NCBI RefSeq assembly: GCF_900108095.1
Contig: NZ_FNWL01000002.1
Coordinates: forward strand, 478,748-542,747
DNA length: 64,000 nucleotides
Source of the DNA: Natronorubrum sediminis
GTDB taxonomy: Archaea; Halobacteriota; Halobacteria; Halobacteriales; Natrialbaceae
Reading direction: 5' to 3'
Shown here: positions 1 to 64,000 of the stretch, piece after piece
Layout of the letters: every line of letters begins with the position of its first letter
Position numbering within the stretch: position 1 is the first letter of the stretch
Notes under the pieces: model-generated
Database searches by the model: none
What the model was told of the DNA's origin: nothing
What the model saw: the letters and a program-made list of their open reading frames with translations, nothing else
Position numbers and translations under genes: made by a program

Positions 1-1459
1 GTTTCACTCGCCGACTCGAGTGAGATCCGGGGAGAGCGTACCGGCGTCGGCACGTCGGAGACGAACGCTGAGCGCACACCACTCGAGCAAGCGGTTACTG
101 ACGTGTTACAACACGTATTCGTGCTAGACTGTGTCGTTCGGACGGAGGGTCAGTACCCGATCGACCTCGCCGAACGAAGGCAACTCGAGGAGCGCGTCGA
201 CTTACCGTTGGAGACGCTCTATGCGGCACCGATTGCCGAGCGGGTGACGACGTACGTGGACGTCCCATTCGACGTAACGAAAGACCTCGTCCCAACGTGG
301 CAACTCTCGACGCACGTCTCGCCGGATCCCGAATCGATCGAGATTCTCTCCTACGCGGCGAACACGCTGTCACTGATCAGCGTCGAGCAACAGCACCAAC
401 ACGTCGATACGGCATCCGAACCGCCCGGCTACGGCGCGCTCACCAGGAGCGTCTCCCGTGAAGCCGAACCCGTAGAACCAGCCGTCGAGCCGTCTTACAT
501 TCGGATTTCGTCGTCCGACACGCTCGAACAGGCCTGGTTTGGCGAGGGTCGCTCGGTCAACGCGAACGACCTCTCTATCGAGAGCGTTCGAAATCGATTC
601 ACGTCAGAACCCGCCGACGGACCGATCGAAATCGGTGTCGTCTGCAACGAGGCGCAGATGGCCCCCGAGGTGAGCGAAGCGGCACTCTACGGTGATCGAA
701 AGGATCTCCCCTTCGACGTCTCGTCGTACCGAAACCTCTCGTGTCGCGAACTCGCAGACGTCTTGCAACGTGATCTCGACTTCCTCCACTACGTCGGTCA
801 CGTGTGATCTCGACTTCCTCCACTACGTCGGTCACGTTAACAAATCGGGGTTCGTCTGCCAGGACGGCACGCTCGACGCAACCGAACTCGAGGCGGTCGG
901 CGTCGACACGTTCTTGCTCAACGGCTGTCGGTCGTACGATCAGGGGCAGGTGATGATCGAACGCGACAGCATCGGCGGCATCGTCACCACTGGCGCGATC
1001 AACAATACGAAAGCGATTCCGGTCGGACGGCTCATCGCCGGACTTCTCAACAGAGGGTACTCGCTGCGTTCGGCGCTGACCGTCGTCAGTCAACGACACA
1101 CGGTGGACGGACGGTACACCGTCATCGGCGACGGTGGGATTCAGATCGCTCAATCGGAAAATGGGACGCCGAATCTCCTGCAGATCGATCGGGCATCGGA
1201 CGGGCACGGCTACGACGTTCGGATCGCAACCTTCCCCGTAATCGGTCGCGGAATGGGGTCGTGTTACACACCGTACGCGCCGAGCGTCGATCGATATTTC
1301 CTCGTCGGCGGCGACCTCCCGGCGCTTACGATGTCACTTCCCGACGTCGTCTCGTTGCTCTCACTCGAGCGGGTCCCCACCGTTATCGACGGTGAGTTTA
1401 GGTGGTCAACCGACATCGCGCCGACGGAACTTCCCGGCAGAGATTCAGACGCCGAGTAA
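1..1459 (+). pseudogene. CHAT-domain (caspase-like) protease, 5'-truncated by window and frameshifted
   Basis: The frame is open from base 1, so the gene begins left of the window. It reads in frame 1 to a TGA at 805-807 and then continues in frame 2 to a TAA at 1457-1459. The break is caused by a perfect 34-bp tandem duplication (770-837); with one copy removed, a single continuous frame results. The downstream half carries LHYVGHV (candidate catalytic His) and FLLNGCRSY (candidate catalytic Cys), the spacing and context of CHAT peptidases of the caspase clan, followed by GGIVTTGAINN. The upstream roughly 250 residues show no motif I recognise. CHAT proteins act as proteases in signalling, cell death and type III CRISPR-associated immunity; the role here is unknown. 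An intact downstream fragment could start only after the His motif, so neither piece alone should be an active protease. Family call is from motifs only. Confidence 0.7.
770..837. repeat. Perfect 34-bp tandem direct duplication inside the CHAT gene
   Basis: Bases 770-803 and 804-837 are identical over 34 bases; the flanking bases (769 versus 803, 804 versus 838) differ, so the unit is exactly 34 bp. Because 34 is not a multiple of 3 it shifts the frame by +1, and copy 2 supplies the premature TGA. The duplicated unit encodes DLDFLHYVGHV, the His motif of the CHAT domain. No mobile-element ends or target-site signature are seen around it. Confidence 0.97.
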
Positions 1460-1960
1460 TTCGACGTGACTACTCGAGGGTGCTGGCGCGACTCACTCGA
1501 GGTGGTGTCGTCTGGGACCGATACGTGCGAGGCTAGTGTCCTATCGACGATGTCCGCAAGAAAAGCCGTTCGAATTCGAAACTGGTGAGCGCACTTACGA
1601 GATCGTTCCACCGTTCGCTGCAGCTGCGGTTCCGGCCTGGGAAATGAGCAGGCAAATCGTAAACAGCGCGCCGATTAATCGTGGGTTGTTCGCCAGGTAA
1701 TCCGTGCATGGGTTTCTCTCGGACATTGCAACTGATCATCAGGAGGGTGTTATTGTGGGCTTTTTGGTTTTAAACGCTGAATGAAATAATATTCCAATGG
1801 AGTGATTAAATAGAAATAGTTGATTTACTTTGTCTAGTCATCCCGTAGCCTACTAATTAGGGAGCAATAGTCGATTACTACCGGTCGTTTCCTGAGGGGT
1901 ACGCTCGAGGGATTCGCCCAAGAGGTTCATCGGGTTGAGCAGTCCTCGTAACGTTCCCGT
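1460..1960. other. Intergenic region with a possible gene remnant and AT-rich tract
   Basis: About 500 bases between the broken CHAT gene and the UspA gene. The left half holds a coding-like fragment (1536-1700). The right half (about 1740-1860) is markedly AT-rich for this genome, with a T-rich tract at 1759-1776 that could terminate transcription. No RNA gene or mobile element was recognised. Confidence 0.5.
1536..1700 (+). other. Possible small ORF or gene remnant
   Basis: A GTG-initiated frame of 54 residues containing EKPFEFETGERTYEIVPPF and ending INRGLFAR. Amino-acid composition and codon choice look protein-like, unlike the opposite-strand frames here. No family is recognised. It may be the C-terminal stub of a deleted gene; the frame extends upstream without a better start to 1470. 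Weakly supported. Confidence 0.25.
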
Positions 1961-2011
1961 GTGGCGACTAGCATGGGCAAGAATCACTTCTTTACGCGTG
2001 GTATGACACCT

Positions 2012-2449
2012 ATGAACGCGACCGACGAATTCGACGATATCCTCGTCCCGACTGACGGGAGCGAGGCGGCCTACAACGGTGCCCAGCAGGCGATCAAATT
2101 GGCCCAACGAAACGCTGCGACTGTACACGTCCTGTACGCGATCGACATGGGCGACGCCGACTTCGTCGCTGTTCCGAGCGATATCAAAGAAACACGAACA
2201 CGAATCGAAAAGAAAGGACAGACGTTCGTAGCGGAGATCGAGGCACTCGCGGACGATGCCGGGGTCGAGACCGTAACGACGGTCACGCCGAATACGCCCC
2301 TCCAGGCTATCCGGGAGTACGTCGACGAGCACGGCATCGACCTCGTCGTCATGGGCAAACGCGGCCGATCTGACCCGGACAAACCCCTCATCGGTTCGGT
2401 CACGAATCGAGCGATCGGCGAACTCGACGTTCCCGTATTCACCGCGTGA
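2012..2449 (+). CDS. Universal stress protein, UspA family
   Basis: A 145-residue single-domain universal stress protein. The N-terminus reads FDDILVPTDGS, the usual first strand and loop of the fold, and the C-terminal part has the ATP-binding pattern G-2X-G-9X-G-S/T in VMGKRGRSDPDKPLIGSVT (about residues 110-128), so it should bind ATP. Alternative upstream starts at 1961 (GTG), 1973 and 2003 exist; 2012 was chosen because it places the conserved FDDILVP near the N-terminus as in other haloarchaeal UspA proteins. Monocistronic: convergent with the next gene and separated by 500 bp from the previous one. Specific stress role cannot be read from sequence. Confidence 0.88.
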   Translation: MNATDEFDDILVPTDGSEAAYNGAQQAIKLAQRNAATVHVLYAIDMGDADFVAVPSDIKETRTRIEKKGQTFVAEIEALADDAGVETVTTVTPNTPLQAIREYVDEHGIDLVVMGKRGRSDPDKPLIGSVTNRAIGELDVPVFTA

Positions 2450-2478
2450 ACGCCGTTCGGTATCGCCCTCAACGCGTT

Positions 2479-3180
2479 TCAGGACAGCGTGATCGACCGC
2501 GAGGTATCGACGCTGACGCCGTCGTCGAAGTTCAACTCGAGGGGTTCAGAGAGGACGGGTCCAAATCGATTCTTCTCGATCGATAGATAGTGCTCGATAG
2601 CAGAATCGGTTCGCTCACTCGAGAGTGTCCAGACCGAGTCAGAAACGTTGAGCGTGTGTTCTCGATTCGTGATTTCCGTCGGTTCCAGTTGCCCGTCGTT
2701 GAGTACGTGGACGTAGAGAACGTGACCCGCGTCGTGGACGATCGATTGCAGTCGCGTGAGAAACTGTAGATACTCCTGTTCGGACTCGTCTTCGAGACGG
2801 TTGATCGAGTCGAGGATAATCGTCGTCGGAGCGGACAGTGCAGCAATCTTCTGCTCAACAGCTGAAAGCGGCGTCTCAAAGTCTGCGAACGTGATCGTCA
2901 CCGAGACGCTCTCGGGTTGGTGAGTATTGGAATCCGAGGCGGACGGCCTCGAGTAAGGGCGCGTTGATAGTGCTTCGGCGTCGGTTAACCACTCACGAAC
3001 CGTCTCGGGCGTACGAACCGTCGTGATATACAGGACGGTTTCGGCAACAGTCAGTTTCCGTAACAGGACCTCTCCTTCGGTCATTGGGTCTGTCAACAGA
3101 CTTACGATAGACCCGTTTGGTACACCTCCGTTGAACTGTCGGTCCAAAACGTCGAGACCGGTGAGCTGGGATTCGTTCAT
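2479..3180 (-). CDS. RAD55/KaiC-like RecA-fold protein with degenerate P-loop
   Basis: 233 residues. The start NESQLTGLDVLDRQFNGGVPNGS resembles the opening of haloarchaeal RAD55/KaiC-type ATPases (GLDVLD..L.GG.P.GS), but the expected Walker A Gly-Lys-Thr is missing: after NGS comes IVSLLTDP. A Walker B-like strand, TTIILDSINRL, sits at about 119-129. This suggests a RecA-fold protein that has lost nucleotide hydrolysis, perhaps a regulatory relative; the function is not known. A TATA-like GTTATAACT at 3204-3212 lies about 28 bases ahead of the ATG, supporting this start and a leaderless transcript. Confidence 0.7.
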   Translation of the reverse strand: MNESQLTGLDVLDRQFNGGVPNGSIVSLLTDPMTEGEVLLRKLTVAETVLYITTVRTPETVREWLTDAEALSTRPYSRPSASDSNTHQPESVSVTITFADFETPLSAVEQKIAALSAPTTIILDSINRLEDESEQEYLQFLTRLQSIVHDAGHVLYVHVLNDGQLEPTEITNREHTLNVSDSVWTLSSERTDSAIEHYLSIEKNRFGPVLSEPLELNFDDGVSVDTSRSITLS

Positions 3181-3515
3181 TATCTGTGAATTAGAAATAC
3201 AGCGTTATAACTCCACGCGTTACGAATAGGAATTGCTTTTCTCAAACCCTCTACCCCGTCCACACCTCGCCTTCTGAAATCGGTCTCGACTCGAGATAGT
3301 AGTAATAACTATCTTATACATTTATAAAAAGGAAGCGACGAGACGAGTCGAACCTGGGCACGTTCTCTCCACAAATCCTCTCACTCGAACACGATAATTT
3401 TCTGATGGTTATCGGGCCATTCTCGGGTGACGCGTCGCTGTCTACTACCGCGTCGTCTCGAGTCGACCGGTTGATCCAGCAAGCTATTTCCGCGTTCGGG
3501 GCCGGCATTCTCGGT
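3181..3515. promoter_or_regulatory. Divergent promoter region between RAD55-like gene and mutS
   Basis: Contains TATA-like sequences for both directions: 3204-3212 for the minus-strand gene and an AT-rich element at about 3313-3332 (CTTATACATTTATAAAAAGG) facing mutS. The latter lies about 80 bases before an in-frame ATG at 3405 and about 190 before the preferred mutS ATG at 3516, so mutS either has a leader or an N-terminal extension of 37 residues. Nothing else coding was found. Confidence 0.5.
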
Positions 3516-6317
3516 ATGGATCCGGCGCTTGGCCCACCCGAAAAGATGGCCGAGAAACGCGACGAGTTGACGCCGATGATGCGTCAGTACCACGATCTCT
3601 GCACCCGCTACGACGACGCGCTCGTGCTCTTTCAGGTCGGCGACTTCTACGAGGCATTTTGTGGGGCCGCCGAGCGAACCGCCCGCCTGCTCGAAATCGC
3701 CCTTACCAGCCGAGAGGACAGTACCGGCGAGTACCCGATGGCCGGCATTCCGATCGACAACGCCGAGTCGTACATCGAGACGTTACTCGAGGCCGGCTAC
3801 CGGGTCGCCGTCGCCGATCAGGTCGAAGAGCCGGGCGAGTCACCGGGAGTCGTCGAACGGGCCGTAACGCGAGTCATCACGCCGGGAACGCTCACCGAGG
3901 ACGAACTCCTCGCCAGCGACGACAACAATTTCGTCGCCGCCCTCGCCGGCGACCCACACTCGAGCGGACAGACCGAGGACGAAATCGCGCTCGCCCTGCT
4001 TGACGTCTCGACGGGCGACTTTCTCGCGACGAGTTCGAGCGCGAACGAGACCATCGCCGACGAAGTGAGTCGGTTCGATCCGTCGGAAGCCATCGTCGGG
4101 CCGAACGCACCGACGGATCTGCTTCCCGAGACGTGCATGGTGACGCCGTTCGACCCGAACACCTTCGAACGCGAGCAAGCGGAAGACAGCCTCTCGAGGT
4201 ACGTCCGTAACCCCGACGCGCTCCTGGCGAGTGCGGTCGAAATCAGCGCCTGCGGCGCGTTGCTCGCGTACGCGGAGTACGTCCGTGGCGGCACGCACGA
4301 GGGCGAGCGCGGCGCAGACGAGCGAAGCGGCGGCGACGATGGCGACGGAACCAACCGGGCAGAGTCCGCCGACACCAGTTCCGAAGAAACCCGTCTCGAG
4401 TACATCACGCACCTCACGCGCTACGACCCGCGGGAGTACCTGCTGCTCGATGCCGTGGCGCTCGAGAGTCTGGAGTTGTTCGAGCCGCGGGCCGTGCAGG
4501 GTCGCGAAGACGCGACGCTCGTCGACGTGCTCGACGAGACGGCCTGTGCACTCGGCGGCCGGCGGCTTCGCGACTGGATCCGTCGCCCGCTGCTCGAGCC
4601 CCGACGGATCGACGCGCGACTCGACGCCGTCTCGGAGTTACAGTCGGACGTCCAGACGAGGGAATCGCTACACGACGACCTCCGGGCCGTCTACGATCTC
4701 GAGCGACTGATCGGACGCATCTCTCGCGAACGAGCGAACGCACGCGACCTGCGTTCGCTGCGCGATACGTTAGCCGTCGTCCCCGACGTTCGAGAGCGCC
4801 TGGCCGACGCCGACTGCGAGCGCCTGCTCGACCTTCACGAGCGTCTCGATCCGCTGGCCGACGTGCGCGAGTTGATCGACGACGGTATCGTCTCGGACCC
4901 GCCGATCGAGATCACGGACGGTGGAATTATCGCCGACGGGTACGACGAACACTTAGACGAGTTGCGCTCGACCGCCCGCGACGGCAAACAGTGGATCGAC
5001 GACCTCGAGGACTGCGAGCGCGAACGGACGGGCATCGACTCGTTGAAAGTCGGCTACAACTCGGTTCATGGCTACTACATCGAGGTGACGAACCCAAACC
5101 TCGAGTCGGTGCCCGAGAACTACGAGCGTCGACAGACCCTCAAGAACTCGGAACGATTCGTCACCTCGGAACTCAAAGAACGAGAGGACCAGATCGTCGG
5201 CGCACAAGAGCGTGCCGACGAGCACGAGTACGAACTCTTCTGTGAGATCCGCCGGACGACCGCGGACGAAGTCGAACGAGTGCAGGACCTTGCGGACGCC
5301 CTCGCGACGCTCGACGCACTCGTCTCGCTGGCGGACGTCGCCGCACAGTACGATTACTGTCGCCCCGAACTGCTCGAGCACGAGACGGGTGAGGAAGACG
5401 CTGGCCTCGAGATCGAGATCGACGGCGGTCGTCATCCAGTCGTCGAGCGAACGCAGGAGTCGTTCGTGCCCAACGACGCTCGACTGACGCCCGAGCAGCG
5501 ACTGGCCATCATCACGGGGCCGAATATGTCGGGTAAGTCGACGTACATGCGACAGGTCGCACAGATCGTCTTGCTCGCACAGGTCGGGAGCTTCGTTCCG
5601 GCGACCGCCGCGCGACTCACTCCCGTTGATCGGATTTTCACTCGAGTCGGTGCGAGCGACGACATCGCGGGCGGTCGCTCGACGTTCATGGTCGAGATGG
5701 ACGAACTCGCGACGATCCTCGAGGAGGCCGACGAGCGCTCGCTGGTCTTACTCGACGAGGTCGGCCGCGGAACCTCGACGGCGGACGGACTCGCCATCGC
5801 CCAGGCGATCACCGAGCACCTCCACGACGACGTCGGTGCGACGACGCTCTTCGCGACTCACCACCACCCCCTGACGGAACTCGCCGACGACCTCGAGTCG
5901 GCGTTTTCGCTCCACTTCGAGGTCGAACGGCGCGACGACGACGTCGTCTTTCACCACGATATCGCGCCGGGTGCGGCGACCGGGTCCTACGGTGTCGCGG
6001 TCGCCACCGTTGCGGGGGTTCCCAACGAGGTCGTCGAACGCTCGAGGGAACTAGTTGCGGACACGGCCGAACGCGATAGCGGGGTTGGTCTCGAGGGTGG
6101 CGAAGGGGACGAGCACGCTGATCCAACTGCAGCGCTCGCGAGCGCCGACGGGGGTGAGCGAACCGTCGGGTCGCGACCCTCGTTAGGTGGCGAAGCGGAC
6201 GTCGACGAAGTCTCGACCGACGTGGCCGACGAACTCCGAGCGCTCGACCTCGCACACCTCACGCCCGTCGAAGCGTTGACCGAACTCGATCGATTGAAAC
6301 GGTTACTCGAGGAGTGA
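3516..6317 (+). CDS. mutS: DNA mismatch repair protein MutS
   Basis: 933 residues. N-terminal mismatch-recognition domain has GDFYEAF (Phe-Tyr-Glu at 44-46, the F-x-E mismatch-probing motif). The ATPase domain has Walker [10 protein letters not shown] at about 668-676, Walker B with the MutS signature [16 protein letters not shown] at about 743-758, and [11 protein letters not shown] at about 778. It recognises mispaired bases in the cytoplasm and normally hands over to MutL. An acidic low-complexity insertion follows [11 protein letters not shown] near residue 260, and a second linker ([17 protein letters not shown]) precedes the C-terminal dimerisation segment [19 protein letters not shown]; such inserts are common in haloarchaeal MutS. 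An ATG at 3405 would add 37 residues; 3516 was preferred because [18 protein letters not shown] is where homologues begin. No mutL lies in the window. Confidence 0.96.
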
Positions 6318-6394
6318 CAGGTGAGGCTGAATCTGGGGCACCTTCAGTAGGGTCTGATTCCCCGTAGAGACCAATTCTCGTTTGTATCCGGGTA

Positions 6395-6853
6395 TCACGC
6401 CGATTGCTGGCCGATTTTGAGGAACGCGAGCGCGGCACCGAACAGCGCCATATTCTTCAGAAAGTGGATCAACTCCTGTTGTCGCTGCTCGGGGTCGTCG
6501 ACGTTCCAGAAGTCGTGCATCACCGGCGTCACGCCGAGCAGAAAGCCCGCGACCGCTGCGGCGGCCGCCGCGGGCACGCGCCAGAGTGCGACGCCGAGGC
6601 CACCGACGAGTAAGCCCGCACTGATCGTCGGGACCGAGAGGCCCGGCTTGGGGGAGTTCTTCGCCTCGGCGTAGGCGATTCGTTCCTCGAGATTCCGCAG
6701 GTTCTCGAGCGCGTTGAAGGCGAGAATGCCGCCGAAGAGTGCTCTCCCGAGACGGAAGATCGGTGTCTCGGTGATCGGCGCTGTCGAACTCGAGTCGGCG
6801 GATTCGTCGCTCGAGCGATTCTGGCGTGCGGTCGACTCCGATCGTACTCGCAT
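6395..6853 (-). CDS. DoxX-like small membrane protein
   Basis: 152 residues with four hydrophobic segments. After a hydrophilic N-terminus comes RLGRALFGGILAFNALENL, the typical first helix of DoxX/YphA-like proteins, then an Ala-rich helix region, PVMHDFWNVDDPEQRQQEL (the DoxX-type H-D-F-W segment), and a final helix ALFGAALAFLKIGQQ. These integral membrane proteins are associated with redox or quinone-linked functions, but no reaction can be assigned. The ATG at 6853 was preferred over the more upstream one at 6904. Convergent with mutS. Confidence 0.8.
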   Translation of the reverse strand: MRVRSESTARQNRSSDESADSSSTAPITETPIFRLGRALFGGILAFNALENLRNLEERIAYAEAKNSPKPGLSVPTISAGLLVGGLGVALWRVPAAAAAAVAGFLLGVTPVMHDFWNVDDPEQRQQELIHFLKNMALFGAALAFLKIGQQSA

Positions 6854-6960
6854 GGATATCACGCACAGTTCGAGGGGGAGTAGGTGTCCGGGTAGCAGGT
6901 GCATGGATCGCCGATGAGAGCGGACCCCGTCGAAGCGAAACCAATCGATGGAGAATCGGG

Positions 6961-7740
6961 CTACTGCGAGTCACCGGGTGGCTCGAGCGAGACGAACTCG
7001 AGGCCGTGTTCGCCCAGAAGTCGGCTGGCCCGGTCCGTGACGGAGGGGGCGACCAGAATCCCCCGTAGCGACGCGTCGGCGTGGAGGTCGCGCTCGAGGG
7101 CGTCGACGTACCGCCGGAGTTGACCGACGGCGTCGGGGCCGACGCGGCGGCGTTTGAGTTCGACGACGACCGTCCGTCCGGCCGTATCCTCGCCGTAGAT
7201 GTCGATCGCACCCGCCGGCGTCGCTCGTTCGGTTGCCAGCGGCGTGAATCCGGGCTCGAGCAGGTCGGGATTCTCGAGAATGCGCGTGCGAAGGTCCGCT
7301 TCGGTCCCCGAAAGTGTGAGGTCGGTTTCGTCGGTTCCGGAAAACGTCGACACCTGCAACACGCGCTCGAACTGCACGAGGAGGTGCTCCTCGGGTGTCG
7401 AGCGCTGGCTCTCGAGGACGAGCGCCGGCTCGCTCGTCGTCTCCTCGGTATCCTCGCAGTACACCTCGTGCTCACAGCCCGGGGGCTGCCAGTTGACGGG
7501 CTGTTGGCCCTCGTCGGTGTGGACGAGCGTCGTCCCATCCGGTTTGAGCATGACGTGTCTGTCGCCCGCCTCGAGCGTACTCGAGGCGCGGCCGTCGTAC
7601 TCGACCGTACAGCGTCCGAAGATCGTCACGAGGGCGTCTCGGTCGATTCCGGCGACCACGGCATCGCGGGCCCCCTCGAGCGAGGGCTGCTCGAGGGTAA
7701 TCGCGGTCGAGGATTTCGCAGACGGCTGGCCGGACGTCAC
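6961..7740 (-). CDS. nucS: Mismatch-specific endonuclease NucS/EndoMS
   Basis: 259 residues, the usual haloarchaeal NucS length. The C-terminal nuclease domain shows GAIDIYGEDTAGRTVVVELK: Asp180, Glu194 and Lys196 form a PD-(D/E)XK-type active site (RecB-like nuclease). The N-terminal half is the dimerisation/DNA-binding domain (GRCTVEYDGRASS, KPDGTTLVH, VNWQPPG). Family members cut both strands at mismatches and act with the PCNA clamp, a MutS/MutL-independent repair route. It lies next to mutS in convergent arrangement with one gene between. A TATA-like GCTTTTAGGG centred near 7768 is about 28 bases from the ATG, supporting a leaderless start. Confidence 0.93.
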   Translation of the reverse strand: MTSGQPSAKSSTAITLEQPSLEGARDAVVAGIDRDALVTIFGRCTVEYDGRASSTLEAGDRHVMLKPDGTTLVHTDEGQQPVNWQPPGCEHEVYCEDTEETTSEPALVLESQRSTPEEHLLVQFERVLQVSTFSGTDETDLTLSGTEADLRTRILENPDLLEPGFTPLATERATPAGAIDIYGEDTAGRTVVVELKRRRVGPDAVGQLRRYVDALERDLHADASLRGILVAPSVTDRASRLLGEHGLEFVSLEPPGDSQ

Positions 7741-7892
7741 TGCAGAGTCGTAGCCGACCGATCCCTAAAAGCGCCCCGGACGGTCGGCGGGTGCCTCCAA
7801 CAGCGAACCGATCCGAGGCCACGACAGGACGATTCGGGTGCACACAGCGAGTACGAGGGTTTATTCGACCACGCCCCTGAAATCCGGCCACG

Positions 7893-8552
7893 ATGACACC
7901 CGATCCGACCCGACGCCGTGTACTGCAATTGACCGGCGCGGGGGCGACCGCATCACTCGCTGGCTGTAGCTCACTCGTCGGTGACAACGACGAGGAACTC
8001 GAGGTCGACGAAGAGCCGGATATCGAGCCATCCGAGGGCGTGACCGCCCTTACGCACCCTCCCGACGAGGAGATGATGGAACTCCAAGAGGAGGTGATGG
8101 CCGAGGTCGAAGCCGGTGAAATCGACGAAGCCGAAGTCGAACAGGAGATGATGGCTCGCCAACAAGAAATCGTGATGTCCACCGCTGTCGAGTTCGAGTC
8201 GGCGCACGCCGACGACGACGAGATTACGATCGAAGCCGGCGTCGGCGAAGAGGGTGCGTTCTTGCTATCTGGTTCGGAAGAGCGCTTGATCGAGTTGCTC
8301 CAAGAAGGCGAGATAGACGGCCTTCTCGCTGGCGAGGAGTACGAAATAGCGCTGGGATCGGACGACGGTCAACCCGAACCCGAGCCAGAGCCAGAACCGG
8401 ACGAGGACGAAGTAGAAGACGGTGACGAGGACGCTGACGACGACGATGGCGATGATACGGACGAAGACGAGTCTGAATCTGACGACGATTCAGGCGGCGA
8501 GGATGACTCGAGCGACGACGGTGACAGCGACGCGGGCGACGACGAAGGGTAG
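7893..8552 (+). CDS. Tat-exported lipoprotein with acidic C-terminal tail
   Basis: 219 residues. The N-terminus is a twin-arginine lipoprotein signal: RRRVLQLTGAGATASLAGC, with RR at residues 8-9 and a lipobox ending LAGC whose Cys would be lipidated, anchoring the protein on the outer face of the membrane. The mature part is acidic and rich in Glu (MMELQEEVMAEVEAGEI, EVEQEMMARQQEI), suggesting helices, then a compact region ending YEIALGSD, then about 60 residues made almost entirely of Asp, Glu, Ser and Pro. No catalytic domain is visible. A TATA-like GGGTTTATTC at 7857-7866 fits a leaderless start. Function unknown. Confidence 0.85.
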   Translation: MTPDPTRRRVLQLTGAGATASLAGCSSLVGDNDEELEVDEEPDIEPSEGVTALTHPPDEEMMELQEEVMAEVEAGEIDEAEVEQEMMARQQEIVMSTAVEFESAHADDDEITIEAGVGEEGAFLLSGSEERLIELLQEGEIDGLLAGEEYEIALGSDDGQPEPEPEPEPDEDEVEDGDEDADDDDGDDTDEDESESDDDSGGEDDSSDDGDSDAGDDEG

Positions 8553-8564
8553 TCAGCGCGACCA

Positions 8565-9047
8565 TTACTCGACGCTGAACGGACTCTCGCGCTCGGTCCA
8601 GTCCCAGCCGGGAATCCGCTCTTGGAACCCGGCAGCGAGGGCCGCCTCGAGGTCGTCGACTCCCGCATTTTCGCTTTCGGGTCCGTGTACCTGCAGATCC
8701 GCGTAGTGAAACGTGGCCTCGCCGAGGGTCCGCAACGGTTGCGTGCCGGCGATGGTCGCCGCGAGTTCGCGGCCGAGGAGTTCGTCGACGACGAAGCCGG
8801 GATAATCCCCCTCGACGTCGAGTTCTCGCAGGATCGCGACCATCGCGGCGACGTTGACCGCGAGGTCGCCGTCCGCGAAGACGGCGTCGACTTCCTCGAG
8901 ATACTGTTCTTCGGTGACGTGATCGACGTTCGTCTCGAAAATCCCTCCGAGATCGTCTCGGACGTCGTTGATGATGGGGACGACGGTTCCCGCTCGCGTT
9001 GCGACCCAATCGCGTTCCGTGACGACACGCGCCGGTGTGAGGTCCAT
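8565..9047 (-). CDS. Conserved haloarchaeal hypothetical protein
   Basis: 160 residues, acidic, soluble, with haloarchaeal codon use. Sequence includes RVVTERDWVATRAGTVVPIINDVRDDLG and GRELAATIAGTQPLRTLGEATFHYADLQ. No catalytic motif, signal peptide or membrane helix is visible and I do not recognise a family. Its ATG lies about 45 bases from the TATA-like element at 9089-9098, which reads acceptably in this direction too, so the promoter may be shared with the divergent fttA transcript. Convergent with the lipoprotein gene, 12 bases apart. Confidence 0.72.
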   Translation of the reverse strand: MDLTPARVVTERDWVATRAGTVVPIINDVRDDLGGIFETNVDHVTEEQYLEEVDAVFADGDLAVNVAAMVAILRELDVEGDYPGFVVDELLGRELAATIAGTQPLRTLGEATFHYADLQVHGPESENAGVDDLEAALAAGFQERIPGWDWTERESPFSVE

Positions 9048-9088
9048 AGCCCCCCGTTCGTGTCGGAGATCCCTGGTTTTTGCGAAGG

Positions 9089-9116
9089 CTTATATACGAC
9101 GCAAATAATAGCGTCG
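9089..9116 (+). promoter_or_regulatory. Strong TATA box followed by an operator-like palindrome
   Basis: GCGAAGG precedes CTTATATACG (9089-9098), a good BRE/TATA combination. Immediately after it is a perfect inverted repeat CGACGC (9097-9102), an 8-base AT-only spacer (9103-9110) and GCGTCG (9111-9116). The palindrome lies between the TATA box and the predicted plus-strand start near 9119, where a bound repressor would block polymerase. The assignment as operator is inference. Confidence 0.55.
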
Positions 9117-9119
9117 AAT

Positions 9120-9379
9120 AAGCGGGTTCTCCCTGGCATCTTCCCGCACGAACCAGGACACCGACCTGGGAGCGTGTTCGTCACAGCACGGGACAACGCG
9201 ATGATTCGGGATCGTACACCGTCTACGACAGACGGTGTTTCACGACGGCGCTCGACGATACTGCGTCTGACACGTCGTGGCGGTCGTGTTATTAATGCGT
9301 TCGTCGGTCCCCGATCACTCGACTCCCATTCGACACGCATTCCAGTCGGCGAGTTCACGCAAGCCACAATTGGCGACAT
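9120..9379 (+). promoter_or_regulatory. Long, structured 5' leader (or separate small RNA) ahead of fttA
   Basis: If transcription starts about 27 bases after the TATA box at 9089-9098, the fttA mRNA would carry a leader of about 260 bases, exceptional where most transcripts are leaderless. The segment can fold: a perfect 9-bp stem with a 5-base loop at 9216-9238 (ACACCGTCT / AGACGGTGT), and a smaller stem CCAGG 9153-9157 / CCTGG 9065+100 (9165-9169) flanked by ACGAAC 9148-9153 / GTTCGT 9176-9181. A second TATA-like TTATTAAT at about 9290 could instead drive a shorter fttA transcript. No known riboswitch or RNA family was recognised. Confidence 0.4.
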
Positions 9380-11314
9380 ATGAGTACTGTAGAGCAGCAA
9401 CTCGACGATTTGCAAGCAGAGATCACGAGCGAGTTACCGGCCGACATCTCGGTCTCCTCGGTGAAATACGAAGGCCCCGAACTGGTGGTCTACACGCGTG
9501 ACCCGAAGAAGTTCGCCCAGAAGGGCGACCTCATTCGAAAACTCGCGAGTAAGCTTCGAAAGCGGATCACCGTTCGCCCCGACCCGAGCGTGCTCTCGCG
9601 GCCCGAAGAGGCCCGCGAAGAGATCATGGACGTCATTCCGGAAGAAGCCGGCGTCACCGATCTCGATTTTCACGCAGATACCGGTGAGGTCGTCATCGAA
9701 GCCGAAAAGCCGGGCATGGTGATCGGCCGCCACGGCTCGACGCTCCGCGATATCACCAAGAACGTCGGCTGGACGCCCGAAGTCGTTCGCACCCCACCGA
9801 TCGAATCCTCCACGGTGTCGAACGTCCGGAGCTTCCTCAAGCAAGAACGCGACGAGCGACGGGACATCCTCGAGACGGTCGGCCGACAGATCCACCGCGA
9901 GGAGATGTCCGACGACGAGTACGTCCGTATCACGACGCTCGGGTGCTGTCGCGAGGTCGGACGCGCCTCGTTCATCCTCTCGACACCCGAAACGCGGATT
10001 CTCGTCGACTGTGGTGACAAACCCGGTGCGGAGGGTGAGGTTCCCTACCTCCACGCACCGGAGGCCTTCGGCGCTGGTCCACAGACAATCGACGCCGTCG
10101 TCCTCACGCACGCCCACCTCGACCACTCCGCGCTCATCCCCCTCCTGTTCAAATACGGCTACGACGGCCCGATATACTGTACCGAGCCAACGCGAGACCT
10201 GATGGGGCTGCTCACGCTCGACTATCTCGACGTCGCCGCCAAGGAAGGACGCACGCCCCCATACGAAAGCGAACAGGTTCGTGAAGCGATCAAACACTGT
10301 ATTCCACTCGAGTACGGCGACGTCACGGACATCGCGCCCGACGTCAAACTCACCTTCCACAACGCGGGGCACATCCTCGGCTCGGCTGTCAGCCACTTCC
10401 ACATCGGAGACGGCCTCTACAACGTCGCGTTTTCCGGGGACATTCACTACGAGGACACCCGCCTGTTCAACGGGGCGACCAACGACTTCCCGCGCGTCGA
10501 GACGCTCGTCTTAGAGTCGACGTACGGTGGTCGGAACGATTACCAGACCGACCAACAAGACTCCGAGGAAACGCTCAAAGAAGTCATCACGGAGACCTAT
10601 GAGCGTGGCGGCAAGGTCGTGATCCCCGCATTCGCAGTCGGTCGCTCTCAGGAGATCATGCTCGTCTTAGAACAGGCGATGCGCAGCGGCGACATCCCCC
10701 GGATGCCAGTCCACCTCGACGGGATGATCTGGGAGGCGACGGCCATCCATACGACCTATCCCGAGTACCTGCGCGACGACCTCCGAGATCGGATCTTCCA
10801 CGACGACGAGAATCCGTTCCTCGCCGAGGAGTTCAACCATATCGACGCCGGCGAGGAGGAGCGTCAGGAGGTCGCTGACGGCGAACCCTGCATCGTCCTC
10901 TCGACGTCGGGGATGGTCACCGGCGGTCCCATCATGTCCTGGCTCGGCCACATCGGTCCGGATCCGGATTCGACGCTGATCTTCGTCGGCTACCAGGCAC
11001 AGGGAACTCTCGGTCGGCGCATCCAGAACGGCTGGGACGAGATTCCGACCAGCGAAGTCGGCGCGATGGGTGGCGGCAACGGCCGTGGCACCCTCTCGCT
11101 GAACATGAACGTCGAAACCGTCGACGGCTTCTCCGGCCACGCCGACCGTGCCGGCCTCGAGAACTTCGTCAAGACGATGAACCCGCGCCCGGAGAAAGTC
11201 CTCTGTGTTCACGGCGACGAACGCTCGACGCAAGACCTCTCGAGTGCGCTCTATCACGACTACAATATGCGGACGTTCGCACCGAAGAACCTCGAGACGT
11301 TCCGGTTCCTGTAA
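9380..11314 (+). CDS. fttA: Beta-CASP ribonuclease FttA (aCPSF1), transcription termination factor
   Basis: 644 residues. Two N-terminal KH domains (about 1-145, including GMVIGRHGSTLRDI) precede a metallo-beta-lactamase core with the zinc motif HAHLDHS at about 244-250, then a beta-CASP insert (STYGGRNDY, GKVVIPAFAVGRSQEI) and C-terminal motifs STSGMVTGGP, GFSGHADRAG and VCVHGDE-like LCVHGDERS. The family is the archaeal homologue of the CPSF73 endonuclease and mediates factor-dependent 3'-end cleavage and transcription termination at U-rich sites. Length and domain order are complete. ATG at 9380 puts MSTVEQQLDDLQ at the N-terminus as in relatives. Confidence 0.96.
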   Translation: MSTVEQQLDDLQAEITSELPADISVSSVKYEGPELVVYTRDPKKFAQKGDLIRKLASKLRKRITVRPDPSVLSRPEEAREEIMDVIPEEAGVTDLDFHADTGEVVIEAEKPGMVIGRHGSTLRDITKNVGWTPEVVRTPPIESSTVSNVRSFLKQERDERRDILETVGRQIHREEMSDDEYVRITTLGCCREVGRASFILSTPETRILVDCGDKPGAEGEVPYLHAPEAFGAGPQTIDAVVLTHAHLDHSALIPLLFKYGYDGPIYCTEPTRDLMGLLTLDYLDVAAKEGRTPPYESEQVREAIKHCIPLEYGDVTDIAPDVKLTFHNAGHILGSAVSHFHIGDGLYNVAFSGDIHYEDTRLFNGATNDFPRVETLVLESTYGGRNDYQTDQQDSEETLKEVITETYERGGKVVIPAFAVGRSQEIMLVLEQAMRSGDIPRMPVHLDGMIWEATAIHTTYPEYLRDDLRDRIFHDDENPFLAEEFNHIDAGEEERQEVADGEPCIVLSTSGMVTGGPIMSWLGHIGPDPDSTLIFVGYQAQGTLGRRIQNGWDEIPTSEVGAMGGGNGRGTLSLNMNVETVDGFSGHADRAGLENFVKTMNPRPEKVLCVHGDERSTQDLSSALYHDYNMRTFAPKNLETFRFL

Positions 11315-11594
11315 CAGTCTCCGAAACCGCTTCGTGATTTTTGGTTCCCTCGCGGGCCGCTTCATTCACCCGTGACCCGAGCGTTCGCCGTGAACGAACG
11401 GCAGCTGTCTGCACCAACCACGGTGGGCGATCAGCGATTGCGACGCAACACAGGATTCGGTGGCTTCGTCCGATTTTTCCGCCTCGAGTGGTTTCGTCGG
11501 CAGGGATGGACGGCCACGGATTTCGATTGCGTCTCGACTCTGCTGCTCGCGACTGTCTTCGAACTGAACGCCAGCACACTGCGGTGATCGTTGC
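11315..11594. other. Intergenic region after fttA
   Basis: A GC-rich spacer with a short U-tract (GTGATTTTTGG, about 11333-11343) soon after the fttA stop that could serve as terminator. No convincing gene on either strand. Confidence 0.35.
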
Positions 11595-12557
11595 GTGACA
11601 TCGATCTGGTTCGGCTACGCGCTGGTGACTGCCACCGTCTACGCAGGGATCGCCCTGCTCTCGAAAGTCGTCAGCGGTACGGAAATCGACGATCCGATTC
11701 TGTTGACCGTCTACACCTGCGTCCCCTTCTATGCGGTCTACGTTCTCGGCGGGGCCGCCCTCGAATGGTCGGCGCTTACGGGCGGTGAGCGCAGCGTGAC
11801 GTCGGTCCTGCTATCGGCGTCGGTACTGGCGGCGCTCGCTTTCGGCGTCGTCTCGACGGTAGCCTACGGCGTCTACTACTGGGGACTGGTCAACGGGGAC
11901 GTCTCGCGGTTCGTGCCGGCGCTGGCGATGGAAATCATCTTCGTGTTGATCCTCGGCTACGTGTTGCTCGGTGAGGCGTTTCCGCCGGGCGTCTACGGCG
12001 GGGTCGGCCTCGTCGTCTTCGGCGCGCTCGCAATTTCCTACGAACACGGCGAGGGGTCCGTCCTCGAGCGACTGCGCCTTCCGACGGTTGCCATCGCCGC
12101 CGGGGCCGCAGTTGCCTTCGCGGTACTCAACACGGGCATGAAGGCGTTAACCGACAGCTTCGGAACCGTCGAACTCCTCTTCTGGATTAGCCTCGGCGGC
12201 CTGCTGTCGGTCGTCGCGATCGCACCGCTCCACGCCGGCTCACGGCTCCGGGCTGACGATTCCGAGGGCAGTCACTGGCGACTGACGAACGGCACCCAAC
12301 TGCTGCTCGTCGGGGGTCTGTTGAACGCTGTCGCGCTCTTTACGTTTCTGCGAGCGCTCGAGCACGGCCCCGTCTCGCTGGCGACGGCGATCACCAAACT
12401 CGACGTGCTGCTGGTCTTCGTCGGCGCGCTGACGCTGTCGAAGCTCGCACCGGCGCTCCTGACGGAGCAGTTCGATCCGTTCACGCTGGTGCAGAAGGCG
12501 TCGGCGTCGGTGATCATCCTCGCCGGGACGATACTGATTCAGCTCAGCTACGGTTGA
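11595..12557 (+). CDS. DMT-superfamily (EamA-like) permease
   Basis: 320 residues with about ten hydrophobic helices arranged as two similar halves, as in drug/metabolite transporters. The first half contains VYYWGLVNGDVSRFVPALAMEIIFVLILGYVLLGEAF and the second FTFLRALEHGPVSLATAITKLDVLLVFVGAL, matching the paired EamA signature where helix 4 and helix 9 are followed by a short Glu- or Lys-bearing loop. The start is a GTG (GTGACATCGATC). Located in the plasma membrane; substrate cannot be predicted. Convergent with the ABC transporter operon. Confidence 0.85.
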   Translation: MTSIWFGYALVTATVYAGIALLSKVVSGTEIDDPILLTVYTCVPFYAVYVLGGAALEWSALTGGERSVTSVLLSASVLAALAFGVVSTVAYGVYYWGLVNGDVSRFVPALAMEIIFVLILGYVLLGEAFPPGVYGGVGLVVFGALAISYEHGEGSVLERLRLPTVAIAAGAAVAFAVLNTGMKALTDSFGTVELLFWISLGGLLSVVAIAPLHAGSRLRADDSEGSHWRLTNGTQLLLVGGLLNAVALFTFLRALEHGPVSLATAITKLDVLLVFVGALTLSKLAPALLTEQFDPFTLVQKASASVIILAGTILIQLSYG

Positions 12558-12604
12558 GGGTCGACGACGGCGAACGGAACCGACTCGAGGAGCGTCTCGA
12601 GTCG

Positions 12605-13420
12605 TCAGGAGAGTTGCTTCGAAACCCACTCGAGGTTCGTCGCGATCACCGCGAGGGAAAGCGCACCGAGCGAGATGAGGATGAGGAACGTCGAGACGAC
12701 GCTCACCATCGGATCCATCGCCTGCCGGAGTTCGGTCCAGGCCAGAACGGGGATCGTCTCGGTGCTGGATGTCGAGAGGAACAGCGCCATCACGAACTCC
12801 TGAAGGCTGATGATGAACGCGAGCAGGGCACCGACGAAGACGCCGTGTTTCACGTTCGGGAGCACGACGTGGACGAACGATTGGACGGGGCCGGCACCGA
12901 GGTCGTGAGCGGCGTCTAACTGTTGCCAGTCGAAACGGCTGAACACCGACCGCATCACGAAGTAGACCAGCGGCGTCGCCCAGAGGGTATGTGCGAGGAT
13001 GATACTCGCGTACGAGCCCCGAAGGCCGACTTCGTTGAAGTAGATCAAGAGTGTGATGCCGAGGACGACGGGAGGGATCAACAACGGCACGAGAACCAGC
13101 GGTGCAACAACAGTCCCTAACAGGCCGTCGTCGAACTCCTGGCCGAACGCTCCGAGGACGCCCAGCGCGGTCGCGAGCACCGCGGTGCCGACCCCGACGA
13201 GGATGCTGTTGGTAAAGGCCTCGAGCCAGTTGATCCTGTTGAAGAACTCGCCGTACCAGACCAGCGAGAGGTTCTCGGGCGGGAACGCGATTCGGGCACC
13301 GTCCGAGAACGAGGTTGCGATGACGACTAACAGCGGCGTGACCATGAGCGCGAACAGCGCCACGTAGCCGGCGCGGAACGCGACGGTTTCGACGGTTTCT
13401 CTATGCAAGTTCGAACTCAC
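12605..13420 (-). CDS. ABC transporter permease, PotC-like
   Basis: About 271 residues with six hydrophobic segments. The cytoplasmic EAA loop is visible as LDAAHDLGAGPVQSFVHVVLP, which docks on the ATPase. The order of features fits the inner-membrane permease of spermidine/putrescine/iron-type importers. Start choice is uncertain: GTG at 13420 was preferred over a TTG at 13444; either overlaps the end of the preceding permease gene, implying translational coupling. Last gene of the operon that runs from 16599 down. Confidence 0.88.
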   Translation of the reverse strand: MSSNLHRETVETVAFRAGYVALFALMVTPLLVVIATSFSDGARIAFPPENLSLVWYGEFFNRINWLEAFTNSILVGVGTAVLATALGVLGAFGQEFDDGLLGTVVAPLVLVPLLIPPVVLGITLLIYFNEVGLRGSYASIILAHTLWATPLVYFVMRSVFSRFDWQQLDAAHDLGAGPVQSFVHVVLPNVKHGVFVGALLAFIISLQEFVMALFLSTSSTETIPVLAWTELRQAMDPMVSVVSTFLILISLGALSLAVIATNLEWVSKQLS

Positions 13421-14279
13421 CTCCGAATCGATTGAGGACGCCAAAGATCGCGGCGATGCAGAGTGACATCAGACCGAGCATGACGGCCGAGAGCGCGGCT
13501 GCGGTGGGGTAGCTCATATCGCTGAGCATCAACTGCTCGACGTAGATGGCGAACGTGATGTTGTTCGAAAGGAGTTCCGGCGCTGCGTACGCCCCGACGC
13601 TCCAGGCGAACGAGACCACCGCCGCCACGATGATTCCCGGCATCACTTGCGGCACGACGACCTCGAGGACCGATCGCGGCCGACTCGCCCCGAGGTCGCG
13701 GGCGGCCTCGACGACGTGCCAGTCGGTCGTCGCCATGACGCTGTAAATCGCCAGCACGGCGTACGGAAGGACGATGTAGAGCTGTGCGATGACGACGCCG
13801 ACCGTGCTGTACAGGAGGCCGGCGGGTTGCAACAGCGGATCGAAGGCGTACGTCCGGATGACCAGCGTCGTTAGCAACGGGAGAACGACCGAAAACAGCA
13901 GGAGCGACTTCACGAGCCCGCTCGAGCGCCAGATCGCGTACGCGTAGAACAGCCCGATCGCGACGGAAAGCACCGTCACGACGGCACCGAGGAAAAACGA
14001 GTAGCCGACGATACTCCAGATCAGGTCGGTGGCGACGACCTGCTGGTAGGCCTCGAGCGACCACGTTCCGTCGGCGTACACCCCGTCGCTCGAGGGAGCG
14101 GCGAAGCTGATCCGCAACAGGATCGCGAACGGGATCACGAAGATCAGGAGTTCGAACACGATCAGCGGCGCCATGAGCAACAGCGCGCGACGCGACCCCG
14201 ACTGGGTAGTCAGCCGGGACCAGGCGGAGCTAATCGGGTTCGACAGCGTCGACGTCGAGGTGGACGATATCTCCGTCAT
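13401..14279 (-). CDS. ABC transporter permease, PotB-like
   Basis: 292 residues, six transmembrane segments, with the first at LLLMAPLIVFELLIFVIPFAILL and the EAA motif VEAARDLGASRPRSVLEVVVP. It pairs with the downstream permease to form the membrane channel of a binding-protein-dependent importer. Its ATG overlaps the stop of the ATPase gene by four bases (ATGA), and its end overlaps the next permease gene, so the three are translationally coupled. Confidence 0.9.
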   Translation of the reverse strand: MTEISSTSTSTLSNPISSAWSRLTTQSGSRRALLLMAPLIVFELLIFVIPFAILLRISFAAPSSDGVYADGTWSLEAYQQVVATDLIWSIVGYSFFLGAVVTVLSVAIGLFYAYAIWRSSGLVKSLLLFSVVLPLLTTLVIRTYAFDPLLQPAGLLYSTVGVVIAQLYIVLPYAVLAIYSVMATTDWHVVEAARDLGASRPRSVLEVVVPQVMPGIIVAAVVSFAWSVGAYAAPELLSNNITFAIYVEQLMLSDMSYPTAAALSAVMLGLMSLCIAAIFGVLNRFGGEFELA

Positions 14280-15427
14280 GGATTATAAAGCGGTACACGA
14301 ACTCCGTCCGCGCGAAATGCGAGGACGTCTTCGCTGTTCCACTCGAGAGTCACGTCGTCGCCGGCCGACAGCGACCCCGAACTCGCGTTCGTTCGCTCGG
14401 CGAACACCGACGCGCCGTCGATCGACACGGAGTAGCGAACGGTCGAGCCGCGATAGATGACGTTCGCGATCGTTCCCGTGACGGCGTTGGTCGTGCTGCC
14501 GTCGGTGACCGCCCGCTGATCGGCAGGCGAAGTGGTATCAGCGCCGGGCGCTCCCCGGTCGATCGAGAGAATCTCCGGTCGAAGCGAGAGCGTGAGCTCG
14601 TCGTCGGCCTTGAGGCCGTGGTCGCTGCTGCTCGGAAGAACCAGTTCGGCACCGAGTTCGGTTTCGACGGCGACCGTCTCTCCCGGCGATTGTACAACCG
14701 TCGCGTCGACGAAGTTGGTGTCGCCGAGGAAGGCCTCGATGAACCGGTTCTTGGGGTTCTCGTAGACTTCGTCCGGATCGCCGACCTGGATCAGCTCGCC
14801 TTCGTTCATGATGCCGATACGGTCGGCGAGCGTGAACGCTTCGTCCTGGTCGTGGGTGACGTGGACGAACGTCTCCTCGAGGTCGTCGTGGATCTCACGA
14901 AGTTCGATCTGCATGTCTTCTCGGAGTCGTTTGTCGAGATTCGACAGCGGCTCGTCCAAGAGCAAGACATCCGGGTTGACGGCAAGCGAGCGCGCGAGCG
15001 CGACGCGCTGTTTCTGGCCGCCGCTCAGCGTCGTCGGATCCTCGTCGCCGTAGCCGCCCATCTGGACGCGCTCGAGCATCGCCTGGGCGCGCTCTCGGCG
15101 CTCGTCTTTCGACACGTCGCGCATCTTGAGCCCGAAGGCGACGTTCTCCAGGACCGTCTTGTGCGGGAACAGCGCCCAGTCCTGGAACACGGTCGACGTG
15201 TTTCGGTCGTAGGCCGGCTGATCGGTGACGTCCTCGCCGTCGAGTCGGATCGCGCCCTCGGTTGGCGTCTCGAGGCCGGCGAGCATTCGCAACGTCGTCG
15301 ACTTGCCGCTACCGCTCGGTCCAAGCAGGCAGAGCAGTTCGCCGTCGTCGATCTCGACGGAGACGTCTTCGACGGCGGTGGTCTCTCCGTATCGTTTCTC
15401 GAGTCTCTGCAGGGTTATATCGGTCAT
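14276..15427 (-). CDS. ABC transporter ATPase, PotA-like
   Basis: 383 residues. Walker A GPSGSGKST, Q-loop VFQDWALFPHKTVLEN, ABC signature LSGGQKQRVALARSL, Walker B VLLLDEPLSNLD and the switch His in VHVTHDQDEAF are all present. The C-terminal third is a TOBE regulatory domain (DELTLSLRPEILSID, ANVIYRGSTVRYSV) typical of polyamine, iron and sulfate ATPases. It powers the two permeases encoded downstream. The frame stays open upstream to 16075 but that part is antisense-shadow of the binding-protein gene; the ATG at 15427 gives the family's usual start MTDITLQRLEKRYG. Confidence 0.94.
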   Translation of the reverse strand: MTDITLQRLEKRYGETTAVEDVSVEIDDGELLCLLGPSGSGKSTTLRMLAGLETPTEGAIRLDGEDVTDQPAYDRNTSTVFQDWALFPHKTVLENVAFGLKMRDVSKDERRERAQAMLERVQMGGYGDEDPTTLSGGQKQRVALARSLAVNPDVLLLDEPLSNLDKRLREDMQIELREIHDDLEETFVHVTHDQDEAFTLADRIGIMNEGELIQVGDPDEVYENPKNRFIEAFLGDTNFVDATVVQSPGETVAVETELGAELVLPSSSDHGLKADDELTLSLRPEILSIDRGAPGADTTSPADQRAVTDGSTTNAVTGTIANVIYRGSTVRYSVSIDGASVFAERTNASSGSLSAGDDVTLEWNSEDVLAFRADGVRVPLYNP

Positions 15428-15468
15428 GACTGTTGAAATGAAGTGAAATGGAAATCCGTGTGAGTTGT

Positions 15469-16599
15469 CTATGATGAGTGTTGCATACTGTCGAACGCCT
15501 CGGAGAGTTCGCCGTCGTAATCCGAGAGGTACTCCCAATCCGGGAACGCGACATTTCGAGCCTCCTCGTCGGTCGTCGGGAGGTCGTCCTCGAGTTCCTC
15601 GGGATACTCGATGTTCTCGTTGCTGAACATCATCGGGTGTGTTTCGGCCCACTCCGACTGGACCTCGGCGTCCAGCATGAAGTCGATGAACTCCTCGGCT
15701 TCGTCTTGCATGTCGGTGCCGCGGACGACACACCAGTTGTTGATCCACCCCGTCGTCTGCTCGGGCATCGTGTGGGTCAGTCCGTCTTCGTCGTCGATGT
15801 CGTAGGCCGTCTGGTCGTAGTACCACTGCGCGACGTCGATCGCCTCGTTGTCGAACGCCTGCCAGATGTCCTCGCCGGAACTGGCCCACTCGTCGACGCC
15901 CCACTCGTCGACGCCGTCGAGGATCTCCTCGTGATTGGTATCGTCGTACATCTCTTCTGCGTCGCCCTCCTCGCCCATCCCGAGCGCCGCGGCGTACATC
16001 GGGTACCACCAGAAGCCGGTGTCGATGCCGACGCCCTCGCTGTCGGCGACGGTGTCGCCGGAGAGGTCGGCCCACGTTTCGGGGTCGACATCGGCGTCCT
16101 CGCGGTGGATGATCGTACAGGGCGCGCCGTCGACTGGCATCCCGTACTCGGGGTCGCGAATCTCCGTAAAGAAGTCCATGATCTCATCTTCGTTGGAGAT
16201 GTTGTCTCGGTCGATCGGCTCGAAGAGGTCGTCCTGACGGCCGTAGTAGTAGAAGTTGCCCTCCGCGACGGTCACGTCGAACGGCGGATCGTCCTCGGGG
16301 GCGTTTCGTATCTGCTCTAACACGCCGCCCCAGCCGCGTTCGATCTGGATCTCGGTGTCGTGGTCTGCCTCCCACTGACTCACCAGTCCATCTTCGAACC
16401 GGTCAGCGTAGTTCCCGCTCCAGACCATGACGCGGAGCCCCTCGTCCCCACCGAAGAGTTCCGCACATCCCGCCAGCGCGGTGGCCGAACCGACCGCCGT
16501 CGTCGATAACAGCCCTCGACGCGAGATCGCCGACGCGTCGGCGACTGATTCGGAACCTGTCTCGCTCGTCTCTGCAACCCCATCTGGGTCTGCAGCCAT
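15469..16599 (-). CDS. ABC transporter substrate-binding lipoprotein, PotD/PotF-like
   Basis: 376 residues. The N-terminus carries a Tat lipoprotein signal, SRRGLLSTTAVGSATALAGC, so the mature protein is anchored outside the membrane by a lipidated Cys. The mature domain is a periplasmic-binding fold: RVMVWSGNYADRFEDGL, TVAEGNFYYYGRQDDL, GMPVDGAPCTIIHREDA, GINNWC-like WINNWCVVRGT. Resemblance is to spermidine/putrescine-binding proteins, but the ligand is not provable from sequence. First gene of the four-gene operon; a TATA-like CTTTATGTC near 16628-16636 lies about 32 bases from the ATG. An upstream in-frame ATG at 16725 was rejected. Confidence 0.9.
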   Translation of the reverse strand: MAADPDGVAETSETGSESVADASAISRRGLLSTTAVGSATALAGCAELFGGDEGLRVMVWSGNYADRFEDGLVSQWEADHDTEIQIERGWGGVLEQIRNAPEDDPPFDVTVAEGNFYYYGRQDDLFEPIDRDNISNEDEIMDFFTEIRDPEYGMPVDGAPCTIIHREDADVDPETWADLSGDTVADSEGVGIDTGFWWYPMYAAALGMGEEGDAEEMYDDTNHEEILDGVDEWGVDEWASSGEDIWQAFDNEAIDVAQWYYDQTAYDIDDEDGLTHTMPEQTTGWINNWCVVRGTDMQDEAEEFIDFMLDAEVQSEWAETHPMMFSNENIEYPEELEDDLPTTDEEARNVAFPDWEYLSDYDGELSEAFDSMQHSS

Positions 16600-16742
16600 T
16601 GGTGATCCGGTTCTTCTTTGATGGCGACATAAAGACGTTGTGAACTCCGATGAAGTGGACAGACGACTGTCGTTGGTCGAGGCCGACTCGAGCGTTCGTC
16701 TCGGTTGACTCTCTCCCCAAACCAATCATGGATATGAGTCGG

Positions 16743-16859
16743 TCACTCCTCCGACACAGGCGTCAGTTCCATCGGTCCCGTCGGTTCCACAGTCATCTCC
16801 CATTCGCCTCCGTCCGAGACGTGCGCGCAGGCGACGAGCGGGACCCGGACCTCCGTCAC
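16743..16859 (-). CDS. Possible 38-residue protein downstream of bluB
   Basis: A GTG codon 13 bases after the bluB stop opens a frame TEVRVPLVACAHVSDGGEWEMT ending PMELTPVSEE. Codon use and acidity resemble real haloarchaeal coding, and the position right behind bluB would allow co-transcription. There is no recognisable family, and it could equally be the C-terminal remnant of a larger lost gene, because the same frame is open further upstream inside bluB. Low confidence. Confidence 0.3.
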   Translation of the reverse strand: MTEVRVPLVACAHVSDGGEWEMTVEPTGPMELTPVSEE

Positions 16860-16872
16860 ACCGCCCGGACGT

Positions 16873-17523
16873 TCACTCGTCCCCCCACCCTCCCTCGTGG
16901 ACGAGTTCGTCCACCTCGAGTCGCTCGCGCCACCCTTCGGTTTCGAGGACGGGCTTTTCGGGAAAGCCGCCCTCCGGATAGCCGATACAGAGGTACGCAA
17001 TCGGGTCGATGTGAGCCGGGATTTCCAATACGTCCCGTACCTCTGCAGGATAGAGCACGCTCACCCATCCGACGCCCACCCCTTCCGCTCGAGCCGCAAG
17101 CCAGAGGTTCTGCACGGCGAGACACGTCGAGTAGACGTCCGTCTCTCGCATGGAACTCCGTCCGAGTACGTGGGGTTCCCCGCGCGTCGGATCGCAGGTG
17201 ACGCAGATGTTGATCGGTGCCTCGCGGATGCCCTCGAGTTTCAACTGAGCAAACTCGGATCGACGCGGCTCCTCGTAGCCCTCTCGAGCGGCAGCGATCG
17301 CTCGCTCGGCAATCCCGGCGATTTCGGCTTTCGTCTCGTCCTCGCGGACGACGAGTAAGTCCCACGGCTGGGAGAAGCCGACGCTCGGAGCGTGATGAGC
17401 GGCCTGAATTAGGCGATCGAGAGCGTCCTCGGGCACCGGATCCGAGCGAAATCGCCGAATGTCCCGGCGCGCGTAAATTGCCTTGTAGAGCGCATCGCGT
17501 TCTGCATCGGTGAATGAAACCAT
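16873..17523 (-). CDS. bluB: 5,6-dimethylbenzimidazole synthase BluB (nitroreductase family)
   Basis: 216 residues, typical for BluB. Motifs: RRDIRRFRSDPVPEDALDRLI and APSVGFSQPWDLLVV (FMN-binding, N-terminal), SMRETDVYSTCLAVQNLWLAA and EGVGVGWVSVLYPAEV, then CIGYPEGGFPEKP near the C-terminus. BluB uses oxygen to convert reduced FMN into 5,6-dimethylbenzimidazole, the lower ligand of cobalamin. No other cobalamin gene lies in the window. A TATA-like GGTTTAACC near 17548-17556 fits a leaderless ATG at 17523. A generic nitroreductase is the alternative, but the GFSQPWD and GWVSVLYP segments favour BluB. Confidence 0.87.
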   Translation of the reverse strand: MVSFTDAERDALYKAIYARRDIRRFRSDPVPEDALDRLIQAAHHAPSVGFSQPWDLLVVREDETKAEIAGIAERAIAAAREGYEEPRRSEFAQLKLEGIREAPINICVTCDPTRGEPHVLGRSSMRETDVYSTCLAVQNLWLAARAEGVGVGWVSVLYPAEVRDVLEIPAHIDPIAYLCIGYPEGGFPEKPVLETEGWRERLEVDELVHEGGWGDE

Positions 17524-17656
17524 TGTTTGTGAAGATCAAGTGCGGTTGGTTAAACCCGATGATCGGCGCGGACGGGAGCGTCGCTGGCGCGGAGGGACGC
17601 CTGCGTATAAAGGAGGCCTCGAGAATAGACGACGCGATTAATCGAATCTTCGTCGG

Positions 17657-18466
17657 TTACCCCGGCGCATCCGCCGGATCGACCACCTCGTCCGTCTCCG
17701 GGTAGACGCCGACTTGCTCACACAGATCACCCATCGGACAGGCGTCGGGATCCTCGAGACAGGCCGGTTTTCGGGCCGTGCAGTACTCGCGGCCGAATTG
17801 GATCGTCGCGGTGTGGGCGAAGCCACACTTTGGGGCGGGAACCTCGCGCTCGAGGACCTCCCTGACGGTTTCGTGATCCGCGTCGGCCGGCGCAATTCCG
17901 AGGCGGCGATAGATTCTGTGGACGTGCGTATCGACGGGAAAAATTCCGGGGCGGCCCCCCGCAAAGAGCAGGACACAGTCGGCAGTCTTCGGCCCGACGC
18001 CGCGGACGGAGAGGAGCGTGTCACGAACCGTCTCCGGTGCCTCGTCCGTGACGTACTCGTCGAAGGCGACGGCGGAGTCGAACTCCTCGAGCACCCACTC
18101 GGCCGTCTCAATGATAATTTTGGACTTCTGATTGTAGAGTCCCGCGGCGCTGATCGTTTCGGCGAGCTGGGAGCGTTCGGCAGTGGCGAGGGACTCTGCG
18201 AGGTCTCCCTCCCCGCCGTAGCGCTCGAGCAACGCGTCGTGGGCGGGCTGACTCGCTTTGTCGCTCGTATTCTGACTCAAGATCGTGCGGACGAGGCAGG
18301 TGAAGGCGTCCTGTCCGCCGTAGGTCTTCTGCCAGTAGCGTTCGCCTAATCGGTCGACGATTTCTTCCGCGCGAGTGTCCGCGCTCTCGGGGTCGAACTC
18401 GACGGCCACGCCGCCGCCAGCCGTACCGCCGCTGATGTTGACCGTCGGCTCGGGATCGTCGCTCAT
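17657..18466 (-). CDS. nth: Endonuclease III-family DNA glycosylase
   Basis: 269 residues. The helix-hairpin-helix with catalytic Lys and Asp is clear: LLSVRGVGPKTADCVLLFAGGRPGIFPVDTHVHRI. A four-cysteine iron-sulfur site follows, spaced C-x6-C-x6-C-x5-C (REYCTARKPACLEDPDACPMGDLC), four residues longer in the middle than the textbook C-x6-C-x2-C-x5-C. The family excises oxidised pyrimidines and nicks abasic sites in base-excision repair. The first 25 residues (NISGGTAGGGVAVEF) are a nonconserved extension. Possibly co-transcribed with nothing; the next gene downstream starts 130 bases away. Confidence 0.9.
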   Translation of the reverse strand: MSDDPEPTVNISGGTAGGGVAVEFDPESADTRAEEIVDRLGERYWQKTYGGQDAFTCLVRTILSQNTSDKASQPAHDALLERYGGEGDLAESLATAERSQLAETISAAGLYNQKSKIIIETAEWVLEEFDSAVAFDEYVTDEAPETVRDTLLSVRGVGPKTADCVLLFAGGRPGIFPVDTHVHRIYRRLGIAPADADHETVREVLEREVPAPKCGFAHTATIQFGREYCTARKPACLEDPDACPMGDLCEQVGVYPETDEVVDPADAPG

Positions 18467-18517
18467 AGCGGTCCTTGGAGTCCACGAGACAAAACGACGA
18501 CGGGCCCCGTTCTCCGC

Positions 18518-18937
18518 TCACTCGACGCTGATCGTCACCGTCGCCGCGGCACCGTCGGCCAGCGCGTCGACGAGGTCCCGATCGAAGCCCTCGGCTGCGA
18601 ACTCGGCGTCGTTCACGATCGTTCGGTCGTCGACGTACTCGCTCGTCCGGCCGACGATACTTCGCTCGTTGGTCAACTCGAGGTCGGGATCGCCACGCCC
18701 CGTCACGGACTCCGCGTAGCCGTCAGCTTCGATCGTGATCGTGATCGTCGCGTTCGCGTCCCGGCAGGCGTCGACGAACTCCGGGTCGAAGTCGGTCGGC
18801 GCGCGGTCGGCGTCGATCGCGAGGATGCAGTCGCCCGCCGGCGTGAGATAGTCGTCCGTCGTGACCTCGAACGTGCTCGCGTGCTCGGCTGCAACGTGCT
18901 CGTGACCGCGAGCGTGGATGACTTCCTCGAGAGACAT
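18518..18937 (-). CDS. DUF371 family protein
   Basis: 139 residues, acidic, soluble. EEVIHARGHEHVAAEHASTFEVTTDDYLTPAGDCILAI is the hallmark start of the archaeal DUF371 family (H-A-R-G-H...; L-T-x-x-G-D-C-I). The remainder alternates short strands, ending AATVTISVE. Function of the family is unknown to me. It sits 52 bases ahead of nth on the same strand and could share its transcript. Confidence 0.85.
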   Translation of the reverse strand: MSLEEVIHARGHEHVAAEHASTFEVTTDDYLTPAGDCILAIDADRAPTDFDPEFVDACRDANATITITIEADGYAESVTGRGDPDLELTNERSIVGRTSEYVDDRTIVNDAEFAAEGFDRDLVDALADGAAATVTISVE

Positions 18938-19011
18938 TGGATAGGACAGCGAACTCGCTACGGTCGGAAAACGGGTTCGAATTCACCCGAGGTAGGGGCG
19001 GCGGGGATGAG

Positions 19012-20442
19012 CTACTCGAAGTGTTCGGTCGACTCGGTGTCGATCCACTCGGTGTCCTCCCTGTTGGATGGCGGCCCGGTGAGGACGCTGACGACGACGA
19101 AGCAGACGAGGCTGATGGCCAGTCCGATGACGATCGGGAGGTCAGATCCGAATCCGTAGAGCACCATACTCCCCACGACGGCGACGTTACTGACGACGAT
19201 CGAAGTGATCGCCCCCTGCCAGGTCGCTCCTTTCCAGAAGAACGCCCCGAAGATCGGAACGAAGATAGAGCCGACGAGCAGGTTGTACGCGAGCGTCAGC
19301 GCGTTGACGACGTCGCCGATCCAGACGGCCGTTGCAGTTGCACCCGCGCCGAGGACGAGGATCAACAGTCGAGAGATCATCGTATAGCGCTCGTCCGAGG
19401 CGTCGTCGTCGACGAAGCGCTTGTAGACGTCGTTCGTAAATAGGGTGCTCGAGGCGAGCAGCGCCGAGTCGGCGGTCGACATCATCGCGGAGATAAAGCC
19501 AGCGAGGATGAGTCCCGAGAGGCCGACGGGGATGACCTCGAGGACCATCATCGGGAGTGCAAGATCGGGGTTGTCGAGTCCCGGGAACAGGATCAGCGCG
19601 ATCATGCCGAGCACTGCGGTTGCGATTCCGTAAAAAATCGCGTACGCCCCAGTCGCGATGTTTCCGATACGGGCCGTCTCTGGACTATCGGCCGTGAAGA
19701 CGCGCTGCCAGATGTCCTGGCCGATCATGATCCCCAGACAGTACAGGAGGAAGTAGCTCACGACCGTAGAGACCCCAATTCCGGTGGGACTGAAGTACGA
19801 GGGCTCGAGTTCAGCACTTAGCCCCGAGACGCCGCCGACTTCGACGAGGCCGAGTGGCAGTGCCAGCAGGAAAATACCGAACGTCATGATGAACCACTGG
19901 ACGAAGTCGGTGATCGTCACGGAGAGCATCCCACCGAGGGCAGTGTAGATGACGACGATGATGCCTGCGACGACGATCATTGGAGTCATCTCGATGCCGA
20001 AAAGCGCGTTGAGCGCTGTCGCAATCGCGATGATCTGCGTAATGGCGATCGTCAGCGCGTAGACGCCCGCGATTGCCGCGCCGACAGTGCCGGAGTACTG
20101 GTCGAAGCGACGCTCGAGAATGTCACCGATCGTGTAGGCCTCGAGATTCGCCAAATCGGTGGAGATGAGCACACCGATCGCCGCGACACCGACGCCGAGC
20201 CAGATGGTGAGCCAGGCACCGGAGACGCCGTGTTCGTAGCCGAGTCCGCCGCTGCCGATCGTCGATGCCCCGCCGAGAATAACCGCCGACATCACCGGAA
20301 TGTACATCCAGAGTGGGATGTTTCGGCCCGCGACGAAGTAGTCGTCGAGCGATTCCGACTGTCGGTATCCCCAGTACCCGACGCCGACCATCGCCGCGAA
20401 ATAGAGTGCGACGATCGAGCCGTCAATGAGTAGCTCTGTCAT
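19012..20442 (-). CDS. Sodium:solute symporter family protein
   Basis: 476 residues with about 13 hydrophobic segments. The start SESLDDYFVAGRNIPLWMYIP and the following GASTIGSGGLGYEHGVSGAW, and later SAMMSTADSALLASSTLFTNDVYKRF, are characteristic of the SSS (solute/sodium symporter, LeuT-fold) family; the last motif is the conserved helix 8 Na+-site region. Substrate is unknown; neighbours (NrpR-like regulator, aminotransferase, ureohydrolase) suggest an amine or guanidino compound, by inference. A TATA-like element CTAAATAGG (20464-20472) is 27 bases from the ATG at 20442, supporting a leaderless start rather than 20508. Confidence 0.9.
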   Translation of the reverse strand: MTELLIDGSIVALYFAAMVGVGYWGYRQSESLDDYFVAGRNIPLWMYIPVMSAVILGGASTIGSGGLGYEHGVSGAWLTIWLGVGVAAIGVLISTDLANLEAYTIGDILERRFDQYSGTVGAAIAGVYALTIAITQIIAIATALNALFGIEMTPMIVVAGIIVVIYTALGGMLSVTITDFVQWFIMTFGIFLLALPLGLVEVGGVSGLSAELEPSYFSPTGIGVSTVVSYFLLYCLGIMIGQDIWQRVFTADSPETARIGNIATGAYAIFYGIATAVLGMIALILFPGLDNPDLALPMMVLEVIPVGLSGLILAGFISAMMSTADSALLASSTLFTNDVYKRFVDDDASDERYTMISRLLILVLGAGATATAVWIGDVVNALTLAYNLLVGSIFVPIFGAFFWKGATWQGAITSIVVSNVAVVGSMVLYGFGSDLPIVIGLAISLVCFVVVSVLTGPPSNREDTEWIDTESTEHFE

Positions 20443-20523
20443 GGAAACATCATGCCACCTAATCCTATTTAGGAGTTTCGTGACTGGGTGGCTAGTACGG
20501 AACCCCAAAACTGCCGATACCGA

Positions 20524-21546
20524 TCACGTGAAGCCCGTGTTCGCAGCAGATTCGAACTCGCTCCGAGCCGTTAGGCCGGCGAGCGTTTCGAACGACGTCA
20601 GTAACGATCGTTCGACGAGTATCGAGAGGGCGATTTCACCCGCGCCGTACGTGAGCGAGGCGAAATCCCACGACGGCGTCTCGAGCGGGAACGGTCCGCT
20701 CGCTCGTGGCCGCCGGAGGTCGAGTATGCCACCGAGGCGATCTCGAACCGCATCCGAAATATCGCGCGTCTCCTCGTAGCGAACGAGTGGGATTTCGCGG
20801 TTGTCGACGACTAAAAGGGCCGAATCCTCCCCATCGAGAAGCCGGTTCGTGGTCGTCCGACCGGCCTCGAGTAACAGGGACACGACGTCCATCGTAGATT
20901 GCTTTCCGCTGATCGCGTCGGTGTAGCGAACGATGGTCCCGCCGTTTCGCGCGTCGGCGTGAGAGGCGGTGGACGCGGGACTCCCCGTTGCGTCTGGATC
21001 GGGATGGAACTCCGCGAGCCCCGCCGTCTTGAGATCAGTTTTGATCCCGCGAGCGAGTAAGACGCCGTCGAGCGTGAGACTCGAGGGGACGAACAGTCGG
21101 TACTCGTCGCCAGCCTGCTCGATCGCTACCGGAACCGGTCCGACCGGCGTCTCGCTGAGTGCAGCGAGTGCCTCGAGTGCGTCGTCGATGTGGTCGTCCG
21201 GAACGATCGCTCGCGAGGCGATCACCTCGCCGGTATCGTCGAAGGGGTCGTACGTGACCTGGCTCGTTAACGTCGCGATTCGTGCGCGCACCTGTTCGCG
21301 CCGACCGTGAATATCGCCACGCGTCAGTTCCGCTCGGCCCTCGTTCGTTAGTCGACGTCCCTTCCCGGGAACCTTCTCCGTTAGCCCGCGTTCGTCGAGA
21401 TCAGAGAGCGCGAGACGAACGGTTCGTCCTTTGATCGAGTATCCCCGCTGTTGCATGGACTCTACCAGTCGAATGCTGCCGATCGGCTCGCGGTCGGCGA
21501 TGAGACGCAAGAGATCGTACGATCGACGATCGAGAGAGTCAGCCAT
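20524..21546 (-). CDS. NrpR-like transcriptional repressor (HTH plus DUF128)
   Basis: 340 residues. An N-terminal winged helix (SYDLLRLIADREPIGSIRLVE, then GRTVRLALSDLDERGLTEKVPGKGRRLT) is followed by one NrpR regulatory domain (DUF128; PVGPVPVAIEQAGDEYRLFVPSSL, LLEAGRTTTNRLLDGED, SPSWDFASLTYGAGEIALSI-like end). NrpR proteins of methanogens repress nitrogen-assimilation genes and respond to 2-oxoglutarate. It is divergent from the aminotransferase-ureohydrolase pair and upstream of the symporter, so it probably regulates these. TATA-like GTTTATTTCC at about 21569-21578 is 28 bases from the ATG at 21546. Confidence 0.85.
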   Translation of the reverse strand: MADSLDRRSYDLLRLIADREPIGSIRLVESMQQRGYSIKGRTVRLALSDLDERGLTEKVPGKGRRLTNEGRAELTRGDIHGRREQVRARIATLTSQVTYDPFDDTGEVIASRAIVPDDHIDDALEALAALSETPVGPVPVAIEQAGDEYRLFVPSSLTLDGVLLARGIKTDLKTAGLAEFHPDPDATGSPASTASHADARNGGTIVRYTDAISGKQSTMDVVSLLLEAGRTTTNRLLDGEDSALLVVDNREIPLVRYEETRDISDAVRDRLGGILDLRRPRASGPFPLETPSWDFASLTYGAGEIALSILVERSLLTSFETLAGLTARSEFESAANTGFT

Positions 21547-21566
21547 TGGTGAGTACTGTCCAGTCC

Positions 21567-21610
21567 TGGGAAATAAACGTACCCCACACTTTTGGTGGTG
21601 CACCCCAAAG
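21567..21610. promoter_or_regulatory. Divergent promoter with imperfect inverted repeat
   Basis: The 86-base space between the NrpR-like gene and the aminotransferase gene contains the TATA of the regulator (21569-21578) and an inverted repeat TTTGG-T-GGTG (21591-21600) facing CACCCCAAA (21601-21609), nine-base arms with one unpaired T. It does not match the GGAA-N6-TTCC operator of methanogen NrpR. Its position suits an operator for the NrpR-like protein or for autoregulation; that is inference. Confidence 0.4.
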
Positions 21611-21632
21611 ATGGTGGCAATACCTTTCCACC

Positions 21633-22952
21633 ATGTCGGAACAGACATCACGGTCGAACGAGGCAGTAACGAACCAGTACGACGCGTATCTCACGCCGAT
21701 CTGGAAGAACCTCAACGTGCCCATCAAACGCGCGTCGGGCGAAACGCTCGAGGATTTCGAGGGCAACGAGTATCTCGACGCGTTCTCGGGCATTTCGGTG
21801 ACGAACGTCGGGCACAACAACGAAGCCGTCGTCGAGGCGGCGAAAGATCAACTCGACGAGTTCGTCCACGGCTGTTCGTACGTCCACCCCAACGCCCCCG
21901 TCGGTGAACTCGCCGAACGCCTCGCAACGGAAACGCCGGGGGACCTCACCAAGTCCTTCTTCTGTAACTCCGGCACCGAAGCCGTCGAGGGTGCGATCAA
22001 ATTGGCACGGAAGTACACCGGTAGCACCGAAGTGCTGGCCCTCGAGATGGGGTTCCACGGTCGCACCCTCGGGAGCCTCGCGCTGACCGGCAACAAGGCC
22101 TACAAGAACGGCATGGCACCGACGATAAACGACGTGTCCCACGTCGAGCCACCATACGGCTATCGCTGTCCCTCCTGTGAGGGCGAGACGTGTACGGCTG
22201 CGTGCGCCGAGAACGTCGAACGGGTCATTGGCACCCACACGGCAGACGACCTCGCAGCCATCGTCGTCGAACCCGTCATGGGCGAAGGGGGCATCATCGT
22301 CCCGCCGGAGGGCTGGCTCGAGCGCGTCCAGGAAATCGCTCACGAGCACGACGCGCTGTTGATCGCCGACGAGGTCCAGACCGGCTACGGTCGAACGGGC
22401 GAACTCTGGGCCGTCGATCACTTCGACGTCGTCCCGGACATTATCACCCAGGCGAAAGGAATTGCCAACGGCCTCCCACTGGGCGCGTTCACCGCCCGTG
22501 AGGAGATCGCAGACGCCTTCGAGTCGGGAGACCACCTCTCGACCTTCGGCGGGAACCCAGTCGCCTGTGCGGCCGCGCTGGCGACACTCGACGAACTCCA
22601 GGACGGGATCGTCGACAACGCACGCGAACAGGGCGCGTGGCTCGAGGACGAACTCGCAGCCCTGGAGTCCGAGTTCGACGTCGTCGGTGACACGCGCGGG
22701 CTCGGGTTGATGTACGGGCTCGAGATCGTCGATCCGTCCACCGACGGGCCACGAGGCGTTGCCCCCGCACCAGACGCGACGTTGGCGAAGTCCGTCGCAG
22801 CCGATCTCCGCGAGGAAGGTATCGTCATCGGCGTCGGCGGCTACTACTCGAACGTCATTCGCCTACAACCGCCGTTGACCATCGACCGGGACCAACTCGA
22901 GCGGATCGTCGCGGCGCTTCGCTCGGCGCTCGAGTCGGAGGTGGGTCGATGA
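21633..22952 (+). CDS. Class III PLP-dependent aminotransferase
   Basis: 439 residues. Landmarks in order: FEGNEYLDAFSGISVTNVGH, FCNSGTEAVEGAIKLARKYTG, EMGFHGRTLGSLALTGN, IVVEPVMGEGGIIVPPEGW, LLIADEVQTGYGRTGELWA (PLP-binding Asp), and ITQAKGIANGLPLGAF with the Schiff-base Lys. The family includes ornithine, acetylornithine, GABA, putrescine and beta-alanine:pyruvate aminotransferases. A cysteine-bearing insert YRCPSCEGETCTAACAENVERV is characteristic of a GABA/alanine-glyoxylate-like subgroup. Its stop overlaps the ureohydrolase start (ATGA), so the two act in one pathway: the hydrolase removes urea and this enzyme transaminates the freed amine, by inference. Confidence 0.92.
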   Translation: MSEQTSRSNEAVTNQYDAYLTPIWKNLNVPIKRASGETLEDFEGNEYLDAFSGISVTNVGHNNEAVVEAAKDQLDEFVHGCSYVHPNAPVGELAERLATETPGDLTKSFFCNSGTEAVEGAIKLARKYTGSTEVLALEMGFHGRTLGSLALTGNKAYKNGMAPTINDVSHVEPPYGYRCPSCEGETCTAACAENVERVIGTHTADDLAAIVVEPVMGEGGIIVPPEGWLERVQEIAHEHDALLIADEVQTGYGRTGELWAVDHFDVVPDIITQAKGIANGLPLGAFTAREEIADAFESGDHLSTFGGNPVACAAALATLDELQDGIVDNAREQGAWLEDELAALESEFDVVGDTRGLGLMYGLEIVDPSTDGPRGVAPAPDATLAKSVAADLREEGIVIGVGGYYSNVIRLQPPLTIDRDQLERIVAALRSALESEVGR

Positions 22953-23956
22953 GCGAGCAGTCGCCTGCGGCGGCGTTTCGCGAGCAGACGACGGGATCGG
23001 ACGTCGAACTGGCCTACGCGGGACACAACACGTTCCTGAAAGGCGACCCCCGAAGCGTCGACGATCTCGACGACGTCGACGCGGCGGTACTCGGCGCGCC
23101 CTACGACGGTGCGGTCAGCAACCGCCCGGGTGCGAGATACGGACCCGAAGCGATTCGACGGGCCAGCGCCTGGTGGGCGTACCTCTCGGGGTACAAAGGC
23201 GGCCTGACGAACATGGACAGCGGAGAGCAAGTCGACTTCTCCCAGTTCGCCGTCGCGGACTGCGGCGACGTGCCGATCTTCCCGATGGATCGAGAGACGA
23301 CGGCCGAGAGCATTACTGCTCACGTCGCGACGGCGGCCGAACAGGCGTTTCCCGTGTTGCTCGGCGGCGATCACTACTGTACGTACCCCTCAGTGCGAGG
23401 GTTCGCGGAAGGAATCGACGCCGACAGCATCGGATTCGTCCAGATCGACGCGCACACGGATACCGTTAGTGAGAGCGCCATCTTTGGCGAGCACTTCCAC
23501 GGCTCGCCGACCCACCACATCGCCGACTCCGAGTACGCGGAGTACGAGAACGTGAGCCACGTCGGCATTCGTGGCTACGAGAGCCCCGCTTTCTTCGAGT
23601 TCGCCGACGAGTCCGGGCTGAACCTCTTTACGATGGCCGACGTTCGCGAGCGGGGAATCCGTTCGGTCGTCACCGACGCAATCGACGCGGCCGCAGACGG
23701 CGTCGACGCCGTTTACGTCACCTTCGACATCGACGGCGTCGATCCGGCCGTCGCACCCGGCACTGGAACCCCCGTCCCTGGCGGACTCTCCGCCAGAGAA
23801 GCGCTCACCGTGATGGACATCCTCGGCGCTCGAGACAGCGTCGGGGCGGTCGACCTGATGGAAGTCGCGCCGACGTACGACCCGACCGAGGGCACCCAGC
23901 GACTCGCGGCGTACCTCCTCGTGCGATTCCTCGAGCAAAAATTCGCCAGCGCGTAA
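22949..23956 (+). CDS. Ureohydrolase (agmatinase/guanidinobutyrase/arginase family)
   Basis: 335 residues. The binuclear manganese site is complete: GGDHYCTYP, QIDAHTD (D-A-H-T-D), and TFDIDGVDPAVAPGTGTPVPGGL. Members hydrolyse a guanidino group to urea. Which substrate (agmatine, 4-guanidinobutyrate, arginine) is not decided by these motifs, but pairing with a class III aminotransferase fits agmatine to putrescine or guanidinobutyrate to GABA better than arginase. Four-base overlap with the upstream aminotransferase gene implies translational coupling. Confidence 0.92.
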   Translation: MSEQSPAAAFREQTTGSDVELAYAGHNTFLKGDPRSVDDLDDVDAAVLGAPYDGAVSNRPGARYGPEAIRRASAWWAYLSGYKGGLTNMDSGEQVDFSQFAVADCGDVPIFPMDRETTAESITAHVATAAEQAFPVLLGGDHYCTYPSVRGFAEGIDADSIGFVQIDAHTDTVSESAIFGEHFHGSPTHHIADSEYAEYENVSHVGIRGYESPAFFEFADESGLNLFTMADVRERGIRSVVTDAIDAAADGVDAVYVTFDIDGVDPAVAPGTGTPVPGGLSAREALTVMDILGARDSVGAVDLMEVAPTYDPTEGTQRLAAYLLVRFLEQKFASA

Positions 23957-24046
23957 CCGCTTTCGCGTCCGTTATTTCGCCCCTCCAAGGAAAACAAATC
24001 GACGCGCTCGTTTTCGTTCGTTCGACCGTCGACGATCGAGTGACGC

Positions 24047-25390
24047 TTAGATCAGGCTCGCTCCGTCGAAATCGCCGCGACTGTACTCGACGTCCATGAG
24101 GTCGAGGATAGTCGGCGTGATATCGAAGAGGTCGGCGTCGCCGATCGTCGCGTCAGGATGATCGATGTACAGCGAGGTGTCGTCGAAACTGTGCATGCCG
24201 TTTCGCGGTCCCGTCGTGAAGACGTCCGAATCGGCCTTGAAGCCGGACTTGAGGTCGAAGCCGTTGTTCGGAATCGCGACGAGATCCGGCGCGATGTCGT
24301 CGTGGTCGCCCCGGAACGCCGCTTCCTTCTCGACGACGCGGTCGACGACCGGGTTGCCATTCGGCCCCTCGAGTGCCTCGAGGTCGGCTTTGAGTTCGTC
24401 GCGGACGTCGTCGTACTCGTCTTCGGAGACGCTGCCACGTGGTTCGCGACCCTCGAGATTGATGTAGAACCGCCCGGGGATGAACGAGTAGGCCGTCGTC
24501 TCGTCGGCGATGTCGCCCAGTTCCTGTGGCTCGTCGGTGCCAAAGGAGAGCCACCCTTCCTCCCGAAGCCACTCGTTGAAGTGGACCTCGTAGTCGAGGC
24601 TCGTAAAGCCGTGATCGGAGGCGACGATCATCGTCACGTCCTCGGGCAAGGCCTCGCGCAATCGACCGATGTAGTCGTCGACCTTTTGGTAGAACTCGAC
24701 AAAGTCGTCCTTGTACTCTCCGTCGCGTTCGTAGTCCTTGAAGAGGAAGTGGTTGACCCGGTCGGTCGTCATGAAGACGCCGAAGAACAGATCCCAGTCG
24801 TCTTCTTCGATGTAGTGTTCGAACGCCTCGAAGCGCGCGTCGAGGGTCTCGTGAGCGTCCTCGATGAAGGCTTCCTTGTCCGCCTCGTGACCGAGTTTCG
24901 GGTTGACGTCGATACGGTAGTCGAGCGACTCGAGGTAGTCGCGAACGTCGTCCGGATACGCTGCCTTCTCGAGGTCGGGCGAGAGAAAGCCCGAGACCAT
25001 CCGCTGGACGTTTCGTTGCGGTGGGAACGTGACGGGGACGTTCATCACCGTCGCCCGCCGTCCCTCCTCCTGGACGCGATCCCAGACGCGATCGGCCTGG
25101 ACCTCGTTGCCCATCGGAACGTACGTATCGTAGGTGCCGACCTCTCGATCCTGAAAGCCGTAGACGCCTGTTTCACCCGGATTCTTGCCGGTGGTCAACG
25201 ATGGCCAGCAGGCGCTGGATTCGGGTGGGACGATACTCGATATTTCGCCGGCCGTCCCGTCGTTGGCGATCGCAGCGACGTTTGGAAACAGCTCTTCGTT
25301 CTCCGAGAGGAGACTGTACGGCACGCCGTCGATCCCAATAAATGCGACTCGAGGCGTTTCATCGCCCCGCAATCGGTCGAACAGACCCAT
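24047..25390 (-). CDS. Alkaline-phosphatase-superfamily phosphodiesterase/nucleotide pyrophosphatase
   Basis: 447 residues. The N-terminal metal site is VAFIGIDGVPYSLL, followed by the nucleophile region SIVPPESSACWPSLTTGKNPGETGVYGFQ (Ser/Thr nucleophile in WPSLTTG), then VMNVPVTFPP and MIVASDHGFTSLDYEVHFNEWL with the metal-binding D-H-G, and NGMHSFDDTSLYIDHP near the end. This matches the type I phosphodiesterase/nucleotide pyrophosphatase group; natural substrate unknown. No signal peptide, so cytoplasmic. The ATG at 25390 is preferred to 25417. Confidence 0.88.
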   Translation of the reverse strand: MGLFDRLRGDETPRVAFIGIDGVPYSLLSENEELFPNVAAIANDGTAGEISSIVPPESSACWPSLTTGKNPGETGVYGFQDREVGTYDTYVPMGNEVQADRVWDRVQEEGRRATVMNVPVTFPPQRNVQRMVSGFLSPDLEKAAYPDDVRDYLESLDYRIDVNPKLGHEADKEAFIEDAHETLDARFEAFEHYIEEDDWDLFFGVFMTTDRVNHFLFKDYERDGEYKDDFVEFYQKVDDYIGRLREALPEDVTMIVASDHGFTSLDYEVHFNEWLREEGWLSFGTDEPQELGDIADETTAYSFIPGRFYINLEGREPRGSVSEDEYDDVRDELKADLEALEGPNGNPVVDRVVEKEAAFRGDHDDIAPDLVAIPNNGFDLKSGFKADSDVFTTGPRNGMHSFDDTSLYIDHPDATIGDADLFDITPTILDLMDVEYSRGDFDGASLI

Positions 25391-25875
25391 GGGCGGACGT
25401 AGTTCAACCGGATACAAGAAGGTTCGTTTCGGAACACTGTATTGAGAAGGGATGGCACTCGTTGACGTGACGCGATCACCGAGCGCTCGAGTTGCTGAGT
25501 TCTGGTGAGAGGGGTTGGGATCGGAGCGGGGCGGGGTCGAAATCGTCGGACGGCGAGTCTGGGTCGGAACCGTCGCTCGGAGCGTCGCGAATTACTCCTC
25601 GCGGTCGTCGGATTCTGGAGGCTCGAAGTTCGTCGGAACGACCGTCAGGTGTGCCATTCCAACGCCGGATTTGGCCGCGTCGTCTGCTGGAGCGGACGAT
25701 CGGGCGGACGAGTTGGTTGCTGCCATAACGAGTCGTGTTTCGGTCGCAGCGGGGATAAAATTACCCATGCTCATAATGCATGAGTCACGCCGGTGGAGAT
25801 AACTCTCGAGAATCGGCGCTGATCGATACCGCGGACAAATATCGAAAACGGACGCGCCGTGAGTCGAGTTTGGTA
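25391..25875. other. Intergenic region containing one possible microprotein gene
   Basis: Between two minus-strand genes. It holds the promoter of the phosphodiesterase gene on its left and a probable short minus-strand ORF at 25592-25726. The rest shows no coding signal that I trust. Confidence 0.5.
25592..25726 (-). CDS. Possible 44-residue haloarchaeal microprotein
   Basis: ATG at 25726 opens AATNSSARSSAPADDAAKSG, followed by VGMAHLTVVPTNFEPPESDD and a stop at 25592. The Ser/Ala-rich start followed by a well-formed acidic end looks like a real small haloarchaeal protein, with GC-rich third positions. In-frame upstream starts at 25768 and 25774 (MSMGNFIPAATETRLV) would lengthen it. No family recognised. 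Confidence 0.45.
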   Translation of the reverse strand: MAATNSSARSSAPADDAAKSGVGMAHLTVVPTNFEPPESDDREE

Positions 25876-26409
25876 TTAGGAGAAGTTCTCTTCGTAGAGG
25901 TCCTGTGCGTGTTCGATCGCGTCGTAGGCGGCCTGTTTGTCCTCCCAACCGAGGGTTTCGACTTCCTTGCCCTCCTCTAAGTTCTTGTAGGTCGCGAAGA
26001 ACTCGTCGATCTCGTCGAGTTGCTGTTGGGTGATGTCGTCGAGGTCTTCGATGTGGTCATAGCGTGGATCCTCGCTCGGAACGGCGATGACCTTGTCGTC
26101 TTGCTCACCGTCGTCGTCCATCTTCATTAGGGCGACGGGACGGGCTTCGATGACGCAGCCGGGGAACGTTTGATCCTCGACGAGCACGAGCACGTCGAAG
26201 GGATCCTCGTCGTCGTAGTACGACTGCGGGATGAAGCCGTAATCACTCGGATAGTGAACGTTGCTGTGAAGCACCCGATCGAGGACGACGCCCGGCACGT
26301 CCTTGTCGTACTCGTACTTGTTTCGCTCACCCTTGAGACACTCGACGACGGCGTAGATCTCTTCGGGCGGGTTCGGTCCGGTCTCGAGGTCTTCCCAGAG
26401 GTTGACCAT
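25876..26409 (-). CDS. ppa: Inorganic pyrophosphatase
   Basis: 177 residues, the size of family I soluble pyrophosphatases. Active-site residues are visible: ECLKGERNKYEYDKDVPGVVLDRVL, HYPSDYGFIPQSYYDDEDPFDVLVL (the D-x-D-x-x-D metal cluster), EARPVALMKMDDDGEQDDKVIAVP and FFATYKNLE. The enzyme hydrolyses pyrophosphate to phosphate in the cytoplasm, pulling biosynthesis forward. ATG at 26409 gives the family start MVNLWEDLETGPNPPEEI; a TATA-like AAGTACTTTTT centred near 26437 supports it. Confidence 0.96.
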   Translation of the reverse strand: MVNLWEDLETGPNPPEEIYAVVECLKGERNKYEYDKDVPGVVLDRVLHSNVHYPSDYGFIPQSYYDDEDPFDVLVLVEDQTFPGCVIEARPVALMKMDDDGEQDDKVIAVPSEDPRYDHIEDLDDITQQQLDEIDEFFATYKNLEEGKEVETLGWEDKQAAYDAIEHAQDLYEENFS

Positions 26410-26614
26410 GTACTGCACTCTCCGCGGTCGATCAAAAAGTACTTTCGTAATCGAGTGTCATATCTTAACTGAAGGTCATCGGACACCGACAAGACAACAC
26501 CCCGACGAGATCCACCAGTAGTCGGCGACGCAAACCCGATCAGCGGCCGTTAGATCGGTACTGATGAAGGAATAGTTGGCAAGTCTTAAATAGTCTGATG
26601 ACATTACCACAGGT

Positions 26615-26974
26615 ATGTCAGAGGCACAATCAATTACCGGCGAACAGAGCATTGCACGCGAACTTACTGCGTTCCAGAACAACATCCTCATCATTCTCGC
26701 CAAAGAGCCGATGTACGGCCTGGCGATCAAACGCGAACTCGAGGACTACTACGGAACGGAAGTAAATCACGGACGACTCTACCCGAACCTCGACGAACTC
26801 GTCGACCTCGGTCTCATCGAAAAGAGCGAACTCGACAAACGAACGAATCAGTACTCGCTCACTGACGACGGCTACGACGCCGTCCTCGACGGCGTTCAGT
26901 GGTCGCTCTCGAAAATCGTCACCGGCGACGACCGAGCGGCCGAGGTCGAAGAAATCGTCCAGAACAGCTACTAA
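26615..26974 (+). CDS. PadR-family transcriptional regulator
   Basis: 119 residues. The winged helix is evident: LTAFQNNILIILAKEPMYGLAIKRELEDYYG, then VNHGRLYPNLDELVDLGLIEKSELDKRTNQYSLTDDGYDAV, the PadR pattern in which the wing precedes a short C-terminal dimer helix. A clean TATA CTTAAATAG at 26585-26593, about 26 bases before the ATG, predicts a leaderless mRNA. The target is unknown; no ligand-binding extension is present. Close relatives are abundant in haloarchaea. Confidence 0.9.
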   Translation: MSEAQSITGEQSIARELTAFQNNILIILAKEPMYGLAIKRELEDYYGTEVNHGRLYPNLDELVDLGLIEKSELDKRTNQYSLTDDGYDAVLDGVQWSLSKIVTGDDRAAEVEEIVQNSY

Positions 26975-26999
26975 TCGCGCGGTCAATTCCACCAGAATT

Positions 27000-27665
27000 T
27001 CACCGATCGTGCGGGTCCGGGGTCGATTCCCCAACCTGTTCGTACACGTACTCGAGTGACTTCTCGAGTGCCTCCCGTTGTCGTTCGGACGGCCAGACGT
27101 TTCGCACGAAGTACTCCGTCCGAAACTCCTCGAGTTCCTCGTTGGTGAGGTCCTCGATCCGTTTTGCGTAGTGGTTGCCGACAAAATCCGCGAGCGAAGC
27201 GACGTTGTCGCCGTGAACGTCGCCGTGCGCCGCTCGAATCTGCTCGACGAGCGCCCGGTTGTGAGCGTTGACCGCGTCCCAATCGTCGGGGTCTCTCGTC
27301 CCTTCGAGCGGGAGTTCAACGGCACGGGACGTATCGTCGATTCGGTCGGTCCGGATGACGTTTTCCTCGTCGTCGTGCCACTCGTCCGGATGCAAGACCA
27401 ACACGTCCTCACCGTCGTCTTCGCGAATCCGCGACGTGAAGTCGTGCTCGGCGAGGAGTGTCGCTCGTCGAGTCGCGTGTGCTTGCGCTTCGCCGTCGTC
27501 GCCGACGGAACGCTCGAGTCGCGCGAGTCGCTCCGCCTCATCGACGACGTCAACCGGAAGCTCCGCGTCCTCGCCTGGGTCGGCGTCTCCTTCCCGGTCG
27601 TCCTTGTCTCGATGCGTCGCGACATCGGATAGAGAATCTGCAGGGATCTCGCTCGAATCGGTCAT
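27000..27665 (-). CDS. RnhA-operon protein (conserved haloarchaeal)
   Basis: 221 residues, very acidic, soluble. Sequence includes RRATLLAEHDFTSRIREDDGEDVLVLHPDEW, EGTRDPDDWDAVNAHNRALVEQI and the C-terminal NVWPSERQREALEKSLEYVYEQV. It belongs to the conserved protein encoded just downstream of rnhA in haloarchaea (annotated there as rnhA operon protein). No catalytic motif is visible. It follows rnhA by 75 bases on the same strand and is probably co-transcribed. Confidence 0.8.
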   Translation of the reverse strand: MTDSSEIPADSLSDVATHRDKDDREGDADPGEDAELPVDVVDEAERLARLERSVGDDGEAQAHATRRATLLAEHDFTSRIREDDGEDVLVLHPDEWHDDEENVIRTDRIDDTSRAVELPLEGTRDPDDWDAVNAHNRALVEQIRAAHGDVHGDNVASLADFVGNHYAKRIEDLTNEELEEFRTEYFVRNVWPSERQREALEKSLEYVYEQVGESTPDPHDR

Positions 27666-27740
27666 ACCAGTCGGTACGCACTCGAGCGGTTTTGGTGTGC
27701 TGGTCTGGATTTCGTGGGACAGTTGCAGACGACTCTCGTC

Positions 27741-28334
27741 TCAGCGGTCGTCGAGGGCTTCGTTAGCCAACTCGTCTGCGCGATCATTGACCTCGCGTGG
27801 AACGTGCTCGAGGGTCCACTCGTCGAACGAGGTGAGGAGTTCGTGGACCGTGACGCGTTTCTCGCGGAGTTCAGGGTTGTTCGTATTGTACTCGCCGCGA
27901 ACCTGCTTGACGATCAGTTCTGAGTCACCGCGCACGTGAATTTCGTCGTAGCCGTACTCGCGAGCGGCCTCGAGCCCCTCGATCAGCGCTTCGTACTCGG
28001 CTTGGTTGTTCGTCGCGGTACCGATCCGTTCGCCGCCCTCGGCGACGATACCGTCTCCCGTCACGATGAGCCAGCCCGTCGCCGCAGGACCGGGATTGCC
28101 ACGACAAGCGCCGTCGAAGTAGACGTGTGCGCGACCGCCTCCCTCGCGCAGGATGGCCTCGAGATCCCGTGGGCGGTCGCCCTGAATCACGACCTTGTCG
28201 TCGTAGGCCACGGCTGTCGCGCCACCTCGACTCGCTCGCCACCGTTCGTGATCCGTGTTTCCGGACTCGACCGACACACCTGCGTCCTCGAGTCGTTCTC
28301 GAGCCGTCTCGACGTCGCACTCGATAACCGGCAT
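27741..28334 (-). CDS. rnhA: Ribonuclease HI with N-terminal extension
   Basis: 197 residues. The catalytic domain starts at about residue 70: VYFDGACRGNPGPAATGW (Asp74), NNQAEYEALIEGL (Glu113), RGDSELIVKQV (Asp137) and VNDRADELANEAL (last Asp). The first 65 residues (ERWRASRGGATAVAYDDKVVIQG) form the extra N-terminal domain known in haloarchaeal RNase HI. It removes RNA from RNA-DNA hybrids during replication. A TATA-like GCATTTATCC near 28367-28376 lies about 37 bases from the ATG. Divergent from the TFB gene, a conserved haloarchaeal arrangement. Confidence 0.94.
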   Translation of the reverse strand: MPVIECDVETARERLEDAGVSVESGNTDHERWRASRGGATAVAYDDKVVIQGDRPRDLEAILREGGGRAHVYFDGACRGNPGPAATGWLIVTGDGIVAEGGERIGTATNNQAEYEALIEGLEAAREYGYDEIHVRGDSELIVKQVRGEYNTNNPELREKRVTVHELLTSFDEWTLEHVPREVNDRADELANEALDDR

Positions 28335-28455
28335 TCGTAGCTGTTCTCGTCGAGAGCCGGATAAATGCTTTCCGGTTCCGAATCGTAAACCTCGCACCTG
28401 AGTGCCTCTATTGCCCCATATCGGCATAATTTCGACAACCGGCAAAAGCGGTTAC

Positions 28456-28469
28456 CGAGGATTTATATA
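28456..28469 (+). promoter_or_regulatory. BRE/TATA promoter of the TFB gene
   Basis: CGAGG followed by ATTTATATAC with TTTATATA at 28462-28469, centred about 31 bases before the ATG at 28497, giving a transcript with little or no leader. A second AT-rich element ACTATAAAA (28483-28491) lies too close to the ATG to direct a transcript including it and may instead affect start-site choice. Confidence 0.6.
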
Positions 28470-28496
28470 CCTTGGTGATACTACTATAAAAGTGCG

Positions 28497-29459
28497 ATGA
28501 CACGGTCCACCCGCCAGCGGGAGCGAATGCGTGAGACGGACGAGACCGAAGACCAGGAGGGGGTTCGTGCGTGCCCCGAGTGTGAATCGGATAATCTCGT
28601 TAAGGACTCCGACCGGGGTGAGCTCATCTGTGAAGACTGTGGGCTCGTCGTGGAGGAAGAAAAGATCGATCCTGGACCCGAGTGGCGTGCGTTCAACCAT
28701 CAGGAACGCCAGGAGAAGTCTCGTGTCGGTGCGCCGACGACACAGACGATGCACGACAAGGGGCTGACGACGACGATCGACTGGAAGGACAAAGACGCCT
28801 ACGGTCGCTCTATCTCGTCCAAAAAACGCAGTCAGATGCACCGACTGCGCAAGTGGCAAGAACGCATCCGAACCAAAGACGCCGGCGAACGAAACCTGCA
28901 GTTCGCACTCAGCGAAATCGACCGAATGGCATCCGCACTGGGTGTCCCACGGTCCGTCCGTGAGGTCGCGTCGGTCATCTATCGACGTGCGCTCAAAGAA
29001 GACCTCATCCGTGGACGATCCATCGAAGGTGTCGCGACCTCTGCGCTGTACGCTGCCTGTCGAAAGGAAGGCATCCCGCGGAGCTTAGAGGAAATTTCGG
29101 AAGTCTCACGCGTCGAACGAAAGGAGATCGGTCGTACGTATCGGTACATCTCACAGGAACTCGGCCTCGAGATGCGCCCCGTCGACCCGAAAAAGTACGT
29201 CCCGCGCTTTTGTTCTGAACTCGAACTGTCCGAAGAAGTCCAGACCAAGGCCAACGAAATCATCGAGAAAACGGCCGAGGAAGGACTCCTCTCGGGCAAG
29301 TCACCGACCGGCTACGCTGCCGCCGCGATTTACGCTGCGTCGTTGCTCTGCAACGAGAAGAAAACGCAACGTGAAGTCGCCGACGTCGCCCAGGTCACTG
29401 AAGTGACGATCCGAAATCGGTATCAAGAGCAGATCGAAGCGATGGGAATTCACGGCTAA
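28497..29459 (+). CDS. tfb: Transcription initiation factor TFB
   Basis: 320 residues, full length. N-terminal zinc ribbon with Cys26, Cys29, Cys45 and Cys48 ([20 protein letters not shown] region), B-finger/linker [17 protein letters not shown], and two cyclin-like repeats: [30 protein letters not shown] and [46 protein letters not shown]. It recruits RNA polymerase to TBP-bound TATA boxes and reads the BRE. Haloarchaea carry several TFBs; this copy's position beside rnhA is the conserved one. Confidence 0.97.
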
Positions 29460-29524
29460 GTACACGCACAATTCGCTATTTTTGACGATGTCGCCCCCTC
29501 GAGAGATGCTACTGCCGTCAATGA

Positions 29525-29857
29525 GCACGTAGTCTCGAGGGAGACGACGTATCCGCACTGCAACGTCCGTATCCGTATCTCGCGCTCGTCGCAATCCCCG
29601 TCCGTGAAGGTGCCGGCAGATCGACCTCAGCACCACCGAGCACTGACTCCTATGGACTGCTGTCACGAGTTACCAGCGCAACCACAGGACGGGTCGCGAT
29701 TGCGCCGGAACTGACTGACAGCAGTTCGTATTACGGACGCGAGTTCGCACTATCCGACCAAGACGGTACGCAGGTCGCTCTCGCGTTCACGTTCGGCACC
29801 CGAAAAATCGTAGTTTGGAGGGCAATACGTCCGATTGAGGGTCTCGAGGCTGTGGAC
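29525..29857 (+). pseudogene. Possible gene remnant with coding-like frame
   Basis: Frame 2 is open from 29525, and between about 29580 and 29830 it reads like protein: LVAIPVREGAGRSTSAPPST, VTSATTGRVAIAPELTDSSS, YYGREFALSDQDGTQVALAF, KIVVWRAIRP, with no suitable ATG at the front. It then runs into the antisense of the acidic lipoprotein gene. Other frames are less plausible. I read it as the decayed piece of a lost gene; no family is recognised. It covers most of the 400 bases between tfb and the lipoprotein gene; a short U-tract (GCTATTTTTG, about 29473-29482) after tfb may terminate that transcript. Confidence 0.28.
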
Positions 29858-29859
29858 GA

Positions 29860-30252
29860 TTATGATTCGTCCTCGTCCTCGTCCTCATCCTCATCCTCTG
29901 GATCGTCTTCGTCTTCAGGGTCCTCCTCGTCCTCGGGATCTTCTTCGTCCTCATCTTCGGCTTCAGGGTCTTCTTCATCCTCAGGATCTTCTTCGTCGTC
30001 CATCGGATCGTCTTCCTCGTCTTCAGGATCCTCTTCATCCTCCGGATCCTCTTCATCTTCGGGATCTTCCTCGTCTTCAGGATCCTCCTCGTCCATCGGA
30101 TCGTCTTCCTCGTCTTCAGGATCGTCCTCGGCAGGATCGTCCTCAGGGTCTTCTTCTGGATCTTCACCGTTGTCGTTACATCCAGCGATAGCTGCGAAGC
30201 TCACTGCGCCACTCAGCGCGAGCAGTCGTCTGCGTGTTAATCGATCCGTCAT
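29860..30252 (-). CDS. Tat lipoprotein with mature chain made of Asp/Glu/Pro repeats
   Basis: 130 residues. Signal: RLTRRRLLALSGAVSFAAIAGC, twin-arginine plus lipobox, so export and lipid anchoring are expected. The rest, about 105 residues after NDNGEDPEE, consists almost only of Asp, Glu and Pro with an occasional Met, in irregular repeats of EDEEDP. No folded domain can be present. The DNA is a degenerate 12- to 18-base repeat that may vary in copy number between strains. Possible roles are cation or water binding at the surface; this is inference. The unusually serine-rich opposite frame is an antisense shadow. Confidence 0.8.
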   Translation of the reverse strand: MTDRLTRRRLLALSGAVSFAAIAGCNDNGEDPEEDPEDDPAEDDPEDEEDDPMDEEDPEDEEDPEDEEDPEDEEDPEDEEDDPMDDEEDPEDEEDPEAEDEDEEDPEDEEDPEDEDDPEDEDEDEDEDES

Positions 30253-30549
30253 TATCCCACTCGAGACTGGGTCGGTGACGGTCAAGAGAATTCGCAGCCT
30301 AGTATCAGATTCCAATGCACAACCGGCTGTTACATCGGGAACGTCATTTCGTGAGTTCAACGACAGTGGCATACCGTTTCGCTCGTCCTCGAGACGACTA
30401 AGCGGCTGTAGGCGTACGAACGAAACCCACAGCCCGGACGGCCGAACAAAGTTGATGAAAACAAACAATTACTCGACGCCGTCCGGTTCGATTCGGTTTT
30501 ACTACGGATTGATTCTGGCGCGATACGGGGCGAAACACGTACTGAATCG

Positions 30550-31206
30550 TTATTCGTCCTTTCCGACGCTGATTACTTGTAAGAGCGAATAAATTGGCAC
30601 GCCCTCTAATTCCTCGAGTCCCTGTTTGTCAGCGAGGACGACACACGCCAGTGGCTCACCACCCTCTGCGCGAATTGCTTCGATCGTCTCGCGCATGGTC
30701 GTGCCGCTGGTGATGGTGTCGTCGACGATGTAGCACTCTCGGTCGCGAATGCTCGCGAAGTTCCGGCTGAACGTCCCGCCGAGATCCTCGATGTCACCTT
30801 CCTCCCACTGGTGTTTCGCCGGCGTGTACGTCGCCAGATCGGTCTCGAGTTCGCGCGCGATCAGCGTCGCGATTGGGCCACCTGCCTTCTCGATTCCGAT
30901 CGTGAGGTCGACGTCCTTGCCGTGTTTGAGGAGCAGATCGGCCATCGCCTCCGCGATCGCCCCCATTCGTTTACTATCTCGACCGATGGCGGACCAATCG
31001 ACGTGAATGTCCTGTGGGCCACTAGCGGGACTGGCGGTTGCTTCTTGTCCCGACTGATTCGATTGCTGAGTCGTCGCGCCGCTTCGTTCGACGAGCCAAC
31101 TCGCCGTCTCCCGCGAGACGTTCAGTTCGTCCGCAATTTCACCCTTCGAGAGGCCACGAGCGGCGAGCTCGGCGGCACTCTCGATCAAGTCGTCGACGTT
31201 TTTCAT
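30550..31206 (-). CDS. gfcR: GfcR-type transcriptional regulator (HTH plus PRTase domain)
   Basis: 218 residues. An N-terminal helix-turn-helix (ARGLSKGEIADELNVSRETASWLV) is fused to an orotate-phosphoribosyltransferase-like domain with HWSAIGRD-like DWSAIGRDSKRM, DLTIGIEKAGGPIATLIA and the PRPP loop CYIVDDTITSGTTMRETI. In haloarchaea this PyrE-like protein is GfcR, which controls sugar-degradation (Entner-Doudoroff and lower glycolysis) genes and is thought to sense a phosphorylated sugar. It lies divergent from a HAD-family gene. A true pyrE would lack the N-terminal HTH. Confidence 0.85.
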   Translation of the reverse strand: MKNVDDLIESAAELAARGLSKGEIADELNVSRETASWLVERSGATTQQSNQSGQEATASPASGPQDIHVDWSAIGRDSKRMGAIAEAMADLLLKHGKDVDLTIGIEKAGGPIATLIARELETDLATYTPAKHQWEEGDIEDLGGTFSRNFASIRDRECYIVDDTITSGTTMRETIEAIRAEGGEPLACVVLADKQGLEELEGVPIYSLLQVISVGKDE

Positions 31207-31347
31207 ATACTCGCAAATTCGAGCGCCGTTTTTATAGTCGTGTCGTCGTTCACCGACGAATCGGAAAACCCCGTCCGCTCGAGCAGTCGGGCACCGACCT
31301 GTCTCCACCTGAAAACGATTATCTGCCTGCTCCTCGCTGCTAGGATC

Positions 31348-32601
31348 ATGGAACGGTACGATCTCGTCTACCAGCTCTACGACGAGTACGACACGGGAAC
31401 GTTGCGGGAGTATCAGGCGTTCGTCGACGTGTTTCCGGCCGTCGACTCCCGGGTCGCCCTCGAGCACTGGCAGGACGCGAACGAGGAACTCGAGCGACGG
31501 AAGAACGAGATCCGGGCCGATTTCGCGGCCGGAGAGACGTTCGCCGAAATCGCCTCACGTGCCTCTCGCGATCAGGCGTTTACGGCGCTCGATCTCGAGG
31601 CGAAGTACGGCCGCGCGGTGAACGTGCTCGTCCTCGACGTCGACGAGACGCTTCGGTCGGCTGGTGGCACGGACAACGAAATCCCACGCGATACGTTGCA
31701 CGTACTGACCGAATTTCACGAAGCCGGCGTGCCGATCGTCATCTGTACGGGCCAGACCTTAGAGAACGTCAAGGGGTTCGCGATTCAGGGATTAGGGAGC
31801 GAAATCGTTCACTCGGGGGAACTCTCGATCGTCTACGAGGCTGGGACGGGAGTGTTCACGCCCGGCCACGGCGAAGCGACGAAGCAACTGCTCTACGAGG
31901 AACTCGACGAGACGATTCGAAACGTGTTCGACGACATCCGCTCGCGGGTGTTGCCCGAGGCTCCGGGAGATCTGCGACGTGGCTGTCATCTGCAGGGCAA
32001 CGAGTTCAACGTCACGATGAAGCCGAACTACGAAACCGGCTCGAGCAAGGTCAGAGAGACCATCGACACAGCATTGGTCTACCTCATCGACTTGCTCGCA
32101 GACGCCGTCGGAACCCATCTCGGGGATGATATCGAAAGCGAGGAAACGGTGGTCGACTGGACGCGGGCGTTCTACGCCGCGCAGGATCCCGAGATCAGAG
32201 CGGTTCTCGAGAGCGAAGGCGGATACCCCGACCTCGATGCTGATGAGCTACCCGCCACGCTCGAGTCGGTCTTAGAGCGGATCGACGTGGCCTACTACGA
32301 AGCTGACGCGGCCGAGATCGGGAGCCTCGAATTGAACAAGGTCGTCGGTGTCGAACGATCGCTCGACGTGCTCGGTGTCGACGACCCGTTTTCACTCGTG
32401 ATGGGGGACTCGAAGAGCGATCTACGCGTCATGCGGTGGGTCGACGAAAACGACGCAGGAATCTCAGCAGCCCCCGAACACGCCTCACAGGACACGCTCG
32501 AGCACGTCCTCGAGACGGACGAACTCGTCTTCGATCGCGGAAAGAGCGTCGACGTGTTGCGGACGGTGTACGCGCTCAATCGGTTGGCTCGACTCGGCTA
32601 A
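31348..32601 (+). CDS. HAD-superfamily hydrolase, haloarchaeal
   Basis: 417 residues. After an approximately 90-residue N-terminal helical region (LVYQLYDEYDTGTLREYQAFV) comes the HAD motif I VLVLDVDETLRS, motif II PIVICTGQTLENV, and motifs III/IV with KVVGVERSLDVLGVDD and SLVMGDSKSDLRVMRW, as in Cof-like/type IIB phosphatases. The catalytic aspartates are all present. Substrate unknown. A long spacer between motifs forms the cap. The frame is open upstream to 30811, but that part is antisense to gfcR; ATG 31348 begins the conserved portion. Confidence 0.8.
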   Translation: MERYDLVYQLYDEYDTGTLREYQAFVDVFPAVDSRVALEHWQDANEELERRKNEIRADFAAGETFAEIASRASRDQAFTALDLEAKYGRAVNVLVLDVDETLRSAGGTDNEIPRDTLHVLTEFHEAGVPIVICTGQTLENVKGFAIQGLGSEIVHSGELSIVYEAGTGVFTPGHGEATKQLLYEELDETIRNVFDDIRSRVLPEAPGDLRRGCHLQGNEFNVTMKPNYETGSSKVRETIDTALVYLIDLLADAVGTHLGDDIESEETVVDWTRAFYAAQDPEIRAVLESEGGYPDLDADELPATLESVLERIDVAYYEADAAEIGSLELNKVVGVERSLDVLGVDDPFSLVMGDSKSDLRVMRWVDENDAGISAAPEHASQDTLEHVLETDELVFDRGKSVDVLRTVYALNRLARLG

Positions 32602-32945
32602 TTCTGGACTCCGGGTACTCCTCGAAGAGACCGATTTCGTGAGTTCCATCGCTCGTGATGGGCTGTGGTAAACGGCCGGAACACACAGGCCAGCACATCA
32701 ACCGATACGAGGCAGTACGGGGTGATACCACGAGCCACGTGGGTGTGTCACGGTCACGGAGTGTCTGATACTATGCGCAGAATAGAGTCCCAACCCTCAC
32801 CCGACGACGGTCGAATGATGTTCAAACTGGGCGCAGGTCCGCCGATCGATCGATCAGTGTTCTCCGATCGACCTCAGTGGCAGTTGCGTCGATCGAGAGA
32901 TCGGTATCGACCGAGTTCGAGTCTCCTTCCGGACGTGATCGACCG
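32602..32945. other. Intergenic region with GATC cluster
   Basis: 344 bases without a credible gene. Its right third carries seven GATC tetramers within 97 bases (32844, 32848, 32852, 32866, 32891, 32899, 32937), three of them overlapping as a GATCGATCGATC run, directly ahead of the Bat-type regulator gene. They could be regulator-binding sites or simply a composition effect. Confidence 0.4.
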
Positions 32946-33623
32946 ATGACGACGATCGCAGAACTCTCGCTCGGTGCCGACGAGTTCGCGCTCGGCGAGA
33001 CGTTGGCACAATTGCCAGACGTGTCGATTTCCGTCGAAAGCGTCGTCGCCGAAGGACCGACGCGCACAATGCCACTCGTCTGGTTCTCGAACGTCGAACG
33101 AGAGGAACTCGAGGCGACGCTCGAGGCCGACGAGACGGTCGACGATTACCAACGGTTGCTCGAGGCGACCGAGGGTGGGGACTGGTTCTATCGGCTGGAA
33201 TACGCAGAGGGCGTCGGCTCCGTCTGCTGTGCAGTCTACGAGAACGGGGGGACGGTTCTCGACGCACAGGTAACGGACGGCCAGTGGACGCTCCGACTAC
33301 TCTTTCTTCACCGAGTGGAACTTTCGGAGACCGTCTCCGCGATGGAAGATCGAGGTGTGCGCGTCGATGTCCGTCGGATGGTCGAAGCCGGACAGGACGA
33401 CGACCTCGAGACGACGGCAGCACTCACGGATCCACAACAGGAGGCGATTGCCGAAGCCTACCGCCAGGGCTACTACGACGTGCCGCGCAAGATTTCGCTC
33501 GAGGAACTGGCGAGTGAACTCGGGATCTCCCATCAGGCGCTCTCCGAACGGCTTCGTCGTGCGAATCGCGTGCTCGCGAGCGAACAACTCGAGAATCCGA
33601 CGGGTGAACTAGCGACGGAGTAG
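32946..33623 (+). CDS. Bat-type transcriptional regulator with HTH_10
   Basis: 225 residues. The C-terminus is the HTH_10 domain of haloarchaeal bacterio-opsin-activator relatives: LTDPQQEAIAEAYRQGYYDVPRKISLEELASELGISHQALSERLRRA. The N-terminal two-thirds match the associated Bat domain (DEFALGETLAQLPDVSISVESVV, WTLRLLFLHRVELSETVSAMEDRGV). No PAS or GAF sensor is fused. Such proteins regulate diverse genes; target unknown. The ATG at 32946 gives MTTIAELSLGADEFALG, the usual start. The next gene follows 55 bases downstream on the same strand. Confidence 0.88.
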   Translation: MTTIAELSLGADEFALGETLAQLPDVSISVESVVAEGPTRTMPLVWFSNVEREELEATLEADETVDDYQRLLEATEGGDWFYRLEYAEGVGSVCCAVYENGGTVLDAQVTDGQWTLRLLFLHRVELSETVSAMEDRGVRVDVRRMVEAGQDDDLETTAALTDPQQEAIAEAYRQGYYDVPRKISLEELASELGISHQALSERLRRANRVLASEQLENPTGELATE

Positions 33624-33677
33624 CCATCCGACGCAGCCACGGCCGACTTTTATGCGCGTCCGCGACGGACATCCCCT

Positions 33678-34598
33678 ATGGCGTTTCACGATTCCGGTAC
33701 GGCCGATCCGCTGTCCTTACACGGCGTCGTCCCGCCGACCGTTACGGCCTTCTACGACGACGAGTCGGTCGACTACGAGACGACGGCCGACCACGCTCGG
33801 TTCGTCGTCGACCGCGGCGCACACGGAGTCTTTCCGCTCGGGACGAACGGCGAGTTCCCGCTCTTGACGGGCGAGGAGCGCCGCGGCGTCGTCGAAGCGG
33901 TCGTGGAGGAAGTCGACGACGTTCCAGTCATCGCCGGCGTCGGTGCGCCGAGCACACACGAGACCATCTCACACGCAGAACACGCGGAGTCGGTCGGCGT
34001 CGACGGCATCGTCGTCGTCACGCCCTATTACTATCCACTCGACCACGAGGCTGCCCTGACCCACTACCGACGCGTTGCCGAATCCGTCTCCGTGCCGATC
34101 TACATCTACCACATTCCGAGCAAGACGGGGAACGAACTCAGCCTCGAGACGCTCGCCGACCTCGCAGCGATCGACGCCGTCGCCGGCGTCAAGGACTCGA
34201 GCAAGGACGTGCCGTGGCTCGCCCAGGCGATCGACGGCCACCCCGAACTCACTTTCCTCGCCGGGTCGGACTCGCTCCTGTTCACGGGCCTCTCCATCGG
34301 CTGTTCGGGGCTCGTCAGCGCCGTTGCAAACGTCTTTCCGGAACTCGTCGTCGACTGTTACGACGCCTTCGAAGCGGGCGAGGAAGAACGCGCACGCACG
34401 CTCCAGAGTCACGTCTTCGACGTTCGCGACGCGTTCAAAGCCGGTGGCGCGTACATGTCCGGCGTCAAGACGGCACTCGAATTACGCGGGTTCGACGCCG
34501 GACCGCTTCGTGATCCGCTGCGGCGAAAAGACGCCGAGTCGGCGGCCGAGTTGCGCGAACGACTCGAGTCGATCGACTCGATCGACCTGTCGCGGTAG
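33678..34598 (+). CDS. Dihydrodipicolinate synthase/KDG aldolase-family lyase
   Basis: 306 residues forming a TIM barrel of the DapA superfamily. Diagnostic pieces: HGVFPLGTNGEFPLLTGEERRGVV (GTNGE), VVVTPYYYPLDHEAALTHYRRVA, YIYHIPSKTGNELS (catalytic Tyr) and GVKDSSKD with the Schiff-base Lys. Either dihydrodipicolinate synthase or a 2-keto-3-deoxy-gluconate-type aldolase is possible; there are no lysine-pathway genes around, and the nearby GfcR regulator favours sugar-acid aldolase by weak inference. Probably leaderless or near so after the Bat regulator. Confidence 0.85.
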   Translation: MAFHDSGTADPLSLHGVVPPTVTAFYDDESVDYETTADHARFVVDRGAHGVFPLGTNGEFPLLTGEERRGVVEAVVEEVDDVPVIAGVGAPSTHETISHAEHAESVGVDGIVVVTPYYYPLDHEAALTHYRRVAESVSVPIYIYHIPSKTGNELSLETLADLAAIDAVAGVKDSSKDVPWLAQAIDGHPELTFLAGSDSLLFTGLSIGCSGLVSAVANVFPELVVDCYDAFEAGEEERARTLQSHVFDVRDAFKAGGAYMSGVKTALELRGFDAGPLRDPLRRKDAESAAELRERLESIDSIDLSR

Positions 34599-34657
34599 TC
34601 TCGTTCGGTTCGGCCGCGATGTGAGCACCTTTGTGGAACGATACCGTGGACGACTGT

Positions 34658-35788
34658 ATGGAGCTCTCGGCGGAGCAAGCGGCGATCAAGGAGACGGTAG
34701 GAGCGTTCGCGAACGAAGAGATTCGCCCGACGGCGATGGAGGCCGACGATCAGCAGTCGTTTCCGGAGGAGGTCTGGGACGGTCTCGCGGATCTCGATCT
34801 GACGGGGCTAACGGTCCCCGAAGCCTACGGCGGGTACGACGCAGACCCGCTCACGTCGGCGATCGTCTACGAGGAAGTCGCCTCCGGCATGCTCGCGGTC
34901 GCGACGGCGCTGTCCGTCCACTCGCTCGCGACCTCGTGTCTCGCCGAGTTCGGGAGCGAGGAACAACGAGAACGGTGGTTGCCCGAAATGGCGGACGGAC
35001 GCCCGGTCGGCGCGTTCGCCCTCTCCGAACCCCACGCTGGCTCGAATCCGGCCGAAATGTCGACGGTGGCGAGACGCGAGGGCGACGAGTACGTCATCGA
35101 CGGCGAGAAGCAGTGGATCACTAACGGCGAGCGCGCAGGCGTCTACATCTGCTTCGCGAAGACGGACCGCGACGATCCCGGCTCCGTCACCCAGTTTCTC
35201 GTCCCCGGCGACGTCGACGGTCTCTCCGTCGGCGAGAAGGAGGACAAGTTGGGGCTGCGGGCGAGTGACACCACGAGTCTGACCTTCGATGGCGTGCGTA
35301 TCCCCGTCGAAAACCGACTCACGGAGGAAGGAAACGGGCTCTCCGCGGCGTTCCACATCCTCACGGGCGGCCGAATCGCCATCGCCGCTCAGTCGGTGGG
35401 TCTCGCACAGTGTGCACTCGAGGAAGCCCTCGCCTACAGTCAGGAACGCGAACAGTTCGGTGGCCCCATCGCCGACATTCAGTCGATCCGGCACAAATTG
35501 GCCGAGATGGCTACCCGAACTCGAGCGGCACGTTTGCTCACGCGTGACGCTGCTCGGAAGCGACACGAGGCGGACGGCGGCGCGGCACTCGAGGCCAGCA
35601 TGGCGAAGTACTTCGCCAGCGAGGCGGCCATGGACGTAACCAACGAGGCCGTGCAAATCCACGGCGGCTACGGCTACGTCACCGAGGGCGAGGTCGAGCG
35701 ACTCTACCGGGACGCAAAGATCACCGAAATCTACGAAGGGACGACGGAAATTCAGAAGACGGTGATCGCACGGGAGTTACTCGAGTGA
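34658..35788 (+). CDS. Acyl-CoA dehydrogenase
   Basis: 376 residues, standard length. Signatures: FALSEPHAGSNPAEMSTVA (FAD-binding), DGEKQWITNGERAGVYICFAKT, YSQEREQFGGPIADIQSIRHKLAEM and QIHGGYGYVTEGEVERLYRDAKITEIYEGTTEIQ, where the Glu in YEGTTEIQ is the position of the catalytic base in short/medium-chain enzymes. It oxidises an acyl-CoA to the enoyl-CoA using FAD in the cytoplasm. Chain-length specificity is undetermined. Stands alone rather than in a beta-oxidation operon. Confidence 0.94.
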   Translation: MELSAEQAAIKETVGAFANEEIRPTAMEADDQQSFPEEVWDGLADLDLTGLTVPEAYGGYDADPLTSAIVYEEVASGMLAVATALSVHSLATSCLAEFGSEEQRERWLPEMADGRPVGAFALSEPHAGSNPAEMSTVARREGDEYVIDGEKQWITNGERAGVYICFAKTDRDDPGSVTQFLVPGDVDGLSVGEKEDKLGLRASDTTSLTFDGVRIPVENRLTEEGNGLSAAFHILTGGRIAIAAQSVGLAQCALEEALAYSQEREQFGGPIADIQSIRHKLAEMATRTRAARLLTRDAARKRHEADGGAALEASMAKYFASEAAMDVTNEAVQIHGGYGYVTEGEVERLYRDAKITEIYEGTTEIQKTVIARELLE

Positions 35789-35864
35789 ACACGGTATCGG
35801 CAATTTGGGGTCGCGGTCTCTCAGCACCGAAGTCACTATTCGTCTCCCGCTCCTTTCGAACGGT

Positions 35865-36404
35865 ATGAGCGAATACGACGCCGTCGTCTACGATATGGAC
35901 GGAACCCTCGTCGATCTGGACGTGAACTGGGATCTCGTCGCGACCGACGTCCTCGAGGTGTACGAACGGGCGAACGTCGAACCGCCGAGCAGCGATCTCT
36001 GGGATCTTCTCGGTGGGGCAAGCGACGTTGGATTGGGGCCGGACGTCGAGTCGGCAATCGCCACACACGAGCGACAGGGTGCCGAGACTGCGCCACGGCT
36101 GGCTCACGCGGAGGAACTCCTCGAGCGATCAGTGCCCGTCGGTGTCTGTTCACTCAACTGCGAGGCTGCCTGCCGAATCGCCCTCGAGGTCCATGACCTC
36201 GCTCACGCCGTCGATGCAGTCGTCGGGCGAGACACCGTCGAAACGCGAAAGCCCCACCCAGAGCCGTTGCTCGAGACCGTTCGCGCGCTCGAGGCGGAGC
36301 CAGGGTCGTCGCTGTTCGTCGGCGATTCGAAACGAGATCAGCTAACGGCCCAGCGAGCGGGCGTCGCCTTCGAATTCGTCGGTGAGGGTCCATCGGGCGT
36401 CTGA
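35865..36404 (+). CDS. HAD-family phosphatase
   Basis: 179 residues. Motif I is VVYDMDGTLVDLDVNW, motif II VGVCSLNCEAACR, and motifs III/IV TRKPHPEPLLETV and SLFVGDSKRDQLTAQRAGV. A small cap follows motif I, as in phosphoglycolate-phosphatase-like proteins. Substrate is unknown. The ATG at 35865 precedes SEYDAVVYDMDGT; an upstream in-frame start at 35805 adds a non-conserved segment and was rejected. Confidence 0.88.
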   Translation: MSEYDAVVYDMDGTLVDLDVNWDLVATDVLEVYERANVEPPSSDLWDLLGGASDVGLGPDVESAIATHERQGAETAPRLAHAEELLERSVPVGVCSLNCEAACRIALEVHDLAHAVDAVVGRDTVETRKPHPEPLLETVRALEAEPGSSLFVGDSKRDQLTAQRAGVAFEFVGEGPSGV

Positions 36405-36438
36405 GTGTCAGGTCTCGAAATCCGATCTTCCGGTCGCC

Positions 36439-36672
36439 TCACTCCTGGTGTCGCTTCGCGTACGCGAAGACCGAAATTGCGGTCAAAAACCAGATTGGGG
36501 CACCCACACGAATCGCGAACTCGGCTCGAGCGCCCCAGGAGGGGAGGTCGGCGGAGAGCGAGAATACAGCGACGATGGGCGCACCGACGAGGATGGTGAC
36601 GACGAAGGTAACCTGCATCACCCAACCGTAGTCGACGCCCTCGGGAGCGGTCGTTTCGACGGGTTCTGGCAC
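36439..36672 (-). CDS. Small two-helix membrane protein (DUF5822-like)
   Basis: 77 residues with two hydrophobic segments, VMQVTFVVTILVGAPIVAVF and VGAPIWFLTAISVFAYA, separated by a short loop, inside a conserved haloarchaeal small membrane protein family (resembles DUF5822). The start is GTG at 36672, supported by a TATA-like GAAATTAAGG near 36697-36706, 30 bases upstream. Function unknown. Divergent from panB. Confidence 0.75.
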   Translation of the reverse strand: MPEPVETTAPEGVDYGWVMQVTFVVTILVGAPIVAVFSLSADLPSWGARAEFAIRVGAPIWFLTAISVFAYAKRHQE

Positions 36673-36809
36673 GACTAGCAGTCGTTACCCGCCCCCCTTA
36701 ATTTCTCCGAGTTCCTGTTCGTGGTCCGCAGATTTCGTCGTCGATAGCCGGTACGCTCGAGCGGGCCGAAGAACGGTGACGTTTACTTGTCGCGGACGAA
36801 CGTGTGTGT

Positions 36810-37622
36810 ATGGCTACCGTGCGGGATGTCAGAACGAAGGCAGGGGAGGAAGCGATCACGATGCTAACGGCCTACGATGCTCCGACGGCAGGGATCGTCG
36901 ACGACGCTGGGGTCGACATCATCCTCGTCGGAGACAGCGTCGGCAACGTCGTCCTCGGCCACGAGACGACCGTTCCCGTCTCCGTCGATGGTATGGCCCA
37001 CCACGTCGGTGCAGTCGCTCGTGCGACCGAGGAGGCGCTTGTCGTCGCCGACATGCCGTTTCTCTCCTTCGGCGTGGACGAAGCCCAGAGTCTCGAGAAC
37101 GCCGGACGGATGCTCAAAGAGGAGGGCGCACAGGCCGTCAAACTCGAGAGCGGCCCACACACCGTTTCCCTCACCGAGAAGATGGTCCAACTCGGCATTC
37201 CGGTGATGGCTCACCTCGGATTGACCCCACAACACGTCAACCAGTACGGCGGCTACCCACGGCAGGGAACCGATCAGGAGGCCGCCGAGCGGATGCTCGA
37301 GTTGGCGCTCGAACACGAGGAGGCGGGGGCCTTCTCGCTCGTTTTAGAGCACGTTCCCGCCAATCTCGCCGCAGAAATCACCGACGCGCTCGACATTCCG
37401 ACGATCGGAATCGGGGCCGGACCCGACTGCGACGGCCAGGTTCTCGTCTTCGACGACGCCGTCGGCATCAGCGAGTGGACGCCATCGTTCTCCGAGCAGT
37501 TCGGGAACGTCCGCGCGGAGATGGAGTCGGCCGTCGACGACTACGTCTCGGCCGTCGAATCCGGCTCGTTCCCAGCCGAAGAGCATAGTCACGAGGAGAG
37601 CGACCTCGAGGAGTTGTACTGA
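36810..37622 (+). CDS. panB: 3-methyl-2-oxobutanoate hydroxymethyltransferase
   Basis: 270 residues. Matches PanB along its length: KAGEEAITMLTAYDAPTAGIVDDAGVDIILVGDSVGNVVLGH, TTVPVSVDGMAHHVGAVAR, DMPFLSFGV, KLESGPHTVSLTEKMVQLGIPVMAHLGLTPQHVNQYGGY, and TIGIGAGPDCDGQVLVFDD. It adds a hydroxymethyl group from methylene-tetrahydrofolate to ketoisovalerate, the first step of pantoate and CoA synthesis. A TATA-like CGTTTACTTG at 36779-36788 is 26 bases before ATG 36810, favouring this over the GTG six bases upstream. The acidic tail EEHSHEESDLEELY is lineage-specific. Confidence 0.96.
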   Translation: MATVRDVRTKAGEEAITMLTAYDAPTAGIVDDAGVDIILVGDSVGNVVLGHETTVPVSVDGMAHHVGAVARATEEALVVADMPFLSFGVDEAQSLENAGRMLKEEGAQAVKLESGPHTVSLTEKMVQLGIPVMAHLGLTPQHVNQYGGYPRQGTDQEAAERMLELALEHEEAGAFSLVLEHVPANLAAEITDALDIPTIGIGAGPDCDGQVLVFDDAVGISEWTPSFSEQFGNVRAEMESAVDDYVSAVESGSFPAEEHSHEESDLEELY

Positions 37623-37714
37623 TTCTCGCCTCTCCGTCTCCGGTCCACGTTCGCCGATACTCCAACCGAGACGGGCCTCGGCCAGACTGCTCTCCGGACG
37701 TGTCGGGAGCCGTG

Positions 37715-38506
37715 TCACTCAGGCGAGCGATAGTTATAAACGATGTCGAGAAACTCGCCGACGGCACCGTTGAAGGACTCGGGTTGTTCGAGCATCGCCA
37801 GGTGAGCCGCATCCGCGAGTTCGGCGATCCAGGCGTCGGGAATCTCCTCGGCGAGGTACTCGTGGAACCAGGGTGGTGTGAGCTGATCGTACTCGCCATA
37901 CATTGCGAGGACGGGTGGCTCGATTTCCGAAAGCTCGTCTCGAACGTCGAACCCGTGGCAGGTGAGGAAATCTCGATGTGTGACCGATTGACCGGTGTCG
38001 TTGAGTTGCTGTTTCGATACGTCCTCGAGTCGCGGATCGGGGTCGTGAAAGAGCCGGTTTGGCCCGTGAAGGAACTCGACGGCTCTCTCGAAGTCGTTCG
38101 CCAGCCACTCGAGTAAGTCGTCGAGGACGCCGAGTCGCGCGCCGGCTCCCGTCAGGACGACGGCGTCAGGGTCGTACTCGCGCTCGAGAAGGATGTGCAT
38201 CACGACGGCTCCCCCGAGCGAGTTGCCGACGAGTACCCGACTCTCGGTCTCCTCGACGACGGCCAGTACGTCGTCGGCGTACGCTGAGAGCGTCGTGTAC
38301 CCCACACTGGCGGCGATGTCGTCAGACTCGCCGTGACCGCTCAAATCGAGCTCCACGATCGGATGTCGATCGGCGAGACGATGCTGTGATCGCCAGATGT
38401 TTCGTGAGGCACCGCTCCCGTGGACGAAACAGATCGGTGGCCCGTCGCCGCCGCGGTCGGCGACGTCGTACGCCGTCTCCCGTCCGTGATGTGTTACCAA
38501 GTCCAT
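37715..38506 (-). CDS. Alpha/beta hydrolase
   Basis: 263 residues. Oxyanion and nucleophile elbow motifs are clear: ICFVHGSGASRNIW, ELDLSGHGES and VLVGNSLGGAVVMH with the nucleophilic Ser in G-N-S-L-G; the acid is in MYGEYDQLTP and the His in LADAAHLAMLEQPESF. These are serine hydrolases of esterase/haloperoxidase type; substrate unknown. The ATG at 38506 was chosen because DLVTHHGRETAYDV begins the alignment; the frame extends upstream to 38569. Confidence 0.87.
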   Translation of the reverse strand: MDLVTHHGRETAYDVADRGGDGPPICFVHGSGASRNIWRSQHRLADRHPIVELDLSGHGESDDIAASVGYTTLSAYADDVLAVVEETESRVLVGNSLGGAVVMHILLEREYDPDAVVLTGAGARLGVLDDLLEWLANDFERAVEFLHGPNRLFHDPDPRLEDVSKQQLNDTGQSVTHRDFLTCHGFDVRDELSEIEPPVLAMYGEYDQLTPPWFHEYLAEEIPDAWIAELADAAHLAMLEQPESFNGAVGEFLDIVYNYRSPE

Positions 38507-38675
38507 ATCAGTTCGAACGGGGGGCAGCGGCTTAAATTCTCGAGACGAACGCGAGTGATGGCCCGTCACTGAGGCGAAGGGCCGTCGGGAAGGGATTCGA
38601 ACTCGATTTGGTGTGAACTACGAACAACGTTCTTTCCGAGAACACCCCCACGTACCCGCCCTCATTGGGGTCAAA

Positions 38676-38683
38676 TTTATATA
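38676..38683 (+). promoter_or_regulatory. TATA box of the DUF7127-cdc48 operon
   Basis: TTTATATA, preceded by TCAAA as a likely BRE, about 35 bases before the ATG at 38714; a short leader of roughly eight bases is predicted. This is the only strong promoter element in the 207-base divergent spacer. Confidence 0.6.
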
Positions 38684-38713
38684 GTAGGAGTGCTTACTTT
38701 GGGTTAGTTGAAC

Positions 38714-38962
38714 ATGAGTCTCGAACAATTCACCCGAAACGAGGGACAGGTTGCTCGTCGCTTCCAATACGACGATGCAGTGGTGTTCGCCGTCGACTTC
38801 GGGGCCAGCGAACCCGAGGCCTCGGTCGATCTCGTCGACGAAACCGTTATCGTCGTCATCGGCGAGGACCAGTACGAATTCGAACTGCCCGAGACGGCAC
38901 ATGAGGCGCACACGTTTATCAAAAACGGCGTCCTCACTGTCGAACTGGAGGGCGATCTATGA
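38714..38962 (+). CDS. Small conserved protein upstream of Cdc48 (Hsp20-like/DUF7127)
   Basis: 82 residues. [30 protein letters not shown], then [26 protein letters not shown] and ending [13 protein letters not shown], a beta-rich pattern resembling the alpha-crystallin (Hsp20) core (NGVLTVE is the crystallin-type last strand). Its stop overlaps the Cdc48 start in ATGA, so the two are made together. It may be a small chaperone or substrate adaptor for the AAA+ unfoldase; that is inference. It is too short for a full Hsp20. Confidence 0.82.
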
Positions 38963-41226
38963 AACTCACCGTCAAACCACTGAAACAGAAGGACGCAGGC
39001 CGTGGACTGGCTGCGATCGACCGCGTCTCGATGCGCGAACTCGACCTCGAGAACGGCGATTACATCCTCATCGAAGGGAAAGACGACAATCAGGCCGTCG
39101 CGCGCGTCTGGCCCGGCTATCCCGAAGACGAGGGTCGTGGGATCGTTCGGATCGACGGTCGCCTTCGACAGGAGGCGAACGTCGGCATCGACGATAGCGT
39201 GACGATCGAGCCAGCGGACGTCAAACCCGCCAAGTCGGTGACGGTCGCGCTTCCACAGAACCTCCGAATCCGCGGTGACATCGGTCCGCTCGTCCGTGAC
39301 AAGCTGAGCGGACAGGCCGTCACCGAAGGGCAAACGGTTCCGTTCTCGCTTTCGTTCGGCCCGATGGCTAGCTCTGGTCAGTCGGTCCCGCTGAAGATCG
39401 CGAGTACGTCGCCGTCGGGAACCGTCGTCATCACGGACTCGACGAACATCGATATCTCCGAGACGCCGGCCGAGCAGGTCAGTTCCGGTGGCCCCGGCAC
39501 CTCCGCCGAGGGCGTCCCGAACGTCACCTACGAGGACATCGGTGGGCTGGACGACGAACTCGACCAGGTCCGCGAGATGATCGAGTTGCCGATGCGCCAT
39601 CCCGAGTTATTCCAGCAACTCGGTATCGAGCCGCCGAAAGGTGTCCTCTTGCACGGTCCACCAGGGACTGGCAAGACGCTGATGGCGAAGGCCGTCGCCA
39701 ACGAGATCGACGCCCACTTCGAGACGATCTCCGGCCCGGAGATCATGTCGAAGTACTACGGCGAGAGCGAGGAACAACTCCGTGAGGTCTTCGAGGAAGC
39801 AGAGGAGAACGCCCCCGCGATTATCTTCATCGACGAACTCGACTCCATCGCCGCCAAACGCGAGGAAGCCGGTGGCGACGTCGAGCGCCGCGTCGTTGCA
39901 CAGCTTCTCTCGCTGATGGACGGACTCGAGGAACGCGGTCGCGTTACCGTCATCGCTGCGACGAACCGTATCGACGACATCGATCCCGCACTCCGCCGCG
40001 GCGGCCGATTCGATCGCGAAATCGAGATCGGGGTGCCGGACAAGGACGGTCGCAAGGAGATTCTGCAGGTTCACACCCGCGGAATGCCACTCGTGGAGGG
40101 GATCGACCTCGAGCACTACGCGACGAACACGCACGGTTTCGTCGGTGCCGACCTCGAGAGCCTCGCTCGCGAGGGCGCGATGAACGCGCTCCGTCGAATC
40201 CGTCCGGATCTCGATCTCGAGGAAGACGAGATCGACGCCGAAGTCCTCGAGTCGCTCGAGGTCACCGAAGGCGACTTCAAGGAGGCGCTCAAGGGCATTC
40301 AACCCTCGGCGATGCGAGAGGTCTTCGTCGAAGTTCCCGACGTCACGTGGAACGACGTCGGTGGACTCGGCGACACGAAAGAACGCCTCCGTGAGACGAT
40401 CCAGTGGCCACTCGACTACCCCGAGGTCTTCGAGGCCATGGACATGGAAGCGGCCAAAGGCGTCATGATGTTCGGTCCACCCGGTACCGGGAAGACGCTG
40501 CTCGCGAAGGCCGTCGCCAACGAGGCCGAGTCGAACTTCATCTCGATCAAAGGCCCCGAACTGCTGAACAAGTACGTCGGGGAGTCCGAGAAAGGAGTCC
40601 GCGAAATCTTCGAGAAGGCCCGGTCGAACGCACCGACTGTGATCTTCTTCGACGAAATCGACTCGATCGCTGGCGAACGCGGCCAACGACAGGCCGACTC
40701 CGGCGTCGGCGAACGCGTCGTCTCCCAACTGCTGACCGAACTCGACGGACTCGAGGAACTCGAGGACGTCGTCGTCATCGCGACGACCAATCGACCGGAT
40801 CTGATCGACAAAGCGCTGCTCCGTCCGGGTCGCCTGGACAGGCACGTCCACGTGCCCGTCCCCGACGAGGACGCACGCCGGAAGATCTTCGAGGTGCACA
40901 CCCGTGACAAGCCACTGGCCGACGCTGTCGACCTCGATCAGCTCGCCGCAGAGACGGAAGGCTACGTCGGTGCAGACATCGAAGCCGTCACTCGCGAGGC
41001 CTCGATGGCTGCTAGCCGAGAGTTCATCAACTCCGTCGATCCCGACGACATCGATGACACCATCGGCAACGTCCGGATCGGCACGGAGCACTTCGAGCAC
41101 GCACTCGAAGAGGTCAAACCGAGCGTGACTCCGGAGACGCGCGAACGCTACGAAGAGATCGAAGAGCAGTTCCAGCAAGCCGAGCCAGCCGAGGAACAGG
41201 ACCAACTCGGTCGAACGTTCCAGTAA
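38959..41226 (+). CDS. cdc48: Cdc48/VAT-type AAA+ ATPase
   Basis: 755 residues. N-domain (residues 1-190; double-psi barrel start [20 protein letters not shown]), then two AAA modules: D1 with Walker [16 protein letters not shown] near 233 and Walker [15 protein letters not shown], and D2 with [15 protein letters not shown] near 506 and [15 protein letters not shown]; arginine fingers and sensor residues ([12 protein letters not shown]) are present. It is a cytoplasmic hexameric unfoldase handling substrates for the proteasome. The C-terminus DQLGRTFQ does not end in the hydrophobic-Tyr-X motif of proteasome-docking ATPases. Coupled to the small gene upstream. Confidence 0.97.
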
Positions 41227-41339
41227 CGTCCGAGTGACGCCGAGTGCGTCTCTCCGCTCCCGTTCGTTCCATTATTTTGCTGTTTGTCCCAGAGACGAAC
41301 GGTAACGGCGCGTATCGAGACCGATACGTCGACGCACTA

Positions 41340-42632
41340 TCAATCGTCAGCACCGCTACTCGAGTGGGTGCTCGAGTCGCCACCGGACGGACGTGGGCGA
41401 ATCACCAGCCTGACGGAGATTGCTGCACCGACGAGGGCGAACAACGCGAGCGTCGCGAAGAGGGCGGCGACCGAGACGTGATCGAGCAAGAACCCGCCCA
41501 GAGAGATGCTGAGCGCCCCGAGTCCGAACATACCCAGATACGTGTAGCCGTAGGAAAGCCCGCGCGTCTCCGGCGGCGTGTAGACCGCAACGGCTTCCTG
41601 ATAGAAGGGCTCGATGGCGAACAGCGAGAAGCCGAGGACGAGACAGTAGGCGACGACGGCGAGCAGCCCCATCGACGACACCGGGACGAACGCTGGCGCG
41701 AGAATCGCCAACCCGAGGAAGACGACGACGAGCCCCCTCGAGACGGCGATGCGATCGGTCAACTTCCCGCCGACGTACTGTCCAGCCATTCCCGCGACGA
41801 GCAACCCGACGTAGACGTAATCGCCGAGGGAGAGTTCCTCGAGGCCGCCCGGCGGCTCGATCCCGTCCATCGCCGGCAGTCCGTGGAGTAACTCTGGAAG
41901 GTAGGTTAACACCCCGCGGTAGTAGAGGCCGACGAACGTGACGATCGCGAAGACGAGGAGAAACGAACTCGCGAACAGCGTTCGCGAATTGGTGAGGAAC
42001 TCGCTCACGCCGCCAGATTCGTTTCGACCCTCAGTCGAGGCACGCTCTTCTGGATTCGTCGAATCGAGTGCAGCAGTCGGATCGAACTCGAGGCGGAGGC
42101 CGTAGAGCGTCGCCAGAATCCCCGGTATCGCGAGAATCACGATGACGAGTCGCCAATCGAACGCGAGCAGCAAGGTCGCCGTCGCAAACGGCCCGAGTGC
42201 GATCCCGACGTTGCCGGCGATGCCGTGCCGGGCGAAAACCGTCCCGCGGCGTTCGACACCCGTACTGATGAGTGCGAGCCCCGCCGGATGGTAGATGCTG
42301 GCGAGAACACCCCAACAGAGGAGACTGATCGCGATGGCGTAGATCGACGGTGCGATCGCCAGCGTCGCGAACGCGACGCTCATCCCGGTGAGACAGACTA
42401 ACACGAGTTTTCGCGGGCCGTAGCGATCGACCAGGACGCCGGCGGGCAACGCGCCGAGTCCGAACGGTGCGTAGCCGAGGGCGACGATCACGCCAACGAG
42501 CGCGACGCTCGCGTCGAAGGCCTCGAGCCAGACGACGAGCAAAATCGGAATCGCCAGTTCGAACCAGTGGACGATTCCGTGGGCGAGCATGGTGAACGAG
42601 GCGATGGCGCTGTCGTTCTCATCGAGTCCCAC
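41340..42632 (-). CDS. MFS transporter
   Basis: 430 residues, about twelve hydrophobic helices in two halves with a hydrophilic loop (RASTEGRNESGGVSEF) between helices 6 and 7. The loop 2-3 signature PAGVLVDRYGPRKLVLVC fits the major facilitator superfamily, and GKLTDRIAVSRGLVV is its second-half counterpart. The first part resembles the FsrR/fosmidomycin-resistance-like subset (SFTMLAHGIVHWFEL..); substrate unknown. Membrane. Convergent with cdc48. Confidence 0.88.
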   Translation of the reverse strand: MGLDENDSAIASFTMLAHGIVHWFELAIPILLVVWLEAFDASVALVGVIVALGYAPFGLGALPAGVLVDRYGPRKLVLVCLTGMSVAFATLAIAPSIYAIAISLLCWGVLASIYHPAGLALISTGVERRGTVFARHGIAGNVGIALGPFATATLLLAFDWRLVIVILAIPGILATLYGLRLEFDPTAALDSTNPEERASTEGRNESGGVSEFLTNSRTLFASSFLLVFAIVTFVGLYYRGVLTYLPELLHGLPAMDGIEPPGGLEELSLGDYVYVGLLVAGMAGQYVGGKLTDRIAVSRGLVVVFLGLAILAPAFVPVSSMGLLAVVAYCLVLGFSLFAIEPFYQEAVAVYTPPETRGLSYGYTYLGMFGLGALSISLGGFLLDHVSVAALFATLALFALVGAAISVRLVIRPRPSGGDSSTHSSSGADD

Positions 42633-42787
42633 GGCTACACCACCTCATCGGCCCTCAGTTCCGTCCTCACGACTGTCGCGTTCCATATCTCGTCGTACGG
42701 GTTCGTCACTACGGCGATCACGTCGGTCGATTCGGTAGCCACTACGGCGAGATTCTCGGCGTCGCAGTTAGGCGTGCTGAAATGCCC

Positions 42788-43243
42788 TCACTCGAGGTCC
42801 TCGAGCACGGCTTCGGCGTGGCCCTCGGGCGACACACCCTCGTAGACTTCCTCGATTCGGCCCTCGGGACCGACGACATAGGTGTTCCGGAAGACGCCGT
42901 CGAACGTGTTTCCGAACAGTTGCTTCTCGCCGTAGGATTCGTACAGGGTGGCAACCTCGCCGTACTCGTCCGAGAGCAGGTCGAACGAGAGGTCGTACTC
43001 TCCGGCGAAGGACTCGAGGTCGTCGACCGGGTCGTCGCTGATGCCGACGATGTGCGCGTCGAGATCCGCGAACGCCGGTTTGGCGTCGTCGAACTCACAG
43101 GCCTCGGTCGTACAGCCGTCGGTGTTCGCACGCGGGTAGAAGTAGACGACGAGTCGCTGGCCGTCGAAATCGGATCGGCGGACGGAGTCGCCGCGTTGAT
43201 TCGGCAGTTCGAACTCGGGTGCGTCATCGCCAACGTCGAGCAT
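42788..43243 (-). CDS. bcp: Bacterioferritin comigratory-type peroxiredoxin
   Basis: 151 residues. The BCP/PrxQ active site is VVYFYPRANTDGCTTEACEF: peroxidatic Cys in T-D-G-C and resolving Cys five residues later, in place of the usual T-P-G-C. DAHIVGISDDPVDDLESFAGEYDLSFDLLSD and FRNTYVVGPEGRIEEVY continue the thioredoxin fold. It reduces hydroperoxides with thioredoxin in the cytoplasm. The frame is open upstream to 43306, but ATG 43243 (MLDVGDDAPEFELPN) is the family start. Confidence 0.93.
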   Translation of the reverse strand: MLDVGDDAPEFELPNQRGDSVRRSDFDGQRLVVYFYPRANTDGCTTEACEFDDAKPAFADLDAHIVGISDDPVDDLESFAGEYDLSFDLLSDEYGEVATLYESYGEKQLFGNTFDGVFRNTYVVGPEGRIEEVYEGVSPEGHAEAVLEDLE

Positions 43244-43315
43244 GGCCGTGAGTTCGCGACGGTCGATGTAGGCATTGTGGTTTCCCTTGAAAACGTCCCT
43301 CCGCAAAACGAGTGC

Positions 43316-44221
43316 TCACTCGAGCGATTCGGCGGCTTCTTGCTCGAGCAACGGTGTGGCGTTTTGTTCGGGGAGCGTAACGATGTCGTCGGTCGACAGC
43401 GAGTACTCGCGCTCGTCGACGCCGAGAATCTGTCCGATGTCTCGAGTGATTTTGACGGTGACGCGTTCGACGGGCGACGATTCGTCTTCGTTGGGAGTCG
43501 TGGAACCGTCCGAATCGCGTTCCGCTTCGGTTTCCGCGGATGGCTGTGAGGTGTCTTCGTCGTCGACCGTCGGGCCGTCACCGCCCATTACGTCCGCTGG
43601 TGTGACGCCACTGTCGACACCATCCGCGTTCGCCACTTGAGTAGACTCATCGTCCGTCGACGCTGCCGGCGAGTCCTGGGGCGGCACCGGCGGTGGGTCG
43701 TCGCCGGGGTCCTCGGGGACAGCGTGATCGGCCCCACTCGAGTCCGATCGGGCCGGGTCGCTGGTACCGGGCGAACCGTCGCCAGCGGCCGAGACACTCG
43801 AGTCGCTGGCTGTGCTCGCCGGTGAGTCGGTGTCGACTCCCTCGAGCACGTCGAGGACGCGGGATTTGTTCGAGGAAATTCGCTCGACGAGGTCGTCGAA
43901 GAGGTCGACTTCCTCCGCGGTCAGGCCTTCGTCGTTAGCCGGCATTCCGGCCGCGGCGAGACTCGCCTGTTTGACGAGTTTGCCCATTCGTCGCTCGTAG
44001 ATGGCTTCGACGACGTCTTTGGCGGTTTCGATCTCGTCGGTGAGTCGGCCGACTTCGGGCGAGGAAAAGGGATCGTCGGCCTGTTCGGCGACGCGATCGC
44101 GTTCGTCCTCGAGATCGGCGATATATTCGCCGACCTCCTGATAGAACGAGGGGCGCAGATTCTGGAGGCTGTCCTTCTGGCGCTCCTTGCTCTGGACCGA
44201 ACGCAACTCGTCTAAATTCAT
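43316..44221 (-). CDS. GINS-type DNA replication factor
   Basis: 301 residues. Helical A domain (residues 1-120): LDELRSVQSKERQKDSLQNLRPSFYQEVGEYI, FSSPEVGRLTDEIETAKDVVEAIYERRMGKLVKQA; then a linker of about 120 residues, Ser/Asp/Pro-rich; then a small beta B domain RVTVKITRDIGQILGVDEREYSLSTDDIVTLPEQNATPLLEQ. The A-then-B order marks the archaeal GINS51 (Sld5/Psf1-like) subunit, part of the MCM helicase complex. Its ATG overlaps the priS stop by four bases, so it is coupled to the primase gene, a conserved archaeal pairing. Confidence 0.9.
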   Translation of the reverse strand: MNLDELRSVQSKERQKDSLQNLRPSFYQEVGEYIADLEDERDRVAEQADDPFSSPEVGRLTDEIETAKDVVEAIYERRMGKLVKQASLAAAGMPANDEGLTAEEVDLFDDLVERISSNKSRVLDVLEGVDTDSPASTASDSSVSAAGDGSPGTSDPARSDSSGADHAVPEDPGDDPPPVPPQDSPAASTDDESTQVANADGVDSGVTPADVMGGDGPTVDDEDTSQPSAETEAERDSDGSTTPNEDESSPVERVTVKITRDIGQILGVDEREYSLSTDDIVTLPEQNATPLLEQEAAESLE

Positions 44222-45393
44222 TCTTTCTCTTTTTCGGCTCTGCCGCGTGCCATCAGGAACACGGCAACGTACTCTCTTAGTGACTGGTCTCCCTCCGAGA
44301 CCGTAAAGCTATCCCCACCGAGTTCGATCTCGCCACCCTGGGTCACGTCGACGGCAATTTCGTGCTCGCGGAAGGTCTCTGGGACGGCGTCGTCGAGCGG
44401 ATCGAAGTCCGCGATTTCGTCGCGTCCGAGTCGCACCGTCTTCAGTCCGCTCCCGCCGTGGAGGCTCCCCGGAAGCCGAATGAGTCGATTCGTGTCGGTC
44501 GTCACGGGCTCGTCGATCGGGGCGTTGTCGCGTTCGACGGCCTGCTTCGCGAATCGCTCGGCCAACTGTGCGACGGCCGTGTGGACGGTGACGTTGCCCG
44601 CCTCGAGTTGCTCGCGGTTGTTTCGGGCCGCGTTGAGCGTTGCCGTTGCCTTCCCCTCGCCGATTCCGTCGAACGCCTGGAGTCGCTCGAGGGCGGCTTC
44701 TTCCTCCAGTTCGAGCAACTCGTCGACGAACGCCATGAGGTGGTCGTGCGTGCGCCCGCCCCAGCCGCCGTCGACCTCGAGCGTCCGTCGCTCCGTCGGC
44801 GTCTTGCGGCCGAGACCGGCGACGGTTTCGGCCTCGATCAGTTCCTCGAAGTCCATGCCGATGCCCCGAACGTAATCGACGACCTCGCGGCGATGTTCGC
44901 GCTCGAGGTGGAGAATATTCTCGTCTCGGACGTGAACATGGTATCCGCGACCGCCGGAGAAGACGATCTCGAGGTCCTCGAACCCGAAGTCGTTCTCGAG
45001 GAACTCGAGGAGTCGCATGAGGGCGTCTTTACACTTCGCGAGCATCTCGGCGTAGGAGTCCTCGCCGAGGGTTACACTCGGCAGGTGGTCGGCGTCGAGG
45101 TCGAAGACGAGGTCGGCCGATTGCCAATCCTTCTCGTTCATCGAACTCGCGCCGGGATCGCGAAAGCGCCCCGCCGAGAAGTAGACGTGGCGCGGTCGTT
45201 TTCGGACGAGAAACTCCGAGATATCGCCTAACTCGAGGAGCGACCGGTGACGGACCATGGTCGTGTCGGGGCCGTCGGTCCAGGGGATGAATCCCCACTC
45301 GCGTTCGTTCGCCGCGGGTGGCGGCGTGATCTCTGTCCGTCGGTAGTGATCACGAAATCGACCCCGAAGATAGGCTCTCGTTCGCTCCTCCAT
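44218..45393 (-). CDS. priS: DNA primase small (catalytic) subunit PriS
   Basis: 391 residues. The catalytic centre is DLVFDLDADHLPS, with Asp98 and Asp100 binding metal; VYFSAGRFRDP and VFSGGRGYHVHVRDE complete the nucleotide site, and RLIRLPGSLHGGSGLKTV lies near the C-terminus. It makes RNA primers with PriL at the replication fork. The start ATG at 45393 gives EERTRAYLRGRFRDHYRR as in relatives. First gene of a two-gene unit with GINS; PriL is not in the window. Confidence 0.96.
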   Translation of the reverse strand: MEERTRAYLRGRFRDHYRRTEITPPPAANEREWGFIPWTDGPDTTMVRHRSLLELGDISEFLVRKRPRHVYFSAGRFRDPGASSMNEKDWQSADLVFDLDADHLPSVTLGEDSYAEMLAKCKDALMRLLEFLENDFGFEDLEIVFSGGRGYHVHVRDENILHLEREHRREVVDYVRGIGMDFEELIEAETVAGLGRKTPTERRTLEVDGGWGGRTHDHLMAFVDELLELEEEAALERLQAFDGIGEGKATATLNAARNNREQLEAGNVTVHTAVAQLAERFAKQAVERDNAPIDEPVTTDTNRLIRLPGSLHGGSGLKTVRLGRDEIADFDPLDDAVPETFREHEIAVDVTQGGEIELGGDSFTVSEGDQSLREYVAVFLMARGRAEKEKE

Positions 45394-45561
45394 GCACCTG
45401 ACGTAGTCATCGATACGGGACTATAGTTGTGCCGGACTGTTCTGGACGCTGGCGGGTGTCGGTAGATTCGACAGGTTCGCTGAGACGAGTGCTGACGCCG
45501 TGTGACACGTCGCGCGTCGTTCGCTAACCGTCAGGAACCGACCAGAAGCGACCGTCGCGTG

Positions 45562-46038
45562 TTAGCGTCGCATCAGATCCGAGATTTTGTCGGTGATGCC
45601 GACGTCGGAGCCGAGTTTCAGGTAGTAGGCGTCGCCGCCGTCCTCGTAGTAGTCGTCGATTCGGCGTTTAATCTCGAAGCCGAGATGTTCGTAGAACTGG
45701 AGGGCGTTTTCGTTGCTCGTTCGAGCGTGGCAGGTGATCGTATCGTTGTCCGCTGCGACGCGGGCGATCAGTTGCTTGCCGATTCCCTCGCCGCGGAGTT
45801 TGGGCGACACTGCTAGAAAGAGGATGTATCCGTCGCGACGAACGGCTGCAAATCCGACTAGCTCGCCTTCCTGAACGTAACAGTGGACCGTCGAACGACG
45901 AAACGCATCGGAGAAGAAGTTGCGTCGCTGCTTGAGTACGCCTTCCTGGCGATTGATCTCCTCTTTGAGTTGCCAGGCCGCGTCGACGAGGTCGTCGTTG
46001 CCCGGCGGGACGACACGACTGTCGATGTTGACGCTCAC
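45562..46038 (-). CDS. GNAT-family N-acetyltransferase
   Basis: 158 residues. The acetyl-CoA motif is LAVSPKLRGEGIGKQLIARVA (Q/R-x-x-G-x-G/A loop), preceded by strands VQEGELVGFAAVRRDGYILF and followed by ALQFYEHLGFEIKRRI. The substrate amine is not identifiable. Divergent from the archease gene and unlinked to priS by operon structure. Confidence 0.87.
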   Translation of the reverse strand: MSVNIDSRVVPPGNDDLVDAAWQLKEEINRQEGVLKQRRNFFSDAFRRSTVHCYVQEGELVGFAAVRRDGYILFLAVSPKLRGEGIGKQLIARVAADNDTITCHARTSNENALQFYEHLGFEIKRRIDDYYEDGGDAYYLKLGSDVGITDKISDLMRR

Positions 46039-46175
46039 TAGCTGGTTCTACCAGCGTGGTCAATATAATTCCACCGGCAGCCACCGACCACACGGTCGAT
46101 CGTGTCGGATCGACACGACGTGATCGAAACCGACGGGCATACCACCATCGTCGTCGAATCCGAACGCATCGAGTG

Positions 46176-46682
46176 ATGACACGATCACAGGACGAGCGGT
46201 TCGAACTCCGCGACCACACGGCTGACATCGCGGTCGAAGCGACCGGCGACTCCCTCGAGGACGTCTTCGGTGCCGTCGCCGACGGACTCGCAGCCGCCTC
46301 CTGTGATTCGATTCCGGAGGAGGCGACGGAGCGCTTTTCCCTCGAGGTGAGCGCCGAAGGTCTCGAGGCCCTCCTGTTTGACTATCTCGACGAACTGATA
46401 TACCTGCGAGACGTGCGAGCGGAACTCCCGGTCGACCACCACGTCGAGCAAATTCGAGGGCCAGAGGACGAATCTGCGGCCGACGCGACAGGGACGACCG
46501 ACGACACCGACACAGCTGCTGCCGACGAGTGGGTGCTCGAGGCCAGCGCGCGCGGCGTCTCACTCGCGGATATCCACGCTCGAGAGATCAAAGCGGTGAC
46601 GTACTCGGAGATGCGCCTCGAGCGGTTCGACGATGACGGCGGGGGAGACGGCTGGGAAGCGTACGTCGTCTTCGACGTCTGA
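46176..46682 (+). CDS. Archease, RtcB activator
   Basis: 168 residues. ELRDHTADIAVEATGDSLEDVFGAVADGL is the archease start with the conserved Asp-His-Thr-Ala-Asp; VSAEGLEALLFDYLDELIYLRD and AREIKAVTYSEMRLER continue it. Archease helps the RNA ligase RtcB reload with GMP and become active on tRNA exon joining. Its gene lies 67 bases ahead of rtcB on the same strand. A 25-residue acidic insertion rich in Asp, Thr and Ala (ESAADATGTTDDTDTAAAD) sits between the core strands, not in most archeases. ATG 46176 chosen over 46056. Confidence 0.92.
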   Translation: MTRSQDERFELRDHTADIAVEATGDSLEDVFGAVADGLAAASCDSIPEEATERFSLEVSAEGLEALLFDYLDELIYLRDVRAELPVDHHVEQIRGPEDESAADATGTTDDTDTAAADEWVLEASARGVSLADIHAREIKAVTYSEMRLERFDDDGGGDGWEAYVVFDV

Positions 46683-46749
46683 ACGACGGTAACTGTCCGC
46701 TCGAGCGACGATACGAAGCCCTTTCACCGTCGGGAACCGACGTACACGT

Positions 46750-48216
46750 ATGAGCAACGCCACGTTCGACGCCGACGGAATCACGCTTGAGCAGGTGCGT
46801 GAGTACGTCTGGGAGGTTCCACAGACGGGGAACATGCGCGCGCCCGCTCGTTTCCTGGCGAGCGAAGCGCTTCTCGAGGAGATCACGGAAGACAAAACGC
46901 TCGAGCAGATTTCGAACACGACCCACCTGCCGGGGATCACGAATCACGCGATCTGCATGCCCGACGGCCACCAGGGATACGGTTTTCCGGTCGGCGGCGT
47001 CGGTGCACTCGACGCCGAAGACGGCTGTATCTCCCCCGGAGCAGTAGGATACGACATCAACTGCGGTGTCCGGATGATGCGAACGAACCTGACCTACGAC
47101 GACCTCCAGGGCCGCGAGGAGGAACTCGTCGACTCCCTCTTTGCAAACATCCCGTCGGGACTCGGTGGCGGTGGCATCGTCGAGGCTGACGTCGACACCG
47201 TCGACGAGATCCTCGCACGTGGTGTCGATTGGGCCCTCGAGAACGGCCACGCCGTCGAAGCGGATCTGCTCCACTGTGAAGACGAGGGAATGCGAGAGGG
47301 TGCGGATCCCTCGAAGGTCTCCCAGAAGGCCAAAGACCGCGGGAAAAACCAGATCGGTTCGCTCGGGTCGGGGAATCACTTCCTCGAGGTCCAGCGGGTG
47401 ACTGACGTCTTCGACGACGAGGTCGGCGACGCGTTCGGACTCGAGGAAGACCAGATCGTGGTTCTCATCCACTGTGGCTCGCGCGGACTGGGTCACCAGA
47501 CGTGTAACGATTACCTCCGGAAGATCGAGAAACAACACCAGGGCTTGCTGAATCAGCTCCCGGACAAAGAGCTGGCCGCAGCGCCCGCTGGCTCTCAACT
47601 CGCTGAGGACTACTACGCGGCGATGAACGCGGCGATCAACTTCGCGTGGGTCAACCGACAGCTGATCATGCATCGCACGCGGCAGGTGTTCGAACGCGTC
47701 TTCGAGCGCTCGTGGGAGGCGATGGAGATGGACCTGCTCTACGACGTGGCCCACAATATCGCGAAGAAGGAGACGCACGATGTCGACGGCGAGGAGCGGG
47801 AACTCTTCGTCCACCGAAAGGGCGCGACTCGAGCGTTCCCCGCTGGCCACCCCGAAGTGCCGAAAGCGTACCGCGACGTCGGCCAGCCGGTCATCATCCC
47901 CGGCAGCATGGGCGCGGGTAGCTACGTCCTTCGCGGCGGCGAGAACTCGATGGATCTCACGTTCGGCTCGACGGCCCACGGCGCGGGGCGGCTAATGAGT
48001 CGAACGCAGGCGAAAGACGAGTTCTGGGGCGGCGACGTGCAGGACGAACTCGAGGAACAAGACCAGATTTACGTCAAAGCACAGTCGGGTGCGACGGTCG
48101 CCGAGGAAGCACCCGGCGTCTACAAGGACGTCGACGAGGTCGTCCGCGTCTCGGACGAACTCGGGATTGGCGACAAGGTTGCGCGGACGTTCCCCGTGTG
48201 TAATATCAAGGGCTAG
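46750..48216 (+). CDS. rtcB: tRNA-splicing RNA ligase RtcB
   Basis: 488 residues. Manganese-site residues GYDINCGVRM (Asp102, Cys105) and the active-site HGAGR (nucleotidylated His, about residue 409) are in place, with ICMPDGHQGYGFPVGGVG, LIHCGSRGLGHQ, KGATRAFPAGHPEVP and GSMGAGSYVLRGGENS. It joins 2',3'-cyclic-phosphate and 5'-OH RNA ends, chiefly tRNA exons. Fully sized, no intein apparent (relatives often carry one). The archease gene upstream is the expected partner. Confidence 0.96.
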   Translation: MSNATFDADGITLEQVREYVWEVPQTGNMRAPARFLASEALLEEITEDKTLEQISNTTHLPGITNHAICMPDGHQGYGFPVGGVGALDAEDGCISPGAVGYDINCGVRMMRTNLTYDDLQGREEELVDSLFANIPSGLGGGGIVEADVDTVDEILARGVDWALENGHAVEADLLHCEDEGMREGADPSKVSQKAKDRGKNQIGSLGSGNHFLEVQRVTDVFDDEVGDAFGLEEDQIVVLIHCGSRGLGHQTCNDYLRKIEKQHQGLLNQLPDKELAAAPAGSQLAEDYYAAMNAAINFAWVNRQLIMHRTRQVFERVFERSWEAMEMDLLYDVAHNIAKKETHDVDGEERELFVHRKGATRAFPAGHPEVPKAYRDVGQPVIIPGSMGAGSYVLRGGENSMDLTFGSTAHGAGRLMSRTQAKDEFWGGDVQDELEEQDQIYVKAQSGATVAEEAPGVYKDVDEVVRVSDELGIGDKVARTFPVCNIKG

Positions 48217-48459
48217 TGACGCGGTAGCGCTGTGTTGCCGTTCTCGTCTTCGGTTACTACTGGCGCGGTTGTACCGGAAGGGTATCCCACACTAACAGTT
48301 ACCTACCGAGACAACGGAGAACCGCGTTGCGCTCGAGGAAGCGATGATTTGATCCGACGAGCATCGCTGTTGGCTGTAAACAGCCGGCAAGCAGATATCA
48401 CACTGCCTAACTCACACTCTCGAGACAGCCGATCGAACCGACTGTCTGTCGCGTTAACA

Positions 48460-51042
48460 CTACGATTGAAACCGCGCTACGACGTTCGCCGAGAGGATAC
48501 TCCCGCCCGAGACAAGTCCTGCGAGCCCGAAGAGCAGTCCGACCCCGTTCACGATCGTCGCTGCGGTCGAACCGTCGCTATCTTCGTCCCCGTCGCTGTC
48601 GTCGCCTTCGTCTTCTGCTTCGGACGCTTCTGAAGCCGCGTCATCGTCGACGTCGAGTTCGAGGGCCAATTCGAGTTCGAACCAGTTGGTCCCCTCGTCG
48701 ACTGACGGCAGGTCGAGTTCCGAATCGATGATGCTGTCGCCGGTCGTGTCGTCGACGACGAACTCGTTGTCGACCAGTGTGGCCGCTCCGGATTCATCCG
48801 AGGCGTCGCTCGCGCCCTCGAGCGAGCCGCTTTCACCGGTGGTCGTGTCAATTTCGAACGCAAACTGTCTGTCTTCGTCGCCTTCGATCGCAACCTCGAG
48901 TTCGCCTTCGATCGTCATCTCGCCGGTTTCGTCGTCGATCGTACCGGAGAGACCGTCCGGGGCGTCGACTTCAGCTTCGATGCCCGAGTCTGTCTCGAGG
49001 TTAGGGAACGTGACGCCCGTTGACTCCCAGGAGTCGCCGTCGATCTCGCCGACGATCTGGATATGTTCGTCGTCCTCACCCTGTGCCGGGAACTCGAGGC
49101 CTTCTTCGAACGCTTCGTCCCGATCCGCGTCCTCGGCGAAGGAGATGAAACCGCCCTGACTGTGTGCGATGAACGTGTCGTCACCAGCGCCCTCCTCGTT
49201 GTCACCAGCGCCCTCCTCGTCGTCACCCGATTCGTTCGACTCACTGACTTCGATATCGGTCGTTTCGCTGTCGTCCTCGCTTTCGATCTCCGCCGTGTAC
49301 TCGCCGGTGTCGTCCGTGTCGGGCTCCCACTCGAGAGATACCGTTTCTTCCTCGTCGGCCTCGATTTCGACGGTTTCGCTCGTCGACTCGTCGCCGAGCG
49401 AGACCGTGACATCTTGTTCCCCAGTGTCGCTGCCGGTGTTGTGGACGGTGCCAGCCACTTCGTGCGTTTCGCCCGGTTCTCCGTCGTCGGCGTCGATGTC
49501 AACGTCGAATTCGGTGTCGCCTTCCTCGAGGGTCACGTCCTGTTCGGTCGTTTCGCCCTCAGACACGTCTACCTCGACGGTTGACTCGGCGTAGCCGTCG
49601 GCATCGACCTGAAGATCGTGGCTACCCTGATCGAGCGCGACGTCGTACGCCCCGTCGCTGTCGGTTTCCGTAGAGCCGACGCCATCAGCCGATTCGACGG
49701 TGGCATCCTCGATCGGCTCGCCGTCTTCGTTCTCGACGACGCCTTCGACTGTTCCACTCGCCGCCTCGACTTCGTCGAGATCGAGATCGAGGTCGAGTTC
49801 GAACCAGTTAGTTCCCTCCTCGGTCGAGGGTAGTCCGAGCGAACTGTCGATGACGCTGTCGCCAGTCCGGTCCTCAACGAGGAACTCGTTGTCGACGAGC
49901 GTCACCGCTCCGCCATCCTCGTCAAAATCGTCGTCGCCGCTAAGTTCGTTGCTATCGTCCGTCGTGCTACCAATTTCGAACTGGAACGACGTGTCCTCGT
50001 CCCCATCGACGAGAACCGTTAGTTCACCTTCGGTCGCCATCATCTCGCCGTCGTCTATCTCGCCCGATAGTCCGTCGCGAGCCTCCACTTCGGCATCGGC
50101 CGCCCCTGCGTCAAGCGTCGGGAACGAAACGCTGGTCGACTCCCACGTTCCGTCGTCGAAGACGGCGCCCTCGATCTCGATCGGATCGTCACCGTCGTCT
50201 GCGACCGGGAACGAAACGCCATCATCCTCCGCGTCGGCAGCCGTTCCGTCCTCGTCGAACGCGATGAATCCGCCTTGGCTCTCCGTCGTAAACTCGCCGA
50301 CCTGTGCGCCCTCAGTCGGTGACTCGTCGCTGGGTTCGGTGATTTCGACTTCGTCCGACCCCCAATGAATCTCGTCGTCGTCGTACTCCGAGAGTCCCGT
50401 TTTTCCCCACCACATCGTCGACTCGTCCTGGACGTCGACCGTCGCTGTCTCGCCGCCGTCGCCGACGGCGACGAACTCGACCGTCGCGACCGTGGTGTCC
50501 ATCGCTGGCGTTCCATCGCCGTCACCGATAATTTTGTCGACACCTTCGTCGCTGGTTGTTTCGAGGAAGCTCGGCACCCACTCGACGGCGACCGTTCCGT
50601 CGCCAGTCTCGACTTCGAGGTCCTCATCGTCGGCGAGCAACGTCTCGGCGTCGGTAAACGCGAGCTGATCGTCGTCGTAGTCGATGTCGAGTTCAAAGCC
50701 GGTAATCTCCGCGTCCTCATCGTCGTCAACCAACTGGTTTGCCTCGATATCGACGCTTACTCGCTCACCTGCTTCCGTCGAGGTGTTCTCCGGTGTGACC
50801 TCGTGATCGGCGTCTGCCGATCCCGATGCTGATAGTGCACCGACGCTACCCGCCGACGTGTGCGATGACTCGAGCGCGGCCGTCCGATCGGTTGGCTCCG
50901 CAGCGCTGTCGGTCGCCATCACGGACCCGCCAGCCAACCCAAGCACCGAGGTAATGAGGAGTACTGCCATTATTGTGACGACAATAGATCGGCGTTGGTG
51001 TCGCCGATCTAAGGTACGCTGGCTATCGGTGGTCAGTTTCAT
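48460..51042 (-). CDS. Large secreted cohesin-like surface protein with C-terminal anchor
   Basis: 860 residues, strongly acidic. N-terminal Sec-type signal (RRSIVVTIMAVLLITSVLGLAGGSVMA). Order: a cohesin-like beta domain at about 80-225 (TSTEAGERVSVDIEANQL, EITGFELDIDYDDDQLAF, ATVEFVAVGDGGETATVD); a repeated module starting SQGGFI (first copy about 245-425, second about 635-800); between them a carboxypeptidase-regulatory-like domain (GVVENEDGEPIEDATVESAD) and a CARDB-like domain (EVAGTVHNTGSDTGEQDVTV). A final hydrophobic stretch VNGVGLLFGLAGLVSGG anchors it. Both modules end with LDL/LEL. A dockerin partner is not in the window. Stop overlap or operon: none. Function: likely cell-surface adhesion or matrix; inferred. 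Confidence 0.75.
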   Translation of the reverse strand: MKLTTDSQRTLDRRHQRRSIVVTIMAVLLITSVLGLAGGSVMATDSAAEPTDRTAALESSHTSAGSVGALSASGSADADHEVTPENTSTEAGERVSVDIEANQLVDDDEDAEITGFELDIDYDDDQLAFTDAETLLADDEDLEVETGDGTVAVEWVPSFLETTSDEGVDKIIGDGDGTPAMDTTVATVEFVAVGDGGETATVDVQDESTMWWGKTGLSEYDDDEIHWGSDEVEITEPSDESPTEGAQVGEFTTESQGGFIAFDEDGTAADAEDDGVSFPVADDGDDPIEIEGAVFDDGTWESTSVSFPTLDAGAADAEVEARDGLSGEIDDGEMMATEGELTVLVDGDEDTSFQFEIGSTTDDSNELSGDDDFDEDGGAVTLVDNEFLVEDRTGDSVIDSSLGLPSTEEGTNWFELDLDLDLDEVEAASGTVEGVVENEDGEPIEDATVESADGVGSTETDSDGAYDVALDQGSHDLQVDADGYAESTVEVDVSEGETTEQDVTLEEGDTEFDVDIDADDGEPGETHEVAGTVHNTGSDTGEQDVTVSLGDESTSETVEIEADEEETVSLEWEPDTDDTGEYTAEIESEDDSETTDIEVSESNESGDDEEGAGDNEEGAGDDTFIAHSQGGFISFAEDADRDEAFEEGLEFPAQGEDDEHIQIVGEIDGDSWESTGVTFPNLETDSGIEAEVDAPDGLSGTIDDETGEMTIEGELEVAIEGDEDRQFAFEIDTTTGESGSLEGASDASDESGAATLVDNEFVVDDTTGDSIIDSELDLPSVDEGTNWFELELALELDVDDDAASEASEAEDEGDDSDGDEDSDGSTAATIVNGVGLLFGLAGLVSGGSILSANVVARFQS
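49180..49221. repeat. Two 21-bp tandem repeats inside the cohesin-like gene
   Basis: Two adjacent 21-base units differing only in their last base; in the minus-strand protein they encode GDNEEGAGDD-type repeats in the acidic linker ahead of the second module. In-frame, so harmless, and a likely source of length variation between strains. Confidence 0.85.
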
Positions 51043-51540
51043 CTCTGCACGATACATTCACACACACGGTTTTATTTGTATTGGTGACTTTCACCCATAT
51101 TGATTTGGGCAGTATCGGTTAGTAGAAATAATCGGCTTAGATGCTCTAGAAACAGATATCTAGGCCGATCTAGATAATGGGGGATGTGTGTCGAAGTCCC
51201 GATCGAATTGCTAATTTACTGGCTCAGTTAAACAAGCTACAAGTTTAATCCCGTGTTAGAGGAATATCCGCGTCAATGAAATCGTCTTTCTTTCCGACGA
51301 TCGCTTTTCCGTCTGGGAGTTATTCGTCGTCATCGTGGTCCTCCGTATCTCGTCCGTCGTGAGTAAGACGAAGACAAATTAGTTACCTCATAGTGTAAAT
51401 AGCAATATCTTAGGCTGGAATCGATGCGATAACGTTTGCATCAACTACCCGAGTCGACCGGTTCAGTCACTTCTGTGCCGTAACGTGAAAAATATCACCA
51501 ACGCTTTAATTACACATGATTGTGAACACCACGTCACACC
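51043..51540. other. AT-rich regulatory spacer without genes
   Basis: About 500 bases with AT content clearly above the surroundings, separating two divergent genes. No ORF longer than about 25 codons is convincing. It contains an inverted repeat at 51157-51176, TATA-like stretches such as GTTTTATTTG (51068-51077, minus gene) and TTTAATTACA (51504-51513, plus gene, centred 32 bases from the ATG at 51541). Confidence 0.55.
51157..51176. promoter_or_regulatory. Inverted repeat with clustered CTAG tetranucleotides
   Basis: TATCTAG (51157-51163), six-base spacer, CTAGATA (51170-51176): a perfect 7-base inverted repeat. With the CTAG at 51145-51148, three CTAG lie within 29 bases. CTAG is generally rare in haloarchaeal DNA, so a cluster in a promoter is notable; a regulator site is possible but unproven. 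Confidence 0.4.
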
Positions 51541-52152
51541 ATGGCAAATGAATCGTCACCGAGATCCTCGATTGAATCCGGTGCGCAAGATGATCCCCCA
51601 CTGGCATTACCACAAAATCAGGCCAAGCAAGCACAGCCACAAAGTCAGCCAGTTGACCACTCCTTTCAGGAAGAAGAGTCAACAGAAACTGTCGAGTTGC
51701 CGTTGTCGTACGAAGCGTTGTGGACGCTCGGACGGGTCGTTGGGACGATGTTGCTCGTCGGCGTCGGGATCGGTATGTCCAGTTTGCTGACGTGGTTCTG
51801 GATTGAATCAGCGATCCTGCCGGAGCAAAGTGGCACTGAGGCCCAAATCGTCGAGGGGTACACGCCATTGGTCTTTCTGATCGCTGCCGCGCTCGCTGCG
51901 CCCATCGTCGCTAGCATCGTCGGTTTATTCGAGGGTCGTAAACTATCAACATGGAGCGGAGTCGTGTTGGTCAGTGTCGGTTGTTTCGTCGGTGCCGTAC
52001 TCTTGGTCTTTGCTGCCGGGATGTTCGTCGGCCTGTCGGGGGCTGGCGGCAATGGTGGACCCAGCCCACTCGACCTCGTCACTCTGGCCGGATTGAGCGG
52101 ACTCGCCAGCGTGATCGTCGGTACACTCATCACAATTCCTGATGCGGCCTGA
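51541..52152 (+). CDS. Membrane protein of unknown function, four helices
   Basis: 203 residues. A hydrophilic, Gln/Ser-rich N-terminus (residues 1-55) precedes four hydrophobic segments: LWTLGRVVGTMLLVGVGIGMSSLLTWFW, YTPLVFLIAAALAAPIVASIVGLF, WSGVVLVSVGCFVGAVLLVFAAGMFVG and DLVTLAGLSGLASVIVGTLI. No transport or enzyme motif recognised. The gene sits in the less GC-rich, lightly populated stretch and may be lineage-specific. Confidence 0.75.
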   Translation: MANESSPRSSIESGAQDDPPLALPQNQAKQAQPQSQPVDHSFQEEESTETVELPLSYEALWTLGRVVGTMLLVGVGIGMSSLLTWFWIESAILPEQSGTEAQIVEGYTPLVFLIAAALAAPIVASIVGLFEGRKLSTWSGVVLVSVGCFVGAVLLVFAAGMFVGLSGAGGNGGPSPLDLVTLAGLSGLASVIVGTLITIPDAA

Positions 52153-52536
52153 ACCGCACCGCCTCATTCTGATCTGAGAGCCCATTTTAACTGAATTGAG
52201 GCGTTAAGCCCCCTCACTCAGCGAGCACCGACCGAATGCAAGACGCGATCAGGGAGAGGAGACAGTACCTCGATTCAGCACACCGAGCTAACGCTTGTTT
52301 TGTACCGGGACGGATGGGATGTCCTTCGAACAGTAACAGCAACTCGATCGCTCGTTACTATTCATGGAGATACTGAAGAGATACTTGCTGCAAACTATGT
52401 CGAAGATGACGGTTTTACTCCACTTGAGGCCCTGCACCTCGTCACATCCGGTGACCCACCAATTGTTTCTAGCGAAGGTGCATATGACGGGTAGTCTGAG
52501 CGAGTCCGGATCGAGGAGCAAACACAATAGTCGACA
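52153..52536. other. Intergenic stretch with one orphan ORF
   Basis: Lower GC than neighbours. Contains a coding-like frame (52300-52494, listed separately) and otherwise nothing recognisable. The composition difference suggests recent origin or decay. Confidence 0.45.
52300..52494 (+). CDS. Orphan small ORF or gene remnant
   Basis: 64 residues from a TTG: YRDGWDVLRTVTATRSLVTI, HGDTEEILAANYVEDDGFTP, LEALHLVTSGDPPIVSSEGA. The frame remains open upstream (TELTLVLYRDGW), with no ATG, so it looks like the C-terminal part of a truncated gene. Codons ending in T or A (GAT, GGT, TTT, ACT) are frequent, unlike neighbouring genes, which suggests horizontal transfer or decay. No family recognised. Confidence 0.35.
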   Translation: MYRDGWDVLRTVTATRSLVTIHGDTEEILAANYVEDDGFTPLEALHLVTSGDPPIVSSEGAYDG

Positions 52537-52755
52537 CTACTGTACGCGATACGGATTCCCGTCGTCCGACCCATTGTCGCCGTCGTCATCCCCCTCGTAG
52601 GGTTTTCGTGCCGTGATCGTCACCGTCGCCTCGGGGTCGTCTTCGTCCGCCCAGGGGCTATCGTACGCCGAAATCTCGAGATCGGTGACGTCCCAGCCCT
52701 CCGCTTCGACGAGTTCGACTAACTTTCGTTGGTCCTCGAGCATATCGTCGTCCAT
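52537..52755 (-). CDS. Small acidic haloarchaeal protein
   Basis: 72 residues. DDDMLEDQRKLVELVEAEGWDVTDLEISAYDSPWADEDDPEATVTITARKP, then a Gly/Asp tail. Strand-helix pattern of a small beta-rich protein; acidic and soluble. No family known to me. The ATG at 52755 follows a longer in-frame GC-rich extension from 52806 that was rejected as it reads [13 protein letters not shown], out of character for the proteome. Divergent from moaA. Confidence 0.72.
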   Translation of the reverse strand: MDDDMLEDQRKLVELVEAEGWDVTDLEISAYDSPWADEDDPEATVTITARKPYEGDDDGDNGSDDGNPYRVQ

Positions 52756-52907
52756 ACTCCTGCGTTTGCGAGTCAGTCGGGTAGGTCTTCCGCCGGCCAA
52801 TTGCAACTACCTTTCACACCAATACGGCCGTTTTCGAAACCAAAATGAGTTACATAACGGTCCGCGAACCCAGCGAGTTTAAGCGGTTCCGTCTGCAATC
52901 AGGTGGC

Positions 52908-53897
52908 ATGCTCACCGACGAGTTCGGGCGGGACGTGACGGGGGTTCGGGTATCCCTGACCGATCGGTGTAATTTCGATTGCGTCTACTGTCACAACGAA
53001 GGGCTCGGTGATACCCGCGGGCCGATGGACCCACAGGACGACGAGATGTCGACCGACGACGTCGTTCGGTTTCTCGAGGTCGCAGCCGAGTTCGACGTCG
53101 ATTCCGTCAAATTCACCGGCGGCGAACCGATGCTCCGACAGGACTTAGAAGAGATCATCGAACGCACGCCGGACCAGATGGAGGTCTCGCTGACGACGAA
53201 CGGAACGTTCCTCCCCGGTCGCGCTCCGGACCTCGTCGACGCCGGCTTAGAGCGCGTCAACGTCTCTCAGGACGCACTCGACGCGGACGATTTCGCCGCC
53301 GTCACGAAGAGTGGGGCGTACGAGAAGGTTCTCGAGGGTGTCGACGCGGCGCTCGAGGCGGGTCTCGATCCGGTCAAACTCAACATGGTCGTGTTCGAGC
53401 ACACGGCAGGGTACGTGCCGAAGATGGTCGATCACGTCGCAGAAAACGAGGGGCTGCAGTTGCAGTTAATCGAGTACATGCCGGAGCTGACCGGCAAACC
53501 GGAGTGGAACATCGATATCCAGCGCGTCCACGACTGGCTGGCCGAACAGGCCGTCGAAATCGAACACCGCGAGATGCACGACCGGAAGCGCTATTGGATC
53601 GAAAACGACGACGGCGACGGCAGGGGAATGGTCGAAATCGTCGATCCGGTCGAGAATCCGACCTTCTGTGCGAACTGCCACCGCGTTCGCGTCACCCACG
53701 AAGGCTACCTGAAGGGCTGTCTCAATCGCAACGACGACCTCAAATCGATGGGCGAAATGACCAAACCGGAGATTCGCGACGCCTACCGCGACGTCGTCGA
53801 GAATCGCGTTCCCTACTACGGCGAGTACATGGTCCAAAACGACGCCGGCGAGTGGGAGATCAACGACGAGTACGTCGGTGAGTACGCCGAGCCCTGA
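52908..53897 (+). CDS. moaA: Molybdenum cofactor biosynthesis GTP 3',8-cyclase MoaA
   Basis: 329 residues, radical SAM. The first cluster is CNFDCVYC (Cys21, Cys25, Cys28), followed by [17 protein letters not shown]; the C-terminal cluster is [22 protein letters not shown], the hallmark of MoaA. It converts GTP to the cyclic precursor of molybdopterin. TATA-like GAGTTTAAGC centred at 52880 is 28 bases from ATG 52908, and homologues begin [19 protein letters not shown], so this start is preferred to 52845. Other molybdopterin genes are not in the window. Confidence 0.94.
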
Positions 53898-53942
53898 ATC
53901 CTTCCGACGGAGAACGAAATACCCCCGAGCGGTTGTCGTCGA

Positions 53943-54467
53943 TTACGACCCCGTTCGTTCGGGACGCGTTCCGAGACCGAGAGTGAGGAGGACGATCGCG
54001 AGGAGTAACGCGACGATTGCCGTCACGGGCTGCCCGCCGCCTGCAACGCTGTAGACGACGAATCCTGCCGTTCCAGCGACCAACCCGACGAGAAGACTCG
54101 AGACCGCGTGGACGGCCTCGAGTCGGATCGTCGTTGCTTCTCGCCCCAGTTGCTCGCCGAGGACGATTGCACTGTGTCCGAGCTCCCACGCGACGATGGC
54201 TGCAATTGCGCCGACGACGGTCTGTTCGATGGGAGGCTGTTCGAGGGCGGCGATTCCGACAGCGAGACACAGGAGTACGCCGCCGAGGTAGAGTGCCGTC
54301 GACTGCGATCGAGAGAAGCCGACCGCGAACGCGGCGAAGCCGGCGACCGCAACTGGGACTGCCCTGAACGAGCCACTCGCAGCGAGCGCCGAAACGAGGG
54401 CTGCGACGATCGAAACGGTCTGTAACGCGACGGTCGGTCGTCGCGTAATCGCGTCGTCGTCCGTCAT
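53943..54467 (-). CDS. Membrane protein, last gene of DUF58 operon (DUF7519-like)
   Basis: 174 residues, mostly hydrophobic with about six segments (ALQTVSIVAALVSALAAS, GGVLLCLAVGIAALEQP, VVGAIAAIVAWELGHSAIVLGEQLG, SSLLVGLVAGTAGFVVYSV, VTAIVALLLAIVLLTLGL). Its start overlaps the end of the DUF58 gene by four bases. A conserved third member of this haloarchaeal cluster. Function unknown. Confidence 0.75.
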   Translation of the reverse strand: MTDDDAITRRPTVALQTVSIVAALVSALAASGSFRAVPVAVAGFAAFAVGFSRSQSTALYLGGVLLCLAVGIAALEQPPIEQTVVGAIAAIVAWELGHSAIVLGEQLGREATTIRLEAVHAVSSLLVGLVAGTAGFVVYSVAGGGQPVTAIVALLLAIVLLTLGLGTRPERTGS

Positions 54468-56473
54468 CGTCGCCCCCTCGAGTATCGTGCGAGCGCCGCA
54501 TCCAGAGATTCGTCGTCGGGCCAGTCGACGACCGGAATGCCCGCTCGCTGGAGGTCGAGCCGTCTGATCGATCGGGCGACACTCGCGAGTTGCTCTCCGG
54601 CGGTTCGGTCGGCCGTCGGATCGGGGCTGACGACGGTCACCGGGTGGCCGTGGGCCTCGAGGGTCTGCGCGAGTTTGGCCGCCTCGAAGTCCAAAAGTGG
54701 CGTCACCAACACGAGTTGGCTGTCGGCGGGCAGTCGACGACGAAGCGACCGAAGTTGCCGTCGCCATCGACACTCGGCGGTCGGCGGGCGGGTGTCGAAT
54801 TGGAGGTGCGTCGCGAGTTGCGAGCGGAACCGCGCCTCGTGATGGCGACCCGAGCCCGGTGGGAGCCAACACGCCTCGACTCCCTTCGAGTCGACGCCGT
54901 CTCGAGCGACGGGACCGATCGCAGCGAGCCCGACAGTGTGATCCGTGTCGAAGAGCGTCGCCCCGATTCTGCCACCGGCATCGACTGCTCGGTCGACGGC
55001 GTGGGCCGCGTCCGCCTCCGGTGCTCGGTAAGACGCTTTACGCGCGTCGACCAGAACCACGACGCGAGCCGCACGTTCTTCGTGAAACTCGAGCGTCGCG
55101 AGGTCGCCCGTCTTCGCTCGCCGCTTCCAGTCGATTCGGTTGAGCGAATCGCCGCTTCGGTACTCTCTGACGGAGTGGATCGTCGTTCCAGCCCCCCCTT
55201 TGGCAGTTCGTACCCGCCCAGTAGCGGTCGTCGTCTCGTTTCGAAGTGGAATCTGCGTGGCAAGCGGACGCATCGATGGCTCGCTGGTGAGCGTCGTCTC
55301 CGCGGACAGTGAACACTCGAGTTCCGTCGACCGAGACAGGTCACGAACGAACACGAGGGCCGGGTCGAACGTGTGTCGGCCCCGGCGGGCGGTTACAGTG
55401 TACTCGTGAACGAGTGATTCACCCGGCCTGAGAGCGGTACCGAGTCGACTCGAGCCGCCCGTTACGGCCAGCCCGTCGGGGACGCCGTCGACGAATCGAA
55501 GGTCCGGAACGAATCCGTCGCTTTCGTTCGTAATCGTGAGCGAGACCGTCACGTCGTCGCCGGGTTCGGGATCGTCGTCGCTGAGGGTCCGTTCGAGCGC
55601 CAGATCGGGTCTCGAGGGCTCGAGCGCGCGAGCGAAGCCGGCGTAGCCGATCCCGACGACGCCGGCGAGGACGAGTGCGGGTGCGTCGGCGAGGGCCCCG
55701 CTGCCGACGGCGAGCAGTGCGATTGCACCGACACCCATCCAGTGATTAGTCGGGTGGCGACGGTGCTGGACGAGACCCTCAGGGTCGGCAGTTGCGTGAA
55801 CTGATGTCGTGAGTTCGTCGCTCAAGAGTGAGTCGGTCGCCGACGACGATGACCACTCGAAGGTGGGTCGCGACTCCTCCGTACGGAGCGTTCTCCCATC
55901 GTCTTCGAGTGGATCGTCATCACGAAGTGCGACGATCGCCGCGACCGTGTGTCGAACGCCGAGTCGAAACGGACTCTCGACAGTCCGAGTGACGACGGAC
56001 TCGAGTCGCGTTCGAATCGAACGACTCGGCAACTCTTGGGGCGATTTCAGAAAGTCCGTCGCGATCTGATCTGACGACCAGGACCCATTCGCGACTCGTG
56101 TGGTAGCTTCGTCCGTGGAAAGTCCCCGGAAGCGAGTCAAGCTAGTGATGGCGGCGCCACGTAAACCGGCTGTAATGCGAGGACCGAGGTCTGCAGACCT
56201 GCTCATCAACGCACGGAAGTCGGTGAGGACCGTCGAGATGGAGTAGCCGGGAGTCGGAACGGTGAGTCGGCGCTCAGGATCGGGTGTCTCAGTGTGACTT
56301 CGCGAATTGTACCCTCGAGAGAGTATCGAGAGACCAAGTATGACCGTGGCAACTCCGACGAGGACGATCGTCTCGTCCGTCAGCCCGAACCCCGGTGAGT
56401 CGACGACGATGGCACCGACTCCGAGGAGGAACGTCGCGACGCCGAGTGCCGTCGTGATGGATTGTCTCCTCAC
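54464..56473 (-). CDS. DUF58-domain membrane protein
   Basis: 669 residues. N-terminal hydrophobic helices (VATFLLGVGAIVV and VGVATVILGLSILSRG) lead to a soluble region with an Ig-like strand pattern (DDVTVSLTITNESDGFVPDLRFVDGVP, GRHTFDPALVFVRDLSR) and the DUF58 core SVREYRSGDSLNRIDWKRRAKTGDLATLEFHEERAARVVVLVDARKA, the family hallmark RxYxxGDxxRxIxWkxSAr; a von-Willebrand-type fold follows. Normally activated by a MoxR AAA ATPase, none of which is found here. Coupled on both sides by four-base overlaps (ATGA). Confidence 0.85.
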   Translation of the reverse strand: MRRQSITTALGVATFLLGVGAIVVDSPGFGLTDETIVLVGVATVILGLSILSRGYNSRSHTETPDPERRLTVPTPGYSISTVLTDFRALMSRSADLGPRITAGLRGAAITSLTRFRGLSTDEATTRVANGSWSSDQIATDFLKSPQELPSRSIRTRLESVVTRTVESPFRLGVRHTVAAIVALRDDDPLEDDGRTLRTEESRPTFEWSSSSATDSLLSDELTTSVHATADPEGLVQHRRHPTNHWMGVGAIALLAVGSGALADAPALVLAGVVGIGYAGFARALEPSRPDLALERTLSDDDPEPGDDVTVSLTITNESDGFVPDLRFVDGVPDGLAVTGGSSRLGTALRPGESLVHEYTVTARRGRHTFDPALVFVRDLSRSTELECSLSAETTLTSEPSMRPLATQIPLRNETTTATGRVRTAKGGAGTTIHSVREYRSGDSLNRIDWKRRAKTGDLATLEFHEERAARVVVLVDARKASYRAPEADAAHAVDRAVDAGGRIGATLFDTDHTVGLAAIGPVARDGVDSKGVEACWLPPGSGRHHEARFRSQLATHLQFDTRPPTAECRWRRQLRSLRRRLPADSQLVLVTPLLDFEAAKLAQTLEAHGHPVTVVSPDPTADRTAGEQLASVARSIRRLDLQRAGIPVVDWPDDESLDAALARYSRGRR

Positions 56474-57429
56474 GACAGTTCACCTCGTCCGCCACGGGCG
56501 TCAGATCCCTCGCGTTCGTCGGCGTACTCGGCTTCGATCCGCCGAAGCACCTCGATCGCTCGGCGTTCTCGAGTCTGCGTCGTCGCTTCACCGCCGTATC
56601 TGACGTCCTCGAACAACCGCGTCAGTTCGTCGACGTCGTCTCGATCCAATCCGGCATCGGTCGCCGCACGAGCAAATTCGCGCGGCGTGCTCGAGGCCGG
56701 CCGGTCGACCTCGAGTAACTCGGTCATCTCCCGCCAGGCGCGGTAGACCTCGTTGTCGAACTCGTCGGCCGACTCGAGTCGGTCGGCCGCCACGCCTGCA
56801 GCGGTTCCGACGGCAGCGCTCACGTCCACTGGGGATTCCGCGTCGGTTCGGTGATTCGTGTCGAGCCCAGAACGTTCCGTCTCGCTGGCAGAGCGGCCGC
56901 GGGTGAGGAACAATCCGCCGAGGAAAATCGCCGCAGTCAACGCGAGTGTAACGAGCAACGGGCCGGGGGAGATGGCAGTATCGGTGTCCGCCGAACCCGC
57001 CGCCCCGTCGGAGCCGTCATCACCACCTGCCAGTACCTCTTCTATCGGTTCGACCTCACTCCCGGAAACGGAAACGAACTGAAGGAGCGTATATACGATC
57101 ACTACGAGAAGAAACACGGCGAGTAGCGTGATCGCGGCGATTTTGACGGCTTCGCGTCTGTGTGCGAGAAAGTACCAGACGACTGCGATTGCCAACACGA
57201 TGAGAAGCGCGTAGAGTAGGTACTCGAGAAACGGTGGAACCCCACCGTCACCAGCCGATTCGGGGGTCATCGGCTGACCGGTTCCCTCGCCGTCTCCGGG
57301 GTCACTTCCGGACCCCGACCCGTCGCTCCCGGACTCGAGCGGTGTGCGAATCGTCGCAGCGACGAGCGCGGTCGCGACGATGGCACAGCACGCGATTGCA
57401 ATCCGACGGATCGCGAGAGAGTCAGCCAC
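56470..57429 (-). CDS. DUF4129-domain membrane protein
   Basis: 319 residues from a GTG. N-terminal helix (IAIACCAIVATALVAATI), Gly/Ser-rich loop, then two paired helices (FLEYLLYALLIVLAIAVVWYFL, IAAITLLAVFLLVVIVYTLLQF), a further helix (LLVTLALTAAIFLGGLFL) and the cytoplasmic DUF4129 domain EFDNEVYRAWREMTELLEVDRPASSTPREFARAATDAGLD. Usually adjoins transglutaminase, DUF58 and MoxR genes. GTG 57429 preferred to the ATG at 57522, which adds a basic stretch. First gene of the operon. Confidence 0.82.
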   Translation of the reverse strand: MADSLAIRRIAIACCAIVATALVAATIRTPLESGSDGSGSGSDPGDGEGTGQPMTPESAGDGGVPPFLEYLLYALLIVLAIAVVWYFLAHRREAVKIAAITLLAVFLLVVIVYTLLQFVSVSGSEVEPIEEVLAGGDDGSDGAAGSADTDTAISPGPLLVTLALTAAIFLGGLFLTRGRSASETERSGLDTNHRTDAESPVDVSAAVGTAAGVAADRLESADEFDNEVYRAWREMTELLEVDRPASSTPREFARAATDAGLDRDDVDELTRLFEDVRYGGEATTQTRERRAIEVLRRIEAEYADEREGSDARGGRGELS

Positions 57430-57726
57430 TTGGTATCCCCACGCTGTCGTTGTCGCTATCGTGTCGTCGGACGATAATAAATCGATGCGGTTGCACTCTC
57501 GCCTGTACCACCGGTAATCCATCGAAGCGGATCGGACGATCCATGGATTGTGCTGTGGTACCGCGGCGGAAGGGATAACGACGAAACACGGGCCAAACTA
57601 CCAAAGCGGGCCCAACCCGACGTCGCCACCTTTCGTTGCGCTTAAGTACCCGTCGGCGGTAGGTTTGGCTGCAATACGTGTAGGGGAGCAGTCCCCGAGT
57701 CCGTGAGGGCGATGATAGATCACGGT
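57430..57726. promoter_or_regulatory. Spacer with promoter for tRNA-Ser and ribosomal operon
   Basis: About 300 bases; no credible ORF. A TATA-like CTTAAGTACC at about 57640-57649 would start transcription near 57668, about 60 bases ahead of the tRNA, on the plus strand. Other features were not seen. Confidence 0.45.
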
Positions 57727-57809
57727 GTTGTGGTAGCCAAGCGGCCCAAGGCGCATGGTTGCTAACCATGTGGCGTCAAGCCTCCGGGGTTCAAATCCCC
57801 GCCACAACG
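57727..57809 (+). tRNA. tRNA-Ser (GCT)
   Basis: Acceptor GTTGTGG pairs with CCACAAC; anticodon stem CATGG/CCATG closes a loop TTGCTAA with anticodon GCT (57754 region), a long variable arm with GGC/GCC pairing marks a type II serine tRNA, and the T arm is CGGGG-TTCAAAT-CCCCG. Discriminator base G, as expected for serine. No CCA encoded. It stands just ahead of the uS13 gene. Confidence 0.97.
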
Positions 57810-57846
57810 TCGGATATGCTGGCGACACGACGTCAGTAATCACTAC

Positions 57847-57865
57847 ACCGGCGACTTTCGCCGGT
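57847..57865 (+). promoter_or_regulatory. Perfect hairpin between tRNA-Ser and rpsM
   Basis: ACCGGCGA (57847-57854), loop CTT, TCGCCGGT (57858-57865): eight perfect pairs. It follows the tRNA by 37 bases and precedes the uS13 ATG by 41 bases. It may be a tRNA 3'-processing or termination structure, or a leader element of the ribosomal operon. No U-run follows, arguing against a simple terminator. Confidence 0.5.
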
Positions 57866-57906
57866 CGGTTTGCAACGCGCGCATACCAGACAGACATACA
57901 CGACAC

Positions 57907-58431
57907 ATGAGCGAGGAAGAACCTCAAGAACAACAGGACGACGAAGATCTCCAGTACTTCGTCCGCATCGGGCAGACTGACCTCGATGGGACGAAGTCCG
58001 TCGAGCGCTCGCTCTCGGAGATGAACGGGATCGGTCGACGAACCGCCCGACTCATCGCCGACGAAGCGAGTGTCGACCGAACAGCGACGTTCGGTCGACT
58101 CGACGACGACGTCATCGACGAGGTCGTCGAGATCGTAGAGAACTACGCTGCTGAAGTACCAGACTGGCTCAACAACCGCCAGTCGGACTTTTACACCGGC
58201 GAGACGACTCACGAGATCGGAAACGATCTCCAGTTGACCCGGCAGCACGATATCAACCGGATGAAGATGATCGACTCCTACAAGGGCTCGCGCCACAAGC
58301 GCGGCCAGAAGGTCCGTGGCCAGCGTACCAAATCCACCGGTCGTACGGAAGGTACCATCGGAGTCAACGTCGAAGAAATCCGCGAAGAACAGGCAGAGGA
58401 AGCTGCCGCCGAAGAGGAGGATGACGAATAA
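57907..58431 (+). CDS. rpsM: Ribosomal protein uS13
   Basis: 174 residues: [37 protein letters not shown] (helix-turn-helix), DIMNR-like [36 protein letters not shown] toward the C-terminus, plus acidic N- and C-terminal extensions (residues 1-15 and an EEEDDE tail) typical of haloarchaea. Binds 16S rRNA in the head and contacts tRNA. First gene of the operon; its stop overlaps the uS4 start by one base. Confidence 0.97.
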
Positions 58432-58952
58432 TGCCCCTCGGAACCGATACCAAACAGTACGAGACACCGAATCACCCGTATCAGGGTGAACGCATTGCCT
58501 CCGAGCACTCCCTGCTCGACCGCTACGGCCTCTCGAACAAAGAGGAACTCTGGCGAGCACAGTCCGAACTTCGCTCCTACCGGCGCGAGGCTCGAGAACT
58601 GCTCGGTCAGGCCCAGGACGACGAGACCGTCATCCGCCGCTCCGAGGAGTTCCTCGGTCGACTCAAACGCGTCGGCATTCTCGACGAAGCCGACGAACTC
58701 GGCGACGTCCTCTCCCTGGAAATCGAGGACGTCTTAGAGCGCCGTCTTCAGACGGTCGCCTACCGCAAGGGACTGGCAAACACGCCACAGCAGGCCCGAC
58801 AGTTCATCGTCCACGGCCACGTCGTGGTCGGTGACCAGCGCCAGCGCATCCCATCGTACGTCGTCGACGTCGACGAGGAGGACCTCGTCGCATTCGACGA
58901 AACGAGTCCACTCGCGGACGATCTCCACCCAGAACGAGCGGAGGGTCAATAA
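58431..58952 (+). CDS. rpsD: Ribosomal protein uS4
   Basis: 173 residues. [46 protein letters not shown] at the start and the S4 RNA-binding domain [45 protein letters not shown] in the middle. No N-terminal cysteines, as usual for archaeal uS4. Early binder in small-subunit assembly; position after uS13 and before uS11 is canonical. Confidence 0.97.
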
Positions 58953-58953
58953 C

Positions 58954-59343
58954 ATGAGCCAAGACGACGACAAGTGGGGAATCGCCCACGTGCACGCATC
59001 GTTCAACAACACCGTCATGACCGTGACCGATCTCACGGGTGCAGAGACGATCGCTAAGTCCTCCGGCGGGACGGCGGTCAAACAGAACCGAGACGAAGCG
59101 TCGCCGTACGCGGCGATGCAGATGGCCGAGTCCATCGCTGAGGAGGTCAAGGCTGCCGGTATCACCGGCCTGCACGTCAACGTGCGCGGTCCCGGTGGAA
59201 ATCTGCAGAAATCTCCCGGTCCCGGTGCACAGGCGACGATCCGCGCACTCGCCCGCTCGGGCATCGAGATCGGACGCATCGAAGATGTCACGCCGATCCC
59301 ACACGACGGATCGCGCGCACCAAAAGGAAAGGGCGGCTACTAG
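58954..59343 (+). CDS. rpsK: Ribosomal protein uS11
   Basis: 129 residues, full length. [36 protein letters not shown], then [61 protein letters not shown] and C-terminal KGKGGY are the conserved uS11 segments. It lines the platform at the E site. Separated from uS4 by one base. Confidence 0.98.
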
Positions 59344-59346
59344 ACC

Positions 59347-60096
59347 ATGACTGAATCGTACGACGTCGAGTTCGTCGAACGCGAGGATCGTGACGCACGC
59401 TTCCTCGTCCGCGGTGTAACACCCGCATTCGCTAACGGGATCCGTCGCGCGATGCTCGCCGACGTCCCGACGATGGCGATCGACACCGTTCGGTTCGTCG
59501 AGAACTCGTCGGTCATGTTCGACGAGCAACTCGCGCTCCGACTCGGACTCGTTCCGCTGACGACCCCACCCGAGGGAGAGTTCGGCGAGGACGAGGCCGT
59601 CACGCTCTCGATCGACGTCGAAGGGCCGGAAACCGCGTATTCGGGCGACCTCGTGTCGAGCGACGACCTCGTCCAGCCTGCGGACGAGAACGTCCCGATC
59701 ATCGACCTCAAGGACGGCCAACGTCTCGAGGCCGAGGCCGACGCCGTACTCGAGCGTGGCAAAGATCACGCGAAACACCAGGGTGGCGTCGCCGTCGGCT
59801 ACCGACACCTCCAGCGTGTCGAAGTCGGCGACGATATCCCCGAGTTTGAAGAGCAAGAACCACAGATCGTTCGCGGCGTCATCGAAGACGATGGCGAGCT
59901 TATTCCGACGAGCGAATTTGATCACGACCTCTCCCAGCGCTATCCAGGAAAGGAAGTGACGGTCGAAGACGTGCCAAACGCCTTCGTCTTCCGCGTCGAG
60001 ACTGACGGCTCGTTCTCCGTCGAGGAGATCGTTACTCGAGCCGCTGACTCGATCGAGGCGCGTGCGACCGAACTCGAAGACGCAGTACAGCTGTAA
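59347..60096 (+). CDS. rpoD: RNA polymerase subunit D (Rpo3)
   Basis: 249 residues. Alpha-like dimerisation pattern: [56 protein letters not shown] and the C-terminal [19 protein letters not shown]. Insert domain ([21 protein letters not shown]). The protein contains no cysteine at all, so it lacks the iron-sulfur cluster of many archaeal D subunits. It pairs with subunit L to start polymerase assembly. Confidence 0.97.
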
Positions 60097-60225
60097 ACAT
60101 GATCCGACGCCCCAACACCTACGCGAACGAGACCGCTACCGGCGCCGTGAGCGACGAGACCGGTACAGCCTCGTTCACTGGAATCGAAAGGGGTTTGAAG
60201 GGGCGACGGATAGACAGAAGTGCGA

Positions 60226-60310
60226 GCAGGGATAGCCAAGTCAGGCCAACGGCGCAGCGTTCAGGGCGCTGTCTCGTAGGAGTCCGCAGGTTCAAATCCT
60301 GCTCCCTGCA
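60226..60310 (+). tRNA. tRNA-Leu (CAG)
   Basis: Acceptor GCAGGGA pairs with TCCCTGC; anticodon stem CAGCG/CGCTG with loop TTCAGGG and anticodon CAG; type II variable arm (TCTCGTAGGAGT); T arm GCAGG-TTCAAAT-CCTGC; discriminator A. No CCA encoded. It is embedded in the ribosomal operon between rpoD and rpl18e, a known haloarchaeal arrangement, so it must be cut from the polycistronic transcript. Confidence 0.97.
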
Positions 60311-60457
60311 TCCACTTCTATTCAGCCGATCACGATCCGACGACGAGTCGACAGTCAGTCGATCACTGTCGGAGTTCGATCGGCAGTATATCGATTCCAA
60401 CAGTACTCGAGACACGACCAATCGTGTGCTCGAGCCCGCAGTATTTGGAGGAAATCA

Positions 60458-60811
60458 ATGAGTAGCAAAACCAATCCGAGGCTCAACGATCTCATCGCCG
60501 AGCTGAAGTCGACGTCCCGCGAAGCGGACGCCGACGTCTGGCGAGACGTTGCGGATCGACTCGAAAAGCCCCGTCGCACCCACGCTGAGGTGAACCTGGG
60601 CCGCATCGAGCGATACGCACGCGAAGAAGAGACTGTCGTCGTTCCCGGCAAAGTGCTGGGATCCGGCGCACTACAGAAGAATGTCACCGTGGCCGCCGTC
60701 AACTTCTCTTCGTCAGCAGAGACGAAGATCGATCAGGTCGGCGAGCCAGTACCGCTCGAGCAATTGCTCGAAGAGAACCCAGAAGGATCCGACGTGCGGG
60801 TGATTCGATGA
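60458..60811 (+). CDS. rpl18e: Ribosomal protein eL18
   Basis: 117 residues. [53 protein letters not shown] and [32 protein letters not shown] match archaeal L18e. Large-subunit protein. Its stop overlaps the start of uL13 (ATGA). A leader of about 150 bases lies between the tRNA and this gene. Confidence 0.96.
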
Positions 60812-61257
60812 GTATCGCAGAATTCGACGCAGACGTCGTCGTCAACGCACGTGACTGTATCCTCGGCCGCGTCGCCAGCGAAGTCGCACAGCGAGCGCTC
60901 GACGGCGAGCGCGTCGCCATCGTCAACGCAGAAGACGCCGTCATCACCGGGGACAAAGAGGACGTGTTCGGAACCTACCGAAAACGCCTCGAACTCGGCT
61001 CCGACCGTGGCCCCTACTACCCGAAGCGACCGGATACGATCTTCAAGCGCTCCGTTCGCGGAATGGTGCCACACAAGAAGCCACGCGGTCGCGACGCGCT
61101 CGACAACGTCCGCGTCTACGTCGGCAACCCCTACGAAGATGACGATGACCGCGAGGCCGAAGTCCTCGAGGGCACGTCGTTGGACCGCCTGTCGAACATC
61201 CGCTTCGTCCACCTGGGCGAAGTCTCCGATCAACTCGGTGCTAACGTCACATGGTAA
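60808..61257 (+). CDS. rpl13: Ribosomal protein uL13
   Basis: 149 residues. [40 protein letters not shown], then [42 protein letters not shown]. Start overlaps the eL18 end, and its end overlaps the uS9 start by seven bases. Large-subunit assembly protein. Confidence 0.97.
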
Positions 61258-61649
61258 CGAATACGAGTGGGAAGAAAAAGACCGCCGTCGCCCGCGCGAC
61301 CGTCGACGAGGGCGAAGGTCGTGTCCGAATCAACTCCAAACCAGTCGAACTGGTCGAACCCGAAATGTCGCGGCTCAAGATGCTCGAGCCGTTTCGCATC
61401 GCTGGCGACGAACTCCGTAACGAGGTGGATATCGACGTTCACGTCGAAGGTGGCGGAATCAGCGGACAGGCAGACGCCGTCCGAACCGCTATCGCTCGCG
61501 GAATCGTCCAGCATACGAACGATGCAGAACTCCGCGATGCGTACATGGAGTTCGATCGCTCGCTGTTGGTCAACGACGTTCGCCAGTCCGAACCAAAGAA
61601 GTGGGGCGGCCCGGGCGCTCGGGCGCGCTACCAGAAGTCCTACCGCTAA
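61251..61649 (+). CDS. rps9: Ribosomal protein uS9
   Basis: 132 residues. [61 protein letters not shown] and C-terminal [17 protein letters not shown], whose basic tail reaches the P-site tRNA. Canonical position after uL13. Confidence 0.97.
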
Positions 61650-61661
61650 GGTGATTCAAGT

Positions 61662-61856
61662 ATGATGGTACCGGTCCGGTGTTTCACCTGTGGCACTGTC
61701 GTCGGCGAACACTGGGAGGAGTTCGACGAACGAGCGAACGAGGGCGACGAAGACCCACAGAAGGTCTTGGACGAACTCGGCGTCGAGCGCTACTGCTGTC
61801 GGCGCATGCTCGTGAGTCACACCGACCTCGTCGACGTGGTCTCCCCATACCAGTAA
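61662..61856 (+). CDS. rpoN: RNA polymerase subunit N (Rpo10)
   Basis: 64 residues with a zinc-binding bundle: [18 protein letters not shown] (C-x2-C) and [17 protein letters not shown] (adjacent Cys pair). Connects subunits D and L with the large subunits. The ATG at 61662 is followed at once by a second ATG (61665); either may be used. Confidence 0.96.
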
Positions 61857-61857
61857 C

Positions 61858-62043
61858 ATGCAACAGGAACATCACAACCGCTACGAGAAGGCACGCATTC
61901 TCGGCGCACGAGCGCTGCAGGTGTCCTATGGCGCACCGGTGTTGATCGAATCGGAGCAGACCCAACCGATCCTCATCGCCGCCGAGGAGTACGACGCTGA
62001 CGCGTTGCCGTTTACCGTCAAGCGGGGGTACGATCGAAAATGA
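61858..62043 (+). CDS. rpoK: RNA polymerase subunit K (Rpo6/omega)
   Basis: 61 residues. [25 protein letters not shown] is the omega/RPB6 signature (T/R-x-Y-E-x-x-R-x-x-G-x-R-A-x-Q-x-x), followed by [15 protein letters not shown]. It follows rpoN by one base, and its TGA overlaps the enolase ATG. Confidence 0.96.
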
Positions 62044-63251
62044 CGCTCATCACCGACGTTCGGCTCCGACGGATCCTCGACTCGCGGGGGAACCCGACTG
62101 TCGAGGCTGACGTCGTCACCGAAAGCGGCGGATTCGGCCGTGCTGGCGCACCAAGTGGTGCCAGTACGGGCGAGTACGAGGCCGTCGAACGGCCGCCTGC
62201 GGAGGCGATTGCCGCGGCCCGTGAACACGCTGTGCCGCGACTCGTCGGTGAGGCGTACGCCGGGAACCAACGAGAAGTCGACACCATTCTACACGCTGCA
62301 GACGGAACGGACGACTTCTCGAAAATCGGTGCGAACAGTGCGGTCGCCATCTCGATGGCCGCCGCAAAAGCTGGTGCCGACGTGCTCGGCGCACCCTTAT
62401 TCCAGCACCTCGGTGGTGCGTTTCGCGGCGAGAACTTCCCGGTCCCGCTCGGAAACGTCGTCGGTGGTGGCGAACACGCTGCCGATGCGACCGACATTCA
62501 GGAGTTTTTGGTCGCACCAGTTGGCGCACCCAGTATCGAAGACGCCGTCTTCGCGAACGCCGCCGTCCACGGGGTCGTCGCCGATTTGCTCGAGGAACGT
62601 GACGTTCCATCGGGCAAGGGCGATGAAGGTGCGTGGGCACCGTCGATCGACGACGAAGCGGCGTTCGAGGTCGTCGACGAGGCGGTCTCGCAGGTCGAAG
62701 ACGACGTCGGCTTCGAGATTCGATTCGGTCTCGACGTCGCGGCCGCCGAGATGTACGACGCCGACTCGGAAACCTACGAGTACGAGTCTGCGGGCATCAA
62801 CCGTGACACCGACGAGCAAATCGAGTACATCGCCGACCTCGTCCGTGAATACGACCTCGTCTACGTCGAGGATCCACTCGACGAGAACGACTACGAAGCG
62901 TTCGCCGATCTCACCGATAGAGTCGGCGACCGGACGCTGATCTGTGGCGACGACCTCTTCGTCACCAACACCGATCGACTCACTGAGGGCATCGACCAAG
63001 GGGCTGGAAACAGCATCCTGATCAAGCCCAACCAGATCGGAACGCTTTCCGACGCCTTCGACGCGATCGAACTCGCGACGGAGAACGGATACGATTCGGT
63101 CGTCTCCCACCGTTCGGGCGAGACCGAGGACGCGACGATCGCACACCTCGCCGTCGCGACCGACGCACCCTTCATCAAGACGGGTGCCGTCGGCGGCGAG
63201 CGAACCGCTAAACTCAACGAGCTCATCAGAATCGCAGACGACGCGACATGA
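62040..63251 (+). CDS. eno: Enolase
   Basis: 403 residues. [19 protein letters not shown] and [15 protein letters not shown] at the N-terminus, [18 protein letters not shown] (metal Glu/Asp), [23 protein letters not shown] (catalytic Lys) and [20 protein letters not shown] (substrate loop) are in place. It interconverts 2-phosphoglycerate and phosphoenolpyruvate. Embedded in the ribosomal operon as in other haloarchaea; coupled to rpoK upstream and to uS2 downstream by ATGA overlaps. Confidence 0.97.
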
Positions 63252-64000
63252 CAGATAACGACGCAACCCAGGAAGGGCTCGACGCTGCCGAGTCGGAGAT
63301 CGACGAGGAGCCAGCAGAAGGTGCTGGTCCCGCCGCCGACCCCGACGACGACGTCGAGCCAGCCGACGAACAGTCCACCGATGCCGAGGCCGACGCGGCC
63401 GACGCTTCGGAAGAACCAGTCACTGGCGAGGACGCCGACGACGCCGGTCCAACCCTCGACGACGACGTAATGTCCGACGAGGAAGCGGATCTCCTCATTC
63501 CCGTCGAGGACTACCTCGGTGCCGGTGTCCACATCGGGACCCAGCAAAAGACCGACGACATGGAGCGGTTCATCCACCGCGTCCGAACCGACGGTCTGTA
63601 CGTACTGGACGTCTCGAAGACCGACGGCCGTATTCGAACGGCCGCGGACTTCCTCGCGAACTACGACCCAGAACAGATTCTGGTCACCTCGAGTCGTCAG
63701 TACGGTCGCTTCCCAGCGGAAAAGTTCGCCGAAGCCGTGGGCGCTCGTGCCCGCACCGGTCGCTTCATCCCGGGAACGCTGACGAACCCCAAGTACGACG
63801 GGTACATCGAGCCTGATGTTCTCGTCGTCACGGACCCAATCGGTGACGCCCAAGCAGTCAAAGAGGCGATCACGGTCGGGATCCCAGTCATCGCGATGTG
63901 TGACTCGAACAACCAGGTCAGCAACGTCGACCTCGTCGTCCCGACGAACAACAAGGGTCGTAAGGCCCTCTCGGTCGTCTACTGGCTGCTCGCCAACGAA
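63248..64000 (+). CDS. rps2: Ribosomal protein uS2 (3' end beyond window)
   Basis: 251 codons visible with no stop before the right edge. An acidic N-terminal extension of about 80 residues (Asp/Glu/Ala-rich) typical of haloarchaea precedes the conserved core: [108 protein letters not shown] and [42 protein letters not shown] overlaps the enolase TGA by four bases. Confidence 0.97.

Follow-up and report, generated by a model that had tools for sequence, protein, structure and literature searches.

Structure of the gene and of the duplication

The stretch of Natronorubrum sediminis DNA analysed here (64,000 nucleotides, positions 478748-542747 of contig C2, hereafter the window) opens inside a CHAT-like gene whose ATG lies 725 bp before base 1 and overlaps the TGA of the upstream gene. 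An intact product of about 716 amino acids is expected from this gene, but here the protein ends after residue 510. The interruption falls within positions 770-837, where a 34-bp unit, GTGATCTCGACTTCCTCCACTACGTCGGTCACGT, is present twice, the two copies being adjacent and identical (Tandem Repeats Finder: period 34, 2.0 copies, 100% match). Translated in the frame of the gene, the first copy reads RDLDFLHYVGHV and is followed by the TGA at 805-807, that is bases 2-4 of the second copy, brought in by the +1 shift; the protein thus ends without a foreign tail. The second copy shares the frame of the downstream part, which continues as DLDFLHYVGHVNKSGF...LLNGCRSY..., contains the invariant Cys codon (NGCRS) at 926-928 and runs up to the regular stop codon of the gene (1457-1459; Table 1). 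These results confirm what the earlier note had read from the letters of the locus, namely two identical adjacent 34-bp units, a frame shift for which the second copy supplies the stop, and a Cys motif situated after the break.

Table 1. Parts of the interrupted CHAT-like gene and of the tandem duplication, in window coordinates.
Feature	Position	Strand	Remarks
CHAT-like gene, 5' part	1..807	+	Start codon 725 bp before the window; ends at the premature TGA 805-807; 92% identity with residues 1-510 of the protein of sister species G003, which is intact
34-bp unit, copy 1	770..803	+	Normal frame of the gene; His codons 787-789 and 799-801
34-bp unit, copy 2	804..837	+	Identical to copy 1; shares the downstream frame; codon 833-835 encodes the presumed catalytic His
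CHAT-like gene, remainder in shifted frame	806..1459	+	97% identity with the intact G003 protein (residues 500-716)

The exact match stops at precisely 68 bases and extends on neither side, which indicates a junction without microhomology, and a microhomology-mediated duplication was ruled out on this ground. Simple slippage between the ACGT motifs found at both ends was rejected as well, as it would yield a unit of 32 bp and not of 34. When three mismatches were tolerated, the unit was found in only two places in the window, for a shuffle expectation of 0.00. The whole-genome search returned no further significant place (next best E value 0.12) and no copy was found in viral contigs, which ruled out a dispersed or mobile repeat.

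Intact orthologue in a sister species

The comparison with relatives proposed in the earlier note did reveal a one-copy version of the gene. In the sister species G003, the orthologue is syntenic, has an open frame of 716 amino acids and carries a single copy of the unit, with 3 substitutions relative to the 34-bp sequence. DNA identity between the two species is 92.8% on one side of the break and 94.6% on the other. The frame is disrupted here, against an intact orthologue in the same neighbourhood, as in a loss of function. Since two copies were observed in no other relative, we infer that a single copy was the ancestral state. The scan of named genomes returned only two distant relatives and did not find a second strain of the species.

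Assignment to the CHAT-like proteases

In all of the 43 intact homologues, a His motif (H[YF]xGH) and a Cys motif (N[AG]CxS) are present and the spacing from His to Cys is constant at 31 residues. The His motif lies in the 34-bp unit, in both copies, which supports the location that the earlier note had given to the presumed catalytic His. The Pfam CHAT profile (PF12770) matched neither the pieces found in the window nor the intact G003 protein, and gave weak matches for two of the 25 aligned homologues (best E value 0.0019). A full-length homologue, L087, passes the cut-off of this profile (37 bits versus 24) over the stretch that bears the motifs; it comes from the same order and shares 34% identity over residues 9-703 (E value 3e-116). 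Taken together, the motifs of the 43 homologues and the match of L087 uphold the earlier naming of the gene as a CHAT protease, in the form of a CHAT-like (caspase-type cysteine) protease which is very likely the product of this gene, assigned through its family.

The likeness to CHAT proteases (PF12770; e.g., the TPR-CHAT/Csx29 protein of Craspase) lies in the GH-ending His motif followed by an NAC/NGC Cys motif, and in the same region being recognized by the profile in a full-length homologue. In contrast, the present protein is itself below PF12770 detection, its protease activity is only predicted, neither TPR repeats nor CRISPR genes were identified with it, and its partner is a HalOD1-DUF7504 protein. 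A profile search of the PDB gave no match for the protein, and the structure model, built from five sequences, was too poor for use (mean pLDDT 39.7). No relatives of the CHAT-like protein were found in viral contigs. PADLOC returned no match, so that a known defence system is not indicated.

Partner gene and distribution of the family

The gene directly upstream of the CHAT-like gene encodes a HalOD1 domain and DUF7504. Haloarchaeal proteins in which HalOD1 is fused with a KaiC-type ATPase that is divergent and possibly inactivated have been described (PMC5847659), and DUF7504, probably KaiC-like, would correspond to this ATPase domain. In most of the regions examined, a DUF7504-type partner is located just 5' of the CHAT-like gene. 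Relatives of the protease were detected in each of the 125 family genomes searched, with at least one and usually two or more per genome, and the present genome retains two more intact CHAT-like genes, distantly related to this one, on contigs C3 and C1, at approximately 36% and 30% identity. Other species of the genus (L035-L041) carry two tandem CHAT-like genes behind one DUF7504-type gene, for example at L035:5637-7709 and L035:8770-10770.

Our literature search on CHAT proteins in haloarchaea and on the DUF7504-CHAT pair found nothing. The wider interest of the locus lies in the repeated pairing of CHAT-like proteases with DUF7504-type regulators, the latter being joined to HalOD1 in the present case; a natural knockout next to an intact sister species offers a handy entry point to the role of this pair. 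The duplication per se is an ordinary route to gene loss.

Age of the break

Behind the break, the gene differs from its G003 orthologue non-synonymously in 6 codons and synonymously in 12, corresponding to a dN/dS of 0.165, in comparison with 0.205 before the break, 0.301 for the partner gene and 0.19 for mutS. The polarisable amino-acid differences (12 versus 15) show no excess on the branch of the present genome, and no second lesion was found in the CHAT-like gene. Relaxed constraint after the break was therefore not detected, either in dN/dS or in the branch changes relative to G003; its absence is expected if the break is recent and informs the age of the lesion more than its status as a pseudogene. 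The substitution counts are low and have small power on age, and they fit a young break.

From the DNA divergence, we estimate that the two copies would differ at about two positions even had the duplication occurred when the two species separated. The earlier note had concluded from the undiverged copies that the event was either recent or maintained; their identity does fit a young duplication, but 34 bp constitute weak evidence of age. The recent inactivation that it also proposed is favoured by the intact one-copy relative and by a downstream half without decay.

Origin of the broken gene

We consider it probable that the CHAT-like gene was recently knocked out by the 34-bp tandem duplication, as an ordinary loss of function. 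The duplication would have arisen without microhomology in the haloarchaeal CHAT-like gene; by shifting the frame and introducing a stop, it ends the product just past the presumed catalytic His, and thus deprives it of the Cys. The truncated protein is expected to have no protease activity, and the event would be one among the sporadic losses that strike this multi-copy family. The locus resembles the frameshifted pseudogenes of multi-copy families in having a single lesion in a gene otherwise well kept, whose orthologue is intact in a sister species. The other broken family members differ from it in that their lesions, located elsewhere in the gene, are one- or two-base indels instead of a 34-bp duplication.

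The lesion could also be the product of a sequencing or assembly error, the true gene being intact with one copy. The genome is represented by one assembly (3.78 Mb in 6 contigs) in which a repeat is interrupted by N at least once, and the absence of decay in the downstream half would agree with an error. Against this reading, the 68-bp repeat is shorter than an ordinary read, and 68 ORFs were picked in 78 kb of G003 for comparison with the present genome: in the 63 of them that could be compared, over about 76 kb, the only credible frame break was the one described here, which indicates that the assembly is not generally noisy. In addition, a survey of the genome itself (20 stretches of 20 kb sampled, about 0.5 Mb) contained no other perfect tandem duplication of at least 20 bp that would shift a reading frame by its length. 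An error at this site appears unlikely to us.

The on/off switch suggested in the earlier note, in which two copies would be the OFF state and slippage or recombination to one copy would turn the protease ON in some cells, seems highly unlikely. A single copy would indeed be in frame, the two units adjoin each other without a difference, and constraint persists in the downstream half, but these facts are true of any young duplication. Furthermore, the array has two copies, which is the minimum, the closest orthologue carries one, the other broken family members have different lesions elsewhere, and neither copy-number variation nor in-frame expansion was found at the repeat site in the 43 homologues, where the His-Cys distance is constant at 31; the switch is left without support by these data. 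The gene shares with phase-variable tandem-repeat genes a coding repeat unit that is not divisible by three and a single copy that is in frame, and differs from them in its two copies only and in the invariance of its relatives. Reversion is conceivable in principle, because tandem duplications may collapse and dropping one unit would restore the frame here, as it would after any tandem duplication. Nothing indicates that selection maintains the duplication as a switch, and we give very little credence to a frequently reversing switch on the active site of a caspase-like protease, with active enzyme in only a minority of cells. It is equally hard to believe that the truncated 510-amino-acid protein has a function of its own, such as that of a partner without protease activity for the HalOD1-DUF7504 protein, and that the break was selected. 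Its clean end without a foreign tail and the retention of the whole N-terminal part would agree with such a role, but the truncation was found in a single genome, and conservation is no lower past the break than elsewhere in the gene, which a young accident would lead one to expect.

Other observations

Several further differences were flagged in the ORF comparison with G003. A second break, at approximately 31014-32598 of the window, proved to be spurious, the ORF having been extended too far upstream; the other flagged ORFs were one doubtful antisense ORF and one with a small difference at its start. The RtcB-like RNA ligase gene at 46750-48213 has no intein, while its G003 counterpart contains approximately 475 extra in-frame residues, intein-like, at the equivalent of window position 47064; the gene was flagged for this insertion, which does not break the frame.

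Broken CHAT-like genes were also encountered in other genomes. In Haladaptatus halobius PSR5 (L053:5500-5760), the frame is shifted within six consecutive G immediately after the Cys motif, which may reflect a sequencing error or else a further natural break. The genomes G103 (L065:6080-6330) and G104 (L066:6280-6480) each contain a CHAT-like gene disrupted by small frame-breaking indels, at different sites. Some of the small indels in broken relatives may be sequencing errors.

Among other repeats, a perfect 17-bp tandem duplication, apparently intergenic, is located at L081:3820-3853 of the same genome. A long imperfect array of short repeats of the TCGTCC/TCAGGATCC type occupies positions 29867-30153 of the window, and its minus strand possibly encodes an acidic segment of low complexity.

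Follow-up and report, generated by a model that had tools for sequence, protein, structure and literature searches.

In Escherichia coli, the RNA-cutting enzyme RNase E is controlled through the long leader of its own gene, rne, and this autoregulation by the 5′ UTR works on mRNA stability via conserved hairpins. A short ORF, rhoL, is found in the leader ahead of E. coli rho. The rhoL-rho leader, where Rho terminates its own transcript early (PMC12121999), resembles the archaeal locus described here in that a long leader with a short ORF precedes the gene for a general termination factor acting on untranslated RNA. However, the archaeal factor, FttA (aCPSF1), is an unrelated beta-CASP nuclease and not a helicase ring, the upstream ORF (uORF) of fttA ends inside the fttA start codon, and termination in the fttA leader is putative. 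The fttA leader differs from the rne 5′ UTR in having a conserved primary sequence and a uORF. A Rho-like role of FttA in policing the coupling of transcription and translation has been put forward as a hypothesis (PMC11616081), and in the papers cited here we found no description of how the amount of a general termination factor is controlled in archaea.

With regard to translation, the closest described cases are Haloferax volcanii gene pairs translated by termination-reinitiation, which have the same ATGA stop/start overlap and likewise belong to haloarchaeal translation (PMC6728339, PMC10666635). Strict translational coupling is reported for 13 of the 14 overlapping pairs tested in H. volcanii (PMC6728339). 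In this organism, reinitiation fails when the gap reaches about 22 nt and is nearly absent at distances above about 20 nt (PMC10666635). In contrast to those pairs, the upstream ORF at fttA is not a conserved protein, and conservation is limited to its end and frame. A review notes the possibility of ribosome delivery by a short uORF and regards FttA as the likely cause of polarity in archaea (PMC12548453). In H. volcanii, Babski et al. (2016) found 16 uORFs among 97 long leaders of 150 to 250 nt; unlike the fttA uORF, these encode 15 to 31 aa with low isoelectric points, and the main text of that article does not name the fttA ortholog HVO_0874 as a gene (PMC4983044). The fttA leader also runs against a view published there, namely, that structured-leader control is untypical of haloarchaea (PMC4983044). 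A search of freely accessible articles by title and abstract start found no description of this fttA leader.

The fttA locus and its relatives

The window analyzed here is a 64,000-nt stretch of DNA from Natronorubrum sediminis, a member of the Natrialbaceae (contig NZ_FNWL01000002.1), and its features around fttA are listed in Table 1. A preliminary description of the window had named the gene for the termination factor and had pointed to about 260 bases between a strong TATA box and its ATG. Both statements are confirmed, the former by matches to TIGR03675 and PF17214, the FttA KH domain; the closest FttA among the matches listed, that of Natronorubrum texcoconense, is 97% identical. From the TATA box at 9090-9096, transcription is predicted to start near 9120, which would give a leader of about 260 nt up to the ATG at 9380. 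For HVO_0874, a figure legend in PMC4946936 marks +1 and the ATG separately, unlike two genes that are called leaderless in the same article, and the best CRISPRi site is reported to lie directly downstream of the start (PMC4946936). The intergenic region is shared with a divergent 160-aa gene (8565-9047, minus strand) whose product has no Pfam family; the start of what appears to be the same gene is seen upstream of fttA in many Halobacteria.

Table 1. Coordinates of features at the fttA locus in the window
Feature	Position	Strand	Basis or remark
fttA promoter, TTGCGAAGGC followed by TATA box TTATATA (9090-9096)	9080..9096	+	sequence; promoter comparison over 151 loci
Conserved 5′ element, AAGCGGGUUCUCCC...CCCGC, at predicted transcript start	9120..9147	+	promoter-anchored search
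Possible hairpin within 5′ element	9122-9126/9143-9147	+	helix 100% paired, almost invariant
Second conserved leader block, ACCAGG..ACCGACCUGGGAG..GUUCGUCAC	9151..9184	+	family only; alignment of 47 loci
uORF, 60 codons + TGA (9381-9383)	9201..9383	+	stop overlaps fttA ATG 9380 as ATGA
Perfect 9-bp hairpin, arms 9216-9224/9230-9238	9216..9238	+	inside uORF; not conserved
Family-conserved tail, GGCGAGTTCACGCAAGCCACAATTGGCGA, just before fttA start	9348..9376	+	different frames in different species
fttA (aCPSF1), 644 aa	9380..11314	+	TIGR03675 (E = 8.6e-291), PF17214, and PF10996 profile matches

The comparison started from 161 loci, composed of the window, the 80 best of 577 loci encoding a relative, and 80 regions outside the window's family, which were drawn from 145 genomes picked to cover other genera. 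Five near-duplicates and five second copies or misaligned starts (L184-L188; lower-ranked or odd copies) were dropped. For counts of uORFs, five more loci were dropped, in which the element could not be placed by a promoter-and-motif regular expression, and 146 remained. Four of these five (L070, L117, L153, and L182) also have an ORF that reaches the fttA start, and the fifth (L160) has several short ORFs, one of them ending at +3.

A conserved element at a fixed distance from the promoter

Comparison of the loci shows a 5′ element, a fixed geometry between this element and the promoter, and the overlap of a uORF with the fttA start. Across the class Halobacteria, the predicted 5′ end of the transcript bears the near-invariant AAGCGGGUUYUCC. 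Upstream regions of fttA from throughout the class share one sequence at the predicted start, AAGCGGGUU(U/C)UC or, in a set of other genera, CGGUUUUCCGG; for the H. volcanii gene HVO_0874, the element is given as AAGCGGGUUUUCC. When 151 loci were searched with the promoter as the only anchor, to avoid circularity, 143 of them had CGG(G)TTYYC in the first 60 nt downstream of the promoter (0.9 expected by chance). The distance from the TATA end is 27 to 30 nt in 137 of these, and the 8 loci without a match carry near variants. The four bases following GG are TTTT in 83 of the 99 loci outside the window's family, while TTCT is present in 16 others and in all 47 family loci, including the window. 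With positions 9100-9379 as a DNA query, matches were obtained in 33 of 37 genomes from the window's family but in none of 24 from other families; the best-matching piece extended from about 9100 to 9212, and a second piece lay just before the fttA ATG.

The exact element occurs at a single site in its own genome. A regulon sharing the element was considered and rejected, as one exact and seven one-mismatch sites (8 sites) compare with 13 sites for a reversed-pattern control; with only 12 bases, the pattern by itself is not informative in a set of 120 genomes from the phylum.

The helix GCGGG/CCCGC (helix A) within the element is always paired in the family and hardly varies, and because it is almost invariant it has no covariation support; against shuffles it is not significant, with 1 of 146 loci in the top 5%. 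In clades outside the family, pairing is moderately specific: in a subset, the arm after GGUUU pairs better with its own downstream arm than with foreign arms (e.g., UCCGGACUC/GAGUCCGGA, UCCGAACUC/GAGUUCGG, and UCCGGGUU/GACCCGGA), the own arm ranking within 10% for 22 of 74 distinct arms and within 5% for 10 of 74.

Folding of the leader

The preliminary description saw in this leader two stems, the 9-bp hairpin and a nested stem at 9148-9181 (ACGAAC/GTTCGT around CAGG/CCTG), and both are indeed found in the sequence. The 260-nt leader folds better than most dinucleotide shuffles (z = -2.40; 2 of 200 shuffles equally good), and a perfect hairpin of at least 9 bp arises in 9 of 500 shuffles. 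As conserved structure, however, the two stems were rejected, since the hairpin shrinks in relatives and covariation is lacking. Where the window has its hairpin at 9216-9238, the longest perfect stem measures 5 bp in a sister genome and 4 to 5 bp in 6 other close loci (11 relatives were tried, of which 4 were unmatched by the search string). For the 9148-9181 stem, scored together with the GCGGG helix on 43 distinct family sequences, the whole-structure covariation score is 0.098 versus 0.097 in shuffles and was reached or exceeded in 194 of 500 shuffles. What stands of the long, structured leader first described is thus its length, its conservation, and its specificity to fttA, and not the named stems as its conserved feature. 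Other pairings were tried and discarded: that of the leader GUUCGUC with GGCGAG of the tail, judged by eye, is inconsistent, and an alternative helix CUCCC/GGGAG has one compensatory cell only. The leader matched no family in Rfam 15.

A uORF overlapping the fttA start codon

The feature missing from that first view of the leader is a uORF whose stop overlaps the start codon of fttA. By a chain rule, in which the first ATG after the element is followed to its stop and then to any ATG that overlaps this stop or lies at most 6 nt away, the fttA start is reached in 120 of 146 loci, compared with 25.5 in mononucleotide shuffles, a null model to be read with the descent relationship of the loci in mind. 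The start is reached directly (last stop base at -2 to +30) in 100 loci, via a chain in 10, and by a stop just before it in 10; 26 loci depart from the rule, 22 of them by failing it and 4 by having no ATG at all. On the same null model, the first uORF would stop exactly at ATGA in 15.4 of 142 loci, and it does so in 75. An ORF of at least 15 codons ending in ATGA, the commonest arrangement, is present in 88 of the 146 loci. The rule is followed by 33 of 38 genera in the set chosen outside the window's family. The uORF ends at +16 in Haloferax and at +7 in Halorussus, not at ATGA. As in a termination-reinitiation pair, the stop of the upstream ORF overlaps or nearly touches the downstream start.

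Sixteen other genes of the window are preceded by 150 nt or more of unassigned DNA; 4 of them also have an ATGA-overlapping ORF, and for two of these 4 ORFs the codon signature is like that of a real gene. A single genome therefore proves little, and it is the persistence throughout the class that counts as evidence. Two short ORFs without a codon signature, at 57755-57910 and 59285-59350, end in ATGA at the start of the next gene, which suggests that coupling to a uORF may extend beyond fttA. Extra upstream ATGs are present in some loci, and several of the resulting short ORFs run into the next start with an ATGA overlap. Chains of two or three short ORFs linked in this way by ATGA are seen in the leaders L034, L037-L039, L045, L050, L074, and L075 and also in L139, L157, L167, and L179. 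The start of the family uORF is itself an ATGA.

Conservation of register rather than of peptide

In the uORFs, GC content hardly differs between the three codon positions (0.65/0.64/0.66), compared with 0.64/0.39/0.79 in fttA. The uORF peptide is not conserved across loci, its length varies widely, and the uORF product matched no family in Pfam or NCBIfam. The family-conserved tail of about 29 nt has no second site in its genome when up to 2 mismatches are allowed. Its translation is GEFTQATIGD in some species and RRVHASHIWRL in others. Constraint on a protein is thus not seen in the uORF, with its flat codon-position GC and frame shifts in the tail. Nevertheless, the register with respect to fttA is kept in 33 of the 42 family loci that have the tail (5 of 7 loci with a shifted tail and 28 of 35 without a shift), and a compensating upstream shift exists in 5 of the 7 shifted-tail loci, the window among them (Fisher P = 0.0005 on the 2-by-2 part, which covers 38 of the 42 loci). 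Given the flat codon signature and the compensated frame shifts, the ATGA overlap rather than the uORF peptide appears to be under selection. The tail is conserved at the nucleotide level, within the family only, and may be a contact site for RNA or the ribosome.

Probable termination-reinitiation and alternative explanations

The best explanation, and on the whole a probable one, is that in the class Halobacteria the 260 nt form the 5′ leader of fttA mRNA and that translation of fttA occurs by termination-reinitiation after a nonfunctional leader ORF, with the 5′ element as control site. Transcription would begin at about 9120, within the conserved element; ribosomes would start at the uORF AUG at 9201, make a peptide without a function of its own, halt at the UGA overlapping the fttA AUG, and then reinitiate at fttA. 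By analogy with the published H. volcanii gene pairs, we infer that reinitiation at ATGA would make fttA translation dependent on translation of the uORF. The 5′ element would be a control site specific to fttA, and the likeliest controller would be FttA, which may bind or cut the leader or terminate there when the uORF is untranslated. Self-regulation by FttA through cleavage or termination in the leader had been suggested in the preliminary description. A narrower proposal, compatible with termination-reinitiation but tentative, is autogenous control, in which FttA binds the 5′ element or the untranslated leader, cuts or terminates, and so lowers its own synthesis, while a translated uORF shields the RNA when ribosomes load. 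The specificity of the element to fttA, with its single exact site in the genome, is consistent with this proposal, and so are reports that the aCPSF1 KH domains bind U4-tract RNA (PMC8716108), UUUU being present in the element of 83 of 99 loci outside the family, that FttA is proposed as a Rho-like quality control factor of coupling (PMC11616081), and that Rho terminates early in its own transcript (PMC12121999). The UUCU found instead in all 47 loci of the window's own family speaks against a strict U4 rule, and no report of autogenous control was found by title or abstract start.

It is unlikely, though conceivable, that the conserved 5′ sequence acts as DNA, as an initially transcribed region or a regulator site, and not as RNA. 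Such a role would suit its near invariance, the fixed spacing from the TATA end, the lack of covariation in the family, and the failure of helix A to exceed shuffles locus by locus, but the subset of arms after GGUUU that prefer their own downstream arm argues for pairing in RNA. Less probable still is a repressive uORF, on which ribosomes would miss or block the fttA start; the overlap of more than 4 nt in Haloferax and Halorussus could be understood in this way, whereas the commonest arrangement, ATGA, is the one for which efficient reinitiation has been published. That the uORF is a genuine gene for a small protein, in one operon with fttA, is very improbable: an N terminus MIR[DE] recurs within the family, but the codon signature and the differing frames of the tail led us to reject it, and variable length and the lack of a Pfam or NCBIfam match point the same way. 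The preliminary description had also entertained an independent small RNA; such an RNA, which would be made from the same promoter, can hardly be upheld. A strong promoter of its own and a family-conserved 5′ block are what such an RNA might have, yet the element is found next to fttA and not elsewhere, at a fixed distance from the promoter; the leader runs on through the uORF to the fttA start, has no Rfam match, and shows no terminator-like site in 9000-9400 in a scan with a simple bacterial-type consensus, which covers archaeal terminators in part. A scan for sigma-70-type promoters is not meaningful for archaea.

Probable origin of the leader, possible parallel with Rho, and second FttA copies

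In all 20 sampled genomes of the phylum outside the Halobacteria (L200-L219), the ORF preceding fttA has a C terminus like that of a proteasome beta subunit, as judged by ORF ends and, in one case, by profile (TIGR03634). None of these 20 fttA genes has the leader, and a Shine-Dalgarno-like purine run is often present in front of them. The linkage of proteasome gene and fttA is broken in the Halobacteria. The haloarchaeal gene therefore seems to have gained a promoter, an element, and a uORF of its own.

As in a Rho-type leader, a uORF-bearing leader that is specific to the gene precedes the gene for a termination factor. A more speculative proposal, to which we give slightly less credence than to autogenous control as such, is that FttA gauges its own activity: the UUUU/UUCU element would load FttA on nascent fttA RNA, a uORF translated into the fttA start would protect the transcript, and the arrangement would have arisen when haloarchaeal fttA left the proteasome operon. 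If so, the FttA level would be set by the balance of termination against transcription-translation coupling, and the fttA leader would have its bacterial counterpart, reached by convergence, in the leader of Rho. As a natural leader that would require translation to arrive exactly at the fttA start, it lends itself to a direct test in H. volcanii, whose genetics are easy.

Several haloarchaeal genomes have a second FttA at about 72% identity (L184-L188 and L222-L229). Three genomes of one genus encode two divergent FttA copies each, at 71 to 73% identity; one copy per genome carries the element and an ATGA uORF (L226, L228, and L229). The upstream region of the other copy was read in two of the three genomes and is without the leader (L222 and L223). 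In a fourth genome, the 82% FttA copy has the leader and the 72% copy lacks it. In the FttA pairs read, a single copy keeps the leader, and its partner is without the element.
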